From the NCBI GenBank assembly GCA_016786485.1, contig JAEUWD010000062.1, forward strand, positions 1 to 58,996: DNA of 58,996 nucleotides, in the 5' to 3' direction. The notes beneath the pieces were generated by a model. The model saw nothing but the letters and a program-made list of their open reading frames with translations, was not told the DNA's origin and made no database searches. Shown here piece by piece: positions 1-58,996 of the stretch; position 1 is the stretch's first letter; every line of letters starts with the position of its first letter. Source of the DNA: Bacteriovoracaceae bacterium. Its GTDB lineage: Bacteria > Bdellovibrionota > Bacteriovoracia > Bacteriovoracales > Bacteriovoracaceae. Made by a program: the position numbers and the translations under genes.

Positions 1-301
1 AGGCCGTCGGCTTTTTATTCGACTTATCCAGGTAAGCAAAGAATTCATCTGAATTATAGATTTTATGGGTATAAATTTTTTCGACTAAAAAAAACGTCAT
101 TAAACCAATTTCTGGGTCATGGTTTAGGAGATTGGTCCAAATATGAAGGGCATAATTATCAGCCGCTTGAACTCGTTTATCTAAATCAAAGAGCGAAGTC
201 AGGTGAGTTGAGGTTGGGTGATAACGGTAAACATCCTCGGCCTTAAGCACTAAATTGAAGCCGAAGCTTAAAAGAACCAGAATTAAGGTACATTTTTTCA
301 T
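1..301 (-). CDS. Secreted protein of unknown function, 3' end cut by window edge
   Basis: An open frame reads leftward from an ATG at 299-301 to the window edge without a stop, giving about 100 residues. The N-terminus (MKKCTLILVLLSFGFNLVLKA) is a clear signal peptide, so the product is exported. The mature part is mostly polar with aromatic residues and shows no motif I recognise. A Cys lies at residue 4, ahead of the hydrophobic core, so this is not a lipobox. The gene is divergent from rpsU with about 156 bases between them. Function unknown; the reading frame itself is well supported by the signal peptide. Confidence 0.7.
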   Translation of the reverse strand, partial: MKKCTLILVLLSFGFNLVLKAEDVYRYHPTSTHLTSLFDLDKRVQAADNYALHIWTNLLNHDPEIGLMTFFLVEKIYTHKIYNSDEFFAYLDKSNKKPTA

Positions 302-370
302 GCATTAACCTCACTTAACCTATCGGAACTATGGAAACCAATATTAAACAAATTTAATACGTACGATTGC

Positions 371-400
371 TTGACTTTTTAACTCAGGCTGTTAGATTAT
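371..400 (+). promoter_or_regulatory. Putative sigma-70 promoter of rpsU
   Basis: A TTGACT box at 371-376 (5 of 6 matches to consensus) is followed 18 bases later by GATTAT at 395-400 (4 of 6). The pair sits about 58 bases upstream of the rpsU start, in the only gap between two divergent genes. This is a pattern match only. Confidence 0.45.
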
Positions 401-457
401 CACCTTGATTTTACTCATATTTAAACGGGAATGTTTAGTGAAGGGGGGTGAATACCC

Positions 458-679
458 ATGTCCCAACAAATTACAGTTATTATCGACGAAAGATTTGGAG
501 TCGATAAAAGTCTAAGAAAGTTCAAAAGAATGTGCGATTCTTACGGGATCGTAAAAGAATACAGAAAGCGTTCAGAGTATAAAAAACCATCTGTTCGTAT
601 GAAAGAAAAGATCGAAGCTTCAGTTAAGCGTCGTGAAAAAACGGTGTTTAAATCAAGTCGTTTTTCTAAAAAAATCTAG
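458..679 (+). CDS. rpsU: 30S ribosomal protein S21
   Basis: The 73-residue basic protein is S21, a small-subunit protein that binds near the 3' end of 16S rRNA and helps initiation. The family core is visible: a short beta-strand start, then VDKSLRKFKRMCDSYGIVKE (about residues 15-34) and the RKRSEYKKPSVRMKEK stretch, followed by a Lys/Arg-rich tail. Length matches the usual 65-75 residues. An AAGGGGGGTGA ribosome binding sequence lies about 9 bases before the ATG. It is monocistronic, with its own promoter and a strong terminator just after the stop, which isolates it from the convergent gene that ends at 715. Confidence 0.95.
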   Translation: MSQQITVIIDERFGVDKSLRKFKRMCDSYGIVKEYRKRSEYKKPSVRMKEKIEASVKRREKTVFKSSRFSKKI

Positions 680-691
680 TTTTTAAATAAG

Positions 692-716
692 AACCCCTCT
701 TCGGAGGGGTTTTTTT
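692..716 (+). terminator. Rho-independent terminator after rpsU with UUCG tetraloop
   Basis: The eight-base arms AACCCCTC (692-699) and GAGGGGTT (704-711) enclose a TTCG loop, and seven T residues follow from 710. In RNA this is a UUCG tetraloop hairpin with a U tract. It ends rpsU transcription. The opposite strand has only a weak T run, so it probably does not terminate the convergent gene. Confidence 0.92.
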
Positions 717-1518
717 ATTGCTTCAAAATAATTCTCAAAATACTGTTCCATCGACCATGCATTGTACTGACCATGATGGTGACTTTTCGTGGAGATTCCT
801 TAACTAAAGTTTTTAGCATCTTGAAATTGAATTCATTCCAAGAATGGTTGAACGTTTCAACATTTTGTAAAAGCAATTTTTGTGAATTGCTTGGATTTAA
901 AAACCAATCTTGAATCGGTTTTATATAAAACAAATAAACCGTGGTGAATGGTTCTTGGTATTTTTCATTCAAACTTGAAAACAACATAATGTGCGCAAAA
1001 TATTCAACCTGACCAAAATCTTTTTCCAGTTTCCAATGATCCATGATGGTTTGTTTTTCTTTTTTGGCCAAAATAATTTGAACTTGTTCAATATTGGCCA
1101 TGAGTTTTAAAAGGTGGTTTTTCGCTTCAAAACTGGCCTTATAAGATTGAAAACAGCCTGAAAAATAATCGAGTGGGCACTGTAATTTTCCTGAAAGCAT
1201 GGTGTGTTGTTCTTCAAACAAAGCAAGACTGCGGTAGATTTGAGACAATTTAGCGCTACATTTTTCTTCGATATAAGTTGGACATTCCGCGGCCAGTTCA
1301 TAAAGTTGTTCCTTGGTTTCACTCAGATTTTTAATGGCGTTCGCCAAATCGGCTTGTGCCCCTTCAAAACCTTTGATGGCCGAATAGAAATCAACAATAA
1401 TACTTTTTACCTGAGGTCGAACATAACGTTTGTACATTTGTTCGTTAACTTCCGCGTCTTCCATAAAAAAACTGAACGCTGATACCGAATAGAAAAAAAG
1501 TAGAAAGAGGTACTTCAT
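715..1518 (-). CDS. Secreted protein of unknown function, translationally coupled to ileS
   Basis: The 267-residue product starts with a short signal peptide (MKYLFLLFFYSVSAFS). The mature part is mostly helical. It has several Cys residues (in AAECP, EEKCS, LQCPL and SGCFQ), which suggests disulphide bonds in the periplasm. No family is recognised. Its ATG shares one base with the ileS stop (TAATG), so it is the second gene of an ileS transcript and is probably translated by re-initiation. This linkage need not mean a functional link, because no known IleRS partner is secreted. Confidence is high that this is a gene and low for function. Confidence 0.75.
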   Translation of the reverse strand: MKYLFLLFFYSVSAFSFFMEDAEVNEQMYKRYVRPQVKSIIVDFYSAIKGFEGAQADLANAIKNLSETKEQLYELAAECPTYIEEKCSAKLSQIYRSLALFEEQHTMLSGKLQCPLDYFSGCFQSYKASFEAKNHLLKLMANIEQVQIILAKKEKQTIMDHWKLEKDFGQVEYFAHIMLFSSLNEKYQEPFTTVYLFYIKPIQDWFLNPSNSQKLLLQNVETFNHSWNEFNFKMLKTLVKESPRKVTIMVSTMHGRWNSILRIILKQ

Positions 1519-4500
1519 TATTCCTTTTTCAAAGAAATCTTAATGATTTCTTCATCGATATCAAATTCTTTTGGGTCATCGAGTTTTATGGCACTGGTAA
1601 TCTTCGTCGAAAGTGTTTCGCTTGAGATATAAGATTTAAATTTCTCAATAACTTCACTCATTTTTGGCGAAGCTTGATAAGAAACATGAATTCGATCAGC
1701 GACGTTAAACTCTAAATCTTTACGCGTTTTCTGAATACGGTTAACCACTTCACGTGCTAAACCTTCGTCGATGAGATTTTGATCAAGCGTGCAATTCAAA
1801 TCAATGGTAATCAGACTATTTGAAAGTGCTTCAGAACCAGCTTTCGCTTCACGAAAGACTAGTAAATCATCTTTGGTAAAACTTTCGTTATCAATTTTAA
1901 CGGCTTTACCTTTTTCTACCTCGGTTAACTGTTCAGGCTTCAAGGCTTCAATTTTCTGACGGAATTGTGCAAAGTTTTTACCTAATCTCTTTCCAAGAAC
2001 GGGAGAGTTTGGTTTGCAGTAAAGATTAATAAATTTGTCTTCTTCTTGCGAATACTCCAAATCTTTTACGTTAAGTTCGATTTTAATAAATTCTTCGAGC
2101 TTACTAATTTCATCTAAAAGCTTTTTGTCTTTATGGATGATAGTTAAAGTTGAAAGCGGAGTTTTTACTTTGATTTGTTTTTGATTTCGTTTCTGGCGAC
2201 CAAGTAGAACTATCTGTTGCATGCGTTCAACCGCAGCCTCGAGTTCTGGACTCTTCTTCTTATCTTGGGCCATTGGATAATCACACAAATGCACTGATTG
2301 CTCTTTTATTTCTCCAAACTTCGCGAGTTCGAGATAGAGATAATCAGAAAGAAACGGTGCAAACGGTGCCATCAATTGGCTTAGCGTTTTTAAAGCCGAG
2401 TAGAGAGTGCTGTAAGCTTCACACTTATCTTGCGAAAGATCGCTTTCCCAGAAACGACGGCGATTTAATCGAATATACCAATTGGTTAATTCTTCGATGA
2501 AGTTAAATAATTCTGGAACGACGTTGTAGAGATGATAAGCTTCCATCTCTTTTGAAACGTTGGAGATCAGTGTTTGTTGTCTTGAAATTAACCACTGGTC
2601 TAAAATATTTGTACCTTCACGGTAATGTTTATTCGGATTCCACTTATCGACTTCAGCATACGTTTGGAAAAACTTGAAAGAGTTGTACCAAGGAAGTAAT
2701 GCCTTACGTACCATTTCTTTCACGCCTTCATCATTAAAGCGCATTTCTTCGCCCTTAACGAGAGCGGAGTTGATGTAGAAAAGTCTAAGTGCATCGGCAC
2801 CGAAGTTTTCCATTAATTCATCTGGTGCTGTGTAGTTCTTTAGACGTTTCGACATTTTCTTGCCGTCTTTAGCGAGAACTAAACCGTTAACAATAACGTT
2901 TTTGAAAGCAGGTTTTTTATAAAGCGCTGTCGATAAAACGGTAAGGGTATAAAACCATCCACGTGTTTGATCTAAACCTTCTGCGATAAATTCCGCAGGG
3001 AAACCTTCGCCAAATAATTTTTGATTTTCAAATGGATAGTGGAGTTGCGCGTATGGCATTGAACCTGATTCAAACCAACAATCGAGAACATCAGTTATAC
3101 GACGGTATTTACCTTTTTCACCTTTTACTTCAAAAACTAATTCATCTACATTCTCACGGTGAATATCGGTCACTTTGGTGTGAGATAATTTTTCTAATTC
3201 TTCAACTGAACCTAAGCAAATAAATTTACCTGATTCTTCGTTTTGCCAAATCGGCAGTGGCGTTCCCCAAACACGATTTCTTGAAATCGCCCAATCACGT
3301 GCACTCTCTAACCATTTTCCGAAACGACCATCTTTAATATGATCAGGTACCCAATTCGTTTCCTGATTTGAGGCCAAGAGATCTTCTTTAATTTTTTCAA
3401 CCGCTAAATACCAAGACGGAATCGCTCGGTAGATGAGTGGAGTATCGGAACGATAGCAGAATGGATAACTGTGATTGATAGTTGCTTGTTCAAAGAGCTG
3501 ACCTTGATCTTTAAGCGCTTTAATAATATTTTTGTCCGCTTCTTTAACGTATTCACCTTTGAACGCCGGAACCTCATCAGTAAATTTCCCTGCGGTATCG
3601 ATTGGGCAAACAATCGTTTTGACACCGGCATTTTTCATAACTCGATTATCGTCTTCACCAAAAGCTGGCGCCAAGTGTACGACACCGGTACCGTCAGTGG
3701 TGGTAACATAATCATCATTAAAAATTTGGAAAGCACCTTCTGATTTTAAGTCTTTAAAAAAAGGAAAGAGTGGTTGATATTTTTTTCCTTTAAGTGCAGA
3801 ACCTTTCAGTTTCTGAACGACTTCCAGTTTGTGTTTTTTGCTATAAGCTTCAACACGCGCTTCAGCAATATAGAATTCCATATTCTTTTCTAGGTCTTTC
3901 ACTTTTACATAATCCACTTCAGCGTTCACACAAAGACCAAGATTCGATGGAAGGGTCCACGGAGTTGTCGTCCAAGCAGCCACGTACCCTGGTTCATCTT
4001 GTAGTTTAAATAAAACAGTAACAGCAGGATCTTGTGTGTCTTGATAGTTAAGATTAGCTTCGAAATTAGAAAGCGCCGTTCCTAGGGCCGTCGAAAAAGG
4101 AACAACTTTGTTACCTTGATAAATAAGTCCTTTGTCCCAACATTGTTTGAAAACCCACCAAACTGATTCCATGAAACTTAGGTCCATGGTCTTGTAGTCA
4201 TTTTCAAAATCAACCCAGCGACCTAAACGTGAAATGGTTTTTTCCCATTCTTGAGTATAGCGGCTAACAATTCCGCGACATTCTTCGTTGTATTTTCTAA
4301 CGCCTAGTTTGGCCACAGCATCATGGGCCGACATCCCTAGCTTTTTATCAATTTCGTGTTCAATCGGAAGACCATGGCAGTCCCAACCAAATCGACGGTC
4401 AACATAACGTCCTCTCATTGTAAAATAACGAGGGATAACATCTTTAAGAGTATTGGCAACTAAATGGCCGTGGTGAGGTAGACCTGTTGCAAAGGGCGGA

Positions 4501-4637
4501 CCATCATAAAAAATATAAGGCTTATTTTTTTCTGTCTTTTTGAGTGATTTTTGAAAAATATTTTCTTTTTTCCAAAAATCTAAGATCTTTTTTTCAGCTT
4601 CTACAAAGGAAAAGGATAAATTACTTTCTTCAGTCAT
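1518..4637 (-). CDS. ileS: Isoleucyl-tRNA synthetase, eukaryotic-like (type 2) form
   Basis: This cytoplasmic class I synthetase charges tRNA-Ile. The HIGH motif is HHGH at residues 55-58 and the KMSKR motif is at 594-598. The WDCHGLPIEHEIDKKLG block is diagnostic for IleRS. The length (1039 residues), the STALGTALSNFEA stretch in the editing region and the long C-terminal domain without a Cys4 zinc site resemble eukaryotic enzymes and bacterial IleRS2, rather than the roughly 930-residue IleRS1. Family members of this type are often mupirocin resistant, which is inferred here and not shown. A TGAGG sequence precedes the ATG. It leads a two-gene unit with the secreted protein downstream. Confidence 0.96.
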   Translation of the reverse strand: MTEESNLSFSFVEAEKKILDFWKKENIFQKSLKKTEKNKPYIFYDGPPFATGLPHHGHLVANTLKDVIPRYFTMRGRYVDRRFGWDCHGLPIEHEIDKKLGMSAHDAVAKLGVRKYNEECRGIVSRYTQEWEKTISRLGRWVDFENDYKTMDLSFMESVWWVFKQCWDKGLIYQGNKVVPFSTALGTALSNFEANLNYQDTQDPAVTVLFKLQDEPGYVAAWTTTPWTLPSNLGLCVNAEVDYVKVKDLEKNMEFYIAEARVEAYSKKHKLEVVQKLKGSALKGKKYQPLFPFFKDLKSEGAFQIFNDDYVTTTDGTGVVHLAPAFGEDDNRVMKNAGVKTIVCPIDTAGKFTDEVPAFKGEYVKEADKNIIKALKDQGQLFEQATINHSYPFCYRSDTPLIYRAIPSWYLAVEKIKEDLLASNQETNWVPDHIKDGRFGKWLESARDWAISRNRVWGTPLPIWQNEESGKFICLGSVEELEKLSHTKVTDIHRENVDELVFEVKGEKGKYRRITDVLDCWFESGSMPYAQLHYPFENQKLFGEGFPAEFIAEGLDQTRGWFYTLTVLSTALYKKPAFKNVIVNGLVLAKDGKKMSKRLKNYTAPDELMENFGADALRLFYINSALVKGEEMRFNDEGVKEMVRKALLPWYNSFKFFQTYAEVDKWNPNKHYREGTNILDQWLISRQQTLISNVSKEMEAYHLYNVVPELFNFIEELTNWYIRLNRRRFWESDLSQDKCEAYSTLYSALKTLSQLMAPFAPFLSDYLYLELAKFGEIKEQSVHLCDYPMAQDKKKSPELEAAVERMQQIVLLGRQKRNQKQIKVKTPLSTLTIIHKDKKLLDEISKLEEFIKIELNVKDLEYSQEEDKFINLYCKPNSPVLGKRLGKNFAQFRQKIEALKPEQLTEVEKGKAVKIDNESFTKDDLLVFREAKAGSEALSNSLITIDLNCTLDQNLIDEGLAREVVNRIQKTRKDLEFNVADRIHVSYQASPKMSEVIEKFKSYISSETLSTKITSAIKLDDPKEFDIDEEIIKISLKKE

Positions 4638-4737
4638 GGGGCCTCATCAAATGATAACAGAACAAATTAGTCGACTAGGTACATAATTTATCAAAAAAAA
4701 GGCCAAAAAAATAGCAGTTTTGAGCTAAAATAAGCTT

Positions 4738-6135
4738 ATGTCATCCATCTTACTCATACTAAGTCTTTTCCTCTCATTCGCCCCATCAGAGGAAGCTCCA
4801 GAAAACGGTGAAATCCGCTTCAAGGATTCGAGCAAAAGTTTAATTGATTTTGAAAAATCCGATCCAGATGATTTATTAAATATCGATAACTGGCTAAACG
4901 AACAAAAAATCTTCACCTCTAAAGCGGATCGTAGACGTTATTTCCAAGAAAGAAATATCCAAGAGCTGATGGGGAAGGTGATTCGTTGTGTTGGTGAGTG
5001 TCAATTGTACCGCGGTAAAAAATATGCGAAGGCACAATTTCTTTCTCAAATTTATGAAGGCGATTTATTGAAAACCAATAAAGGCGGATATGCCCTCGTT
5101 ATGCTCATCGATGGCTCGATGGTAAGAGTGGCCGAGCACACGTCACTCAGTTTCAATGAGGTCAATTTAAGCGAAGAAGATTTTTTCTTTTATATTCGTT
5201 TAAACGAAGGACATATTCATTGGCAGGTTCGTTTAGAGAACAAAATTAAGAGCGATTTCTTGGCCGACACCGATAGTCTTTTTCAACCCATTATGTTGCC
5301 TGAAGCCAATCGAGAGTATTACGAGTTGATGTTGTATTCATCTAAGTCGCAGGAAGAAAAAATGCTTTATTTCCTTGATAATACTGCTCAATACACGGCC
5401 CAGTTAAATAAACTAAATCAACTTATCGAAAGTAATAATCCGCTTCGCCAAACGCGAAAAAATACATCACTCTTTTTAGTCGCACCGAACTTCACGCTGA
5501 GTATGAAAAATCCGATTTTTGAAGCGATTTACGTGGTGGCCGGCAGCGGTTATATCCGCACCGATGCCTACAATGATCAGTTCGAAGGCGAGGTGAATCT
5601 TAATTCTAAATATCAACTTTCGTTACGTGGTTACGAAGTTTTTGAGTCAGCCGAAATTAGTGGGAAGCAGTGGCACATCGTGGATGAATTTGGAAAATCT
5701 TATCAATCCAATTTTGAATCCAAAGATTTAAATTTATTCTCACTACTCACCAAGCGAACACCTTCCACTTGGCTCAGTCGTGAATTAATGTTTAAAGATT
5801 TTCAAGCCCTTTACCAACCGCTTGAACGCAAAAAATTGGCGGAAGAACATGGCTATAGTTTATGGCTACAAAAAGATATTGAACGCCGAATACTTTTTTT
5901 AAATGAATACACGAGAAGAACTGAAACATCGAACTTGGTTTCACTTAAAAAACTGATGGCCGACAGCGTTCAGAAGGAGCTGGTACCACTCAAAGATTTA
6001 TCACTGAGTTATAATGCCGATGCACTTAGCAGTCACTTCCAATTTATTTCAGGGCGTAAGTTAAAACAACGTGAATACGTCAAATTCTATTCGGAAAAAG
6101 AGTATTATTACTGGATGCTTCACTATGCAAAATAA
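4738..6135 (+). CDS. Exported FecR-domain protein
   Basis: The 465-residue protein has a hydrophobic N-terminus (residues 1-15) that looks like a signal peptide. Residues of roughly 79-165 match the FecR fold: GKVIRCVGECQL, then YEGDLLKTNKGGYALVML, then DGSMVRVAEHTSLSF and a strand ending in LNEGHIHWQV. FecR domains occur in iron-signalling anti-sigma factors. In this type of bacterium they are also common in envelope proteins without a sigma-factor partner, and no sigma factor is nearby. The C-terminal 290 residues are unrecognised. The stop overlaps the maf start by 11 bases, so maf and the next gene are probably co-transcribed with it. Confidence 0.75.
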   Translation: MSSILLILSLFLSFAPSEEAPENGEIRFKDSSKSLIDFEKSDPDDLLNIDNWLNEQKIFTSKADRRRYFQERNIQELMGKVIRCVGECQLYRGKKYAKAQFLSQIYEGDLLKTNKGGYALVMLIDGSMVRVAEHTSLSFNEVNLSEEDFFFYIRLNEGHIHWQVRLENKIKSDFLADTDSLFQPIMLPEANREYYELMLYSSKSQEEKMLYFLDNTAQYTAQLNKLNQLIESNNPLRQTRKNTSLFLVAPNFTLSMKNPIFEAIYVVAGSGYIRTDAYNDQFEGEVNLNSKYQLSLRGYEVFESAEISGKQWHIVDEFGKSYQSNFESKDLNLFSLLTKRTPSTWLSRELMFKDFQALYQPLERKKLAEEHGYSLWLQKDIERRILFLNEYTRRTETSNLVSLKKLMADSVQKELVPLKDLSLSYNADALSSHFQFISGRKLKQREYVKFYSEKEYYYWMLHYAK

Positions 6136-6763
6136 ACCTTTTCATTTGATTCTTGGGAGTCAAAGTCCTCGTCGTAAAGAATTACTATCTCATTTAGGTG
6201 TGCCTTTTTATCAAATGGCTTCACAGGTGGATGAGCACTCGGATAAAAAAAACAAAGCGGCTTATGTGAAAGAAATTTCACGCTTAAAAATGAATGATCT
6301 ATGGGAGAAAGTTCCCAAGGCCTGGAACCCATTAATGGTGACTAGCGATACGGTGGTTGTTCTTGGAAATAAAGTTTTAGGTAAACCAGCAGATCAGGCC
6401 CATGCGAAAAAAATGCTTAAGGAACTTTCGGGTAAAAGTCATTATGTTTATACGGCTTTGTCTTATCAATGGTTCAATAAAAACAAAATTTGTAGCGTGA
6501 ATTTGGTGGATAAAGTGAAAGTGACTTTTTATCCAATTGATCAATGGCTCATTGATGAATATGTGGCTTCGGGTCAACCGATGGATAAAGCGGGTGCTTA
6601 CGGTCTTCAGGGCTATCCTCAAATGTTTTTAAAGAAAATCGAAGGTAATTATTCCAGTGTGGTTGGTTTCCCTCTCGGATTATTTTGTGATAGCTTAAAG
6701 GCACAATTTAAACTTAAAAAACATTCGCTTAAAGAATTGTTTATTCAGGATAGGTGGTTTTAA
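6125..6763 (+). CDS. maf: Maf family nucleoside triphosphate pyrophosphatase
   Basis: Maf proteins hydrolyse non-canonical or surplus NTPs, often dTTP/UTP, to the monophosphate in the cytoplasm. Seen here are the N-terminal LILGSQSPRRKELLSHLG block, the TSDTVVVLGNKVLGKP block holding the catalytic Asp, and DKAGAYGLQGYPQMFLKKIEG near the C-terminus. I place the start at the ATG at 6125, giving 212 residues and beginning MQNKPFHLILGSQSPRR, because the conserved domain begins almost at once. An upstream ATG at 6071 would add 18 residues that do not belong to the family. The start lies inside the preceding gene and implies coupling. Confidence 0.93.
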   Translation: MQNKPFHLILGSQSPRRKELLSHLGVPFYQMASQVDEHSDKKNKAAYVKEISRLKMNDLWEKVPKAWNPLMVTSDTVVVLGNKVLGKPADQAHAKKMLKELSGKSHYVYTALSYQWFNKNKICSVNLVDKVKVTFYPIDQWLIDEYVASGQPMDKAGAYGLQGYPQMFLKKIEGNYSSVVGFPLGLFCDSLKAQFKLKKHSLKELFIQDRWF

Positions 6764-7234
6764 ATGTGGATTTATTTTTTAACTCTTTTTGTCGTTCATG
6801 CTGAAGTGACGGCACCGAATGTGATCGAAGATAAAGATCAGATTTTAAAAAAGATTCGTGAAGCTGATACGTCAGATGTAGATGCTTTTGCTAAAATTGT
6901 TTATCAAGCTCGTATCAGTGGTGAAAGATTTGTTGAAACGAAAAAACAGCAATGCTCTGGCCAGTATAGTGTTTTGAATGTGACCCAAGAGGGTGTAAGT
7001 AACGAAGAAAGAAAAGACCTCTCCGCCGAGGAAAAAGAAGCTTGTTTTTTAGAATTAAAAGGATTTGAAATTCGAATCACGGAAGAAATCTTTAAACAAA
7101 GAGAGAAAATTTTAAAGAATTTACACCAGCAACAATTACAGCAATTGCAAACTACGAAAAACGCTATTATCGCTGGATTAGAAGAGAATTATCAAAAAGC
7201 CGCAAGAGATAAGGCTAAATCCCGTCGGAAATAA
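6764..7234 (+). CDS. Small exported coiled-coil protein, unknown function
   Basis: The 156-residue product begins immediately after the maf stop (TAA then ATG). Its short hydrophobic start MWIYFLTLFVVHAEV looks like a signal peptide with cleavage after HA. The rest is highly charged and helical. Two Cys residues sit about 34 apart (KKQQCSGQ and EEACFLE), and a Gln-rich heptad region (NLHQQQLQQLQTTKN) is followed by a very basic end. It could be a periplasmic coiled coil. No family is recognised. It is the last gene of the FecR-maf unit, and its 3' end overlaps a small gene on the other strand. Confidence 0.65.
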   Translation: MWIYFLTLFVVHAEVTAPNVIEDKDQILKKIREADTSDVDAFAKIVYQARISGERFVETKKQQCSGQYSVLNVTQEGVSNEERKDLSAEEKEACFLELKGFEIRITEEIFKQREKILKNLHQQQLQQLQTTKNAIIAGLEENYQKAARDKAKSRRK

Positions 7235-7430
7235 CACCTGTCTCAGTTTTTCTTTTGCTTGAAAGCAAATGTCTGAGTGGTCTCATGCTGTGCATTTTTA
7301 AATTTTTTGTTTTAGCTAAAGACTTAGTTGGTCTTACGCTTTCTGGTCTTTTGGTTGTGGTTAATGTCGATTCCTCAAAACCTTGAAGTTTTCTGTCATC
7401 GATCAAGTAACGTTGTCTGTAAGCTTTCAT
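7215..7430 (-). CDS. Possible small basic protein
   Basis: A 71-residue frame begins at an ATG at 7428-7430 preceded by a good ribosome binding sequence (CGAGGTG, 3-4 bases away). A longer frame to 7478 exists but lacks such a site. The product is rich in Lys, Arg, Thr and Ser (STLTTTKRPESVRPTKS, then MHSMRPLRHLLSSKRK) with pI clearly basic and no hydrophobic segment. It may bind nucleic acid or be disordered. No homologue is recognised. It overlaps the convergent gene by 20 bases. The strong Shine-Dalgarno site is the main reason to list it. Confidence 0.4.
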   Translation of the reverse strand: MKAYRQRYLIDDRKLQGFEESTLTTTKRPESVRPTKSLAKTKNLKMHSMRPLRHLLSSKRKTETGVISDGI

Positions 7431-7778
7431 AAACACCTCGTTGTTAAAGTTAATTACCATCAAAAACCCAGCTTCCACCGTCTTCTGATAGCAATACTTA
7501 ACGAGGTTTTCAGGTTAAGTTGAGGCGATCAGAAAAACAGAGAAGCCACTCATTGAATCAAGTTTCAATAGGACTCCTTTGTCGCAATAAACTTCATACT
7601 TATCGACGTCAAGTTAAGTTCCCTAAAGTCAGATAAGTACTCCCCTAATTTAGCACAAATTTTGATTTTTATCATTAAGGGATTGATTTTTCTTAACCAC
7701 AAGAAATAAAGTTGTTATTTATAGTGAGTTTCGTTATCATTTTAGACGTAAATTTAATTACTTAGAGTGTAAATCAAT
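7431..7778. other. 348-base intergenic region between divergent genes
   Basis: This is the longest gap in the window. It holds a promoter for the TRAP unit (7712-7740). On the minus strand, TTGACG (rc of 7607-7612) and TATTGC (rc of 7584-7589) at 17-base spacing could drive the small basic gene with a leader of about 150 bases. An eight-base inverted repeat, ACCTCGTT (7435-7442) and AACGAGGT (7500-7507), has 57 bases between its arms. I see no tRNA, terminator or recognisable riboswitch. Confidence 0.4.
7712..7740 (+). promoter_or_regulatory. Putative promoter of the TatT-TRAP operon
   Basis: TTGTTA (7712-7717, 4 of 6) and TATCAT (7735-7740, 5 of 6) are spaced by exactly 17 bases, 38 bases upstream of the lipoprotein ATG. 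This is a pattern match only. Confidence 0.5.
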
Positions 7779-8747
7779 ATGAAAAAATCATTAAATTTTT
7801 TGCTTATCATGGGTCTTTTTGCGGGTTGTGGGACAATAAAAAGTATTGGAAAGCAGACTTCTTCCGCTATTTTACTAGAAGGTTCTAAGGAAATAGAGCA
7901 AGAGGCCAATTGGGAGGTCTTTCGCTCGGCAGCTATCCCTAACATTAAAACGGTGGAAGGGCTCTTATACGCCGATCCTGATAATCTGAAATTATTGGGC
8001 CTCATGGTAAAAGGCTATGCAGGCGTGGGTTTTGGCATTCACGAGGTTGAGCATTCAGAAGAAAAATTTAAAGATAATGGTGAAAAGTATCACCAATTAC
8101 AGGCAATCGCTTCTTATACCAAGTCTATTGAGTACGGTCTGATCTATTTGGGTCTTAAAGGTATCGATAGTAAGTTTCTTTTTCAGAACATGCTCAATAG
8201 CGAGGCGCTCTTTAAAGAGATGGATTCCCGTTTAGGAACGGATGATGAAGTCACCGTTTTTTACTTGGCGCAATCGTGGGGTTCACTCATCAATTTACAA
8301 AGAACCGATGTTTCAATTCTGGCACAAATGCCATTAGTTAAAAACTTAATGGATTGGGTTTGTGATAAAAATCCCAAAATCGAAAATGGTGCCTGTTCAC
8401 TTTTCTATGGTCTGTACGAGTTGAGTCGCCCGCGTATGCTAGGTGGCGATCCGGCGAAAGGTAAAAAAATTCTGCAAGATTATATGAAAGCTTACCCATA
8501 TAACATGTTGGCGAAAGTGACTTTTTTAGAATTTGTTGTCATGAAAGAAGATGATAAAAAATTATACCGTGATCATAAAACCAATTTAGATAAAGATTTT
8601 GGTGAGTTTGCTCGTCAGCGAAACTTCGGAAAAAATCTGAACTCGCGTAGTGCCTTTGCTAAGCATCCAGAGCTTAATTTGCTGAATGCGATTGCAGAAA
8701 AGAAATTTCAAATTATCAGAAGATATGACAAAAGTTTTTATTACTAG
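7779..8747 (+). CDS. TRAP transporter-associated lipoprotein, TatT (T-component) family
   Basis: The 322-residue protein has a lipoprotein signal with lipobox LFAGC, the lipidated Cys being residue 17. The helical body contains AIPNIKTVEGLLYADPDNLKLLGLMVKGYAGVG-like helices, a FYLAQSWGSLINL segment and a YPYNMLAKVTFLEF segment, as in the TatT family of TPR-like proteins (prototype Treponema pallidum Tp0956). In that family TatT trimers contact the periplasmic TRAP binding protein and may hold the ligand. The gene is followed within a few bases by the dctP, dctQ and dctM genes, which strongly supports the assignment. The ligand is unknown. Confidence 0.8.
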   Translation: MKKSLNFLLIMGLFAGCGTIKSIGKQTSSAILLEGSKEIEQEANWEVFRSAAIPNIKTVEGLLYADPDNLKLLGLMVKGYAGVGFGIHEVEHSEEKFKDNGEKYHQLQAIASYTKSIEYGLIYLGLKGIDSKFLFQNMLNSEALFKEMDSRLGTDDEVTVFYLAQSWGSLINLQRTDVSILAQMPLVKNLMDWVCDKNPKIENGACSLFYGLYELSRPRMLGGDPAKGKKILQDYMKAYPYNMLAKVTFLEFVVMKEDDKKLYRDHKTNLDKDFGEFARQRNFGKNLNSRSAFAKHPELNLLNAIAEKKFQIIRRYDKSFYY

Positions 8748-8756
8748 GTGTTAATG

Positions 8757-9725
8757 ATGAAAATGTTTTTAATTTTATTCTCTTGTTTACTTGTGACGAT
8801 GGCCCATGCCGAAAAAATTAAATTAGCGGTACTGACTCCAGAAGGAACATCGTGGTCGAATTCTTTAGCAGATATGACCAAAGAAATCAAAAGTGTTACC
8901 AAGGGTGAAATTGATTTTCGCATTTATTATGGTGGGGTCGCAGGAGATGAAAGTGACGTTGTTCGAAAAATTCGCGTAGGTCAATTACACGGTGGATTTT
9001 TCACAGGCAAGACTCTAGGTGAGTTTACGAACGATTTAAGAGTGGTCGAAATACCTTTTACTTTCCACCATGACCGCGCCAAAGCTTGGAAAATGGTGGA
9101 AGCTTTAACAAATGATTTTTCAACTTCGCTCCGTAAAAATGGTTTCGAGAGTTTGGGCTATTATGAAATTGGCCAAGTCTATGTGATTTCGACGAAGAAA
9201 GTGAATACATTAAATGAGCTTAAAGGGATAAAAATTTGGTCATGGGAAGGTGATCAGATTGTGAAGGCGATGGTGGACTCATTGCAACTGGTTTCAATTC
9301 CATTAGCACTTCCTGATGTTCTTTCATCACTTTCAACGGGCATTATCGAAGCGGCGTATGCTCCTCCGATGGGAATTTTAGCGCTTCAATGGCAAACCAA
9401 GATTAAATATCTCGTCGACTATCCGGTGGCTTTTTCAATTGGTGCGCTCCTGATCTCAAATAAAATTTGGGATAAGATCAGTCCTGCCAATCAAAAAATT
9501 ATTAAAGAAATTGCAAGTAAGTACATCAAGCAAACTAATGCGCAAACAGTCTTAGATAATACGGAAGCATTGAACGCTTTAAAAAATAGTGGAATTACTT
9601 TTATTAAGTTTCCAGACAGCGATATTCAGCAAGCTGATAATATTCGTAAAGACGTAGTAAAAAGAATTGTTCCACAATTTATTTCAACGCAAGGTTATCA
9701 GAAACTGGAGAAGCTCCTTAAATGA
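8757..9725 (+). CDS. dctP: TRAP transporter substrate-binding protein, DctP family
   Basis: The periplasmic solute receptor of a TRAP transporter; about 322 residues with a signal peptide ending near AHA (residues 16-18). Family features include VGQLHGGFFTG, the VVEIPFTFHH segment and LNELKGIKIWSWEGDQIV. Where most DctP proteins carry an Arg that binds a ligand carboxylate (LKGLKIR-type), this one has Trp161. I therefore infer that the ligand is not a simple organic acid. Possible starts are GTG 8748, ATG 8754 and ATG 8757. I prefer 8757 because the AGGTG at 8746-8750 is then 6 bases away. The stop overlaps dctQ by four bases. Confidence 0.9.
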   Translation: MKMFLILFSCLLVTMAHAEKIKLAVLTPEGTSWSNSLADMTKEIKSVTKGEIDFRIYYGGVAGDESDVVRKIRVGQLHGGFFTGKTLGEFTNDLRVVEIPFTFHHDRAKAWKMVEALTNDFSTSLRKNGFESLGYYEIGQVYVISTKKVNTLNELKGIKIWSWEGDQIVKAMVDSLQLVSIPLALPDVLSSLSTGIIEAAYAPPMGILALQWQTKIKYLVDYPVAFSIGALLISNKIWDKISPANQKIIKEIASKYIKQTNAQTVLDNTEALNALKNSGITFIKFPDSDIQQADNIRKDVVKRIVPQFISTQGYQKLEKLLK

Positions 9726-10195
9726 TAAAAAAACTCTCGGGTCTTTTGGACAAACTGATTTCTCATGTCCTTGTGGCTGTTATCAGTTTAGTCACGCTAC
9801 TTTCATTACTCGGAATTATTCTTCGACAGTTTCAAGTCACTTTTCTGTGGTTAGAACCACTTATTCGCCACTTAATTTTTATCAGTTCCTTTTTGGCAGC
9901 AGCTTTGGCCGTGGCCGATGATAAGCACATTAAAATTGAAATCTTAAAAAATATTTTGGAAAAGCGAGTGAAACTTTCCAAGTTTACGTCCTATGCCGTG
10001 ATGCTTTCTTCTTTTTTTGTTTTAGGCTGGTTGACCTATGCTTCTTGGCAATTTTATCAAGTTGAAAAAACGTATGCTGATATTGGCTTTCTTGGTATTC
10101 CTACTAGTTTCTGGATCGGTTCCATGACGGCCGGATTGGGATTGATGTTATTTCGTTTGTTTTTAAATCTTTTAAAATGTGAAAAAACTCAATGA
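9722..10195 (+). CDS. dctQ: TRAP transporter small permease, DctQ family
   Basis: The 157-residue membrane protein has four predicted transmembrane segments at about residues 14-35, 45-65, 82-105 and 128-150, as is usual for DctQ. The motif WLEPLIRHLIFISSFLAAAL matches the conserved second helix region with its (W/E)PLxR signature. DctQ stabilises the large subunit in the inner membrane. Both ends use four-base ATGA overlaps, with dctP upstream and dctM downstream, so the three are translated in a coupled way. Confidence 0.9.
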   Translation: MIKKLSGLLDKLISHVLVAVISLVTLLSLLGIILRQFQVTFLWLEPLIRHLIFISSFLAAALAVADDKHIKIEILKNILEKRVKLSKFTSYAVMLSSFFVLGWLTYASWQFYQVEKTYADIGFLGIPTSFWIGSMTAGLGLMLFRLFLNLLKCEKTQ

Positions 10196-11457
10196 CCTAC
10201 GATATTCTTTTTTATCTTTTAGGTTTAGGATTTGCTTTAATCGGGATGCCACTCTTTTTAGTCTTAGGTTACTTTGCACTAGTGGCCTTCACTTTAAATG
10301 GCATTGATGCTTCAGCTGTGATGGTTGAAATTTATCGTATTGCATCTGCGCCAACACTTTCAACAATTCCGATGTTTACTATCGCGGGTTTCTTTCTAGC
10401 AGAATCCAAGGCACCAAAAAGATTATTATTATTCACACAGGCCATCTTCGGTTGGTTACCAGGTGGCTCAGCGGTGGTCGGATTATTATTGTGTGCTTTC
10501 TTCACCGCTTTCACTGGCGCTTCAGGCGTTACTATTATTGCTTTAGGCGGACTTATTTTTCCCATTCTTATCGCTGAAGGTTTTTCAGAAAGATTTGCAC
10601 TGGGACTAATTACTTCTTCTGGTTCACTTGGTTTATTATTGCCTCCAAGCTTGCCACTCATTCTTTATGGGATTGTCGCGAAAGTTGATATTGATACTTT
10701 ATTTCGGGCAGGGATTTTACCCGCAGCTTTTTTAATTACGATTTTAGCAATCTATTCATATTTCCAAGTTAATAAAAGTGCGACTAAAAAGAACTTTTCA
10801 ACACCAGATGTGGTGGCGGCAATCAAAGCTGCTCGTTATGAATTGCCGCTTCCGATTGTTATTTTAGGCAGTATTTACGGCGGGATGATTACCATTACCG
10901 AAGCCGCAACTTTAACTTTGGTTTATACCTTTATCGTGGAATTCTGGTTGTATAAAGACTTAAGTATTGGAAAAGATCTGGTGCGGATTATTAAAGAAAG
11001 TATGCTCTTAGTTGGTGCCATTTTACTTATTCTTTGTTGTGCGATGGGGTTTACTAATTTCTTGGTTGATGAAGAAATACCAATGAAAATTTTGGCCTCT
11101 ATGGAAAATCTGATTACTAACAAATATATTTTCTTATTTGTGCTAAATATTTTCTTATTGATTGTGGGTTGTATGATGGATATTTTTAGCGCCATCATTG
11201 TGGTCGTCCCACTCATTCTGCCGATTGCGAATAAATTCGGCGTTGATCCGATCCATTTGGCGATGATTTTCCTAACCAATTTAGAAATTGGTTATATTAC
11301 TCCACCAGTCGGACTTAATTTATTTATTAGTAGCTACCGTTTTAATAAACCAATGATGGAAATCTATAGAGCATCGGTCGGTTTTCTAGTAGTATTATTA
11401 ATAGGATTATTAATTATTACTTACATACCATGGTTGAGCGTCGCATTTACACATTAA
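10192..11457 (+). CDS. dctM: TRAP transporter large permease, DctM family
   Basis: The 421-residue protein is almost entirely hydrophobic, with about 11-12 transmembrane helices, and is the ion-coupled transport subunit. Recognisable DctM pieces are GMPLFLVLGY near the start, the TGASGVTIIALGGLIFPIL discontinuous-helix region, SGSLGLLLPPSLPLILYG, and LEIGYITPPVGLNLF near the C-terminus. It pairs with DctQ and takes ligand from DctP, using a sodium or proton gradient. Its 3' end overlaps the next gene by 28 bases, so that gene belongs to the same operon. Confidence 0.93.
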   Translation: MTYDILFYLLGLGFALIGMPLFLVLGYFALVAFTLNGIDASAVMVEIYRIASAPTLSTIPMFTIAGFFLAESKAPKRLLLFTQAIFGWLPGGSAVVGLLLCAFFTAFTGASGVTIIALGGLIFPILIAEGFSERFALGLITSSGSLGLLLPPSLPLILYGIVAKVDIDTLFRAGILPAAFLITILAIYSYFQVNKSATKKNFSTPDVVAAIKAARYELPLPIVILGSIYGGMITITEAATLTLVYTFIVEFWLYKDLSIGKDLVRIIKESMLLVGAILLILCCAMGFTNFLVDEEIPMKILASMENLITNKYIFLFVLNIFLLIVGCMMDIFSAIIVVVPLILPIANKFGVDPIHLAMIFLTNLEIGYITPPVGLNLFISSYRFNKPMMEIYRASVGFLVVLLIGLLIITYIPWLSVAFTH

Positions 11458-12977
11458 TCAGTTTTTTCTTGGCCTTTGCCATGGCCGCACCGCTTTTTGC
11501 AAATACTCACTATTACGACACACTTTACCTTGGTGAAAAAAATCCCGAAAATTTTTCAGGCCGAACTTTTCCTTCTGTTCATCAGAATGAATATTTAGGC
11601 AGTTTCGAAGATTTTGAAACGCAGTACTACGCAGATTATTTTGATCGTTTTATCGTGAAGGATCTCACGATGCTTAAAGCTTTTTTTCAAACTTCAGTTC
11701 CCATGGGAATGAATTGTCCTAATTCAGTTTTAGATCGTCATGTGGATTATATTCAATATAGTTATCGTTTATTAAATCTGAGTTATCTTTATGAAGCTTT
11801 CTCTGACTATCATCAGCTATCCAAGTTGCACGCAAGTATGGAAGATTGTCAACTTAATTACCAAGAACTCTTAAATAAATGCCAGCCAAAAACATCAGAA
11901 ATGAAAAACTTTATTCAACACGCGCTGGTTTTTTTAAGTAAATATAATGATTTTCGTCTGACCAGTACGAGTATTCCTGCTACCCAAAATGCACTTTCTC
12001 AACTGCTAACCAGCAGTAAAGCTTCAGTGCTCCAGTCGCGTTTACAGTCGTGGTGTACAAAAAAAAACTGTAAGTCAGAGCAAGTCGTGAGTGAATTTAA
12101 TAAAATTTGTTATGCTGATAAAAAACTTTTCCAGAAGATTTGCTCAGAAGAAGATGATCTTTATGGAAGCGCCAATAATATTTTGGCCTTTGATCTTTTA
12201 AGTCGTTCAAATGTCATTAACGTTTTCAATCAAGAAGGTTTAGCGCTAGGTTGTTTACGCCGTTACTCACAATTGAAAAAAAATAGCGAAGAACCGGCGG
12301 ATTTTTTACCGGGTTTATATGCTCAAATACGTCAGAACTTGACCACTCAATATGGAAATCGCTTTCTCCAAGGAATGTTATTTATTCCAGGTGCCTTACG
12401 CGAGTTTACCGAAAAAGGTTTAACCGAAATTTTTGAGCCAAAAATTCACGAAGTTATTGAAGTCACCAAAATAGAACCAAATAAGGAATTAGGTGATGAA
12501 GCAAAAATCGAAGTTAAGGCCAAGCCGAAAGAAGAAGTGCCAAAAGAAGTGGTAATTGAGAAACCGACTGAGAAAACAGAAAAGGCCTTTAAGGTGGCCG
12601 TGGATATTCTGGCCAACGAAGGTGTTCAGCAAGTTGATTTAGAAATGCTAAAATTCAAATATGATTATTTTTTTACGCCAGAAACAATTCAGAAGTTAGA
12701 TAATGCTTTAAAAAAGTACAGTTCACATTCGATGTTAAGTAATATGAAAAAGAAGGATAAGTTGGGAGAGAAGAAAGCCCCTGTGCCTTTGAGTTTTATC
12801 AAGTACATGATTGATACTGAGAATCACCAGTCACTTTTTAATATGACCCTCATTCTAAGTGATAAATTTTATATTTTTAATAATTTCGAAGATGAAGTTT
12901 CAAAAGTGTATTTGATTCAATTAAAAAATGACATTAGCACCAATTACGCTTGGCAAATTAGTCTACTAAAAAATTAA
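11430..12977 (+). CDS. Exported protein of unknown function at the end of the TRAP operon
   Basis: The 515-residue product has a signal peptide ending near PLFANT (about residue 25). The mature protein contains about eight Cys residues spread over the first half, a Lys/Glu/Pro-rich linker at about residues 345-385 (EVKAKPKEEVPKEVV), and a C-terminal domain of about 125 residues. Its start lies 28 bases inside dctM, so it is translated from the TRAP transcript and may act with the transporter in the periplasm. No family is recognised. Its stop interlocks with that of the convergent HAD gene (TTAA, 12974-12977). Confidence 0.75.
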   Translation: MVERRIYTLISFFLAFAMAAPLFANTHYYDTLYLGEKNPENFSGRTFPSVHQNEYLGSFEDFETQYYADYFDRFIVKDLTMLKAFFQTSVPMGMNCPNSVLDRHVDYIQYSYRLLNLSYLYEAFSDYHQLSKLHASMEDCQLNYQELLNKCQPKTSEMKNFIQHALVFLSKYNDFRLTSTSIPATQNALSQLLTSSKASVLQSRLQSWCTKKNCKSEQVVSEFNKICYADKKLFQKICSEEDDLYGSANNILAFDLLSRSNVINVFNQEGLALGCLRRYSQLKKNSEEPADFLPGLYAQIRQNLTTQYGNRFLQGMLFIPGALREFTEKGLTEIFEPKIHEVIEVTKIEPNKELGDEAKIEVKAKPKEEVPKEVVIEKPTEKTEKAFKVAVDILANEGVQQVDLEMLKFKYDYFFTPETIQKLDNALKKYSSHSMLSNMKKKDKLGEKKAPVPLSFIKYMIDTENHQSLFNMTLILSDKFYIFNNFEDEVSKVYLIQLKNDISTNYAWQISLLKN

Positions 12978-13600
12978 GCAAACCATTCAACTTTATAAAC
13001 AAGGGCCGAGGTTGCATTTGCCGAAGCTAGTCCGGTAGGAGAGTCCTCGAAGATAACTGTTCTTTTTGCATCACAATTTAATTTTTTGAAGCCCAAGAAA
13101 TAAGGCGCGGGATCAGGTTTATTTTTAGGTGTATCTTCACGCGTGATGATGCATTCAAAGAGTTTTTTTTCTGTGCTCAATAATTCCATGGTGATTTGTC
13201 TTTCGCTGGAAGTGACCAAGCCTCGTTTGAGTTTTTTCTTTTGGGCCTCTTCAATAAGCGCCTTCATTTGCGGATGCATTTGTGGTGGATTTTCTTTAAA
13301 CATTTTTATAATCACTTCATTCTTACGTTTTAAGAAATCAGCGAGTGTTAAATCCACTTTTTGAAATTTCATAAATTCATGATAGAGCTGAATATCAGAC
13401 CAGCCCTTATACTTAACTTCTAAAGCGCTCCAATCGAGTTTGATATTAAAGCCAGCTTCATCCAAGATCATTTTAAAGGCGATGGCATGGTGTGGTTCGG
13501 TATTATATAACGTACCATCCATGTCAAATATTAAACATTCAAGAGCGGGAAGCTGTTTTTTGATTTCGTCTAAAGTGGGAACTTCTTTGGTTATGAGCAC
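12974..13600 (-). CDS. HAD-superfamily phosphatase, beta-phosphoglucomutase-like
   Basis: The 208-residue cytoplasmic enzyme has HAD motif I in LIFDMDGTLYN (nucleophile Asp26, acid/base Asp28), motif II in LKRGLVTSSE, a Lys in TPKNKPDPAPYF (motif III) and motif IV in VIFEDSPTGL. A cap of subfamily I type lies between motifs I and II. Such proteins dephosphorylate or isomerise small phosphorylated metabolites, and the substrate cannot be read from the sequence. The start is a GTG with AAGG eight bases upstream. Interconverting sugar phosphates is possible, but a general phosphatase is as likely. Confidence 0.88.
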   Translation of the reverse strand: MLITKEVPTLDEIKKQLPALECLIFDMDGTLYNTEPHHAIAFKMILDEAGFNIKLDWSALEVKYKGWSDIQLYHEFMKFQKVDLTLADFLKRKNEVIIKMFKENPPQMHPQMKALIEEAQKKKLKRGLVTSSERQITMELLSTEKKLFECIITREDTPKNKPDPAPYFLGFKKLNCDAKRTVIFEDSPTGLASANATSALVYKVEWFA

Positions 13601-13677
13601 TTTTTTGCCTTTTCAACAAATATCGCATTTTTTGTTTAAAATACTAATTAACTATAGCATAGATTGCGGAGATCTAA

Positions 13678-14037
13678 ATGCGACTCATGACTGATTTTGA
13701 AAATGTGGCACCAAAAAGTTCTAAAAAAACTGGGGGGCAAGTGCGTGAGAAGGTCAGTCAACCGATGCCATCAGCAGAGGAGATTCGCCAAAAGGTTCAG
13801 GCCAACAAAGCTAAAGCGATAGCGAAAGAAAAAGCGATGGTTGATCCGGTCGAAATATCACCGGGTGTTCGTAAAATTCAAGAAGCGGATGGGGTTTTAA
13901 TGAACGATCCTACGCAGCCAGAGACCGTCGGTAAGGTTAAAGACGCACTATCAATGAGTTTTGTGCAGTTTTCAGATAAAGAACGCTCAGTTCTGCAAAA
14001 TATTCTTAATCAGAATCGAGAATCTCAAGAAGCTTGA
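13678..14037 (+). CDS. Small hydrophilic protein, unknown function
   Basis: The 119-residue product has no signal peptide or membrane segment. The first 70 residues are Lys/Ala/Glu/Pro-rich and probably disordered (KKTGGQVREKVSQPMPSAEE, then AKAIAKEKAM). The last 45 residues may form a small helical domain (FSDKERSVLQNILNQNRE). The ATG at 13678 has GGAG six bases upstream. It is 47 bases from the DUF6178 gene and reads the same way, so the two may be co-transcribed. No family is recognised. Confidence 0.65.
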   Translation: MRLMTDFENVAPKSSKKTGGQVREKVSQPMPSAEEIRQKVQANKAKAIAKEKAMVDPVEISPGVRKIQEADGVLMNDPTQPETVGKVKDALSMSFVQFSDKERSVLQNILNQNRESQEA

Positions 14038-14084
14038 TGCTTTGACCCAGACAAGGTAAAAGAAAGGCTAATCGGAGGATACCT

Positions 14085-15803
14085 GTGAAGCCAGTCAAGC
14101 ATACTGACTTTCTGAGCTATTTGCTCATGGAGTCTGAGTCATACAAAAATTTTGATGATATTGAGAAGTTAGTTGAAAGTGGGGTCGAGCTCTCATCATT
14201 ACCCCTTCAGCCACTTTATTTATCGCTTAGAACGACACCGGCCGATCAACTCTCAATGATATTGCCTAAACTTTCATCTGAGCAGCGTCAGGCGATTTTA
14301 GACATAGATGTTTGGCAGAAAGATAATCTGGATATTGAATCTTTTGAAAACTGGCCATTGGTTTTTGCTCGTTGTGGTGATCACAAGGTAGTAAAAGAAT
14401 TTGCTCGTTCAAATGAATTCTTGTTGTATTTAAAATCCAAATTTACCGTTTATACTTTTGATCTGGAAAATCCACAATATCCTGATCACGATAACTTCTT
14501 TTTAACTGACGATAATCAATTTCTTTTGGAGTACGATAGCGAATTAGGTTGCGCCAAAGAAGTGCAATTTCTAGTGAGGATGTTATTTGCTGATCTTGGC
14601 GTGGAAGAAGCTAATGCTCTACTTATGCGTTTGATTAACGATTCTTTTTATTCTTTTCAGGAAGAAATTTATCAAGATAAGCGTAATCGTCTTATCGATT
14701 ACGGTTTTGTGGATTATTTTGATGCACTAGAAATTCGTTCGGCTTTCCCTAATCTGAGCACCATTGATCATTATATTAGCAAGAAAACGGCCACCACTGG
14801 CGAGATTGATGCTCATTCAAAAAATCAGTCATTGCATTCAACCGCGCTTTTAGCTTTTAAAAAAGGCTTAGAAAGTATTCACGAAAGTCTCGAGAAAGTT
14901 AAAAGTGAAAAACGTATTGATTATCTTCAGTTTAATTTTGTTCGTTTAGTAAATGCCAATATTACATTGGATGATTCACTGAAAGAAGGAAGTATCGCCA
15001 TTACACGAACAGGTAATAAAGTTCGAAGTAAAATCCTTTTGGGTTATGACTATGCTTTAAGACAATCAAAAAATAAAAACATTTTTGATGTATTTGATTT
15101 CACTGAATTATTCAAAATTGGTAATTCTTTGATCAACTTGCCAAAAAACAAAATTAAGAAATCGATTGAAAACACACCATTTGAACAAGATGATTTTGAA
15201 TATTTCATGGGACAATACTGGAATACTTTCGTGACCGATAGTATGGATGATATTCCCAAATTAATTCATCCACGTGCTGAAAAGGCCAAAGAAATTGCGA
15301 CAGTCGAGTTATATGAAATTTGGCGTGAGCGGGTCGAAACTTTTGTACAGATTCTTCCTTTCATTAAAACCTTTTTTGAGACCATTCAAAAACTCAATAA
15401 AGAGGGAAAACTAAATGATAATTTCTACCTCAACTATACTGTCGATAATATCGATTTCGAGTCGATTCTCTTGAGCAGTTTTGCTAATTTCAGTTTAGGT
15501 AATTATCAAAATAAAGACGTAAATAAAATGGGTCTTACCACTAGTGAATTTAAAAAGTTCATCGATGCACATTTTGAATTGGTAGATGGTAATCATAAAC
15601 TACGAGCTAGTTCAGATAAAAACTTGCAAAAGAAAGTCCAAGATTTTGCAGAAGCTTATGGCTTTGGTGTCGTGAAAAAATTCGAAGCTTATCTTTATGA
15701 AATTCTCGATGAAAATTTAAGTAATTATAATTTTAATGATTTAAAAGATGAAGACTTTCGCCATGTGGGTGGGCCGATTCTGCTTAATACTCTAAAAAAT
15801 TAA
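14085..15803 (+). CDS. DUF6178 family protein
   Basis: The 572-residue cytoplasmic protein starts with GTG, preceded by GGAGGA with good spacing. The region at about residues 40-110 matches the DUF6178 pattern as I remember it: LPLQPLYLSLRTTPADQL, then LSSEQRQAILDIDVWQKDNLD, then a W-containing helix and a CGDHKVVKEF segment. These proteins are known mainly from delta-type proteobacteria and have no assigned function. The C-terminal two thirds are helical and rich in acidic and aromatic residues. Its stop interlocks by four bases (TTAA) with the convergent gene. Confidence 0.7.
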   Translation: MKPVKHTDFLSYLLMESESYKNFDDIEKLVESGVELSSLPLQPLYLSLRTTPADQLSMILPKLSSEQRQAILDIDVWQKDNLDIESFENWPLVFARCGDHKVVKEFARSNEFLLYLKSKFTVYTFDLENPQYPDHDNFFLTDDNQFLLEYDSELGCAKEVQFLVRMLFADLGVEEANALLMRLINDSFYSFQEEIYQDKRNRLIDYGFVDYFDALEIRSAFPNLSTIDHYISKKTATTGEIDAHSKNQSLHSTALLAFKKGLESIHESLEKVKSEKRIDYLQFNFVRLVNANITLDDSLKEGSIAITRTGNKVRSKILLGYDYALRQSKNKNIFDVFDFTELFKIGNSLINLPKNKIKKSIENTPFEQDDFEYFMGQYWNTFVTDSMDDIPKLIHPRAEKAKEIATVELYEIWRERVETFVQILPFIKTFFETIQKLNKEGKLNDNFYLNYTVDNIDFESILLSSFANFSLGNYQNKDVNKMGLTTSEFKKFIDAHFELVDGNHKLRASSDKNLQKKVQDFAEAYGFGVVKKFEAYLYEILDENLSNYNFNDLKDEDFRHVGGPILLNTLKN

Positions 15804-16150
15804 ATCTGCTTAAAGTGGTTATCAAACATTCGCGCAATGTTCTTCTGTAGATCAGAATCAGGACTATTGACTTCGGACACGATGCTATTAATCGTTCTTT
15901 CGTTTTGATCTTTTTGTTTCGCAATTAATGTTGCAGTTTGCGAATACATGTTCGAATTTCTGAGCTTATTATCAAAAAAATCACATAATTTGGAAAGGCG
16001 TCGGAATTCATCTTCAATAAAGGTAAGCAGTTCGAGCCCTGAGCTTTCATTACGGCTGGTTTTTTTACGATTCTCCGAGGGAGGAGCAATTTTTGTTTCC
16101 TGCAAAAACTCGTCAAAACCTTCATTCTTTTCAACTTTCTTCTTTGGCAC
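15800..16150 (-). CDS. Small soluble protein, unknown function
   Basis: The 116-residue product starts at a GTG that shares its first G with the stop of the preceding gene (TAGTG), so it is coupled to it. The N-terminal 35 residues are highly charged and probably disordered. The remainder is helical (LLTFIEDEFRRLSKLCDFF, then DLQKNIARMFDNHFK). There is no signal peptide. No family is recognised. With its partner upstream it forms a two-gene minus-strand unit between the DUF6178 and CpaF gene groups. Confidence 0.6.
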   Translation of the reverse strand: MPKKKVEKNEGFDEFLQETKIAPPSENRKKTSRNESSGLELLTFIEDEFRRLSKLCDFFDNKLRNSNMYSQTATLIAKQKDQNERTINSIVSEVNSPDSDLQKNIARMFDNHFKQI

Positions 16151-16638
16151 TATTTTTTCCTCTTAATTTTCTTGAGTAACATTTCGTAATAACTACCTTC
16201 TTTTGAAAGGAGAAAAAGTTTTTTATGTTCATTGGCAAAAGTTTTGATTTTTCCCATTTGCTCATTGATATCTAAATTTAAAACTTTATTTTGGAAAAGT
16301 TTTACTTTCATCAGAGCTTCTTGTTCTTTCACATTAAGTGTTTTCTCTTTTTTTTTATAAAATTTCGGTAATTCATCCATATGGCGGATGAGGTTAAAAA
16401 TGCCATTATATTCATTTAAGCTACTAAGAACATAAATGGGGTAAGGGAAGTGAGCTGAGAGATTATTATTTTTGAAAATTTCTTCTAGGATACTTAAAGC
16501 GGAAGCTTGGGTGGACTTAAGATGATCAACTTTGATAACCAGGGGACTACGGCCAATAGAACTTGCGGCCAATAAATTTTTAATAACCTCACGGTCTGAT
16601 CTTTTAACGAGTAATTCTTTATACGCTGGTAATATCAT
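16150..16638 (-). CDS. Soluble protein of unknown function
   Basis: The 162-residue protein may hold a mixed alpha/beta fold: PLVIKVDHLKSTQASALSIL and FPYPIYVLSSLNEYNGIF look like strand-helix units, and a Lys-rich C-terminus follows (LLKKIKRKK). The pattern of a strand followed by an Asp and then a paired Phe/Tyr-Pro strand resembles a receiver-like or response-type domain, but no catalytic residues can be assigned. It is divergent from the CpaF unit, with 85 bases between them. Family not recognised. Confidence 0.6.
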   Translation of the reverse strand: MILPAYKELLVKRSDREVIKNLLAASSIGRSPLVIKVDHLKSTQASALSILEEIFKNNNLSAHFPYPIYVLSSLNEYNGIFNLIRHMDELPKFYKKKEKTLNVKEQEALMKVKLFQNKVLNLDINEQMGKIKTFANEHKKLFLLSKEGSYYEMLLKKIKRKK

Positions 16639-16723
16639 TTCATTTCAATCAGTTATATGGGCAGTTATTGCACTTATTTAAGGATATCAAAAGTATCTAT
16701 AAAATGATTTAGAGGGGAAAAAA

Positions 16724-17413
16724 ATGCTTAATTTTCCGGTTGTTAATCTACCTTTTGAGTTGGTCGAGTTGTTGAAAACGAATATGGCCAATAACGAGGG
16801 TAAAGAAAAAATAATTTTTTCGATCGTAAATAAAAATACTGCGTTAGTACAATTACTCGAAGATCTTTTTGCTGAATTTGATTCTCAAAAAAGACTTCCA
16901 CAAGTTTTGAAAAAAATTAATTGGAATACTTTTCGTGACCATTTTTCTTCGATTTATGTTTATCACGCTGTTCATGGTAAATATCCAAGCAAATCTCAAA
17001 TGAATCTCATCAATGATATTCAAAATTTTGAAGATAGATTAGAAAATGTTACACAGAAATCTCACTCGCGTTCATTCTTATTGGGTTTGTATTTGAAAAT
17101 TATGCAAATTCAATTTCGCAAGGAAGGACAATCTCACAATGCTAATTTTTTGGAAATCCCCGATGAGGTCTTTGAGATCATTAATTTATCGAGCGCTAAA
17201 ACTGAAAAAATCGATTGGCTGGTGCTGATTATTTGGCAACTAAGTCAGATTTTACCTAAAGGAACTTTGAAAAATGAAATTAAGAAAAATAATACTTATA
17301 TGAATATTTATCAAACACTCAGTGCTGGTGAACAAAATCTTTTTTTAAGAAATTGTCTGGCCTATGGTTGTTCGATCAACGAAACAGAATTGTTTCTCAA
17401 CGATAAAGTGTAG
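16724..17413 (+). CDS. Protein of unknown function, in operon with CpaF-like ATPase
   Basis: The 229-residue protein is helical and soluble, with no signal peptide. AGAGGGG lies 7 bases before the ATG. It ends 2 bases before the ATPase gene and so is almost surely co-transcribed and perhaps a partner of the ATPase. The middle contains FRDHFSSIYVYHAVHGKYPS and a Trp-containing helix, KIDWLVLIIWQLSQILPKG. No family is recognised, and it does not resemble TadB, TadC, CpaE or other usual tad neighbours. Confidence 0.6.
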   Translation: MLNFPVVNLPFELVELLKTNMANNEGKEKIIFSIVNKNTALVQLLEDLFAEFDSQKRLPQVLKKINWNTFRDHFSSIYVYHAVHGKYPSKSQMNLINDIQNFEDRLENVTQKSHSRSFLLGLYLKIMQIQFRKEGQSHNANFLEIPDEVFEIINLSSAKTEKIDWLVLIIWQLSQILPKGTLKNEIKKNNTYMNIYQTLSAGEQNLFLRNCLAYGCSINETELFLNDKV

Positions 17414-17415
17414 CA

Positions 17416-18468
17416 ATGAATACGGATGAATTAGCATCGAAAAATTCGGTTTGGCATTTGTTAAAGGAACTTTCTAGCAAAGCAGGTATTACTGATATTA
17501 TTATTAATGGTAGCAATAATGTTTATGTTGAAAGAGCAAACGAGTTTATTCGATTAAGCACAGAGCTTAAACGTGAAGACATTTATCAATTTTGCCAAGA
17601 GATTGCGCAATTTAACAAAACCACATTAACTGAAACCAATCCGATCATTGATGGTCGTCTGCCAGATGGTTCGCGTATCAATATTATTTCTGATATGTAT
17701 ACCACTGGAACCCACGCCATCACCATTCGAAAATATTTAAAACACATTAAGACTTTCGATAGCTCTCCCGGCATTTTTGGGATTAAGGATCTACGTTGGA
17801 TCGAGTTCTTCCGCGCTTTAGTAAATGCTCGCAGTAATATTCTTATTTCAGGTGGAACTGGCGCTGGTAAAACCACTTTCATGAATTTAATGTTACAAGA
17901 AATTCCCAAAACTCAAAGGGTGATCACGATTGAAGATACACGGGAGTTGCAATTTAATCTGACGAATGTCGTTCGATTGGAAGCTAAGAACACAGTATTT
18001 AATACCACTAACGCACTTACCACCCGTCAGCTTTTGAAAAATACTTTAAGAATGCGTCCAGACCGAATTATTGTAGGTGAGGTCAGAGGCGAGGAAGCTT
18101 TTGATTTGTTGCAGGCCATGAACACTGGTCACGATGGAAGTATGTCGACGTTACATTCAAATAGTCCATCAGAAGCGTTAATTCGCCTAGAAAATCTCTT
18201 TCTATTAGCTGGCTATGATATTCCAACTCGTCCCTTACGTTATCAAATTGCGAAGGCGATTGATTATGTCATACAAATCGGTCGCAATAAAGAAGGTGAA
18301 CGCGTGCTTATGAGTGTCACCGAAGTTGTTGGCATGGAAGAAGATCGTATTCTTCAGCAAGAAATTGGTGCTTACAAAGAAGACACTTTCGAGTTTACGG
18401 GCCTAGTTCCCGCAAAAATGAGAGATCTGATCAAAGTCGGCCTCGATCCCGCTTTTTTTAATAAATAA
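17416..18468 (+). CDS. CpaF/TadA/VirB11-type secretion ATPase, stand-alone
   Basis: The 350-residue hexameric ATPase of the type II/IV secretion family would power pilus assembly or secretion at the inner membrane. Walker A is GGTGAGKT at about 146-153, the Asp box is [12 protein letters not shown] at 169-180, Walker B is [10 protein letters not shown] at 218-227, and the His box is SMSTLHSN at 242-249. The N-terminal domain includes [14 protein letters not shown] and the [16 protein letters not shown] block typical of CpaF. It is shorter than most CpaF proteins (about 420-500) because the N-terminal extension is missing. No tadB/C, pilin, secretin or cpaE genes are adjacent. The 3' end overlaps hemE by 11 bases. 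Confidence 0.88.
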
Positions 18469-19498
18469 AATTCTTATGAATGAATTCAACCGTTTTTCTT
18501 ACGTTGTCTTGAGGTGTTTCGATCAACACTCCATGGCCTAAACCACAGATCCATTTCTCAAAATTGACATTATTTTTTTCTAAAGTCTTAAAAAAACCAG
18601 CTAGGTTTTTTTCAAGCTGTGCCCACGGCAAGTGTAACCAAGCCGGATCAATATTGCCCTGAATGTAATAATTTTTTGAGAAAGTTTTGAGCGCTTGTGA
18701 AAGATCCATTCTCCAGTCAACACCCAGTACATCTATAAAAGGATTGTCCAAAATTTCTAAGAAATGAAGGTGAGTAAATTTTGAATAATAAATAATCTTC
18801 GTATGTGGATGTTGTTTTTTGAAAGTTTCGCAAACTTGTCGTAAAACAGGGACGATAAATTGTTGATAATCACTTAGAGCAAGCTCACCAGCTGCTGTAT
18901 CGAAAAGGCAAACTGCCGTTGGATTGGCCTTGGCCTGTATATCCATATTCGCTAACAATTGAGGCAGCAAGATTTCCATGAAAGCTTGGAAGCGACCATC
19001 GTAAAGACCTTTCTTTGAGCTCACCAGATTTCCTGAGTGACCACCTTCGACCGCATAGGCGTAAAGAGTAAAAGGAGCGCCCACAAAACCTAAGAGGTCT
19101 GTCTGCGCAGGAAGCGTCTTTTTTAAAAGTGTAAGTGCTTTGTTCTGAAAGGCATAAAAATTTTCTGCTTTATCCACTAATTTAAGCTGCTTGAAATCTT
19201 CGTGATTTTTTATATGATATTTTAGGGTTGGTGGCCCACTGATGTAGGAAAGACCCATACCAAGTTGCTCAAGCGGAAATAATAAATCTGAAAATAAAAT
19301 AGCGGCATCAAATTTAAAATCTTGAATCGGTCCCATCGTAATTTCGCAGGCAAGTTCTGGATTTTTACACATAGTCATAAAGTCCGAATTCTTTTTTATA
19401 TTTTGGTAATGTTCATGATAACGACCCGCTTGTCGCATAAACCATACTGGCACTTGTGTTTTCCCATTTGCTGTTTTTTGTCGTTGAAAGAGACCCAT
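18458..19498 (-). CDS. hemE: Uroporphyrinogen decarboxylase
   Basis: HemE removes four carboxyl groups from uroporphyrinogen III to give coproporphyrinogen III in the cytoplasm. The 346-residue protein matches the family length. Signatures are VPVWFMRQAGRYHEHYQ (about 17-33), ILFSDLLFPLEQLGM with the catalytic Asp, and GFVGAPFTLYAYAVEGG. The C-terminus has the ICGLGHGVLIETPQDNVR block. It is the last gene of the haem operon, 2 bases after the response regulator. Confidence 0.96.
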   Translation of the reverse strand: MGLFQRQKTANGKTQVPVWFMRQAGRYHEHYQNIKKNSDFMTMCKNPELACEITMGPIQDFKFDAAILFSDLLFPLEQLGMGLSYISGPPTLKYHIKNHEDFKQLKLVDKAENFYAFQNKALTLLKKTLPAQTDLLGFVGAPFTLYAYAVEGGHSGNLVSSKKGLYDGRFQAFMEILLPQLLANMDIQAKANPTAVCLFDTAAGELALSDYQQFIVPVLRQVCETFKKQHPHTKIIYYSKFTHLHFLEILDNPFIDVLGVDWRMDLSQALKTFSKNYYIQGNIDPAWLHLPWAQLEKNLAGFFKTLEKNNVNFEKWICGLGHGVLIETPQDNVRKTVEFIHKNFIY

Positions 19499-19500
19499 AA

Positions 19501-20196
19501 TTATTTTCCTTTATATTCTAAGCGATAACCGATTCCTCGATGCGAACTAATATGCAGTCCAGAATGAGTATCGCTTTCCGTCCATTTTCTAAGTTTTACA
19601 ATATAATTATCTACCGTACGATTGGAAGGGAAGCTATTTTCTCCCCAAATTTTTTCAATAATTTCATCGCGACTAATAACATCATTCATCCGCTGATAGA
19701 GTAGTTGTAGGATGCCGCATTCTTTTTGAGATAAATTCAAAATCTGTCCCTGGCCATTTTGAATTTCGTAACGCTTGAACCAAACTTTGAGTTTTCCAAA
19801 TTCAATCACATCCGGATTTTCATTGAGGAGTTTTTGCGATTTTAAGATTTTCTCCAAGCGAATAGTAAGTTCTTTTAAGGCAAAAGGTTTCGATATAAAA
19901 TCCTCCGCTCCTAATTCAAAACCCTCAAGTCGAGTTTCAGGATCATTCATGGCGGATAAAAAAAGGAGAACGAAGTTTTTATTTAATTTTCTTAATTCTT
20001 GCGCCAGCTCGAGACCGTTTCCATCGGGAAGGTTGATATCAAGTAAAACAATTTGTGGATTATCTTTAATAAAATGAGTCTTCGCTTGTCCTACGTTAGT
20101 TACCCACTGACACTGGAAGCCAACCGAGTTGAGGTAATCTTGGAGCGTTTCACCTAAATTTGTTTCATCTTCAACCAGAAGGATATTTTCGCTCAT
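19501..20196 (-). CDS. OmpR/PhoB-type response regulator inside the haem operon (HemR-like)
   Basis: The 231-residue regulator has a receiver domain (about 1-118) with acidic pocket Glu9/Asp10, phospho-acceptor Asp53 in LLDINLPDGNGLE, and Lys103 in SKPFALKEL. A winged-helix DNA-binding domain (about 130-228) has the recognition helix around SNRTVDNYIVKLRKW and the wing HISSHRGIGYRLEY. Its start overlaps the kinase stop in ATGA. Its position between a kinase and hemE, in an operon of haem genes, suggests that it controls haem synthesis. It resembles the HemKR system of Leptospira in gene order; orthology is inferred. Confidence 0.92.
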   Translation of the reverse strand: MSENILLVEDETNLGETLQDYLNSVGFQCQWVTNVGQAKTHFIKDNPQIVLLDINLPDGNGLELAQELRKLNKNFVLLFLSAMNDPETRLEGFELGAEDFISKPFALKELTIRLEKILKSQKLLNENPDVIEFGKLKVWFKRYEIQNGQGQILNLSQKECGILQLLYQRMNDVISRDEIIEKIWGENSFPSNRTVDNYIVKLRKWTESDTHSGLHISSHRGIGYRLEYKGK

Positions 20197-21092
20197 AGTG
20201 CTTCTCGTTTAAAAGTTAAACTAAAAACCAGGTTTTCTGTATTTAGAATTTCAAATTTTCCTTGCAGTTTATTCATTAAATTTTTAATTAAAAATAATCC
20301 AATACCTGTGCCTTTATTCGAGTTGTGTTTGTAGTAAAGTTCACTCAGTTTTTTTCGTGCCCCTGTAAATGCTTCACCTCGATCGTTATAGATTAATTGA
20401 ACGGTATTGTTTTTCGTATCGGGCTGAATCATGATGAGTACAGGCTTATCGAGTTTTCGATGTCTTCGTGTGTTTTGGATTAAATTCCGCATAATGGTGT
20501 TAAGGGCGTGCTCATCCACCATAATATTAATGTCTTGAGGACAATCTAGTTCAAAATTCAATTCTGGTGTGCGCTTAATAAGATTCACTAAATATTCTTG
20601 TAAATTGAGCGGATGTAATTCAAAAGTCCCGCCGCGTAGGACTCGAGAAAGTTGTAAGCTGTTTTCAAGTTCGCTTTCAAGCTTTTGACTGTCTTGCACT
20701 AAACGAGTCGTAATTTTTTTTAATTTTGGATCTTCAAACTTAAATTCTTGAATCACTTCTGATTGTAAGCGGATACTTGTAAGCGGTGTTTTTAATTCAT
20801 GCGTAAGCGAAGCAAAAAAGTGGTGAAGGGCATTGGTCTTTTTGTTTTCTTGAAAAAAGAGATAAAAAAGTGTCAGCGCAACACTGGAAAGTAGAATAAA
20901 AAAGGTTAGGCCTTCCCACTTAACAATATTTACTAGCCTCTGGTGACCGCCAACCTCGTCAAGATTAAGTTGGTGCAAAGTCGCACTCAAGTTGAGCACG
21001 AGATACAACCACCACACACCTAAAGTTAAAATAAGAAATAACAATAGTCCGGTTAGAAGATAAATCCAGCGTTTATTCTTATTTAATTCCAT
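20193..21092 (-). CDS. Membrane sensor histidine kinase inside the haem operon (HemK-like sensor)
   Basis: The 299-residue kinase has two transmembrane helices (about 9-34 and 60-80) with a periplasmic loop of only about 25 residues, so any signal is probably sensed in or near the membrane. The H box is FFASLTHELKTPLTS with His98. The N box is NLIQNTRR (Asn207), Asp237 lies in NDRGE, and the G2 box is GTGIGLFLIKNL (261-272). There is no HAMP or PAS domain. The start overlaps the hemL stop by 10 bases and the end overlaps the regulator by four. The cognate partner is surely the regulator downstream. Confidence 0.92.
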   Translation of the reverse strand: MELNKNKRWIYLLTGLLLFLILTLGVWWLYLVLNLSATLHQLNLDEVGGHQRLVNIVKWEGLTFFILLSSVALTLFYLFFQENKKTNALHHFFASLTHELKTPLTSIRLQSEVIQEFKFEDPKLKKITTRLVQDSQKLESELENSLQLSRVLRGGTFELHPLNLQEYLVNLIKRTPELNFELDCPQDINIMVDEHALNTIMRNLIQNTRRHRKLDKPVLIMIQPDTKNNTVQLIYNDRGEAFTGARKKLSELYYKHNSNKGTGIGLFLIKNLMNKLQGKFEILNTENLVFSLTFKREAL

Positions 21093-22342
21093 AATTTATT
21101 TTTAAGATCTTCAATCACGTCATTATTATGAGCAAGACTGACGAATCCAACTTCGTATGCGTTTGGTGCAAGATAAATGCCTTTTTCTAGCATCGTTTGG
21201 AACAATTGATAGAAACGTGTTCCTAAATTTTTTGGAATTTCACTGATTTTACTTACGCTGGCCATATCTGGGTGATTCCAGAACAACGAGCCAGAACGAG
21301 TCATATAATAATCCGCAAAGCCAAATTCTTTCATCCACTCTGTCATGAGTGTTTGAATTTTTTGTGATTGCGTTTCAATTTGCTTGTATGTTTGTGGAGT
21401 TAATTGCATTAGCGTTGCCAGTCCCGCACTCATCGCCACCGGATTTGCGCTTAAAGTACCGGCTTGGTAAACACCGCCGACAGGAGCAAGCTCTTGCATG
21501 ATGGCCTTTGGCCCCGCGACTGCGCCCACTGGCATACCACCACCGATAATTTTTCCATAAGTTAAAATGTCTGGACGAATACCTGAGAATCCAGCGTATC
21601 CATCAAACTGCACGCGGAAGCCCGAAATAACTTCATCGAAAATAAGTAGGGCACCGTTATCTGTCGCCATTTTTCTTAAGAATTTTAAAAAACTTTCTGA
21701 CTGTGGCATTAAACCGTTATTGGCCGGTAGTGGCTCAATCACGATAGCAGCGATTTGATTATGATGAGCAGCAAAGCAAGCTTTCACTGCCGCTTCATCG
21801 CCTAATTCACAAATGAGAGTATCTTTCGCTGTCTCTTCAGTTACTCCACGAGAAGAAGCTTCCGCTGTTCCAGCTAAGCCTGAACCAGCTTTAATTAACA
21901 TGGAATCTAAGTGACCATGGTAACAACCATCAAATTTAATCACTTTTGATTTTCCGGTATAACCACGAGCAAGTCTGAGTGCTGTCATGACAGCTTCAGT
22001 GCCTGAATTCATAAAACGAATTTGTTCAATAAAAGGAATGCGTGAAATAATATATTCAGCGAGCTCTAGAGAATATTTTTCACAAGCACCGTAACTCCAA
22101 CCGCGTTTAACCGCATCGATAATCGCTGTTTCAACTTTTGGATTGCGGTGACCTAAAATCAACGGACCGAAACTCATGCAAAAATCGATATACTCTTTGC
22201 CGTCTTCATCGGTGAGATAAGCACCATCGGAGTTTTTGATAAAACGCGGGGTCGTGTGCAAGCCTTTAAAACTTCTTACTGGTGAATGCACTCCACCTGG
22301 CACTAATTTAAGTGATTTTTGATAGAGTTCATTGGAATTCAT
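21083..22342 (-). CDS. hemL: Glutamate-1-semialdehyde 2,1-aminomutase
   Basis: HemL converts glutamate-1-semialdehyde, made by HemA, into 5-aminolevulinate using PLP. The 419-residue protein has the family length. FDEVISGFRV (about 235-244) holds the PLP-binding Asp, and Lys264 in ILTYGKIIGGGMPVGA is the Schiff-base Lys. The N-terminal LVPGGVHSPVRSFKG block is diagnostic. A GGAG sequence that overlaps the hemC/D stop precedes the ATG. hemB, the next enzyme, is not in this window. Confidence 0.97.
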   Translation of the reverse strand: MNSNELYQKSLKLVPGGVHSPVRSFKGLHTTPRFIKNSDGAYLTDEDGKEYIDFCMSFGPLILGHRNPKVETAIIDAVKRGWSYGACEKYSLELAEYIISRIPFIEQIRFMNSGTEAVMTALRLARGYTGKSKVIKFDGCYHGHLDSMLIKAGSGLAGTAEASSRGVTEETAKDTLICELGDEAAVKACFAAHHNQIAAIVIEPLPANNGLMPQSESFLKFLRKMATDNGALLIFDEVISGFRVQFDGYAGFSGIRPDILTYGKIIGGGMPVGAVAGPKAIMQELAPVGGVYQAGTLSANPVAMSAGLATLMQLTPQTYKQIETQSQKIQTLMTEWMKEFGFADYYMTRSGSLFWNHPDMASVSKISEIPKNLGTRFYQLFQTMLEKGIYLAPNAYEVGFVSLAHNNDVIEDLKNKLWN

Positions 22343-22350
22343 AAAGTCTC

Positions 22351-23880
22351 CTATGGGAGAAAGAATTGGGTAAATTCAGACATATCAGCAACTGGTAGTA
22401 CATTTACATTATTTTGTTTGAATTCATCAAGGGTTTTCCCTAGACCACAGCAATGAATGCTCTCAGTCTTAGTGAGGAAAGGAAGAAAAGCTTGGTACTG
22501 GGCGAAGCTGGTCCAATAGAAAACCCGAATCTGCTCTAGTTTGGCCAAATAATCGCTTTTTGGCTTGAGGATTTCTCGTTCATAACAAGCGATCGTTTTG
22601 CCGATTTCACTCTTGGAGTCTTTATTTGTCAGGACAAACCATTCACGGTTTTCATAAAAAAGTTTAAGAAAACGGCTATGTTTTAATTCATTTATTTCAT
22701 CGTGTCCTAGGGAATCGGCGCTTCCATGTATCCAATGCCCAGCTTGAATCATCGCCTGCCAAGTTTTGGTCCCGGCGACAAATTTAAAGCCTTCGATCTT
22801 ATCCATACTTTCAAGCGCATAATTAGTGGTAATAAAATAGGCTTGATCATTTTTTAACTTGGCCTGAAAAGGCTTTTTTAAAATCACTTCATCATAAAGA
22901 AAAGATTCACGATTTGATTTTGCTTTAGGTAAGCCTAAAAAGACATTTTGCTTTTTTATAGGTTTAATTTTTGTCGTGAGTGAGTTCTTCTGCAATTTCT
23001 TTTCAAAATACTCTTTTTCGCCGTGAATACCTTGCTGAATAATGTATTGATCAAAAGTGAGATTCTTAACATAAATTCCCATAGCAAGATGGCAACCACC
23101 ACCAAAGCTTTGGAAACATTCTTTTTCAATCGTGACAGCTTCCGCCGTATTTTTATTATGAATACAGCTGAGAATTTCGAGTAGCGCCTTATCATTCTGA
23201 CGACATTCGATCGCCAGCGCCCCTTGAGAAGGGGCGGAAGTGAAGTGACTCTGTGGTAAAACCATGAAGTCTAAATCTTGCACGAGTGCTTTTAATTCTT
23301 TAAGTGAATCTGGGTGTGAGGCGAGACGTTCAAGGCCTGCGAATGCCAGAATAATGGCATCGTAATCACCCTTTTGTAATTTGGAAATCCGAGTATTTAC
23401 ATTTCCTCGCAACATTTCACATTTGATTTGGCATTCAGTTTGTAGTCCAGGTAGAAATTCGCCGAGATTTTTTTCGATATGATAAATGCGTCGAGGGGAA
23501 CTCGTTCCAATTTTCAAGGTTTTAAAAGCTCCCAGTTTAGCTTGTGTCGATTTTTTTATAAGTAAAATATCATTGGCAAAAGTTCTTTTAGTGATGGCCG
23601 CTAATTGAATTCCGGCTGGACGAACGGAGCCGAGATCTTTATAGGAATGCACGACCAAATCAATTTCATTTCTTAAAAGTGCTTCATCTAATTCTTTTGT
23701 GAAGAAGTCTTTTCCGTCCATTTGCCAGAGCGGTACGCTGGTATTGAGATCGCCTTGGGTGGTGATTTTGACTAATTCAAATCGGTGTCCCGTTTTTTCT
23801 TCGAGCTCATTTTTTATGAGAGTAGATTGAGTGTAGGCCAAGAGACTACCTCTAGTGCCTAGCTTAAAAGTTTTAGACAA
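22351..23880 (-). CDS. hemC: Porphobilinogen deaminase fused to a uroporphyrinogen-III synthase-like domain
   Basis: Residues 1 to about 290 are HemC, which links four porphobilinogens: LGTRGSLLAYTQS (7-19), HSYKD (78-82, catalytic Asp82) and the dipyrromethane Cys263 in FGGGCHLAMG. The remaining 220 residues look like HemD, which closes the ring: ITTNYA, then ACYEREILKP, YWTSFAQYQAFLPFL and HCCGLGKTLDEF, in the order seen in HemD. The longer frame to 23964 would overlap hemA by 92 bases. I choose a TTG at 23878-23880 because GGAG lies 6 bases before it and HemC begins there. The HemD part is divergent. Overlap with hemA is then 8 bases. Confidence 0.88.
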   Translation of the reverse strand: MSKTFKLGTRGSLLAYTQSTLIKNELEEKTGHRFELVKITTQGDLNTSVPLWQMDGKDFFTKELDEALLRNEIDLVVHSYKDLGSVRPAGIQLAAITKRTFANDILLIKKSTQAKLGAFKTLKIGTSSPRRIYHIEKNLGEFLPGLQTECQIKCEMLRGNVNTRISKLQKGDYDAIILAFAGLERLASHPDSLKELKALVQDLDFMVLPQSHFTSAPSQGALAIECRQNDKALLEILSCIHNKNTAEAVTIEKECFQSFGGGCHLAMGIYVKNLTFDQYIIQQGIHGEKEYFEKKLQKNSLTTKIKPIKKQNVFLGLPKAKSNRESFLYDEVILKKPFQAKLKNDQAYFITTNYALESMDKIEGFKFVAGTKTWQAMIQAGHWIHGSADSLGHDEINELKHSRFLKLFYENREWFVLTNKDSKSEIGKTIACYEREILKPKSDYLAKLEQIRVFYWTSFAQYQAFLPFLTKTESIHCCGLGKTLDEFKQNNVNVLPVADMSEFTQFFLP

Positions 23881-24787
23881 AGTTTGCTCCAACCGTGACC
23901 GGCATGAATTCTGGTATAACGAAGAGTTGCTCACGACGGGTGGCCGCGAAACGAATAGCTTCATGTGCTTGATTTAATTTTTCCATTTTTAAAGTTTGGT
24001 GAATCGCACCTTCTTCAAAAATATTTTCTAAACGATAGAGATTATTTTCGACCGTCAAATTCGTTCGTATGGTTGAAGGCGAGCCCAAATCGATAAAAGC
24101 TTTTTGCTTATGTTTTTTATTCCAAGCTTCAAAGAAGTCTGCACTTAAAATAACTTCGCTTTTACATCCGATAGTATTAGCAATAAAAGCATGTTCGAGA
24201 AATTGTGTGTGATCATTCCATGGAACAATTTCTATTTGATGAATTTGTGCCAATTGAGAAAGTCGTTCTTGATTTCTAGCACTCACAAAAATTTTTGCGC
24301 GTTTTTTAAATTGGTTAATCAGATCTTCTGCCAAAGCTCCTGAGCCTAAAATCAAAATATTTTCGCTCAGGCCATGACGAAGCATAATTTTTTTAGTGAT
24401 GCTGGCGTAAGTTTTTTGTGAAATTCCAATTAAATGCTGAGTTCGAATATCCTTAGCGTCTTTAAGTAATTTTTCCAGGACGCGAATCATCTTTTTTTCA
24501 ATCATGGGCTGGTTAAGATAGCTTTTAAAAGCCTCTTTAAATTGACCTACAATTTCATTTTCGCCTAAAAGTTTACTTTTGAGGCCACAAATGGTCTCAA
24601 GTAAGTAAATATAGGCATTGACGCCATGCTCTGTTTCCATGCGAAGGGCCGGATTGAAATTTAACTTTTGACCATAACTTAAAACCAAAGTACGTTGGCA
24701 TGTTTTAAGAATGAAATGTGACTTTTCGATATGATGGTCGATGGAATAACCCGTTGGGAAATTGTATAGGTGAAGTTGATTTAACAT
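23873..24787 (-). CDS. hemA: Glutamyl-tRNA reductase, short form
   Basis: HemA reduces Glu-tRNA to glutamate-1-semialdehyde with NADPH and is the first committed step. The catalytic Cys30 lies in ILKTCQRTLVL. The GLKSKLLGENEIVGQFKEAF segment (68-87) matches the conserved GL-S-LGE-I-GQ-K-A block, and the nucleotide fold starts at ENILILGSGALAEDL (142-155). At 304 residues it is much shorter than the usual 400-450: the C-terminal dimerisation helices are reduced and the N-terminus is about 20 residues short. It heads the operon, with the candidate operator 33 bases upstream. Confidence 0.9.
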   Translation of the reverse strand: MLNQLHLYNFPTGYSIDHHIEKSHFILKTCQRTLVLSYGQKLNFNPALRMETEHGVNAYIYLLETICGLKSKLLGENEIVGQFKEAFKSYLNQPMIEKKMIRVLEKLLKDAKDIRTQHLIGISQKTYASITKKIMLRHGLSENILILGSGALAEDLINQFKKRAKIFVSARNQERLSQLAQIHQIEIVPWNDHTQFLEHAFIANTIGCKSEVILSADFFEAWNKKHKQKAFIDLGSPSTIRTNLTVENNLYRLENIFEEGAIHQTLKMEKLNQAHEAIRFAATRREQLFVIPEFMPVTVGANFV

Positions 24788-24819
24788 GACCTTAGTTTAA
24801 AAGAACGATCACGAAGAAT

Positions 24820-24835
24820 TGTCACAGAATTGTAA
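24820..24835 (-). promoter_or_regulatory. Candidate hem box (HemR-type operator) upstream of hemA
   Basis: On the minus strand the sequence reads TTACA, six bases, TGACA. The Leptospira HemR binding site, as I recall it, is TGACA-N6-TGACA, so this is 9 of 10 matches with exact spacing. It lies 33 bases upstream of the hemA ATG, in the only promoter region of an operon that encodes an OmpR-type regulator. A TACAAT sequence, possibly a -10 box, overlaps its upstream half. Direct repeats with 11-base period are what a dimeric OmpR-type regulator binds. That this regulator binds it is an inference. Confidence 0.55.
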
Positions 24836-24897
24836 TCGGCAATTTTTTTTTGAAAATTTTTGAACTAATGCAAATGCTTTGGTAGGATGCGGCATAA

Positions 24898-25167
24898 ATG
24901 AATACACTCATGATTTTTATAACTAAGCCCAAGCAGTTATTTCTGGCTTTCGATCAGAAAGTAGATGGAGCTATCAGTTTCTTTGTAAAGCACTTTGGAA
25001 AATCAAAATTCATGATCTCAATGTCTAAAAAATTGCAAATTTTAGGTATTGAAAAACTTTTTTTGAAGAGTCCAAAAGCTTTCATTTATTTTTTTCTTTT
25101 TTATTTAGTTCGAGACACCATTCTTTACATTATTATACCCATTTATTTAGCCACGGTTGTGGAATAG
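24898..25167 (+). CDS. Small membrane-anchored protein, unknown function
   Basis: The 89-residue frame encodes a basic N-terminal half and a strongly hydrophobic C-terminal helix at about residues 61-86 (FIYFFLFYLVRDTILYIIIP). It ends 7 bases before the Na/Pi cotransporter start and is probably co-transcribed with it. It might be a small accessory membrane protein. No family is recognised and no clear Shine-Dalgarno sequence is seen, so the exact start is uncertain. Confidence 0.5.
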   Translation: MNTLMIFITKPKQLFLAFDQKVDGAISFFVKHFGKSKFMISMSKKLQILGIEKLFLKSPKAFIYFFLFYLVRDTILYIIIPIYLATVVE

Positions 25168-25174
25168 AGGAATT

Positions 25175-26854
25175 ATGGAATCATCATTTAAAGTTATTTA
25201 TATGCTTTTTGGCGGGTTAGGAATTTTCTTCTATGGTATGAAGTTATTGTCCGATTCACTTCAGTCGATTGCTGGAGATGTTATTCGACAAATTATTAAT
25301 TCACTAACCTCAAACCGAATTTTTGCGGTTTTAGTTGGATTAGTTGTTACGATGATTATTCAAAGTTCTTCAGTGACGACAGTCATGGTCGTTGGTTTTG
25401 TGAATGCAGGTCTTATGACCTTAACCCAAGCCATCGGTGTTATATTTGGTGCTAATATTGGGACAACGATCACTGGCTGGTTGATTTCAGTGAGTGTGAG
25501 TAAGTACGGTTTAGTTTTTGTCGCTTTAGGTTTTATTCCTGCTCTGTTTGCAACTTCCAATCGTTGGAGACAAATCGGTTATGCATCACTAGGTGTTGGG
25601 ATGGTTTTTATTGGTCTAGAAACCATGTCTGATGCTTTTAAGCCACTTCGAACAAACCAAGAATTTTTAAACAGTATTGCTTATTTTTCCGGGCAAAATT
25701 ACGCTAATTATTTTGCATCCATCATGATGGGTTGTTTGTTAACGATGATTGTTCAATCTTCATCGGCAATGCTTGGGATCACCATTGCGCTTGCTTCTTC
25801 TGGCGTGATCAGTTTCCATACCGCAGTGGCATTGGTTCTGGGAGAAAATATTGGAACGACGATTACGGCGATTCTGGCCAGTATTGGTGCTAATGTGAAT
25901 GCTAAACGCGCGGCTCGTGCTCATGCCACTTTTAATCTGCTAGGTGTATTGATTATTTTCACTGCCATACCTTATTACGTCGAGTTTATCGATTATCTTT
26001 TAGATGGTGTCGCCGACTTCACTTTAAATGATGGGACTAAACCACTTGTGGCAAAACATATTGCTTTGGCCCACTCCATGTTTAATATCACTGCCACCTT
26101 ATGTTTTCTGCCATTCATTAATTATTTAGCGCGTTTTGTAACTAAAATTACTCCCGATAGTAAGATCGGAAAAGATGCTCATCATTTAGTGGTATTGGGT
26201 AATCCAGCTGATATTTTTCCTGCTACTGCCATTGTTCAAGCCATTGAAGAAATGAAAAAATGCAAAGAAATTCTTGATCGGATGTATCGTATGACTAAAG
26301 AATATCTGTCTCAAGATAAGCCAGATGCAAAAATTTTGGCCAAGATTCATGATTATGAAAACATCACAGATAATATTCAAAAAGAAGTCACGGTTTTTAT
26401 CGGTGTCGTGATGGAAAAGAGCTTATCTCATAATCAATCGATTGATGCTCAAGCTATAATTAGAATCGCAGACGAGTTTGAGAGTATTGCTGACTACCTT
26501 GCAAGAACCGCAAATTATTTAGCAAAATATAATCAGAAATTAGCTCTTAATGGAGAAAATAAAGCTGAGTTTATGGAATTTATGGATGAGGTTTGGGAAT
26601 TTACCAATCTTTGTTGTCGCGGACTTAATCAAGTAAGTGTCCATGATTTAAAATTATGTGAACGCACCTCTGAAAAGTTAAGAATTATGGCCGATGGCAT
26701 CCGTGACAAACATATTGATAGAGTGTCAAAAGGAGAATATGATCCTTTATCATCAATGACATTTTCTGATATGGTTGTGGCCGTCAGGAAGATTAGGTCT
26801 CATGCGTTAAATGTGGCGCAAGCGCTTAATCGGATGAATGAAAGAGAAGTATAA
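25175..26854 (+). CDS. Na/Pi cotransporter family protein with PhoU-like C-terminus
   Basis: The 559-residue inner-membrane protein has the duplicated core of the NptA/YjbB family: IIQSSSVTTVMVVGFVNAG and VQSSSAMLGITIALASSG, each followed by a GANIGTTIT or GENIGTTIT motif. It would import phosphate with sodium or export it. The C-terminal 220 residues are helical and PhoU-like (FESIADYLARTANYLAKY). I start at ATG 25175, preceded by AGAGGAATT, rather than at an upstream non-ATG codon. The gene abuts the acyltransferase (TAA then ATG), which suggests one transcript. Confidence 0.92.
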   Translation: MESSFKVIYMLFGGLGIFFYGMKLLSDSLQSIAGDVIRQIINSLTSNRIFAVLVGLVVTMIIQSSSVTTVMVVGFVNAGLMTLTQAIGVIFGANIGTTITGWLISVSVSKYGLVFVALGFIPALFATSNRWRQIGYASLGVGMVFIGLETMSDAFKPLRTNQEFLNSIAYFSGQNYANYFASIMMGCLLTMIVQSSSAMLGITIALASSGVISFHTAVALVLGENIGTTITAILASIGANVNAKRAARAHATFNLLGVLIIFTAIPYYVEFIDYLLDGVADFTLNDGTKPLVAKHIALAHSMFNITATLCFLPFINYLARFVTKITPDSKIGKDAHHLVVLGNPADIFPATAIVQAIEEMKKCKEILDRMYRMTKEYLSQDKPDAKILAKIHDYENITDNIQKEVTVFIGVVMEKSLSHNQSIDAQAIIRIADEFESIADYLARTANYLAKYNQKLALNGENKAEFMEFMDEVWEFTNLCCRGLNQVSVHDLKLCERTSEKLRIMADGIRDKHIDRVSKGEYDPLSSMTFSDMVVAVRKIRSHALNVAQALNRMNEREV

Positions 26855-28609
26855 ATGGAGTTCACTCAGGTCTTAAATACGGTTTTATCCTACCCGAAAT
26901 TAAGCCAAAGACTTATCGAAAAACCTGCTGAGAAAGAACAAGCAGCTAAGCTTTTAAAAGAGATTGCTGGTGATTTTAGTCCCAAACTAGTTGATGCTTG
27001 TATTAAGTTTATTGATGCCACTTTTGCCAGGCTTTACGATGGTGTAAGTTTTGATGTTCCTGAGAATTTTGATCTTAAAAAACTAAGTGAAGAAAATCAC
27101 GTTATTCTTGTTCCTAACCATCAATCACATGCTGACTATATTGCACTTACGTATGTTGTCTATGGAGTCTACTCTTTACCTATTTATATTGCGGGAGGAA
27201 TTAATCTCAACGTTTTTCCCATCGGTAGTTTATTTCGAAAAACGGGCGCTTTTTTTATTCGACGAACTTTCAGTTCAGATATTTTGTATAAATTAGTTTT
27301 TGAAGCTTATGTTTATTCACTTTTGAAAAATGGTTCCATCATTGAATTTTTCTTTGAAGGTGGACGCTCACGTACTGGGAAATTATTGAAGCCAAAGTAC
27401 GGTTTGTTCCAAATGTTACTAGAAGCACACAAGCAACTCGATGATAAAAAGCCCTTAATGTTTATTCCGGTAACGTTGGCGCATGAGCAAGTGCCTGAAG
27501 CGCGTTCACATGCAAAAGAATTATTTGGAGCTAAAAAGAAACAAGAAAGTACTTCGCAATTATTAAAAATCTTTAAAATTTTCAATCGTCAATTAGGTAC
27601 TATTCACGTTCGTTTCAGTCCTGGCATTGTGATTAATGAATATCAGGATTTGAAAAGTGAAGTCCAAAATTTAGCTTTTGATTGTTTCGGTTCGATCGCC
27701 AAAGCGATGCCGATTACGCCGACCGCGATGATTTCGTTAGTCATGTTAAATGAAGCCACTGGAGCTCTAACTTGGGAAGGTATCGAGGAACGAGCACTTA
27801 AAGTTTTACGTTACTGTCGAGCGCTTAAGATTCCTCTTTCCAATTCTCTTAATGAAGAAAAAGAAACTGTTAGTTTAAAACACGCGCTTGAGATCATGGT
27901 TGAAAACGGTAAGATCGATTCGCTTTATAAAGAAAATTTAGGGGAAATTTATTTCCATATTGTTCCGAAAGCTCGAGTCGAGATTCTTTATTTCAAAAAC
28001 ATGATCATTCACCATTTCTTGATTCCAGGAATTATGAACTCGGCGCTGACCAATTTGTTTAATGGAACACTCACTTCAACGCAAGAATTACGTGATTACA
28101 TAACTGAGCAACGCCTTGAACTCAAATATGAGTTCTATCTTCCTTCAGTTAAAGAAATGTTCTTATCGGCGATGGAAATCGTAAACCTGGCTCTAGATGA
28201 GAAAGTTTCAAAACTGGATGACATCCTTAAATTAAGTAAAAAAGAAATTATTAAAGTTGCTAATATTATTAAGCCTTTTTCCACTGCTTTTATCTACTTA
28301 GATGAAGCTTATTATTTGGGAGCTGCTGCGCTCGATTTCCTTCATAATGAGGAATTTTCGAAGCAACGTTTTATTAATGTTGCCCGTGAGCTTTTCGAGT
28401 TAGAGCGTGAGCATGGTCGGGTGGTGAAATATCATGAAAGCTACACCGTCCCAGTCATCGAGAACGTCTTAACCTTTTTCATTAATTTAGGTGCGGTGGA
28501 GAAGAATGAAGCCATTTACAAAGTGGTAAAAGCGCAAGACATTAAAGAATATAAAGATAAATTTGCTAAAGATATCCATGACCAGCTAAGCATGACTTTA
28601 AATGAGTAG
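26855..28609 (+). CDS. PlsB-type glycerol-3-phosphate acyltransferase family protein
   Basis: The enzyme would acylate glycerol 3-phosphate or a related acceptor at the inner membrane in the first step of phospholipid synthesis. The acyltransferase block I is NHQSHADYIAL (HxxxxD, about residues 89-94), block II includes GAFFIRRTF, block III is FFFEGGRSRTGKLLKPKYG and block IV includes MFIPVTLAHE. These are of PlsB rather than PlsC type. At 584 residues it is shorter than Escherichia coli PlsB (807), mostly because the N-terminal region is missing. It starts directly after the transporter stop. The acyl donor is not evident. Confidence 0.88.
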   Translation: MEFTQVLNTVLSYPKLSQRLIEKPAEKEQAAKLLKEIAGDFSPKLVDACIKFIDATFARLYDGVSFDVPENFDLKKLSEENHVILVPNHQSHADYIALTYVVYGVYSLPIYIAGGINLNVFPIGSLFRKTGAFFIRRTFSSDILYKLVFEAYVYSLLKNGSIIEFFFEGGRSRTGKLLKPKYGLFQMLLEAHKQLDDKKPLMFIPVTLAHEQVPEARSHAKELFGAKKKQESTSQLLKIFKIFNRQLGTIHVRFSPGIVINEYQDLKSEVQNLAFDCFGSIAKAMPITPTAMISLVMLNEATGALTWEGIEERALKVLRYCRALKIPLSNSLNEEKETVSLKHALEIMVENGKIDSLYKENLGEIYFHIVPKARVEILYFKNMIIHHFLIPGIMNSALTNLFNGTLTSTQELRDYITEQRLELKYEFYLPSVKEMFLSAMEIVNLALDEKVSKLDDILKLSKKEIIKVANIIKPFSTAFIYLDEAYYLGAAALDFLHNEEFSKQRFINVARELFELEREHGRVVKYHESYTVPVIENVLTFFINLGAVEKNEAIYKVVKAQDIKEYKDKFAKDIHDQLSMTLNE

Positions 28610-28638
28610 TTGCTTGGTTTTTACGGATAGGGTATTAA
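28610..28638 (+). promoter_or_regulatory. Weak candidate promoter of infC-rpmI-rplT
   Basis: TTGCTT (28610-28615, 3 of 6) and TATTAA (28633-28638, 4 of 6) are spaced by 17 bases, in the 65-base gap before infC. The match is modest. The gap is the natural place for the operon promoter. Confidence 0.3.
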
Positions 28639-28674
28639 ATATTAAAAAATTGCGTAAATTCACGGAGGTGGGTT

Positions 28675-29229
28675 ATTTCAGAAGATCGTTTCGAAAGTAA
28701 AAAGAAGTTTGATGGACCAAGGGTCAACGAGCAGATTCGTGTACCCGAAATCAGACTAGTTGGTGATGATGGTCATGCTTATGGTGTTGTGACCATGGAG
28801 CAGGCAAAAATCATTGCTCGAGAAGCTGGATTAGACCTCGTAGAAGTATCGCCCGCGGCTAAGCCACCGGTGGTAAAGCTGATTGATTACGGTAAGTTTA
28901 AGTACCAAATGCAGAAGAAGGCCAGTGAGGCCAAGAAGAAGCAAACGGTAGTGGATATCAAAGAAATTAAGCTACGTCCGACGATTGATACTCATGATTT
29001 AGAAGTAAAAATGAAGAAAGCCTATAGTTTCCTGGATGACGGGGATAAGGTGAAGTTGTTGATGCAATTTAGAGGTCGTGAATTGGCCCATAAAGATATC
29101 GGATTAGAGCGCTTTAATAGCATCATTAAGCAAATTTGCGAGTACGGGGCCGAGATTGATCAGCCGGCCAAGTTCATGGGTAGTCGAATCGCAGTTATGC
29201 TTAGTCCGAGCGCTAAGAAGAAAAAATAA
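28675..29229 (+). CDS. infC: Translation initiation factor IF-3 with an ATT (AUU) start codon
   Basis: IF-3 checks the start codon and keeps 30S subunits free. The first ATG in frame (28789) falls inside the N-domain, so the gene must start earlier. The codon at 28675 is ATT, preceded by GGAGGTG at good spacing, and the upstream 38 codons encode the expected VNEQIRVPEIRLVGDDG segment. No ATG, GTG or TTG occurs in frame at a plausible place. The AUU start is the known autoregulatory device of infC in Escherichia coli. The C-domain has VKLLMQFRGRELAHKD. Length 184 residues fits. It heads infC-rpmI-rplT. Confidence 0.93.
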   Translation: MSEDRFESKKKFDGPRVNEQIRVPEIRLVGDDGHAYGVVTMEQAKIIAREAGLDLVEVSPAAKPPVVKLIDYGKFKYQMQKKASEAKKKQTVVDIKEIKLRPTIDTHDLEVKMKKAYSFLDDGDKVKLLMQFRGRELAHKDIGLERFNSIIKQICEYGAEIDQPAKFMGSRIAVMLSPSAKKKK

Positions 29230-29345
29230 ACAAACACTCGATTTAGCAGGTGATTTTTACTCGGATTGAAGGGAAAGCTGTTTGACTTTCGCATTAATCA
29301 TGGTAATTATCTCCCTCTATATTTTGAAACTGATGGAGTTATCTC

Positions 29346-29549
29346 ATGCCTAAGATGAAGACTAAAAGAGCCGCTGCAAAACGATTTAAAATCACTGCTA
29401 ACGGTAAGATTAAAATTAAGATGTCTGGTTTACGTCATATTTTGACTAAAAAATCACGTAAACTTAAGCGCGGAAAAAGAGGCGCTAACTATGTTCATCA
29501 AGCAGATGAGAAGCAACTATTTAGAACACTTCCATACGCTGGAGTGTAA
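29346..29549 (+). CDS. rpmI: 50S ribosomal protein L35
   Basis: The 67-residue, very basic protein matches L35: [20 protein letters not shown] at the start, [12 protein letters not shown] in the middle and a C-terminal segment ending in [10 protein letters not shown]. It packs against 23S rRNA. GGAG lies 9 bases upstream of the ATG. The usual infC-rpmI-rplT order is kept. The 116-base gap after infC is long for this operon and may hold a control structure bound by L20, as in other bacteria, but I could not find a convincing pseudoknot by eye. Confidence 0.96.
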
Positions 29550-29581
29550 TTTAATAAGAACTATTGCCCTGGTGGTTAAGT

Positions 29582-29598
29582 GAAACCCTAACGGTTTC
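29582..29598 (+). promoter_or_regulatory. Small hairpin in the rpmI-rplT spacer
   Basis: GAAACC (29582-29587) and GGTTTC (29593-29598) can pair around a five-base loop, followed by a run of C residues. It sits about 25 bases before the rplT start. It could be part of an L20-binding control element or simply a spacer. This is a weak call. Confidence 0.25.
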
Positions 29599-29622
29599 CC
29601 CCCTTGGTGAAGAGGAGATAAT

Positions 29623-29967
29623 ATGGCTCGCGTTAAGAGAGGGTTTAAGGCCCGCAGAAGAAGAAACAAGATTTTAAAAATGGCCAAAGGTTTTCACTTT
29701 GACCGTCGTAACAAGTTCAGAATGGCGAAAGCTACTGTTGAACGTGCTATGGCCTACATGTTCAAAAGTCGTAAATTCCTTAAAAGAGATATGCGCAAGC
29801 TTTGGATTCTCAGAATCAACGCTGGTGCTCGTATGTTAGGCACGTCTTATTCAAGACTGATCAATAAACTCAAGGTTAATAACATTGAACTTAACCGTAA
29901 AATGTTATCAGAAATGGCTTCAAGAGACTTTAATGGTTTCAAGGCATTGGTTGAGTCACTAAACTAA
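29623..29967 (+). CDS. rplT: 50S ribosomal protein L20
   Basis: The 114-residue basic protein is L20, needed early in 50S assembly and the usual repressor of its own operon. The start MARVKRGFKARRRRNKILKM is diagnostic, and LWILRINAGARMLGTSYSRL matches the globular domain. AGAGGAG precedes the ATG. A strong terminator follows 24 bases after the stop. In many proteobacteria pheS, pheT, ihfA and a merR gene follow. Here pheST is absent from the position. Confidence 0.97.
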   Translation: MARVKRGFKARRRRNKILKMAKGFHFDRRNKFRMAKATVERAMAYMFKSRKFLKRDMRKLWILRINAGARMLGTSYSRLINKLKVNNIELNRKMLSEMASRDFNGFKALVESLN

Positions 29968-29991
29968 GACATTTTGTTACATATTTTAGAG

Positions 29992-30028
29992 CGCCCATCA
30001 GAAAAACTTCTCGATGGGCGTTTTTTTT
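29992..30028 (+). terminator. Rho-independent terminator after rplT
   Basis: CGCCCATC (29992-29999) pairs with GATGGGCG (30013-30020), with a 13-base loop, followed by eight T residues (30021-30028). This ends the infC-rpmI-rplT transcript, so ihfA needs its own promoter downstream or depends on read-through. Confidence 0.9.
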
Positions 30029-30105
30029 ATAGCATCTGATTTGGTTGTCTGCTAACCTATTGGAATAAGGGCAGAAATGCATGATTAATTCACGGAGGGA
30101 TTAAG

Positions 30106-30492
30106 ATGAGCATGACAAAAGCAGATATTGTCGAAAGAGTTTATAAGGAAGCTGGTTTTTCTAAGAAGGAAGCGGCTGAACTTGTCGATCTCGTCTTTGA
30201 TGTTATTAAAGATACATTATCCAAGGGTGAAAAAGTAAAAATCTCAGGGTTTGGGAACTTTTCAATACGTGATAAATCAACTCGTGTTGGTCGTAACCCT
30301 CAAACTGGTGATGCTATGAATATTACAGCACGTCGGGTTTTAACTTATAAGCCATCACAAATTCTCAAAGAAGATATTACTGAACGTTTTGGGCATCGAA
30401 TTGACCAGAATGGTAAAGAAGATACTTCAATTCCACCAAAAGAGGGAAAACCAAAAGCACTAAGCTCGTTCCTTCAAGGTCACGAAGAATAA
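30106..30492 (+). CDS. ihfA: Integration host factor alpha subunit
   Basis: IHF bends DNA sharply as a heterodimer with IhfB. The body matches IhfA: MTKADIVERVYKEAGFSKKE, ISGFGNFSIRDKSTRVGRNP (with the intercalating Pro on the beta arm in RNPQTG) and the RRVLTYKPSQILKEDI end. At 128 residues it is about 30 longer than usual. The extra C-terminus (about residues 99-128) is charged and Pro/Lys-rich and probably disordered. GGAGG lies just upstream of the ATG. The merR-type gene follows after 9 bases, as in many proteobacteria. Confidence 0.94.
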   Translation: MSMTKADIVERVYKEAGFSKKEAAELVDLVFDVIKDTLSKGEKVKISGFGNFSIRDKSTRVGRNPQTGDAMNITARRVLTYKPSQILKEDITERFGHRIDQNGKEDTSIPPKEGKPKALSSFLQGHEE

Positions 30493-30501
30493 GGATTTGC
30501 C

Positions 30502-31023
30502 ATGGAAGTTTCCGTAAATTTGCCCGCGAAGAGTTTGTTTCGTTTTGGGGAAGTGGCTTCGATCGCCGGTGTTAAGCCCTATGTTCTAAGATTTTGGGAA
30601 ACTGAATTTGAGCAAATCACGCCGTCGCTCGGGCATGATGGCGAGAAGCTCTATGAGAAAAAAGACCTCGAAACTATTATTCAAATCAAGAATCTATTGT
30701 TTGAGCATAAACTGACTATTCCTAAGGCCCGACAACTTTTAGGTCAGAAAGAAACTCAACCAACGGCGGTTGACCCACGTGTATTGGAAGCGGTTGTGAG
30801 TAGTGAAGTCGAAGCTGAAGTGGAAAGAGTTATTTCAGAAATTCCTGAAGTTAAAGTGGTAACGGTGGTTGAAGCTGCGCCAGTTTCTATTCCGGAAGTT
30901 GTGATAGCTGCACCTGCTGAGGCACCGGCCAAAGTTGAAATGAATCAAGACGTTTATTTATCTTTGAAAGAAACGCAAGCGTTGATTCAAGAGATCAAGA
31001 AACAACGTAACTGGCTCAATTAG
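30502..31023 (+). CDS. MerR family transcriptional regulator
   Basis: The 173-residue protein has an N-terminal winged helix-turn-helix of MerR type at about residues 10-75: FRFGEVASIAGVKPYVLRFW and the IQIKNLLFEHKLTIPKARQLL helix. After it comes an Ala/Val/Pro/Glu-rich linker (about 90-155) and a short C-terminal helix, LKETQALIQEIKKQRNWLN. No metal-binding Cys set is seen, so it is not a metal sensor. The ihfA-merR pairing is common but the function of this regulator is not known. The 3' end overlaps the convergent ispA gene by 66 bases. Confidence 0.88.
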   Translation: MEVSVNLPAKSLFRFGEVASIAGVKPYVLRFWETEFEQITPSLGHDGEKLYEKKDLETIIQIKNLLFEHKLTIPKARQLLGQKETQPTAVDPRVLEAVVSSEVEAEVERVISEIPEVKVVTVVEAAPVSIPEVVIAAPAEAPAKVEMNQDVYLSLKETQALIQEIKKQRNWLN

Positions 31024-31872
31024 TTTTTTACTCTGAAGATCATTGACTGTTTTTGAAAGATAAATTCCAAAGTATTTTTTAGTTTCTTCCAGCGAGTATT
31101 TACTCATACAATTTTCAATTTGATTTAAAAGATTGATGCTGTAGTCGAGAATTTCATTTGAAGAAGTCATGAAAATATTGGCGGAATCCATCGTGTTATC
31201 AGTAAAATCTGATAAATCATCCAGGATTTGAAAGAGTAGTCCAAGATCTTTTCCAAGACTCCACATTGCCCATTTTTTTTTGAAATCTAGGTTCCCAGCA
31301 ACCGCGGCAGAGAGACAGCTGACTTGAATCAAGCGAGCCGTTTTTAATTCATGCAATTTTAAATATTCAGCGACTGATTTTTGTTTTTCACCTAAGTCCA
31401 TCGCTTGTCCGAGAATCAATCCTTGGGGTCCTAAGTAGCGTGAAAAAATTCGGAGGTATTTATGTATGGGAGAAGCTTTCATTTGAGACAAAAGTTCGTA
31501 AGAAAAATTCAGGAGACCATCGCCCGCCAAAACCGCCTGCCATTCACCAAATTTTTTATGCGTACTTAGTTTGCCTCGGCGATAATCATCGTTATCCATA
31601 CAAGGCAAATCATCGTGTAGAAGCGTGTAGGTATGATGAACCTCGAGTGCCGATGCTAAAAAATAATGGTCAGAGTGATGACGAATCTCGAAGTCATTTA
31701 ACAGCTTTAAAAATAACTGAGGGCGAAACAGTTTACCACTCGGATAGAGCGCATATTGATAGGTTTCAGTAAACCGATGCTTTGGTAAAAAATGGGATAG
31801 ATTTTGGTAAAAATACTCAAATGAAACAGCTGTCATGGGAGTTTTATAGTGAACTCGTGCGAGGTTGTCCAA
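30958..31872 (-). CDS. ispA: Polyprenyl (farnesyl/geranyl) diphosphate synthase
   Basis: This cytoplasmic enzyme condenses IPP with allylic diphosphates. The first Asp-rich motif is LLHDDLPCMDNDD (about residues 85-96) and the second is FQILDDLSDFTD. The chain-length region before the first motif (SALEVHHTYTLL) fits an FPP-type enzyme. At 304 residues it has the usual length. The start is a TTG with GGGAGG five bases upstream, inside the gspN 3' end. A later ATG at 31836 lacks such a site. It is the last gene of the T2SS transcript. The gene symbol is a family-level choice. Confidence 0.85.
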   Translation of the reverse strand: MDNLARVHYKTPMTAVSFEYFYQNLSHFLPKHRFTETYQYALYPSGKLFRPQLFLKLLNDFEIRHHSDHYFLASALEVHHTYTLLHDDLPCMDNDDYRRGKLSTHKKFGEWQAVLAGDGLLNFSYELLSQMKASPIHKYLRIFSRYLGPQGLILGQAMDLGEKQKSVAEYLKLHELKTARLIQVSCLSAAVAGNLDFKKKWAMWSLGKDLGLLFQILDDLSDFTDNTMDSANIFMTSSNEILDYSINLLNQIENCMSKYSLEETKKYFGIYLSKTVNDLQSKKLIEPVTLFLDLLNQRLRFFQR

Positions 31873-32779
31873 TGGTTCCTCCCAGTTTTATCTGGTAAAA
31901 ACCATCTTTTTGAGAGAATTGGGATAAAAACATTTTAAGCAGGGCGAATTTCTCGTCCGCCATCAATTCTTCTGAAATGGCGAGTTCTCCCTTGAGATCA
32001 ATACGTGAGGATGGGATATGACCTTGCACTGGATAAATCATACCTCGAAAGTTCGCTCGTATTGGTGAGCGTTCGTCGCCAATAATCAGCTCTTCTAATT
32101 TGACTTGTGTCGGGTTCATAAGTTCAGCTTTAAGCGAAACGTTTCCAATCGCCAGTTCTGGTATACCTAAAATTAACACAGTTTGGGCCGGAATCATGAG
32201 GTTTTTAGACTTAATTCGAATCAGTGCCTCATCCACTTGGTTATTTTGAAATTGTGCCAATGCCCCAATAATCAAATCGCCATCAATGGTTAACGGTAAA
32301 GAAACAAGTTTTGAAATAGTGTTGAATGAAATGCTTTGATCTTCGATTTTAAAAACCTGACGACCTAAACCAATTGATTGATAAGACTTAATTTTGTCTT
32401 TTTCTATTTGTGTAGCAAGTGAAGTCGATAAGCCAATAGGTGAGAAACTCATCCCTGTGAAATTCAGATTAATTTTTTCAAAATAAAGGTCATTTGATGT
32501 TTTAAAACAGTAAGAGGGAACATTCACATTACTAATGATAACTTTAGGTAAAAAGAACTCGAGATTAAGGCTGCCGTAGCTAATCTTACAACCCGGAACA
32601 TTTTCCAGCGCAGCGTGAATGCCTTGTTCGAATTTTTTAACAAAAGGGAAGTAGAGAAAAAAGCCAAGCACAAACAGAATGCTTGAGCCGATTAAGATTT
32701 GAAAATAAGGTAGTCCCGATAAGTTGTAATCGACCATATCTAATGGATTAGGAGCGGCGTTTTTATTCTTCGCTGTCAT
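31844..32779 (-). CDS. gspN: Type II secretion system protein GspN
   Basis: The 311-residue protein has one transmembrane helix (about 27-47) and a large periplasmic domain. The KISYGSLNLEFFLPKVIISN segment and repeated beta strands with LKGELAIS resemble the AsmA-like GspN found with T2SS genes. GspN is thought to sit at the inner membrane, and its precise role is not settled. It is the last gsp gene: the start overlaps gspM by 17 bases and the end overlaps the prenyl synthase by 29. Confidence 0.8.
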   Translation of the reverse strand: MTAKNKNAAPNPLDMVDYNLSGLPYFQILIGSSILFVLGFFLYFPFVKKFEQGIHAALENVPGCKISYGSLNLEFFLPKVIISNVNVPSYCFKTSNDLYFEKINLNFTGMSFSPIGLSTSLATQIEKDKIKSYQSIGLGRQVFKIEDQSISFNTISKLVSLPLTIDGDLIIGALAQFQNNQVDEALIRIKSKNLMIPAQTVLILGIPELAIGNVSLKAELMNPTQVKLEELIIGDERSPIRANFRGMIYPVQGHIPSSRIDLKGELAISEELMADEKFALLKMFLSQFSQKDGFYQIKLGGTIGQPRTSSL

Positions 32780-33401
32780 CGATAACTTCCGTTTTTCCGA
32801 AGTGAACTACGCGAAAATTTCCGTTCAGCATATTATTTTGACCTTTTGTCACACGAATGGTCGAAATTTTCATTCTTTCTTTAGTTAAAAGTGCGATAAA
32901 AAGTTTGGTTAGTTCATCTGTCGTAAGATTGGTGAATCGAAAATCTCCTTCAGAACGAATAATATTTCCGGCGGTATCTTCACGCACAAAATTACTTACC
33001 TGAATTTTTTCAACATCCACTCCGGCAGTCGTTAAAATTTGTGACAGACGAGAGTTGAAACCAGTTTGGGAATCGACTGGAGTGCTTGAAATAATTTTTG
33101 CCGAAGATTCTTGGATTTGTTTGCTATTTTCAATAATGCTTGAAGCCAGCTTAATAAAGTCTTTGCGGATTTGAATCTGTGAAGTGAGTTGGGTGTTTCC
33201 ATACCAAATAAGCGCAATAATAACCAAAGGTGCACCTAAGAAAACAACGGTCGCTGCAAGCTTAACGAAATCTTTGATTTCGTCATCAATACGAGCAATG
33301 CCTTCTATTAACTGGTTATACTCAGGTTTTGTTTTTAAGACATCAATTTGCGCAAAAATGAAAGTATCGATAGTTTTGAACAGATTTAAAAACTTGTTCA
33401 T
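32763..33401 (-). CDS. gspM: Type II secretion system protein GspM
   Basis: The 212-residue bitopic inner-membrane protein has a transmembrane helix at about 46-67 (VKLAATVVFLGAPLVIIALIWYG) and a helical segment followed by a ferredoxin-like periplasmic fold (about 110-205). GspM pairs with GspL in the platform. The cytoplasmic N-terminus is about 45 residues, longer than usual. The ATG shares a base with the gspL stop (TAATG). Identification rests on the order gspL-gspM-gspN and on topology more than on sequence motifs. Confidence 0.8.
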   Translation of the reverse strand: MNKFLNLFKTIDTFIFAQIDVLKTKPEYNQLIEGIARIDDEIKDFVKLAATVVFLGAPLVIIALIWYGNTQLTSQIQIRKDFIKLASSIIENSKQIQESSAKIISSTPVDSQTGFNSRLSQILTTAGVDVEKIQVSNFVREDTAGNIIRSEGDFRFTNLTTDELTKLFIALLTKERMKISTIRVTKGQNNMLNGNFRVVHFGKTEVIDDSEE

Positions 33402-34993
33402 TATTCACCACCTGAGAATTCAAAGGTAAATTGTTTTTTTAGTTCATTTAAATTGGTGTTTAAACCACTAAAGTTATGACCCTTGAGAATACTGTCGAGC
33501 GCTTTAAGTGGCTCAATTTCTTCGGCGGTGAAAGTCCCTTTGACGTAACCCGTTTCATCGCTATCAAAAGAAACAAGCGCGGCTTCGTTAGTGCTGCCCA
33601 CGATATTGCTTAATTTAATGAGTGGAGCAATAGAATTAATTTTTGCTGCCGATTGAATGGTTTTAATTTCTTGCTCAATGAACTTTTGTTTTCTTTTCAG
33701 CTTTGTGAAAATCTTTTCTGGTTCCACATTAAAGCTACGTCGATCTTTTGGCGAAAATTCTAAAACAGGATTTTTTAAATAATTGTTTTGAATGCGTTTA
33801 TCGAGATCTGTGATTTTTGATTGAAGCATAAACATTTCGATACCTAAAAAAGCAAGGAGAACCATCGAAAGATAAAGCATGCGCGAACCGATGAATGAGA
33901 GCGAGTGAATAGGAAATTCATCCGTCGTCACATGTGAGTAATTTCCGGTGAGGAAATTAATCAGCTTGGTTTTACCGCGTGCCGCTCGTGCCATAAGATT
34001 GGCCACCGAGTACTTGGCCATCGATTCAGGTGAAGCTTCGGCCAGATTATCGACTTCACTGTAAGGATTAAATTTTTGAACACGAGTATCGAGATACATA
34101 GTGAGGTAATGGGTAACACCTTTTATTTGCGAGGTTCCGCCGGTGATAAAGACATTGTTCAGACGAGCGCCGTAGGCAATACGGAAACCTATATCCCATT
34201 TTTTAAAATCATTAATTAAGGTCGAGAAAACCTGGTGCATGAGGAGCGCGAATTCTTTTTGGCTCTCATTCACGTCACTGTATTGATTTTCAGTAAGAAG
34301 GAAACAATTGCGGTGTTTATAAGCAATAACTTCTTCTAATGAAATTCCGTAATTCTTAACAATAAATTCATTAATATCTTTTCCGCCGACGTATGAGCTA
34401 TTAATAAAAACTAATTTTCCTTCGTTAAAAAAATAAGCTTTCGTTAACGAGTGGCCCATATCCATAAAACAGAGTGGCCCTGTTAAATTATTTTTTTCAA
34501 CATAGGCTGCAAAGGCCGTCGCTTCATAAGTTAAAATACTTGGAAGCAGTTGTTGCTTATTTAATCTTTGATGAAGTTCATCAAAGGCTTTTTTATTAAT
34601 AATAGAAATAAAAGCATCAGTGCTTTTATTCATCGGAATCAAGTAACTAGCGTAGTGACTTTCACTTAATGGATAAGGAATATCTTCTTCCAATTGGAAT
34701 GGAATCATTTGTTCTGCTTTACGTTTATTTTTTACTGGAATAACAAGAAAGCGATTCGTTACTAATTCAAAAGGCACTTGAAATACGATGCGCACATTAG
34801 CACTAATCTTTGCTAAATATTCTTTAATAATTTCAAATTGCAGTTCTTGTTGTTCAACGACTGTCGTATTTTTTTGACGATATTGATCGAGCACAATTTC
34901 GCTCGAACTGAGAATAGTCGTCTTCTTCTTTTCTACGAAAGCTTCAACAAATTTAACTGAATAGGACCCGATGTCGATTGCTAAAATATTCAC
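33401..34993 (-). CDS. gspL: Type II secretion system protein GspL (PilM-like cytoplasmic domain)
   Basis: The 530-residue protein joins an actin-like cytoplasmic domain (about 1-340; ILAIDIGSYSVKFVEA at the start, LCFMDMGHSLTKAYFF and FITGGTSQIKGV within) to a transmembrane helix near 355-378 and a periplasmic ferredoxin-like domain. This corresponds to a PilM plus PilN architecture. GspL recruits the GspE ATPase to the platform. The start is GTG. A gap of 35 bases separates it from gspK, the largest within the gspK-N part. Sequence and order both support the call. Confidence 0.87.
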   Translation of the reverse strand: MNILAIDIGSYSVKFVEAFVEKKKTTILSSSEIVLDQYRQKNTTVVEQQELQFEIIKEYLAKISANVRIVFQVPFELVTNRFLVIPVKNKRKAEQMIPFQLEEDIPYPLSESHYASYLIPMNKSTDAFISIINKKAFDELHQRLNKQQLLPSILTYEATAFAAYVEKNNLTGPLCFMDMGHSLTKAYFFNEGKLVFINSSYVGGKDINEFIVKNYGISLEEVIAYKHRNCFLLTENQYSDVNESQKEFALLMHQVFSTLINDFKKWDIGFRIAYGARLNNVFITGGTSQIKGVTHYLTMYLDTRVQKFNPYSEVDNLAEASPESMAKYSVANLMARAARGKTKLINFLTGNYSHVTTDEFPIHSLSFIGSRMLYLSMVLLAFLGIEMFMLQSKITDLDKRIQNNYLKNPVLEFSPKDRRSFNVEPEKIFTKLKRKQKFIEQEIKTIQSAAKINSIAPLIKLSNIVGSTNEAALVSFDSDETGYVKGTFTAEEIEPLKALDSILKGHNFSGLNTNLNELKKQFTFEFSGGE

Positions 34994-35028
34994 TCTTTAA
35001 GAATAACAAACATCGAGCAAAAACAGTA

Positions 35029-36372
35029 TTATTTTATGATGATTTCTACGATGCGCGGCTCGAGAAGTTGAGTGACTTGCACAGCTTTTTGCGCCTGATT
35101 TCCTGGTGGTGGTGGCGTTGGATTATTTGGATCGACTGGGGGCGGGGTTACAGGTTTTGGAGGAGCTTCCGGTTTGGATGGAATACTGACATAGGCTTCC
35201 AGTGTATAGGTCGAACGTCCATATTTTCCGACGGAAGTGACGCGAAAGAGTGTTGGAGCGGAACCAAATTTAATATTCGCCTTATCAAATTCAGCTTTTC
35301 TGGCGTCATAGTCAGGGGCACTCATAATACGGCCAATATTTGTGATGTAATTTTTAAAATCCAACTCTGAATTAAAAGGGTGTGGTGTCTCAGGATCGTC
35401 ACGATATTCAAAAAATTCACGAATTTCTTCATCATCAATACTTGGGATAATAAGCCTAAGCACTTTATCTGTAATTTTATTCAGATCGATCATGACGTTA
35501 CCGTGAACGGTGACTTCATTTTTAAGAATTTCTAAAAGTTCATCGCTCCATCCGGCCAAAAGGTAAAGTTCACTCATGGATGCCATGGAAGCATGCTTAG
35601 GTGTGATCTTAATGTTGTTATAATTATTTTCAACTGTGGCCTTAAATGGATCATCATACTGAGCTTCGGGATCACTAATATAAAATTTAATACTTGAAAT
35701 AAGTTCAAGCGCGTTAGTCCCAGCGTTGCGTTCTTCAAATTCCGGGTCCGTATTGTTTTTCATGAGAATAGATTGGCTGACCAGTTTTACTACTTCGTTA
35801 TAGGTATCTTCAGGTTTGGTTTCAACTGTCGTCGTACCGGGAGTCGGCGTATCGTCTTCATTATCATCTTCACTGCCATCTTGACTGGTATTGGAATTTT
35901 TCTTAAGGAACATGGAGACTCGTAACAAGTTGAGATTGAGCATATTCGAGATATTTGACACCGACACTGCCATTTCCCCATCTAGTAAACTATTTTTCAT
36001 AAATTTCTGGATAGCCGCTTTTTGCTTTGCACTCATTTTGCTTCCGACGGGAATCGGAAACACAAAAGGTACTTCCCAAATTTGGTTTACCGAAGTTATT
36101 TTGACCGTATCTTTGGCCGATTTATTTTTTTCTAAATAATTGAAGGCTTCTTTATACAAGCGCAAACGCAACATGGTTAAATTAAGTCCAGCTTCGGCCA
36201 TAAGTTGTGCCTGTGCTTGGTCTTGTATATTCATACTTTTAATTTTGTTAATTTTAGTTTCAAATGTGAAATCACCCATGATTGCCATAAGTAGTGTAAT
36301 CGCGGTTAAAACCAACATGATGGCGACACCGGCATTATTATTTAAGATTCGTTTAATATTTTTAAGTGTCAT
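35029..36372 (-). CDS. gspK: Type II secretion minor pseudopilin GspK
   Basis: The 447-residue minor pseudopilin caps the pseudopilus tip. A prepilin-like segment, NNAGVAIMLVLTAITLLMAI, starts near residue 12, with cleavage expected after Gly14. Glu at +5 is missing, as is normal in GspK. The large domain includes acidic inserts near 150-170 (SEDDNEDDTPTPG) and a Pro-rich stretch near 415-435 (PVTPPPVDPNNPTPPPPG) before the end. I prefer the ATG at 36372, which overlaps gspJ, to an upstream ATG at 36405 that adds 11 residues. Confidence 0.9.
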   Translation of the reverse strand: MTLKNIKRILNNNAGVAIMLVLTAITLLMAIMGDFTFETKINKIKSMNIQDQAQAQLMAEAGLNLTMLRLRLYKEAFNYLEKNKSAKDTVKITSVNQIWEVPFVFPIPVGSKMSAKQKAAIQKFMKNSLLDGEMAVSVSNISNMLNLNLLRVSMFLKKNSNTSQDGSEDDNEDDTPTPGTTTVETKPEDTYNEVVKLVSQSILMKNNTDPEFEERNAGTNALELISSIKFYISDPEAQYDDPFKATVENNYNNIKITPKHASMASMSELYLLAGWSDELLEILKNEVTVHGNVMIDLNKITDKVLRLIIPSIDDEEIREFFEYRDDPETPHPFNSELDFKNYITNIGRIMSAPDYDARKAEFDKANIKFGSAPTLFRVTSVGKYGRSTYTLEAYVSIPSKPEAPPKPVTPPPVDPNNPTPPPPGNQAQKAVQVTQLLEPRIVEIIIK

Positions 36373-37273
36373 CTTGTTCTTCGTCTCCGTCACTATTTTC
36401 ATCATCAGTGCCAGCTGCTTTTTGCCCGCTTAATTCTTGCATAATTTTGTTTAGATCTTCTGGTACAAAAAATGGGAAAAGCGGTCTAAGTATTTTTATT
36501 TCTTCTCGTTCGACGTCATTAGCATCGATCCAAGTGATTTTAACTTGTAGGCCACGAATTAAATGCTGACCGTCTTTGATAACAGATAAGCTATCTGAAA
36601 ATTGTTTGCGGGCCGGATCCCAATAAAGAAATTCCAGCTTCTTTACATTGTTTAGTAAAACGTGCGCCTTAATCTTAGTAAAGTCGATGGCCTCACCATT
36701 AAAAGGATCAGTCGTCATAAAATAACGAACCAGATCGTCACCTTTACTTTCAGTGCCATCTTCGGATTCTCCTGTGGGAGCTTCGAGGGTGTATTTAACC
36801 CAAGCAAAATTTGATTCTTTTGCATTTACTCTTTTTCGTCGATTACTGGTGGTAAAAAAAATAAAAGTCGATTTATCCGGAGCTTCAAATTTTGGTACGG
36901 GTAGTCCATCTTGATTGGGAAAAGCAAAACGTTCGTTTCCATTAAAGCGAGCATTGATGGCGGCACTCGCAGCGTCAGTGGCCGAGCTGTCTTGTCCTTG
37001 TGCTACAAAAGGTTTTTGATAACGACGTGAAAAATAAAGAGGAGAGTAGATTTGTGAAAAATCCCATTCGAGTCGGGCCATTGCCGTTTCAATTTGGAGG
37101 TTTTCTCGATCTTCACCAATGATTCGATCTTTCAGATTAGTACTATCAGTAGTTACTGAAACAACCGTAATCATAACAAATGAAAGCAACGTAATGGCGA
37201 TCAAAACTTCTAATAAAGTAAAGCCTTGGGCCTTATTTTTAGAACTGAATATTAAGTTGCACCGGCACATCAT
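36362..37273 (-). CDS. gspJ: Type II secretion minor pseudopilin GspJ
   Basis: The 303-residue protein carries a prepilin signal with cleavage after Gly17 in NKAQGFTLLEVLIAITLL (Glu at +5). GspJ joins GspI and GspK in the tip complex. Large beta-rich body: VKITWIDANDVEREE and ILRPLFPFF fit the family. The C-terminal 20 residues are very acidic (ENSDGDEEQDDT), which is unusual and may bind calcium or be disordered. The start overlaps gspI by 35 bases and the end overlaps gspK by 11. Confidence 0.9.
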   Translation of the reverse strand: MMCRCNLIFSSKNKAQGFTLLEVLIAITLLSFVMITVVSVTTDSTNLKDRIIGEDRENLQIETAMARLEWDFSQIYSPLYFSRRYQKPFVAQGQDSSATDAASAAINARFNGNERFAFPNQDGLPVPKFEAPDKSTFIFFTTSNRRKRVNAKESNFAWVKYTLEAPTGESEDGTESKGDDLVRYFMTTDPFNGEAIDFTKIKAHVLLNNVKKLEFLYWDPARKQFSDSLSVIKDGQHLIRGLQVKITWIDANDVEREEIKILRPLFPFFVPEDLNKIMQELSGQKAAGTDDENSDGDEEQDDT

Positions 37274-37766
37274 TATTAGTCATCCAAGTTGATAAAGTAA
37301 AAAAGAAACCTGTTTCTTTATTTTTAACAGTTACTCTCATTTGCCAAATAATTTTTTCTACATTGTCTTTAAGTTGAGAAAAAACTAATTGTTGAATTTG
37401 ATCGACCTGTTTATTTTCTTTTTCTTCGTCTTTTTCCCCACCCATTAAAATATCTTGAAAGTCAGGGATTTCCAGTTTTTTAAATTCAATCGTATGTTCG
37501 TAATTCGAATATTCAGATTGTTCAAAAGTTTTTGTTTCTTTTTTGCCATCGAGTGATTCGGTGAAAACCGGTGGATTAAGAATAGTTTCATTGACCTTCA
37601 TCGTCGCTAAATTTTTAAGTAAAACTTCTTCTGCAATCATTTGTGAGCTAGCAATATTACCACCTTGAGAAACCAGAAAGGCGCTTAAGAAAATAGAAAA
37701 CATGGTGATGGCGATCATAACCTCAATGAGTGAAAAACCTTTTTGAGAATTTATTCCCGTAACCAT
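37239..37766 (-). CDS. gspI: Type II secretion minor pseudopilin GspI
   Basis: The 175-residue protein has a prepilin signal with cleavage after Gly10 in NSQKGFSLIEVMIAITMF (Glu at +5). The remainder is a small globular domain with an acidic region (MGGEKDEEKENKQVDQ) near 107-122. GspI nucleates the tip with GspJ and GspK. The start overlaps gspH by 16 bases. Position and signal make this call firm, although the globular domain is divergent. Confidence 0.88.
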   Translation of the reverse strand: MVTGINSQKGFSLIEVMIAITMFSIFLSAFLVSQGGNIASSQMIAEEVLLKNLATMKVNETILNPPVFTESLDGKKETKTFEQSEYSNYEHTIEFKKLEIPDFQDILMGGEKDEEKENKQVDQIQQLVFSQLKDNVEKIIWQMRVTVKNKETGFFFTLSTWMTNNDVPVQLNIQF

Positions 37767-38416
37767 TCCGAATACATCTCCTGCATAATCGCTTTTTGCT
37801 GTTGTTCCATCCCAAGCGGACTATTCATATCATAGGCCACCATTTTGACCGTCGTTTTATTTTGATAGGGCAGAATTTCCAGAGTTGCGAGTTCCGTATC
37901 ACTGCTGAAAAAAATCAGCGCGCTATCTCGCTCACCTGAAGGATAAAAATAAAGACTCAGTTTCCCTTCTTGAATGAGTCGGTCTTTGTTTCCGGTATAA
38001 CTGCCAATAACTGAAACGAATTCAGAAAGTTCTCTTTTCATTTTTTCAAATTCAGGCACAGCTTGGAATTGAGAATCAAGTTGTGCAATTTTTTTTTGCT
38101 GGGACTCATCTTCTTTTAACGAAGTGACGGTCTTCTCATTTTCTTCTAATTGCAGAACTTTGCTATCGTTGGCCGCTTCCACACTGTAAACAATAGGCGC
38201 TTCGTTCATATCGATAGTTAGTCGGACTAAAGAATTTCGAAGAATCGCTTCGTTTCCAGCAAAACGAATAGCACGATCAATATCGTCGAGTGCCAATTCT
38301 AAATTTTTACGATTGGTTTGGTTCGAGCTTGGAATTGAAATAAAAATGAGCGTTACTAAAAATAAAGCTACAAGTATCTCAAATAAACTAAAACCATTTT
38401 GATTTCTGAGGTGCAT
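37751..38416 (-). CDS. gspH: Type II secretion minor pseudopilin GspH
   Basis: The 221-residue protein has a very short leader, with cleavage after Gly8 in LRNQNGFSLFEILVALFLV. A GspH-like beta-sandwich follows: DIDRAIRFAGNEAILRNSLV early, and a long Glu/Lys/Gln-rich loop (about 95-130) that is bigger than in usual GspH. It sits just downstream of gspG, with a 10-base gap. GspH links the tip to the main pseudopilus. Identity rests on the signal, the helix following it and gene order. Confidence 0.88.
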   Translation of the reverse strand: MHLRNQNGFSLFEILVALFLVTLIFISIPSSNQTNRKNLELALDDIDRAIRFAGNEAILRNSLVRLTIDMNEAPIVYSVEAANDSKVLQLEENEKTVTSLKEDESQQKKIAQLDSQFQAVPEFEKMKRELSEFVSVIGSYTGNKDRLIQEGKLSLYFYPSGERDSALIFFSSDTELATLEILPYQNKTTVKMVAYDMNSPLGMEQQQKAIMQEMYSEWLRE

Positions 38417-38426
38417 TACCTACAGT

Positions 38427-38879
38427 TTAGAGGTCTTCAGAGCTAATGTCAGCATCAAAACCTTCGCCGCCTTCAATACCATCATTTCCGTAAGAAATGA
38501 TTTTGTAGGTCGAGCCATCTGACTCATAGCTGTACTCACCATCCCACGGATCAAGAGGGATTGAACCTTTACTTAAGTAACCACCTGGAGCGTAACGTTT
38601 ACACTCACGACCTGATGGTTTTTCTATAAGAGCATCTAGTCCTTGGTCGGTTGTAGGATAGAAACCACAGTGTCTTTTAAAATCTTGAAGTGTTTCACCT
38701 AATTTTGAAATTTGAGTCTTTACCGTTAGGATTTTTCCTTCTTGAAAGCGGTCATAAACTTTCGTCGCAACGAAAGTACCAGCGAAACCAATCAGGGTTA
38801 AACCGATTAGAATTTCAATTAAGCTGAAACCTTTTTGGGTTTGTGCCAATTTTTTTAAAAAATTCACTTGGTGAAACAT
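38427..38879 (-). CDS. gspG: Type II secretion major pseudopilin GspG
   Basis: The 150-residue protein forms the pseudopilus. Cleavage is expected after Gly17 in QTQKGFSLIEILIGLTLIGF (Glu at +5). The mature part has the GspG hallmarks: FYPTTDQGLDALIEKP, IPLDPWDGEYSYESDG and ISYGNDGIEGGEG (the calcium-site region with acidic residues). AAGGAG lies before the ATG. It is preceded by a 36-base gap after gspF. Two Cys residues (in KRHCGF and GRECKR) could form a disulphide. Confidence 0.95.
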   Translation of the reverse strand: MFHQVNFLKKLAQTQKGFSLIEILIGLTLIGFAGTFVATKVYDRFQEGKILTVKTQISKLGETLQDFKRHCGFYPTTDQGLDALIEKPSGRECKRYAPGGYLSKGSIPLDPWDGEYSYESDGSTYKIISYGNDGIEGGEGFDADISSEDL

Positions 38880-38915
38880 GTTAAAACTCCTTCACAATAT
38901 AGATTTTCAAAAATC

Positions 38916-40130
38916 TTAATTTACGGTGTTAATTTCCATCATTGGAACAACTACTGAGAATACGATAAATCCTACAGCAAGTCCTAATGCTACCATCATA
39001 ATAGGCTCGAGGATAGAGGTCAAACCTGCAATCTTTGTTTCTACCTGGTCCTGATAGTTCTCCGAAACAATTTTTAACATAGGTTCAAGTTCTCCGGAAC
39101 GTTCACCTAATTTAATCATATGGGTAACCAGGCTCGGAAAGTGTCCGCTTTGCATAAGCGGGCCACTCAAAGAAGCCCCCTCTGATACGGAGATTCTAGA
39201 CTTCTCGATGGCTTCCTTCATCAGAACATTTGGCACAAGATTTTTCACGATAGTCATCGAAGCTAAAATGGGAACCCCAGAATTTAAAAGAGTAGCTAAG
39301 GTTGAGCAAAAACGACTCACGTTAATCATTTTAATTAATTGACCTAAAACAGGCATTTTTAATAAAAGTCCGTGCCATTTACGTTGACCGTCTTCAGTTG
39401 CAATATATTTTTTAAAACTATACCAACAACCAAATAAAAAGACCGGAATGACATACCAGTATTCCTGCATAAAGTTCGAAATCTCAATGCAAAGTTGAGT
39501 TTGAAAAGGTAATTCTTTTTTCATCGAAGTAAAAATTTTGGCAATTTTAGGAATAACGAAAATAAAAATAACGTTCATCATAACAAAACCAAAGACTGCC
39601 ATAATAATCGGGTAGGTCATCGCCGCCGTAATTTTATTTTTGAGTTTTACTTGCGCCTCTGTAAATTCCGCCAAGCGAACGAGAACGATATCCAGTGTCC
39701 CTGAAGCTTCACCAGCTTCCACCATGTTGACGAAAACGTTATTGAAAATTTTTGGGTGATCAGCGAGGGCCTTGGCCAAAGATGAACCTTCGTTAACTTT
39801 TTGTTTCATTTCAGAAAGAACAACTTTTAAAGTGCCGTTATCAACCTGATCAACCAGAGCACTCAAGGCTTCAACGATTTGGATCCGTGCTTTAATCAGT
39901 GTTGAAAGCTGTCTAGTCATCAAAGATAAATCGTTAACCGAAACGCTGGCCTTGCCACCTAAAAGAGCAGGAGTACTACCTTTATTTTTCGAAGTTTGCT
40001 CACGAATATCAATGAGCATAATGCCCATGGTTTTCAGTTTGGCCTTAGCTGTCGGTAAACTATCGGTGGTAAGAGAAGATTTCACTTCTTTCCCTGATTT
40101 GTCCAAACCTCGATAAGTATAAATTGGCAT
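38916..40130 (-). CDS. gspF: Type II secretion inner-membrane platform protein GspF
   Basis: The 404-residue polytopic platform protein has two related GspF domains at about 70-190 and 270-395. Signatures are LSLMTRQLSTLIKARIQIVEAL, MVEAGEASGTLDIVLVRLAEF and the closing LTSILEPIMMVALGLAVGFIV. Three transmembrane helices are predicted near 170-192, 220-240 and 375-398. It links the GspE motor to the pseudopilus. It lies 7 bases after gspE. Confidence 0.96.
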   Translation of the reverse strand: MPIYTYRGLDKSGKEVKSSLTTDSLPTAKAKLKTMGIMLIDIREQTSKNKGSTPALLGGKASVSVNDLSLMTRQLSTLIKARIQIVEALSALVDQVDNGTLKVVLSEMKQKVNEGSSLAKALADHPKIFNNVFVNMVEAGEASGTLDIVLVRLAEFTEAQVKLKNKITAAMTYPIIMAVFGFVMMNVIFIFVIPKIAKIFTSMKKELPFQTQLCIEISNFMQEYWYVIPVFLFGCWYSFKKYIATEDGQRKWHGLLLKMPVLGQLIKMINVSRFCSTLATLLNSGVPILASMTIVKNLVPNVLMKEAIEKSRISVSEGASLSGPLMQSGHFPSLVTHMIKLGERSGELEPMLKIVSENYQDQVETKIAGLTSILEPIMMVALGLAVGFIVFSVVVPMMEINTVN

Positions 40131-40137
40131 AGTCTAA

Positions 40138-41868
40138 TTACTCGTAGTTTTCTTCACTGTTAATGGCACGTAACATTTCTTCCACTGATGTAATGCCGTT
40201 AAAAATTTTGGTAAAAGCATCTTGTCTTAAGGTAACCATTCCGCTCTTAACCGCAGCTTTCTTAACCGTCGCGGCATCGGCTTGTCGTAGCACAAGCGCA
40301 CGGATTTGATCATTAATCATCATCAATTCTGAAACGCAGGTACGACCTGAATAACCTGATTGATTACAATGTGGACATCCGACGGCCTTAAAAACTTTGG
40401 CGCCGGCCGGAACATTATCAATACCTAAGAGCGTTTTTTCATATTCAGTTATATCACTTGGTGTTTTACAACTATCACATAGAACTCGTACGAGACGTTG
40501 AGCGAGAACTGCGACCAGTGACGAAGCGATCAAAAAGGGTTGAACTCCCATATCGATAAGACGAGTAGGAGCAGAAGCCGCATCGTTGGTGTGGAGAGTT
40601 GAAAGAACAAAGTGACCTGTAAGAGAAGCGTTGATCGCCATCTCGGCTGTTTCCTGGTCACGGGTTTCCCCCACCATGACGATATCTGGGTTCTGACGAA
40701 GAATAGATCGCAGAGCGACTGCAAAAGAGAGATCGATTTTATGATTCACCTGAATTTGCGAAATACCTGCTAACTCGTATTCGACTGGGTCTTCAACGGT
40801 GATAATCATTTTATCTGGAGAATTCATTTTTTCGAGGATCGCAAAGAGTGTTGTCGTTTTACCGTGACCCGTAGGACCCGTTACGTAAAGAACTCCGTGC
40901 TTACGACGTGAAAGATCTTCAAGGTCTTTTAAAACTTGTCCATGGAAGCCGAGCTTAGACAGCTCCAGAACTGTATTGGTTTTTTCGAGAATACGCATAA
41001 CGATCCGCTCGCCATTCTGAACAGGAGTGGTACTAAGACGGATATCGATATCTTTACCGGCAATTTTAATTTTAATTCTTCCGTCTTGAGGCAGACGTTT
41101 TTCCGCAATGTCGAGTTTCGCCATAACTTTAATTCTGGAAGATACCGCGGCATGAGTTTTTTTCGGTTGGCGCAGAATTTCTTGCATAACGCCGTTAATA
41201 CGGTAACGGAAAATTGTTTCTTTATCGTAAGGTTCAATATGAATATCGGAAGCCTTTTCTTTTACGGCGCGAAAAATAACTGAGTTCACGAATTTAATAA
41301 CTGGCGCATCGTCCGTCGCATCTAAGATATCAGTTGTGCTTTCTAAATCTAAATTTTCTTCAGAAAATTCATTTTCTATAGTATCAACGATGTTTCGATT
41401 GGCCTTTTCATAAACGCGGTTAATCGCGTCTTGAATTTTGAGTGGAGTCGTAACAATCGTTTTGATTTCTTTTCTAAAAATCCCATGTAAATCATTAATG
41501 GTATTAAAATCAAATGGGTTACTCGTATAAATGGTAACGTAAAAATCCGTTTCGCGTAGAGGAATAACTTCGTGGGCCTTGGCGTAGTTAATAGGAATAT
41601 CTTTGACGATATTCGGATCGATTTCATCCACTTTAATGTCGTGAATATAGGGGATTTCAACTTGGTGGCAAACTACTTTGATAATATCGTGTGAGTTTAC
41701 GTAGTTTTTTTGAACCAGAATATCACCTAAAAGCTGACCTTCTTCTTTTTGGATGAGAAGGGCCTCTTCTAATTGTTGTTTGGTTAATGACGTATACTTA
41801 AGAAGGAGTTGACCAATCTTTTCTTTATTGGTTTCAATCTTCTCCATTAAGTGTTCAGAAATTTTCAT
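40138..41868 (-). CDS. gspE: Type II secretion ATPase GspE
   Basis: The 576-residue hexameric ATPase powers pseudopilus extension at the cytoplasmic face. N1E domain at about 10-160 (QLLLKYTSLTKQQLEEAL). Walker A is GPTGHGKTT at 331-339, with His where Ser is usual. The Asp box is ITVEDPVEYEL, Walker B VMVGETRDQETAEM, and the His box STLHTNDA. The zinc site has CDSC (464-467) and CPHC (498-501). RxR-type Arg residues are in RYRINGVMQE. It follows gspD by 19 bases. Confidence 0.97.
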   Translation of the reverse strand: MKISEHLMEKIETNKEKIGQLLLKYTSLTKQQLEEALLIQKEEGQLLGDILVQKNYVNSHDIIKVVCHQVEIPYIHDIKVDEIDPNIVKDIPINYAKAHEVIPLRETDFYVTIYTSNPFDFNTINDLHGIFRKEIKTIVTTPLKIQDAINRVYEKANRNIVDTIENEFSEENLDLESTTDILDATDDAPVIKFVNSVIFRAVKEKASDIHIEPYDKETIFRYRINGVMQEILRQPKKTHAAVSSRIKVMAKLDIAEKRLPQDGRIKIKIAGKDIDIRLSTTPVQNGERIVMRILEKTNTVLELSKLGFHGQVLKDLEDLSRRKHGVLYVTGPTGHGKTTTLFAILEKMNSPDKMIITVEDPVEYELAGISQIQVNHKIDLSFAVALRSILRQNPDIVMVGETRDQETAEMAINASLTGHFVLSTLHTNDAASAPTRLIDMGVQPFLIASSLVAVLAQRLVRVLCDSCKTPSDITEYEKTLLGIDNVPAGAKVFKAVGCPHCNQSGYSGRTCVSELMMINDQIRALVLRQADAATVKKAAVKSGMVTLRQDAFTKIFNGITSVEEMLRAINSEENYE

Positions 41869-41887
41869 AACCTTATTTCCTTAACTA

Positions 41888-44386
41888 CTATTGTTCGCCA
41901 ATACTTTCAAGTGCCGGACTGGTGGTTGATTGTTCATCATCAATCACCGATGAATTTTGATCCGTTGTTTCTTGGTTCATATCAGCATTCTCGTCTATCA
42001 CTGTTTCTTCATTGGCATTATCAAATTGCTCTTCACTACCGCCTGATTTTACGCCACCGCTTGAGTTTTGATCGCGGTATTTACGTGATGAAGAAATGTC
42101 ATAAAGCGGACCTTTGTCTTGTTTTTCTAATTTACGATCCAAATCTTCCATTAACTTTGCGTTTGGATCATCGCCCAGTAAAACTTCTTTAATGTCGTTA
42201 GCACGTCGTGAAATTTGTTCACGTGAGTTTTTCGCGGCGGTATCTTCATAAGAAGCTAAGATTTTTGGAGTCAGGAAGAAGAGTAGGTTAACTTTACTGG
42301 TGTTGCGAGACTGTTGCTTAAATAACCAGCCTAAAACCGGAATATCACCTAAGAGTGGGACTTTAGCTACTTGCTCTTCAGTTTTATCGCGCATTAATCC
42401 GCCCATGGCAATGGTATCTTGGTCACGAATCATAACTTCAGTTACTGCACTACGAGTGGTTGTTGCAACCCCGCCGGCAGCGTTACTCGCCCCTCGAGCT
42501 TGAGAAGAGAAGTCATCAATTCTTTGATCGATTTTTAATTTCACGAAACGAGTGACTTTATTAATTTGTGGCGTAATTTTGAGAACTAAAGCAACTTTTT
42601 GTGGATTATAGTTGGTCGTATTTCCCGCCGCACTAGTGGTTGTTTGTGTGGTTGGAACGGTTTCACCGACTTCGAATGAAGCTTCAGTATTATCCATCGC
42701 TAAAATTTGCGGGGTCGCAAGCACGTTGGTTTTACTATTTGAACTTAAAACTTTAATCAGCGCCGACACACTATTCACTTCAACCGTAGTAGTACCTGTA
42801 CCACTCGGAATCGTAACAGTTTGTGTTCCACCAATACCAATCCCTGCAAAAAAACCTGAGATATTGGTAATTTGTCCGGTAATAAGCGAACTTAAATCAG
42901 TGTTTCCACTGCCGCCTCCAAATCCCATTCTTTCGGCTTGGCCTGCACCATAAGCTCCGACATAACTGGTCCCGAGTTCGCGACCTTTAGTTACGTTCGT
43001 TTCAAGAATGAGGCCTTCCACGTAAACCTGTTCCCGTGGAATATCCAGACGACTGATAACATCTTTGAGCGTTAACCAATCAGTTGGAGAAGCAGTAACA
43101 ACGAGAGCATTATTTTGTTTATCTGCTGTGATTTTAACTTCCGAAGTGAAGACATTGTTATCTTCAATCGCGCCGCCACGAGTGAAGCGACTAGCGGCAC
43201 TGCCTGAACCAGTTGAAGCTGCGGCAGTTGCCCCAGTAACAAGCGCCGAAAGTGTTTTTGATAATTCTTCAGCGTCGCCAAAGCTTAAATAGTGAACGTG
43301 TACACGACCACTGGCCTGCGCCACCGCTTTAACATCTAAACGCTTAATTAACTCTCTTAATTGTTTTGCGCCGTCAGCATTAGCAAGTGCAATGATCGAG
43401 TTAGTTCTTGGTTCCGCAATGATTTTACTAATATTTTCCGCAGCGCCAGCAGCAGTTGAAGTGCGGCTTGTTCGGCGCGAAGCTGTGGTTGATTTTTTAA
43501 TAACTAAAGTATCAAGTAGTTTTGAAATCTCTTGCGCCGAAGAGTTAACAACTGGAATGATGTGTAGTGATTCTTCGTGGCCTGGAACATCTAAGAACTT
43601 GATCAACTGAACCATACGGTTAATATTCTGGCCGGTATCAGCGATAATAACTGCGTTAGTTTGTTCAATCTCAATAATTCGACCATAACGAGACATGAAC
43701 GGTCTGAAATTTCGTGTAATTTCTTTTGAACTAATATGTTTTAACGAAATAATTCTCATTGCAAAATTTTCTGTATCTGGTGTGTATGAGCCAGTATAAA
43801 TTTTGGTTGGAGTATAGCGAATATCTCGTGAGTTAATGATTTTATAAAAAGCACCAGATTTTACGAGAGCGTAGCCGGCCATATTAAGTGCCGTTAAATA
43901 AGCTTTCCAAGCATCCCCAACCGTAATCGGAGTAGGGGCAGTGATGGAAACTTTACCTTTAACGTCTTTATCCAAAATCAAATTGATTCCGGTTAGTTTC
44001 TGCATGAATTTGGTAATTTCTAAAATTTCTGAATCTGGAAAGTCAAAGCTCGTGACAACTTCTGGTCCGAAAGCCGTTTCAAAGTTCAGATTTACGTAAT
44101 CCTTCGTAACGACTTTATCTTCAGGCGCTTTTGGTGTGTTACGACCAAAAGTTTCGCTTTCACTTTCATCTTCCGTATCTTCTAAAGCTTCAAGCGCTTC
44201 AGCTTGTTGGTTGATGGCACTTGAGCTATCAGCAGGAGTGGCAGGTTCTTCGACGCTAGCATCTGGCGTGGCGGCTTGTTCTGTTGTTTCTGGCGCAGTG
44301 GTGTTGCGAGAACGATATTTCTTAAACTGTGCTAACCCGGGAAGCGAGACTAGCAACAGCAATAAACAAATAATTTTTTTAATCAT
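41888..44386 (-). CDS. gspD: Type II secretion secretin GspD
   Basis: The 832-residue secretin forms the outer-membrane channel. A signal peptide is followed by a Glu/Ala/Ser-rich linker (about 20-85), N0 (about 95-180), N1-N3 repeats (RIISLKHISSKEI, IIPVVNSSAQEISKLL, VHYLSFGDAEELSKTL) and the secretin domain from about 460, with VYVEGLILETNV, VPLLGDIPVLGWLFKQ and LLFFLTPKIL. The last 110 residues are polar and acidic and may include an S-like domain. N0 is placed after the linker, which is unusual but minor. It follows gspC by 33 bases. Confidence 0.96.
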   Translation of the reverse strand: MIKKIICLLLLLVSLPGLAQFKKYRSRNTTAPETTEQAATPDASVEEPATPADSSSAINQQAEALEALEDTEDESESETFGRNTPKAPEDKVVTKDYVNLNFETAFGPEVVTSFDFPDSEILEITKFMQKLTGINLILDKDVKGKVSITAPTPITVGDAWKAYLTALNMAGYALVKSGAFYKIINSRDIRYTPTKIYTGSYTPDTENFAMRIISLKHISSKEITRNFRPFMSRYGRIIEIEQTNAVIIADTGQNINRMVQLIKFLDVPGHEESLHIIPVVNSSAQEISKLLDTLVIKKSTTASRRTSRTSTAAGAAENISKIIAEPRTNSIIALANADGAKQLRELIKRLDVKAVAQASGRVHVHYLSFGDAEELSKTLSALVTGATAAASTGSGSAASRFTRGGAIEDNNVFTSEVKITADKQNNALVVTASPTDWLTLKDVISRLDIPREQVYVEGLILETNVTKGRELGTSYVGAYGAGQAERMGFGGGSGNTDLSSLITGQITNISGFFAGIGIGGTQTVTIPSGTGTTTVEVNSVSALIKVLSSNSKTNVLATPQILAMDNTEASFEVGETVPTTQTTTSAAGNTTNYNPQKVALVLKITPQINKVTRFVKLKIDQRIDDFSSQARGASNAAGGVATTTRSAVTEVMIRDQDTIAMGGLMRDKTEEQVAKVPLLGDIPVLGWLFKQQSRNTSKVNLLFFLTPKILASYEDTAAKNSREQISRRANDIKEVLLGDDPNAKLMEDLDRKLEKQDKGPLYDISSSRKYRDQNSSGGVKSGGSEEQFDNANEETVIDENADMNQETTDQNSSVIDDEQSTTSPALESIGEQ

Positions 44387-44419
44387 GGAGACCTCATGTC
44401 TTAATTCGAGATGTTTAAG

Positions 44420-45736
44420 TTACTGCGAAAATTTATAATCTAAAGTAACTTTGGTTCCATCTCTTTGCACATCTATTGTTAATTGTTCTAATTCATTAAT
44501 TCTTCCAAACTTGGTCATAACTTCGTTCAGATCAGAAATACTTTTGCCATCGATACCAGTAATAATATCTTCGTTTTGAATGCCGAGATTAGTATAAACA
44601 CTGTCGGGAACAATTTCGGTAATTTTAAAAGCTAAGGTACCGTCTGGATTACGCAGTTGGATGGCCTTAGCTTGCGTCAGAATAGTACTTAAGTCTTTCA
44701 TTTTTTCGCCAATAAATTTTTTGGAAATATCAAAGCTATTGCCTTTATTAGCAACCGTTGTATTTTTACTCTTATTATCTAAATAGGCTTTACTTGCGCT
44801 AGCTGACATAACGTTCATTGGTAATTTCTTTTCCAATAAATCTTTACTGCGTAAATATTCACAATTTCCGTTTTTTAAATTTTTAAGAATAACTTCAAGG
44901 CGTGTGATTTTATCGATTTTCGCGACTTCTTCAATCGTTTCGCCCTCTCGAAAGTTGAGCGTATCTGTTTTTGAACGTAATTGAACCGAAGCAATCGACT
45001 TCACCGAATCTTGTAAGACTACAGTATTAACTAATGTGATAGGGAGAGTTGTTTTTTGAGAAGCTGCTATACACTTGGTTTTTTTATCAATCATTTTCTT
45101 TTTGCCATCTTCATCAGCACGTTTAAGTTCAGAGCGGAAGATATTGGCCGTTTCAATGATTTGAATTTCAGCTGGCGTGTAATCTTTCGTAATAACTGGT
45201 GGTAGAGAAGGCGCTGTATCTTCCAAGCGTGTCTCTTCACCGCTTACAAAAAGTGCGATAGTTTTGCCGGTGCCATAAGAAATGGTCATAATGGCGCAAA
45301 TAAGAAATCCACGATGCCATTTCGTTCGATTTTCAGGGGCGAAAATCAGGTCAGGTATTTTAACCCAATCGATATTCAAACCACCTGATTTGAATTGATT
45401 TGAACCACCGGCAGCAGCTTGTGCTGCGGCCCGATTTTTTAGTAATGTTTTAAGATAATTTTGAATCTCATTCCATACTTCTTTGAATTGCTTATTTTTT
45501 AGCTTTAAAAAAAGCGCTTTAAGAACAGTACTGTGATTAATGTTTGGTTTGGCCGGGAGTTGCACTTTTGTCGCTGTGAGTTCTTCTGGTGCTTCCGTTT
45601 CAGAAAAATCATCCATCGAAATAGCTTGCATACCTTGCGCTTGCGAGTTTTCTTTTTTTGCAGATTTCTTTTTTAGAAAAGTATCGAGTAAACTTTTCAA
45701 CTTCTGCTTGAATATTTCCAGTGATGCTTTGGCCAT
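44420..45736 (-). CDS. gspC: Type II secretion protein GspC with long cytoplasmic N-terminus
   Basis: The 438-residue protein is the linker between inner-membrane platform and secretin. The transmembrane helix is at about 143-164 (GFLICAIMTISYGTGKTIALF). A homology-region-like domain (about 215-290) and a PDZ-like domain (about 350-438; EIVPDSVYTNLGIQNEDIIT, then NELEQLTIDVQRDG) follow. About 140 residues lie ahead of the helix, compared with a few tens in most GspC proteins, and include a Lys-rich coil and an Ala/Gly linker. It heads the operon. Confidence 0.88.
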   Translation of the reverse strand: MAKASLEIFKQKLKSLLDTFLKKKSAKKENSQAQGMQAISMDDFSETEAPEELTATKVQLPAKPNINHSTVLKALFLKLKNKQFKEVWNEIQNYLKTLLKNRAAAQAAAGGSNQFKSGGLNIDWVKIPDLIFAPENRTKWHRGFLICAIMTISYGTGKTIALFVSGEETRLEDTAPSLPPVITKDYTPAEIQIIETANIFRSELKRADEDGKKKMIDKKTKCIAASQKTTLPITLVNTVVLQDSVKSIASVQLRSKTDTLNFREGETIEEVAKIDKITRLEVILKNLKNGNCEYLRSKDLLEKKLPMNVMSASASKAYLDNKSKNTTVANKGNSFDISKKFIGEKMKDLSTILTQAKAIQLRNPDGTLAFKITEIVPDSVYTNLGIQNEDIITGIDGKSISDLNEVMTKFGRINELEQLTIDVQRDGTKVTLDYKFSQ

Positions 45737-45799
45737 TAGTTAATTTTCCTTTAAATTGCGACGGAGCGCAAGAGTAAGTAAATGATTTCTTAGACTTAA

Positions 45800-45805
45800 A
45801 TTATA
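45800..45805 (-). promoter_or_regulatory. Putative -10 box of the gsp operon promoter
   Basis: On the minus strand the sequence is a perfect TATAAT, 64 bases upstream of the gspC ATG, in the divergent region with the acyl-CoA dehydrogenase gene. No good -35 box lies 16-18 bases further up (ATAGCT at 16), so an activator may be needed. Confidence 0.4.
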
Positions 45806-45879
45806 AGTGATTTTTTTAGTCAGCTATTTTTGTTTCATTATTTTGCTCAAAACCTCTAACCAAACGAAATCTACTTAGG

Positions 45880-45885
45880 TATAAT
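45880..45885 (+). promoter_or_regulatory. Putative -10 box of the acyl-CoA dehydrogenase promoter
   Basis: A perfect TATAAT lies 41 bases upstream of the ATG at 45926. At 17-base spacing the -35 region is TAACCA, only 3 of 6. The two divergent -10 boxes (this one and that of gspC) are about 75 bases apart. Confidence 0.4.
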
Positions 45886-45925
45886 TGAGACGCTTGCTAA
45901 GTTTTGCATCAAATTGGAGTTAATT

Positions 45926-47722
45926 ATGACAAAAGCGAATGACCATGAAAAAAAAGAAATTGCCTCAGTAGCGGAAATGATGTTTTTTGGTGAAATAAAT
46001 GAAGCTGATTTATTGCCATTTCCTCATTTTTCACCAGAACAGAAAGAGATGGCAAAAGAAATGACTTCAGCTGTTAAGAAATTTGGTGAAGCCAGTATCG
46101 ATTCCACAAAATTAGATCGTGAATCAAAAATACCTGACGAAATTTTTCAAGAATTAGCAGGGTTAGGATTATTTGGTTTAGCTGTTGGTGAAGAGTATGG
46201 TGGTTTAAATCTGGATACCACACTTTACGCACGCGTTTTTCAAGAAATTGCGGGAATTGATGGTTCGGTAGCAACGATGTTAGGTGCTCACCAGTCGATT
46301 GGTTACAAAGCACTTCTCAATGAAGGGACGGAAGAACAAAAGAAAAAGTGGTTACCACGACTAGCTTCGGGTGAAGTGGTTGCGGCTTTTTGTTTAACGG
46401 AACCAGGTTCAGGCTCGGATGCTTATTCGATCAAAACCAAAGCGACTGATAACAAAGATGGAACTTATACCATCAATGGTCAAAAATTATGGATCACCAA
46501 CGGTGGTAGGGCCGGGTTCTATAGCGTTTTCTGCAAAACGGAACATCCTGGGAAAGATAAAAAAACTGGCAAAGATATTATCGAAGAAAAAATCAGCTGT
46601 TTTATCGTTGAAAAAGATTTTCCTGGAATTTCCTTCGGTGAAAAAGAAGACAAGATGGGAATTCGCGCCAGTGAAACACGCGCAGTTTACTTTGATAAAG
46701 TTAAAGTCCCAGCAACGAACATGTTAGGTGAGCCAGGCAAAGGTTTCAAAATTGCCATGAACGTTTTAAATACGGGGCGTTTATCTATTGGTTCTGGTTG
46801 TGTAGGTGGGATGAAGTCGATTTTTAAAATCGCTGTAGATCATGCTAAAAACCGTAAACAGTTTGGCGATGTCATTGCCAATTATGGAATGATTCAGCAA
46901 AAACTAGCGACGATTGCAGCGCATATTTATGCTTGCGAGTCGATGGCGTATTTTACGACCGGTCAAATTACTCGTGGCATGAAAAACTATTCGATCGAAT
47001 CAGCTATTTGTAAAATTTATTCTTCAGAAAAACTTTGGGAATGCGTTGATCAATGTATGCAAATTGCTGCTGGTAACGGATACATGAAAGAATATCCTTA
47101 CGAGCGATTGATGCGCGATTCAAGAATCAACATGATCTTCGAGGGAACTAACGAAATTTTAAGAATTTATATTGCTCTTTCAGGACTGAAAGGCCCAGGT
47201 GATGAACTGAAAGAATTAGGCCGAGCTGCAGACTTCTCAAATGTTCTTCATAATCCGATTAAGTCACTAGGGGTTTTAACGGATTATGCTTCAAAGAAAA
47301 TTGGAAAAATGGTTTCAACCAAAACCTTAACCAAAGTTCATCCAAAACTAAGTAAGCACGCTGAAAATTTCTCATCGATGTTACATGATTTCTATTTGAA
47401 GGTTGAAAGCACGATTATGAAGTTAGGTAAAAACATCATCGGTAGTGAGTTACCACAACGTCGCTTAGCTAATATGGCGATTGAGCTGTATGTTATGTTG
47501 GCCGTTCTTCTTCGTACGACAGCCATTCTGAATGATGCTTCAGTGAGTGAAGACGATAAAGACTACGTCTTAAAAATGACTGAAGTTATTTGTCGTGATA
47601 ACCGCCAAGAGTTTATGCGCAATTTCAAGCGAATTAGTGCGACTTACGACACACTTATTCCAGAAGTTTCAAAACATGTTTGTAAGCGCGATGGTTATGG
47701 TTTAGACATTATTGATTTTTAA
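45926..47722 (+). CDS. Acyl-CoA dehydrogenase, long/very-long-chain type
   Basis: This FAD enzyme oxidises acyl-CoA to enoyl-CoA in fatty-acid beta-oxidation. Residues of the flavin and substrate site are visible in FCLTEPGSGSDAYSI and LWITNGGRAGFYSVF, and the catalytic Glu is in INMIFEGTNEILRIY. The protein is 598 residues, about 200 longer than short-chain enzymes, with a C-terminal helical extension like VLCAD/ACAD9. I start at ATG 45926, which has GGAG seven bases upstream, instead of a TTG four codons earlier. It is followed 2 bases later by a lipoprotein gene. Confidence 0.93.
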   Translation: MTKANDHEKKEIASVAEMMFFGEINEADLLPFPHFSPEQKEMAKEMTSAVKKFGEASIDSTKLDRESKIPDEIFQELAGLGLFGLAVGEEYGGLNLDTTLYARVFQEIAGIDGSVATMLGAHQSIGYKALLNEGTEEQKKKWLPRLASGEVVAAFCLTEPGSGSDAYSIKTKATDNKDGTYTINGQKLWITNGGRAGFYSVFCKTEHPGKDKKTGKDIIEEKISCFIVEKDFPGISFGEKEDKMGIRASETRAVYFDKVKVPATNMLGEPGKGFKIAMNVLNTGRLSIGSGCVGGMKSIFKIAVDHAKNRKQFGDVIANYGMIQQKLATIAAHIYACESMAYFTTGQITRGMKNYSIESAICKIYSSEKLWECVDQCMQIAAGNGYMKEYPYERLMRDSRINMIFEGTNEILRIYIALSGLKGPGDELKELGRAADFSNVLHNPIKSLGVLTDYASKKIGKMVSTKTLTKVHPKLSKHAENFSSMLHDFYLKVESTIMKLGKNIIGSELPQRRLANMAIELYVMLAVLLRTTAILNDASVSEDDKDYVLKMTEVICRDNRQEFMRNFKRISATYDTLIPEVSKHVCKRDGYGLDIIDF

Positions 47723-47724
47723 TT

Positions 47725-49491
47725 ATGTTTTTTTACAGTTTAATATTCCTTCTGTTCTGGGGATGCTCATCTCCGGAACAAAAGGAAGATTCACAACCAT
47801 CAGTTCAGCTTACCGCTAATTACTATAATTACGGCTTCACCAATAAAAATCTCGAATCTTTAGACTTTTTCAATCGCAGCCGCGAATATGGTCTGGAAGG
47901 CATCGTTGCCGAACGTTTTAACGTGATTGATTTTAATAACGATGGTTATTCCGATTTAGTGATTGTCGATAGTCAGTACGCTCAACCTCAATTTTTTGAA
48001 TATCTTCCTAAACAGAAAAAATTTATAAAAACGGAAGACCTTTTTGAGCAAGCGGTGATTGCTTCATATCTTATTTTTGCAGATTTTAATCACGACAATA
48101 TTCTCGATGTTGTTGTCGGAGTTCTTAATCAACGTTCTGAGCTAAGTAAGTTGCCGGTTAAGATTTTTCAAGGCTCATTTAAAAATGGAAAACTTTCTTT
48201 TGCAGAGGTCAAAAACGCCATTAAATTGGAACCGATGCCAACTACGACGGTGACGGTTTTTGATTATGATTTAGATGGCGAACTCGATCTGTATATCGGT
48301 AATTGGTTTGGGCTCTATCAAGATAAACCGATTCCCATCAAAGATTACTTATTCAAAGGCAATGGCTTTCAATTTAAAGATGTTTCCCATACGTTAGTTG
48401 GTGAAAATGATTTAAAAGATAAAGTTTTTCATCTTAATGCCAAGCCCACTTACAGTGTTTCCACTTGTGATATTGATCGTAATGGTTTTCCAGATATCCT
48501 AACCACCTCGACGAGTCGCTATCCCAATAAACTCTGGATGAATGTCTTTACACTCAAAGAAGGTAATCGTGAATTTGTCGATTACGGTATGAAGAGTTAT
48601 TACTCGGCGGATGTTGAAGGGCGGATGGACCCACGTGGGGGCGGCCGAAGTTTTTTCTCAGCTTGTGCTGATTATAATAATGACAGCATGATGGATGTTT
48701 ATCTGGGAGAACTTTCATATTCATATGATCCGCTAACGGTAGATAAATCGAGCATTCTCACTGGTACGTCCAAAAATTTTCCGCCGGAATTTCTACGAAC
48801 GGAATACATGAATGATACGGATACCATTAATTGGAATCAAGGGGACAGGCGAGGCATTTGGATCGATCTAAATTTTGATGGTTTGCTCGACTTATTGGTG
48901 GATAACTCAGGTTTTCCTCCTCAGTCGAGATTAGTCTTGTTTGAACAACAACAAAATCACGCTTTTGAAAACGTGGCACCTAAAGCTGGTGTGGATATTT
49001 TAAATCCAACCGGCTCAGTGATATTAGATATTAATCGCGATGGTAAACCTGATATTATTACCGCGCAGTCAAAACTTCGAAATGCGGAAATTAAAAACAC
49101 GATTTACGTTTTTGAAAACCATTATGCTTATGACGGCAAGCGTATTCTGCGCCTATACCCGCGAGGCAAACTTTCAAATTCTTTGGCGATTGGTGCGATG
49201 ATAAATCTGACGACGCTCAGACGTGATGAAGAAGTGACGAAACGTTATTGGGTGGAATATTCACAAGGTGCGCTCCCTTCACAAAATGAAGAGGGCATCT
49301 TTTTTGGTTTAGAAAAAGCCGAAAAAATTCTCTCCCTTAGTGTAACCTGGCCATATTCTAAAACACAAAAAGATCAATCTCCACAGGCGCTTGAGAAAAG
49401 CTATAAATTGAATGTGGATACTAAGTACTATAGCGATTTCACTCTCTGTGAAAATGGACGATTTTATCCTGGCAAACGAGTTTGTGATTAA
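47725..49491 (+). CDS. FG-GAP repeat lipoprotein with ASPIC/UnbV-like C-terminus
   Basis: The 588-residue product has a lipobox in LFWGCSS (Cys14). It holds several calcium-type repeats of DxNxDGxxD form: VIDFNNDGYSDLVIVD, FADFNHDNILDVVVG, FDYDLDGELDLYIG, DIDRNGFPDILTT and DINRDGKPDIITA, as in integrin-like beta-propellers. The C-terminus (AIGAMINLTTLRRDEE, then EGIFFGLEKAEKI and LSVTWPYSKT) fits the UnbV/ASPIC domain. It is probably anchored at the cell surface or in the periplasm. It starts 2 bases after the dehydrogenase but a functional tie is not obvious. The 3' end interlocks with a LysR gene (TTAA). Confidence 0.85.
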   Translation: MFFYSLIFLLFWGCSSPEQKEDSQPSVQLTANYYNYGFTNKNLESLDFFNRSREYGLEGIVAERFNVIDFNNDGYSDLVIVDSQYAQPQFFEYLPKQKKFIKTEDLFEQAVIASYLIFADFNHDNILDVVVGVLNQRSELSKLPVKIFQGSFKNGKLSFAEVKNAIKLEPMPTTTVTVFDYDLDGELDLYIGNWFGLYQDKPIPIKDYLFKGNGFQFKDVSHTLVGENDLKDKVFHLNAKPTYSVSTCDIDRNGFPDILTTSTSRYPNKLWMNVFTLKEGNREFVDYGMKSYYSADVEGRMDPRGGGRSFFSACADYNNDSMMDVYLGELSYSYDPLTVDKSSILTGTSKNFPPEFLRTEYMNDTDTINWNQGDRRGIWIDLNFDGLLDLLVDNSGFPPQSRLVLFEQQQNHAFENVAPKAGVDILNPTGSVILDINRDGKPDIITAQSKLRNAEIKNTIYVFENHYAYDGKRILRLYPRGKLSNSLAIGAMINLTTLRRDEEVTKRYWVEYSQGALPSQNEEGIFFGLEKAEKILSLSVTWPYSKTQKDQSPQALEKSYKLNVDTKYYSDFTLCENGRFYPGKRVCD

Positions 49492-50303
49492 CAGTATTTC
49501 TTAATAGTCTTGATCATTTTATCAATATGCTCTGGCATCGTTTGATAATTCAAGGTTGATAAATAGATACAAGGGTCGGTTAACGTTTTTAATGCATATT
49601 TCTTATAGGTGTGATTTTTTTGCACGATATGTTCCGGTACTACGGCAATTCCCACTTTTTCTTCAACCAACTTGGTAATCGCCGTCATCGAATTCACTTG
49701 AATGATTTTCGATGAGGTATTTTTCTGCAACTTGAGTAGCCAATCATCTTCATTGTAAACAATCCAGGGATAATTTTCTAATTGCTTAAGTTCGATATTT
49801 TCTGGCCCGATAAGAACTAAATTTTCATCCAAGATTTTGAGTGATGTTACCAACTCACTTTGCACGTTTTCCGTACTGATAATTAACTCGTAACTTCCTT
49901 CAATCAGTTCGCGTTTCAAATCCGCGGGATACGCCGTTTCAATCTGCAGATTATTATAGTTCATTGATAAATCACGAATAATATGAATAAACCAATTTTC
50001 CAATAATCCGTGGAGAATACCAATTCGTAGTGGTTTTTCAGCTGCGTTCATTAAAAATGACTTGGCCTTATTTTCAAAGAAGTTGAGGGCGTGATGCAAC
50101 TCTTCACCTTTGGTGGTTAAAATAACTTTTTTCGATGAACGAATAATGAGTTGTTGGCCGAGGGAGTTTTCTAATAATTTAATCTGACGGCTGACCGCTG
50201 ATTGAGCAATTTTAAGTTCTTTTGCGGCCTTCGAAAAATTGAGATATTCGGCGGTAACTTGAAAAGCCTTTAAGTATCGGTAGTCGAGATTAAAACCGGG
50301 CAT
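49488..50303 (-). CDS. LysR family transcriptional regulator
   Basis: The 271-residue regulator has an N-terminal HTH at about 5-62: LKAFQVTAEYLNFSKAAKEL, then IAQSAVSRQIKLLENSLGQQL, which is the LysR signature, followed by a type-2 periplasmic-binding-like effector domain (about 90-270). The co-inducer cannot be read. LysR regulators usually control a neighbouring gene; here the only same-strand neighbour is the HesB-like gene one base upstream, with which it would be co-transcribed. Confidence 0.9.
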   Translation of the reverse strand: MPGFNLDYRYLKAFQVTAEYLNFSKAAKELKIAQSAVSRQIKLLENSLGQQLIIRSSKKVILTTKGEELHHALNFFENKAKSFLMNAAEKPLRIGILHGLLENWFIHIIRDLSMNYNNLQIETAYPADLKRELIEGSYELIISTENVQSELVTSLKILDENLVLIGPENIELKQLENYPWIVYNEDDWLLKLQKNTSSKIIQVNSMTAITKLVEEKVGIAVVPEHIVQKNHTYKKYALKTLTDPCIYLSTLNYQTMPEHIDKMIKTIKKYC

Positions 50304-50304
50304 C

Positions 50305-50679
50305 TTAAAGATCCTTTTTCTCTAAGAAATGAGGAACCATTTCGGTATTTTTGAAGAACTTACCTTGATAATTTTTTTCATCGTCGTTGATAACGTGAAA
50401 GCCTTCCTGATTATTTTTATAATCGGCCTCAAAATTCACAGTTCCTTTTTTGAGATAAAAGGCCGTGAATGGGTCCATGATATATTTCAAACCCTGAAAT
50501 TCGAACACGAGATCGGCTTCACTTTTTTCTGTAAAACCGATTTCATAATCAAAACCGCCGCAACCTTTGCCAGAAACTTGAATGCGAGGAAATTTATTTT
50601 CGAGGGTATAGTCATTTTCCTGCATCAATTTGAGTTGCTGCAGCGCCATTTCACTAAAAACCAGTTCATTGTTAGACAT
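50305..50679 (-). CDS. HesB/IscA-like domain protein lacking the C-terminal CGC motif
   Basis: A-type carriers such as IscA and ErpA deliver iron-sulphur clusters with three conserved Cys. This 124-residue protein keeps the fold: LVFSEMALQQLKLM, then IQVSGKGCGGFDYEIGF with one Cys (about residue 40), and EFQGLKYIMDPFTAFYL. Where the family has a C-terminal CxCG motif, it has NDDEKNYQGKFFKN, without Cys. It may bind a different ligand or have lost cluster binding. It leads a two-gene unit with the LysR gene and is divergent from the M61 peptidase. Confidence 0.75.
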   Translation of the reverse strand: MSNNELVFSEMALQQLKLMQENDYTLENKFPRIQVSGKGCGGFDYEIGFTEKSEADLVFEFQGLKYIMDPFTAFYLKKGTVNFEADYKNNQEGFHVINDDEKNYQGKFFKNTEMVPHFLEKKDL

Positions 50680-50730
50680 TATCTGTCCTCACTTTTAAGA
50701 TATAAGTAGGTCTATACCACCAGTAGGAAA

Positions 50731-52455
50731 ATGATGAAATTAAAATATCGTCTAGAGATTAAAAACCCCGAAAATCACATTGTCGATATTACGATTTGGG
50801 GCGAAAGAACCCAAAATGAGGACTCTTTGACCTTTTTTCTACCAGTTTGGAGCCCTGGTTCATATCTGGTGCGGGAATATTCACGCCATATTCGTAGTTT
50901 TCGCGCCACCAATGCCGTAGGTGAATTTTATTACTTTGAGCAATCGAGTAAAAATACATGGACGATCGACTGGAAAAAAAGTGAATTTAAGCGTGAATCT
51001 GCTGATTTTTGCATCCACTATGAAGTTTATTGCCATGAAATTTCAGTCAGAACCTCATTTGTTTCTTCCCAACATGCCTTCTTAAACGGCCCAAGTCTTT
51101 TTATGGGCGTGCAAGATAAGACCATGGAAGATATCGAGCTCGAAATAAAATTTCCTGCACTCTGGTCGAAGGTTTCGACCTCGCTGAAAGATATTTCAAC
51201 TGAACGTGAAGTTTTTCTTTATTCTGCTAAAAACTATGACGAGTTCATTGATACACCGATTGAAATTGGCTGCCATGAAACAGATGGTTTTATGGTGGAT
51301 AAAAAACCTCATCACTTGGCCTTCTACGGTGGCGTTTATCCCAACAGTCGAAACTTAAAGCAAGATATTCAAAAAGTGGTGGAGTATATTTCGAAAGTCA
51401 TGGGTGGTACGCCTTATGAGCAATATCAATTCATCACTCATTTCCTACCAAACCAATATGGTGGTTTAGAGCACCATAATTCCTGTGTCCTTCATTACGA
51501 TGGTCGACGTCTCGAAAGTCGCAAAGAGTATCTGCAATGGATTTCGCTTGTCGCCCATGAATATTTTCATACATGGAATATTAAAAGAATTCGTCCGAAA
51601 GAATTAGGTCCTTTTGATTATAACAACGAAAATTATACTTCGATGCTATGGCTTGCCGAAGGTCTTACCAATTTCGTGGATGATTTTTTTATTTATGCTT
51701 CAGGTTTAAGTACCTTGGAAGAATATGTCGAAATCGTGAAAGATAATCTTGTTCGTTATTTAGGAACTCCTGGTCGAAAATTTCATTCGCTCGAAGCCAG
51801 TTCCTTTAATGCTTGGATTAAGTTGTATCGCCCTGATGAAAATTCAAACAACTCATCGGTGAGTTATTATTTAAAAGGCGGCTTAGTTTTTTCAATTCTT
51901 CATATTGAATTAGTTCAGAAAAAGTTAGGCATTAAAGATTTTATTATGGCCCTTTGGGATCGTTATTTGGCCAATCCAAAAGTCGGGGTGACTACAGAAG
52001 AAGTGCTCGCCATTATTAAAAAACTTGCTGGGTCAGAAACCGCCGAATTTTTTCAGCATATGCTTGTTACAACCGATGAAATTGATTTCGAAAAATATTA
52101 CAAAAAAATCGGATTGAAATTTATTTGGGAGCAACCGAACACGCCATATCTCGGTGCTAATTTTGATCATCAAGGAGATAGAGTCTTTATCCAGAGCGTA
52201 AAACTCGATTCTCCGGCGCATAAATCTGGGTTGAATGCCGGCGATGAGATTTTGGCGATTAATGGTCTACGTTTTTTGAAAAAAGATTCAAGCGATTTAG
52301 AAAAAGTTCTCCTCGTCAATAAACCGTATCAGTTTCTGATATCTCGTTTAGGTGAAATCATTTCTCAAGAAGTGATTTTAACTGAAACACCAAAACGTCT
52401 TAAAGCGCTTGAAATTGCCGATCGTAAGCAAGTGGAAGCCGCTTTTAAAATTTAG
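50731..52455 (+). CDS. M61 family glycyl aminopeptidase with PDZ domain
   Basis: The zinc peptidase of 574 residues has the active site HEYFH at 276-280 followed by TWNIKRIRPKEL. The third ligand is Glu310 in LWLAEGLTNF, and GGLEHHNS (244-251) is the M61 substrate-site block. N-terminal beta domain: PVWSPGSYLVREYSRHIRSF. A PDZ domain lies at about 465-560 (GDRVFIQSVKLDSPAHKSGL). The first residues show no signal peptide, so it is probably cytoplasmic. M61 enzymes remove N-terminal Gly or Ala. A second ATG follows at 50734. Confidence 0.92.
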   Translation: MMKLKYRLEIKNPENHIVDITIWGERTQNEDSLTFFLPVWSPGSYLVREYSRHIRSFRATNAVGEFYYFEQSSKNTWTIDWKKSEFKRESADFCIHYEVYCHEISVRTSFVSSQHAFLNGPSLFMGVQDKTMEDIELEIKFPALWSKVSTSLKDISTEREVFLYSAKNYDEFIDTPIEIGCHETDGFMVDKKPHHLAFYGGVYPNSRNLKQDIQKVVEYISKVMGGTPYEQYQFITHFLPNQYGGLEHHNSCVLHYDGRRLESRKEYLQWISLVAHEYFHTWNIKRIRPKELGPFDYNNENYTSMLWLAEGLTNFVDDFFIYASGLSTLEEYVEIVKDNLVRYLGTPGRKFHSLEASSFNAWIKLYRPDENSNNSSVSYYLKGGLVFSILHIELVQKKLGIKDFIMALWDRYLANPKVGVTTEEVLAIIKKLAGSETAEFFQHMLVTTDEIDFEKYYKKIGLKFIWEQPNTPYLGANFDHQGDRVFIQSVKLDSPAHKSGLNAGDEILAINGLRFLKKDSSDLEKVLLVNKPYQFLISRLGEIISQEVILTETPKRLKALEIADRKQVEAAFKI

Positions 52456-53359
52456 TTTGGTGAAAGAAAACCTGTGCGGCAGCGCCGAGAACTGCTCCGT
52501 GTTCTGTCGCGATTTCTGAAATATAAATCTGAGTTTGTTTTCTAAAATTAGGAAAGACTAATTTCTCGTAAGTTTCCTTAACATCTTTCAAAAAATCTTC
52601 GCCAATCGTAGCGATTCCGCCCGAAAGAATAAAAGCTTCAGGTGCCAGTAGTGAGCCCATAATGGATAAACCTTTGGCCAAAGATTCTGCGGTTAGTTTG
52701 AAAGCTTGTTTGGCCATCGGGTGACCGGCCTTAAACATTTCTGCGATTTCACGAAACTTTAAATCTTCACCCGATAACTCTTTAACCGTTTGCTTAATTC
52801 CACGAATGGAAGCGTAACATTCAAGATGGCCTTCACCACCGCATAAACATTTACGACCATTATCGTGAGTGATGATGTGCCCACCTTCCGTTGCCAAGCC
52901 ATTTCCACCAATCACTAATTTATTATTGATGAAAGCTCCGGTGCCAACTCCCGTACCAAGCGTGACAACAATAAAATCTGTGAACTTTTGACCATGACCC
53001 CAAATTTTTTCACCAAGTGCAGCGACGTTAGCGTCGTTACCAAAAAAGATCGGACCTTTAAAAGTTTTTTCAAAAGCTTTCTGTATATCAATATTTCCCC
53101 AACCAAGATTAGGAGGAGAAACCAGTTTTCCCGTACGAGCATCCACATTGGGACAACCCACACCAATTCCGGAGAGTTGAATATTGGAATGATTTTTTAA
53201 TAACTTATCCACATGCAGAGAAAGATTCTTTAAAAAAAATTCAAACTTTTGATCTGCATTAGTGGAAAAGGAAAGATAATCCATGGTTTTACCTGACTCA
53301 TCGACCAGCGCGAGTTTAGTATTCGTACCACCAATGTCAATTCCCAGTGCTATTTTCAT
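52445..53359 (-). CDS. ROK family sugar kinase
   Basis: The 304-residue ROK protein phosphorylates a hexose, probably glucose, with ATP. Nucleotide phosphate-1 motif: LGIDIGGTNTKLALVD at about residues 5-20. ROK zinc motif: EGGHIITHDNGRKCLCGGEGHLECYAS region, where the usual third Cys (GC in CGxxGCxE) is His. A catalytic Asp lies in FFGNDANVAALGE. No DNA-binding domain is present, so it is a kinase and not a repressor. I start at ATG 53357-53359, which overlaps the symporter stop by four bases (ATGA), instead of a longer frame to 53410. The pair would import and trap sugar. Confidence 0.9.
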   Translation of the reverse strand: MKIALGIDIGGTNTKLALVDESGKTMDYLSFSTNADQKFEFFLKNLSLHVDKLLKNHSNIQLSGIGVGCPNVDARTGKLVSPPNLGWGNIDIQKAFEKTFKGPIFFGNDANVAALGEKIWGHGQKFTDFIVVTLGTGVGTGAFINNKLVIGGNGLATEGGHIITHDNGRKCLCGGEGHLECYASIRGIKQTVKELSGEDLKFREIAEMFKAGHPMAKQAFKLTAESLAKGLSIMGSLLAPEAFILSGGIATIGEDFLKDVKETYEKLVFPNFRKQTQIYISEIATEHGAVLGAAAQVFFHQTKF

Positions 53360-54948
53360 GAGAAAAGAACCCACAAGATAATGACTGACACCACTAAAAG
53401 AACTGACCAAACAATATCAATTTTGGCTTCGCGAACTAAATTCCATTTTTGATTCCAGTCATAGGTGATGTTGGCAATTCGTTTTTGGTCGGGTGCCGCG
53501 GTTGCATAACTCACTACAAATAAAACGATCGAACAAACCACAAATAGGCAAAGTGCAAAGTGCAGGAAATTGATTGAAGCATAATCGAGCCAGAAGCCTG
53601 AGAGGTCAGCTTTTTTAATTTCTAAAATAAGGCGCAGAATACCCAACACAAAACCTGCTCCAAGAGAAGCTAGCGCTCCAGCTGAATTGATTCGGCGGAA
53701 GAAAATACCAAACAAGAAAATGGCCGCGATCGGTGGCGAAATATAGGCTTGTACACTTTGGACATATTTAAAAATCTCACCAGAGATATGTTTCATGAGT
53801 GGAATCCATAGAATCCCCAGAATAACTAAAACAAAGGTTGAAACCTGTCCGATAATAACCAGTTTTTTATCTGAGGCATCTGGCTTCCAACGCTTATAGA
53901 AATCATAAGTAATCAGTGTTGAACAAGAATTGAAAACACCAGAGAGTGAACTCATGAGTGCTGCTAATAATCCTGCCAGCACTAAACCTTTGAGACCACT
54001 TGGTAGAACGTGACCAATTAAAGTTGGTAGTGCGCTATCTGGTCGCTCTAGCGTGAGCATACCTTTTTGCGCCAGCGCGAAACAAACAATTCCGGGCATA
54101 ACAAACAAGAATAACGGAGTTAGTTTTAAGTAACCGCCAAAGATCGCACCACGACGAGCATGGTGAATATTTTTGGCCGATAAAACTCTTTGAACAATAA
54201 ATTGATCGGTACACCAGTACCAAACGCCTAAGATAGGAGCACCAAAAAGAATTCCAGTCCAAGGAAAGTCTGGATCAGTGGCCACGCGCCAGAATGAAAA
54301 ATAAGTTTCAGGTACAGCATTGGTTAATTCCGAAAAGCCACCTAAATGCTGTAAGCCGAGTAACGTAACAATCACGGAACCGAATAACATAATAACAGTT
54401 TGTACAGCGTCAGTGTAAACAACGGCCTTAAGTCCACCGAAAACGGTATAAACGCCCGTCACCACAACGACAATAATGGCACCCGTATAGAAACTAACAT
54501 TCAAAGATTCAAAAATGATCGCACCGGCGAAAATGGTGACGGAGATTTTTGTGATAACGTAAGCAATAACTGAAATAAATGATAAGTAAGTTCGGGCCTT
54601 AGAATTATAACGTTGCTCCAAGAATTCAGGCATAGTGTGAACTCCGCTACGTAAATAGAAAGGAACAAAAACCCAACCGAGAATTAGTACGATAAAGCAA
54701 GCCAGTAATTCAAACTGCGCAACTGCGACACCACTTGAAGCTCCAGTTCCGGCCAGACCAATCAAATGTTCTGAACCAATGTTGGATGCAAAGAGTGAAG
54801 CCCCAACAAAAAACCAAGTTAAGTCGCGTCCGCCTAAGAAATATTCTTCCGATGTTTTATCTTGAGATTTGATAGGTTTAAAAGAAACCCAAAAAACTAA
54901 AATGAAATAAAGTGCGAGAACCGAATAATCGAAAAGATTCAATTGCAT
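53356..54948 (-). CDS. Sodium:solute symporter (SSS), sugar type
   Basis: The 530-residue protein with about 13-14 transmembrane helices resembles the sodium/galactose transporter vSGLT. Key pieces are EEYFLGGRDLTWFFVGASLFA near residue 50, ASNIGSEHLIGLAGTGA, TGVYTVFGGLKAVVYTDAVQ, and WYWCTDQFIVQRVLSAKN in the substrate region. I start at ATG 54946-54948, with AAGGA seven bases upstream; the frame could run 16 codons further but lacks a better site. It is followed by the ROK kinase with ATGA overlap, which supports sugar as substrate. Confidence 0.92.
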   Translation of the reverse strand: MQLNLFDYSVLALYFILVFWVSFKPIKSQDKTSEEYFLGGRDLTWFFVGASLFASNIGSEHLIGLAGTGASSGVAVAQFELLACFIVLILGWVFVPFYLRSGVHTMPEFLEQRYNSKARTYLSFISVIAYVITKISVTIFAGAIIFESLNVSFYTGAIIVVVVTGVYTVFGGLKAVVYTDAVQTVIMLFGSVIVTLLGLQHLGGFSELTNAVPETYFSFWRVATDPDFPWTGILFGAPILGVWYWCTDQFIVQRVLSAKNIHHARRGAIFGGYLKLTPLFLFVMPGIVCFALAQKGMLTLERPDSALPTLIGHVLPSGLKGLVLAGLLAALMSSLSGVFNSCSTLITYDFYKRWKPDASDKKLVIIGQVSTFVLVILGILWIPLMKHISGEIFKYVQSVQAYISPPIAAIFLFGIFFRRINSAGALASLGAGFVLGILRLILEIKKADLSGFWLDYASINFLHFALCLFVVCSIVLFVVSYATAAPDQKRIANITYDWNQKWNLVREAKIDIVWSVLLVVSVIILWVLFS

Positions 54949-55011
54949 ATGTTTTCCTTGAAGTAAAAGAAGGTATTTTTCTCCAGTCGCAAGCAATCTG
55001 TACAGTAATAT

Positions 55012-55040
55012 TAGACGGAACCAAAAAATTTACTCATAAT
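55012..55040 (+). promoter_or_regulatory. Putative promoter of the Gfo/Idh/MocA gene
   Basis: TAGACG (55012-55017, 4 of 6) and CATAAT (55035-55040, 5 of 6) are 17 bases apart, about 24 bases before the ATG at 55064. This would give a short leader. Confidence 0.45.
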
Positions 55041-55063
55041 GTGGAAAATTTAGCGGGGCACTT

Positions 55064-56002
55064 ATGAAAAAAATAAAAGTAGGGATAGTTGGTTTTGGTC
55101 TGTCGGGTTCGGAGTTTCATGCGCCATCGCTTAAAGATTTGCCTGAATTTGAAATCACTTGGGTGATGAGTTCCCAAACGGAAAAAGTGAAAAAGGTTCT
55201 GCATCAGGTGAAAATCACTCAGAATTATGAAGATATTTTAAATGATCCAGAAGTGGATTTAGTTATCATTACTTCACCGAATGAATATCACTACAAGCAA
55301 TCTTGTGCGGCGCTTGAAAAAAACAAGCATGTCGTGTTGGAAAAACCCTTTGTACCCACCGTTTCTGAAGGAGAAAAACTAAGAAAATTAGCTATTAAAA
55401 AGAAAAGAATTCTCAGTGTCTATCACAACCGAAGATATGATGGTGATTTTCAAACAGTTAAAAATATTCTTAGTAGTGGTGTTTTGGGTGAGATTTATTT
55501 CTATGAATCGCATTTTGATCGCTTTCGTCCAAATGTTAATAAGCAAAATTGGCGTGAAGATGAAAAAGCTGTCGCCGGTGGGATCCTTTTTGATTTAGGA
55601 CCGCATTTAATTGATCAAGCGATAACTCTTTTTGGTGAACCGAAAAAAATTCTCTACGATGTCGCGATTCAAAGAAATGAGGCCAAGCAACCAGATTATT
55701 TTCATTTAGTGCTGAAATACGCTCGCGTGCGGTGTGTCCTCCATGCTAGTTGTGTCGCTTATAAAACGGGACCACGTTTTCTTATTCATGGTGATAAAGG
55801 TAGTTTTAAGATTGAAGATTTTCAAAGTACTTACGGCGAATTATATCTCGATGGGGTCGAGGCAAAAAAAATTCCTTTAGGTGAAACTTCTTATGCTCAA
55901 TTTTATCGCGATCTTTATCAAGCAATTGTGCATGAAAAGAAAAACCCCGTCACAGCGGAAGAAGCTTTAATGAGTCTTAAAATTATTTTGGAAAGTTGCT
56001 AA
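55064..56002 (+). CDS. Gfo/Idh/MocA family oxidoreductase
   Basis: The 312-residue NAD(P)-dependent oxidoreductase has a Rossmann start VGIVGFGLSGSEFHAPSL (residues 6-23) and the family motif VVLEKPFVPTVSEGEKL with the catalytic-type Lys. A C-terminal GFO-type beta domain includes FDLGPHLIDQAITLFGEP, where His acts in the active site. The substrate is not known but is often a sugar or inositol, in keeping with the sugar import pair divergent from it. Its stop interlocks by four bases (CTAA) with the convergent phosphopantetheinyl transferase. Confidence 0.93.
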   Translation: MKKIKVGIVGFGLSGSEFHAPSLKDLPEFEITWVMSSQTEKVKKVLHQVKITQNYEDILNDPEVDLVIITSPNEYHYKQSCAALEKNKHVVLEKPFVPTVSEGEKLRKLAIKKKRILSVYHNRRYDGDFQTVKNILSSGVLGEIYFYESHFDRFRPNVNKQNWREDEKAVAGGILFDLGPHLIDQAITLFGEPKKILYDVAIQRNEAKQPDYFHLVLKYARVRCVLHASCVAYKTGPRFLIHGDKGSFKIEDFQSTYGELYLDGVEAKKIPLGETSYAQFYRDLYQAIVHEKKNPVTAEEALMSLKIILESC

Positions 56003-56568
56003 ATCCAGGTGGTGCAAACGTAAAGTTCGCCACTGCGACCTAGTTCATAAGAACAGCTATGATTTTCAAAGTGCAATTGATTATCTCGAATCGTAATTTG
56101 TTCCATCCCACGTAAACCACGCGCGAAAGAAAAAGTCTTAAAGCCTGCTTCTTTTAAACACCAAACTTCTAAAAGAGTATGCTCATGAACATCGTCTTTA
56201 TGGGTAATCTTTTTTTGAATATCAGGTTTTACTGTTCGATTGGCGTATTCAATATCAATTCCGATGGCCTTTGAAGTCTGAGAAAGTGCCGCTGCTCCGT
56301 ATTTCTCAGTATGTGAGAGTGAAACCTTAACCTGCGGATATTCCTGAAGTTGAAAGTCCTGGTTTGTTTGGAGGCGAGCAATGTCTGTTTTAATACCGAT
56401 TTGACTCAGACAATCCAATAAAGCCATGCGAGAAAGGATAAATTGCTCAACACGATCAGGATGTGATTGTTTTAGGCTTGGATAATGCTGAAAAATACCA
56501 CTTTTGGATTCAAAGAATCTCTGTTCAGTATCATCATTCAATGTTTTAACAGAATATATTGGTTTCAT
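55999..56568 (-). CDS. 4'-phosphopantetheinyl transferase superfamily protein
   Basis: The enzyme adds phosphopantetheine from CoA to carrier proteins. The 189-residue protein has VKVSLSHTEKYGAAALSQ and IGIDIEYANR (CoA and Mg binding Asp and Glu, about 94-120), and EVWCLKEAGFKTF (about 144-156), which together define the superfamily. No polyketide synthase or NRPS lies nearby, so it may serve fatty-acid acyl carrier protein or a distant cluster. It is shorter than Sfp (224). Its start is divergent from glnN, 168 bases away. Confidence 0.85.
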   Translation of the reverse strand: MKPIYSVKTLNDDTEQRFFESKSGIFQHYPSLKQSHPDRVEQFILSRMALLDCLSQIGIKTDIARLQTNQDFQLQEYPQVKVSLSHTEKYGAAALSQTSKAIGIDIEYANRTVKPDIQKKITHKDDVHEHTLLEVWCLKEAGFKTFSFARGLRGMEQITIRDNQLHFENHSCSYELGRSGELYVCTTWI

Positions 56569-56658
56569 TTTTGGGGTTCAAAATAAGTTTAACAAGGTTC
56601 GTCTCATCCGACAATTTTTTTCGAAAAAATTATTTTACCTCTGAAAATCACAATATTA

Positions 56659-56688
56659 TTGCTTAGCGGCCTTGAGTTTTTGTATAGT
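56659..56688 (+). promoter_or_regulatory. Weak candidate promoter of glnN
   Basis: TATAGT (56683-56688, 5 of 6) is preceded at 18 bases by TTGCTT (56659-56664, 3 of 6), 48 bases before the GTG start. TG lies directly before the -10 box. No sigma-54 motif was found. Low confidence. Confidence 0.3.
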
Positions 56689-56736
56689 TAAATTCCGTAA
56701 GATGATTTTCCAAACATTCACACAAGGAGCAGAGAC

Positions 56737-58926
56737 GTGTCTATTACAACCAGAAACCAGGCTAAACTATTGGCAGCATCCCGCACACCTCAGATGTGTA
56801 ACATCCCGACCAATCCTCAAGGAAAATTCCTTCCGGTAAGTCAGTATTACGGCGAAAATGTTTTCGATTTTCGATTATCAAAAAATCTATCTCAATCAGA
56901 AAAAAATGAATTACAAGAAATCCAAGAACATAAAATCACCTTGTCAGAAAAATTGGCAAAGTCTTATGCACATGCCGTACTAGAGTGGGCCCTTGAAAAA
57001 GGTGCAACTCACTTCTGTCACTGGTTCCAACCTTTGACAGGTTCAACGGCTGAAAAGCATGATGCCTTTTTAAGTTTTGAAAAAAACAATCCGGTTGAAA
57101 AGTTAAGTGCTTCTCAGTTAATGCAAGGGGAGCCAGACGCTTCATCTTTTCCTAACGGTGGTTCACGTAGTACTTTCGAAGCACGTGGATATACTTCATG
57201 GGATTTGACTTCACCGATTTTTATTAAAGAAAATGAAAACGGTAGAACACTTTTTATTCCAACGGCTTTCGTTTCTTACCATGGTGAAGCGTTAGATATT
57301 AAAACACCGCTTCTTCGAAGTATTACAAAACTAAGTGAAACGGCTTCGGAATTCTGCCGTATCACTGGTAGTTCAAATGTAAAACGCGTGAACACGACTT
57401 GTGGTTGCGAACAAGAATATTTCTTAATCGATAAAGCTTTCTACCATCAAAGAAGTGACTTGGTTATGACTGGTCGAAGTCTTTTCGGTTCGCTCAGTGC
57501 CAAAAACCAACAGTTAGAAGATCATTATTTTGGATCTATTCCAGCTCGCGTTCTTTCGTTTATGCAAGAAGTAGAAATTGAATTATATCGTTTGGGTATT
57601 CCGGCGAAAACCCGTCACAATGAAGTGGCACCTGGGCAATTTGAAATCGCTCCAATCTTTGAAGAAGCTAACATTGCAGCTGACCATAACCAATTGGTGA
57701 TGACTACGATTCGCGAAGTTGCGATTAAGCATGATTTCGTAGCTATCCTTCATGAGAAACCATTTGCTGGTATCAACGGAAGCGGTAAGCACGTGAACTG
57801 GTCAATGAGTGATGATGAGGGCAAAAACCTTTTAGAACCAGGAACAAATCCACATGAAAACTATCGTTTCTTAGCTTTAGTCGGTGTGGTATGTGAAGCA
57901 CTTTTCCGTCATGCTGATACGATTAGAATGGGAATTGCAACTCATGGTAACGATCACCGTTTAGGTGCTAATGAAGCTCCTCCTTCAATTATCTCAGTTT
58001 TCCTAGGTGAAACACTGACCAATATTATGGAAAGTTTAATCAGCAATGCGGCTTATAAACCAAATGGAAAAATCGTGTTGGACTTAGGTGCTAATCAGTT
58101 AGCACAATTATTAAAGGATACTACCGATAGAAACAGAACTTCTCCATTTGCTTTCACTGGAAATAAATTTGAATTCCGAGCAGTAGGTTCATCAGCTGCA
58201 GTCGGTTGGCCAGTGAGTATTCTTAACGCTGCCATTGACGATATTTTAGGTGAAACGAATACTTTGATTAAAGAATATATCGCTTCAGGAAAAACCATTG
58301 ATGAATCATTAATCATGATTGCTCAAAAGTGGTATAAAAATGCTCGTAACGTCGTCTTTGGTGGCGATGGGTATAGCGAAGAGTGGGTAAAAGAAGCGAA
58401 GTCACGCGGTCTCAATAACTTCAGAACTATGCCTGAAGCGATTGCGGTTCTAAAAGATGAATCAAAAACGAAATTTTTAACCACTTCAAATGTCTATCAT
58501 CAAAGTGAACTTAAAACTCGATACAATGTTCTGCTTGAACGTTACATCACTCACCGAAAAATTGAATTCCAAGTTCTCTCAGAAATGATTCGCAAAAATG
58601 TATTGCCTTCGGCGATTCGTTATAAGCAACAATTAGCGCAAATCATTTTAGAACAAAAAGAAATTGGTTTCGAAAGTGTTGTGGAAAAAACTTATCTGAA
58701 GGATCTTAATATTTTAACTGAGAATCTTTATACTTCAGTGAATAATCTTGAGAGTGCTTTAGAAGCAGCGAAAGCCGCGGGCCATGAGAAAACAGCATTT
58801 AAAATTGCGCAAGAAGTGATGCCACTTTCTGTTGCAGCTGCCAATTTATGTAATGAGATTGAAGACCTGGTTCCTGAAAGTCATTGGGATCTTCCAACGT
58901 ATTTTGATATGTTATTTATCCGATAA
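56737..58926 (+). CDS. glnN: Glutamine synthetase type III
   Basis: GSIII makes glutamine from glutamate, ammonia and ATP. The 729-residue length and sequence fit the GlnN class and not GSI (about 470). N-terminal GSIII block: FPNGGSRSTFEARGYTSWDL. Catalytic core: TTCGCEQEYFLID, TRHNEVAPGQFEIAPIFEE, and INGSGKHVNWSM with metal and ATP ligands, then RMGIATHGNDHRLGANEAPP. The start is GTG, with AAGGAG seven bases upstream. It is monocistronic, with a strong terminator. GSIII is best known from Bacteroidetes, cyanobacteria and some others. Confidence 0.96.
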   Translation: MSITTRNQAKLLAASRTPQMCNIPTNPQGKFLPVSQYYGENVFDFRLSKNLSQSEKNELQEIQEHKITLSEKLAKSYAHAVLEWALEKGATHFCHWFQPLTGSTAEKHDAFLSFEKNNPVEKLSASQLMQGEPDASSFPNGGSRSTFEARGYTSWDLTSPIFIKENENGRTLFIPTAFVSYHGEALDIKTPLLRSITKLSETASEFCRITGSSNVKRVNTTCGCEQEYFLIDKAFYHQRSDLVMTGRSLFGSLSAKNQQLEDHYFGSIPARVLSFMQEVEIELYRLGIPAKTRHNEVAPGQFEIAPIFEEANIAADHNQLVMTTIREVAIKHDFVAILHEKPFAGINGSGKHVNWSMSDDEGKNLLEPGTNPHENYRFLALVGVVCEALFRHADTIRMGIATHGNDHRLGANEAPPSIISVFLGETLTNIMESLISNAAYKPNGKIVLDLGANQLAQLLKDTTDRNRTSPFAFTGNKFEFRAVGSSAAVGWPVSILNAAIDDILGETNTLIKEYIASGKTIDESLIMIAQKWYKNARNVVFGGDGYSEEWVKEAKSRGLNNFRTMPEAIAVLKDESKTKFLTTSNVYHQSELKTRYNVLLERYITHRKIEFQVLSEMIRKNVLPSAIRYKQQLAQIILEQKEIGFESVVEKTYLKDLNILTENLYTSVNNLESALEAAKAAGHEKTAFKIAQEVMPLSVAAANLCNEIEDLVPESHWDLPTYFDMLFIR

Positions 58927-58942
58927 AAAAGATTTTTTCTTT

Positions 58943-58980
58943 AACTTGAACCCATGTTGAGTCATGGGTTCAAGTTTTTT
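58943..58980 (+). terminator. Rho-independent terminator after glnN
   Basis: AACTTGAACCCATG (58943-58956) pairs perfectly with CATGGGTTCAAGTT (58963-58976) around a six-base loop (TTGAGT), followed by T residues. It lies 16 bases after the stop. It is the longest perfect stem in the window that I noticed. Confidence 0.92.
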
Positions 58981-58996
58981 ACATGGATTTTCCATT

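Follow-up and report, generated by a model that had tools for sequence, protein, structure and literature searches.

A Leptospira-type HemKR pair and its candidate operator in a haem biosynthesis operon of Bdellovibrionota

The window analyzed here, a 58,996-nucleotide stretch of DNA from a Bacteriovoracaceae bacterium, carries on its minus strand a haem operon of six genes, hemA-hemCD-hemL-hemK-hemR-hemE, in which a histidine kinase and a response regulator lie among the biosynthetic enzymes. The best explanation, held with high confidence, is a self-regulated operon: the pair, orthologous to HemK and HemR of Leptospira, would control the hemA promoter through an upstream hem-box, with feedback from tetrapyrroles. 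A relative of the predator Bdellovibrio carries, in its haem operon, a switch of the Leptospira type together with its candidate control site. The HemKR experiments found in the literature searched come from Leptospira only, and HemKR as the usual haem control of a largely predatory phylum would offer another system in which the signal could be sought.

The nearest named genomes identify the host as a Bacteriovoracaceae-like member of Bdellovibrionota, a phylum formerly placed in Deltaproteobacteria. All six genes were recognized with Pfam and NCBIfam in the order and at the coordinates that an earlier note had read from the letters alone, i.e., hemA, hemC/D, hemL, kinase, OmpR-type regulator, and hemE (Table 1). 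The hemA and hemCD frames overlap by 8 nt if hemCD begins at the TTG at 23880, which is probably its start, or by 92 nt if the upstream ATG at 23964 is used. Downstream, hemCD and hemL are separated by 8 nt, hemL and the kinase gene overlap by 10 nt, the kinase and regulator genes overlap by 4 nt, and a gap of 2 nt precedes hemE, such that the overlaps of 4–10 and gaps of 2–8 bases claimed in that note hold with the TTG start. In the window's genome (G000), hemB and ferrochelatase are encoded elsewhere, outside the operon. A scan for consensus terminators gave nothing above chance, and a search of Rfam gave no matches. The 3′ end of hemE overlaps a convergent plus-strand gene for a T2SSE-type ATPase (17416–18468) by 11 nt (18458–18468).

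Table 1. Genes and predicted control elements of the haem operon, in window positions
Feature	Position	Strand	Support or remark
hemA, short glutamyl-tRNA reductase, 304 aa, Cys motif TCQRT	23873..24787	-	Pfam GlutR_N, Shikimate_DH
hemCD, hydroxymethylbilane synthase fused to a likely diverged uroporphyrinogen-III synthase	22351..23880	-	longest ORF from 23964; HemD half inferred
hemL, glutamate-1-semialdehyde aminomutase	21083..22342	-	NCBIfam PRK00062, E 6.7e-161
hemK orthologue, HisKA kinase, two N-terminal TM helices, short loop, W27 W28, E60, H98, T102	20193..21092	-	
hemR orthologue, OmpR/PhoB-type regulator, D53, recognition helix NRTVDNYIVKLRK	19501..20196	-	
hemE, uroporphyrinogen decarboxylase	18458..19498	-	Pfam URO-D, E 1.4e-84
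hem-box, putative HemR operator TTACA-ATTCTG-TGACA	24820..24835	-	48 bp upstream of hemA ATG
Predicted -10 hexamer TAAACT	24794..24799	-	36 bp from box start

This layout, which the earlier note had considered unusual for a proteobacterium, is instead the norm in Bdellovibrionota. Of 241 genomes sampled from the phylum, 161 contain a member of the kinase family at E ≤ 1e-30, and nearly all of the 57 fetched operon loci read hemA-hemCD-(hemB)-hemL-HK-RR-hemE (where HK is the kinase and RR the regulator), often followed by hemN-hemG. The exceptions are loci at contig ends and L070, in which HK-RR adjoins hemA on the opposite strand and both hemL and hemE are missing from the vicinity. Such recurrence of one gene order throughout the phylum is not explained by chance. 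The L. interrogans locus is arranged as hemA-hemCD-hemB-hemL-kinase-regulator-hemE-hemN-hemG, and some Bdellovibrionota operons have hemB at the Leptospira position. Among 20 genomes in which the kinase had no strong match, 10 have no hemC at all.

The enzymes at the head of the operon are themselves atypical. The HemA dimerisation domain (PF00745) was not found in the window HemA or anywhere in the window's genome; L. interrogans HemA has the same short form, likewise without PF00745, and is annotated as “hypothetical”. In the proposed hemC/D fusion, the HemC half is recognized by Pfam, whereas the HemD half is not and has to be identified indirectly. Pfam returned no match to HEM4 (PF02602) in the window HemCD or in 27 relatives (28 members), and a profile comparison with E. 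coli HemD found nothing. Models of the HemD half, with a pLDDT of 34 for the sequence alone and 44 with four sequences, were too poor for a fold search. The C-terminal half is likely a diverged HemD, since no other HemD is detectable in the window's genome (98% complete), the L. interrogans record annotates the same fusion, and basal relatives of families f22/f23 combine a long HemA with an HemCD fusion harboring a recognizable HEM4. Because the same fusion retains HEM4 in these relatives, its absence from the window protein likely stems from divergence. In family f3, HemA is full-length and HemC and HemD are separate; hemB, hemL, the pair, and hemE are also present, as is a perfect box. In Leptospira and in all pair-bearing operons examined outside f3 and f22/f23, HemA is short and HemD is diverged; these findings explain how both proteins escape annotation in the two groups. 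Of a different make-up is the locus L200 of a relative (genome G006), which contains two oppositely oriented hemC-like genes, one of them fused, and a long HemA, and has neither a HemKR pair nor a box.

The two regulatory genes were proposed to be HemK and HemR orthologues in a Leptospira-like haem operon, and this is borne out by the regulator and kinase trees, by their slot between hemL and hemE, and by the hem-box at hemA. In a search of the whole window genome with the L. interrogans kinase, the window kinase is the best match (1.7e-42) over residues 4–288, including the TM region, and the next match reaches 3e-16. In a tree of 75 regulators, 38 of which lie outside the HemR group, 35 operon regulators of the phylum group with L. 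interrogans HemR and the receiver domain of PDB 4q7e in a single clade (99/93), separate from 29 paralogues and nine E. coli regulators. Concatenated HK+RR trees yield the same grouping (99/99 and 100/99). PDB 4q7e, which we take to be L. biflexa HemR, is the best match of L. interrogans HemR among solved structures. The recognition helix carries the motif RT[VI]DN, with the Asn present in all 56 readable operon regulators, including that of Leptospira, and in none of 23 readable paralogues. H98 and T102 of the kinase and D53 of the regulator fall at the same positions as in the numbering of the phospho-acceptor and phosphatase residues for L. biflexa (PMC2266917, PMC11426443); H98 is kept in 64/64 kinases and T102 in 63/64. 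On the basis of its sequence, the window pair is orthologous to Leptospira HemK/HemR.

By hydropathy and alignment, the kinase has two TM helices joined by a loop of about 25 residues, in agreement with the tiny periplasmic loop described earlier. The end of the first helix is marked by two tryptophans, W27 (64 of 64 kinases) and W28 (63), and the start of the second by Glu60 (64). In L. biflexa, growth is maintained when the loop (residues 31–62) is replaced, while the TM region is required (PMC2266917). Judging from the primer sequences of that study, the swapped stretch apparently covers the Glu60 position and spares the tryptophans. The growth test needed only the kinase-on state, and its outcome is compatible with a role of Glu60 in shut-down.

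Phosphorylated HemR of L. biflexa binds TGACA-N6-TGACA (PMC11426443). The window hem-box departs from this sequence by one mismatch (TTACA for TGACA). No other site in the 59 kb window comes within one mismatch of the operator sequence, and none of 200 shuffles of the region yields as good a match. Across the phylum, NKACR-N6-TGACA is present in the hemA promoter of 57 of the 58 operon loci in which hemA was called, 33 of the boxes being perfect, where shuffles predict about none; at the 58th locus, a one-mismatch box lies just inside a miscalled hemA start, bringing the count to 58/58. Many boxes in Bacteriovoracaceae read CTACA-N6-TGACA, with two mismatches, and are individually weak (p up to 0.2), so that the case there rests on conserved position and descent. 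In 38/57 operons (null 2.1, maximum 8), a TAnnnT hexamer stands at position +36 relative to the box start, and a −10 hexamer is at the same offset in L. interrogans and in the window. The box occupies the −35 position, 20 bp from the −10. The expected transcript start commonly coincides with the hemA start codon, which suggests that the leader is very short or missing; for the window, the geometry implies a predicted hemA transcript start at or near the ATG.

A strict form of the box pattern, with which weaker targets may be missed, was searched genome-wide. It occurs three times in the window's genome, and only the hemA site lies in a promoter; the other two are intragenic, in genes for an ATP synthase and an ABC transporter (named from their translations). 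Genome G211 has no strict match other than the hemA site, and the extra sites in other genomes have no shared target. The system looks local, with hemA as the one likely promoter target in the window's genome. A box-like array of tandem TGACACATCCATGACACT units on contig 18 of genome G131 (L157) was rejected as a candidate; it lies among AT and AG simple repeats, looks unrelated, and probably represents satellite DNA of a contig that is foreign or misbinned.

Pair and box also disappear together. In genomes G126 and G196 (genus g19), hemA-hemCD-hemL-hemE remain, the pair is cleanly absent, and there is no box; this state is attributed to loss because both genomes nest among pair-bearing members of their family. 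The other fetched hem loci that lack a two-component system (TCS) likewise gave no box. Upstream of hemA, both g19 loci (L182 in G196, L183 in G126) have a perfect TTGACA hexamer, as if a factor-independent promoter had replaced a regulated one.

In the proposed mechanism, the membrane kinase HemK would phosphorylate HemR, and phosphorylated HemR would bind the hem-box, which stands in for the −35 element of the hemA promoter, and activate transcription of hemA-hemCD-hemL-hemK-hemR-hemE. Upon build-up of a tetrapyrrole precursor or product, HemK would switch to a phosphatase by means of T102 and the operon would fall back, a form of end-product feedback. HemK probably reads its signal at or within the membrane, via the two short TM helices. 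Both the signal and the direction of control are carried over by analogy from Leptospira; we infer activation rather than repression, the dependence of binding on phosphorylation, and the nature of the signal. In L. biflexa, binding by phosphorylated HemR and activation of hemA have been shown (reported in PMC11426443), and the signal tested there was 5-aminolevulinic acid or one of its products (PMC11426443); the sensing of haem itself, suggested in the earlier note, is conjectural. A double hemKR deletion in L. biflexa still makes haem (PMC11426443); therefore, the activation need not be essential.

Two other accounts of the regulatory genes can be set against this mechanism. An unrelated OmpR/EnvZ-type system placed in the haem operon by chance is most improbable: the generic PhoB/CreB-like matches, all below cut-offs, that NCBIfam returns for the pair would suit it, but the trees, the best kinase match, the conservation of the box, and the joint loss of pair and box speak against it. 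The second account retains HemR and changes its sign, making it a repressor of the operon, or a protein that represses or activates according to its phosphorylation state. A box that substitutes for the −35 element at a distance of 20 bp from the −10 has the geometry typical of PhoB-type activators, which argues for activation. Repression would be compatible with the overlap between box and promoter region, with the g19 operons, which retain TTGACA upstream of hemA and so may be expressed without HemR, and with the repression of hmuO by L. biflexa HemR (PMC11426443). The same L. biflexa protein, when phosphorylated, activates hemA (PMC11426443), and together with the promoter geometry this renders the repressor account unlikely.

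A further alternative concerns history and not mechanism. In a combined tree of hemL, hemE, and hemCD, L. interrogans lies inside Bdellovibrionota with 16 operons (100/100) of what we label the Bdellovibrionia type (a clade of families f6, f11, f17, f21, f27, and some of f8). Since the sample consists of Bdellovibrionota, L. interrogans, and six outgroups, it is for that sample that transfer from Bdellovibrionota to Leptospira is suggested as the simplest reading. With groups fixed by phylum and the regulator trees seen before the test, AU tests reject a Bdellovibrionota clade without Leptospira for the enzymes (p 0.0009) and for HK+RR (p 0.0019 and 0.0003), and do not reject it for RR alone (p 0.18); the nesting therefore rests on the enzymes and on HK+RR together. 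The competing view, in which the Leptospira and Bdellovibrionota operons descend from a distant common ancestor or come from a third phylum, is a serious though lesser possibility. It gains from a sampling that, beyond Bdellovibrionota and L. interrogans, amounts to a few outgroup enzymes, and from TCS trees that place Leptospira as sister to the Bdellovibrionia-type clade and not deep inside it. It is opposed by the AU rejections and by the derived state that Leptospira shares, namely a short HemA and the HemCD fusion, whereas f3 has the same TCS with unshortened, unfused enzymes. Because f3 and f22/f23 have pre-derived states, the pair and the box are older than the fusion and the shortening of HemA.

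With roughly even confidence, HemKR may be described as an ancient single-promoter feedback loop of the haem operon in Bdellovibrionota, from which a Bdellovibrionia-like donor passed the whole operon, with switch and operator, to Leptospira (its pathogenic species among them), where the regulon was later enlarged; the kinase would sense a tetrapyrrole signal in the membrane via the invariant WW/Glu residues. The idea that haem-responsive control exists outside spirochaetes, by transfer or common descent, stands insofar as the system is present in Bdellovibrionota, but the likely direction is into Leptospira, not outwards. The conserved operator, the promoter geometry, and the natural losses make the origin of the Leptospira operon a testable transfer hypothesis. 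One operon of the window's own family (L066, genome G050) is of the Bdellovibrionia type, with a divergent hemB and with hemN-hemG downstream, and groups away from its family in the regulator and enzyme trees. The hem operon seems to have moved within Bdellovibrionota too.

The haem association itself was already known in kernel. Louvel et al. noted in 2008, in one clause with data not shown, that the linkage of the pathogen type also occurs in Bdellovibrio bacteriovorus (PMC2266917). This remark describes the same association in the same phylum and gives no sequence, gene order, operator, or tree; no later work following it up was found in the literature searched. The 2008 paper called the arrangement a reorganisation in Leptospira (PMC2266917). 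New beyond PMC2266917 and PMC11426443 are the phylum-wide layout, the operator and promoter geometry in Bdellovibrionota, the joint loss, and the nesting of Leptospira.

Among known systems, the window operon resembles hemACDBL-hemKR-hemEN of L. interrogans (LB014/LB015; Hklep/Rrlep in L. biflexa) in its orthologous pair, the hemL-hemE slot, the short HemA, and HemCD; hemKR is located between hemL and hemE in pathogenic Leptospira (PMC2266917). The L. interrogans hem-box is perfect, with its −10 at the same offset, while the window box has one mismatch. Unlike the L. interrogans operon, that of the window does not include hemB and is not followed by hemN or hemG. It has one likely promoter target, in contrast to the wider regulon of L. 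biflexa (hmuO, exbBD; PMC11426443). With PhoBR and other OmpR/PhoB-type systems, HemKR shares its domain architecture and a direct-repeat operator with an 11-bp period that replaces the −35 element. It differs from them in its separate clade, the Asn after RT[VI]D, the tiny WW…E sensor loop, and a different operator and target. Clusters of the hemAXCDBL type, such as hemA-hemC-cobA-hemB-hemL of Ilyobacter, follow the same hemA-C-D-B-L order; however, they have no embedded two-component system, a longer HemA, and unfused HemC and HemD.
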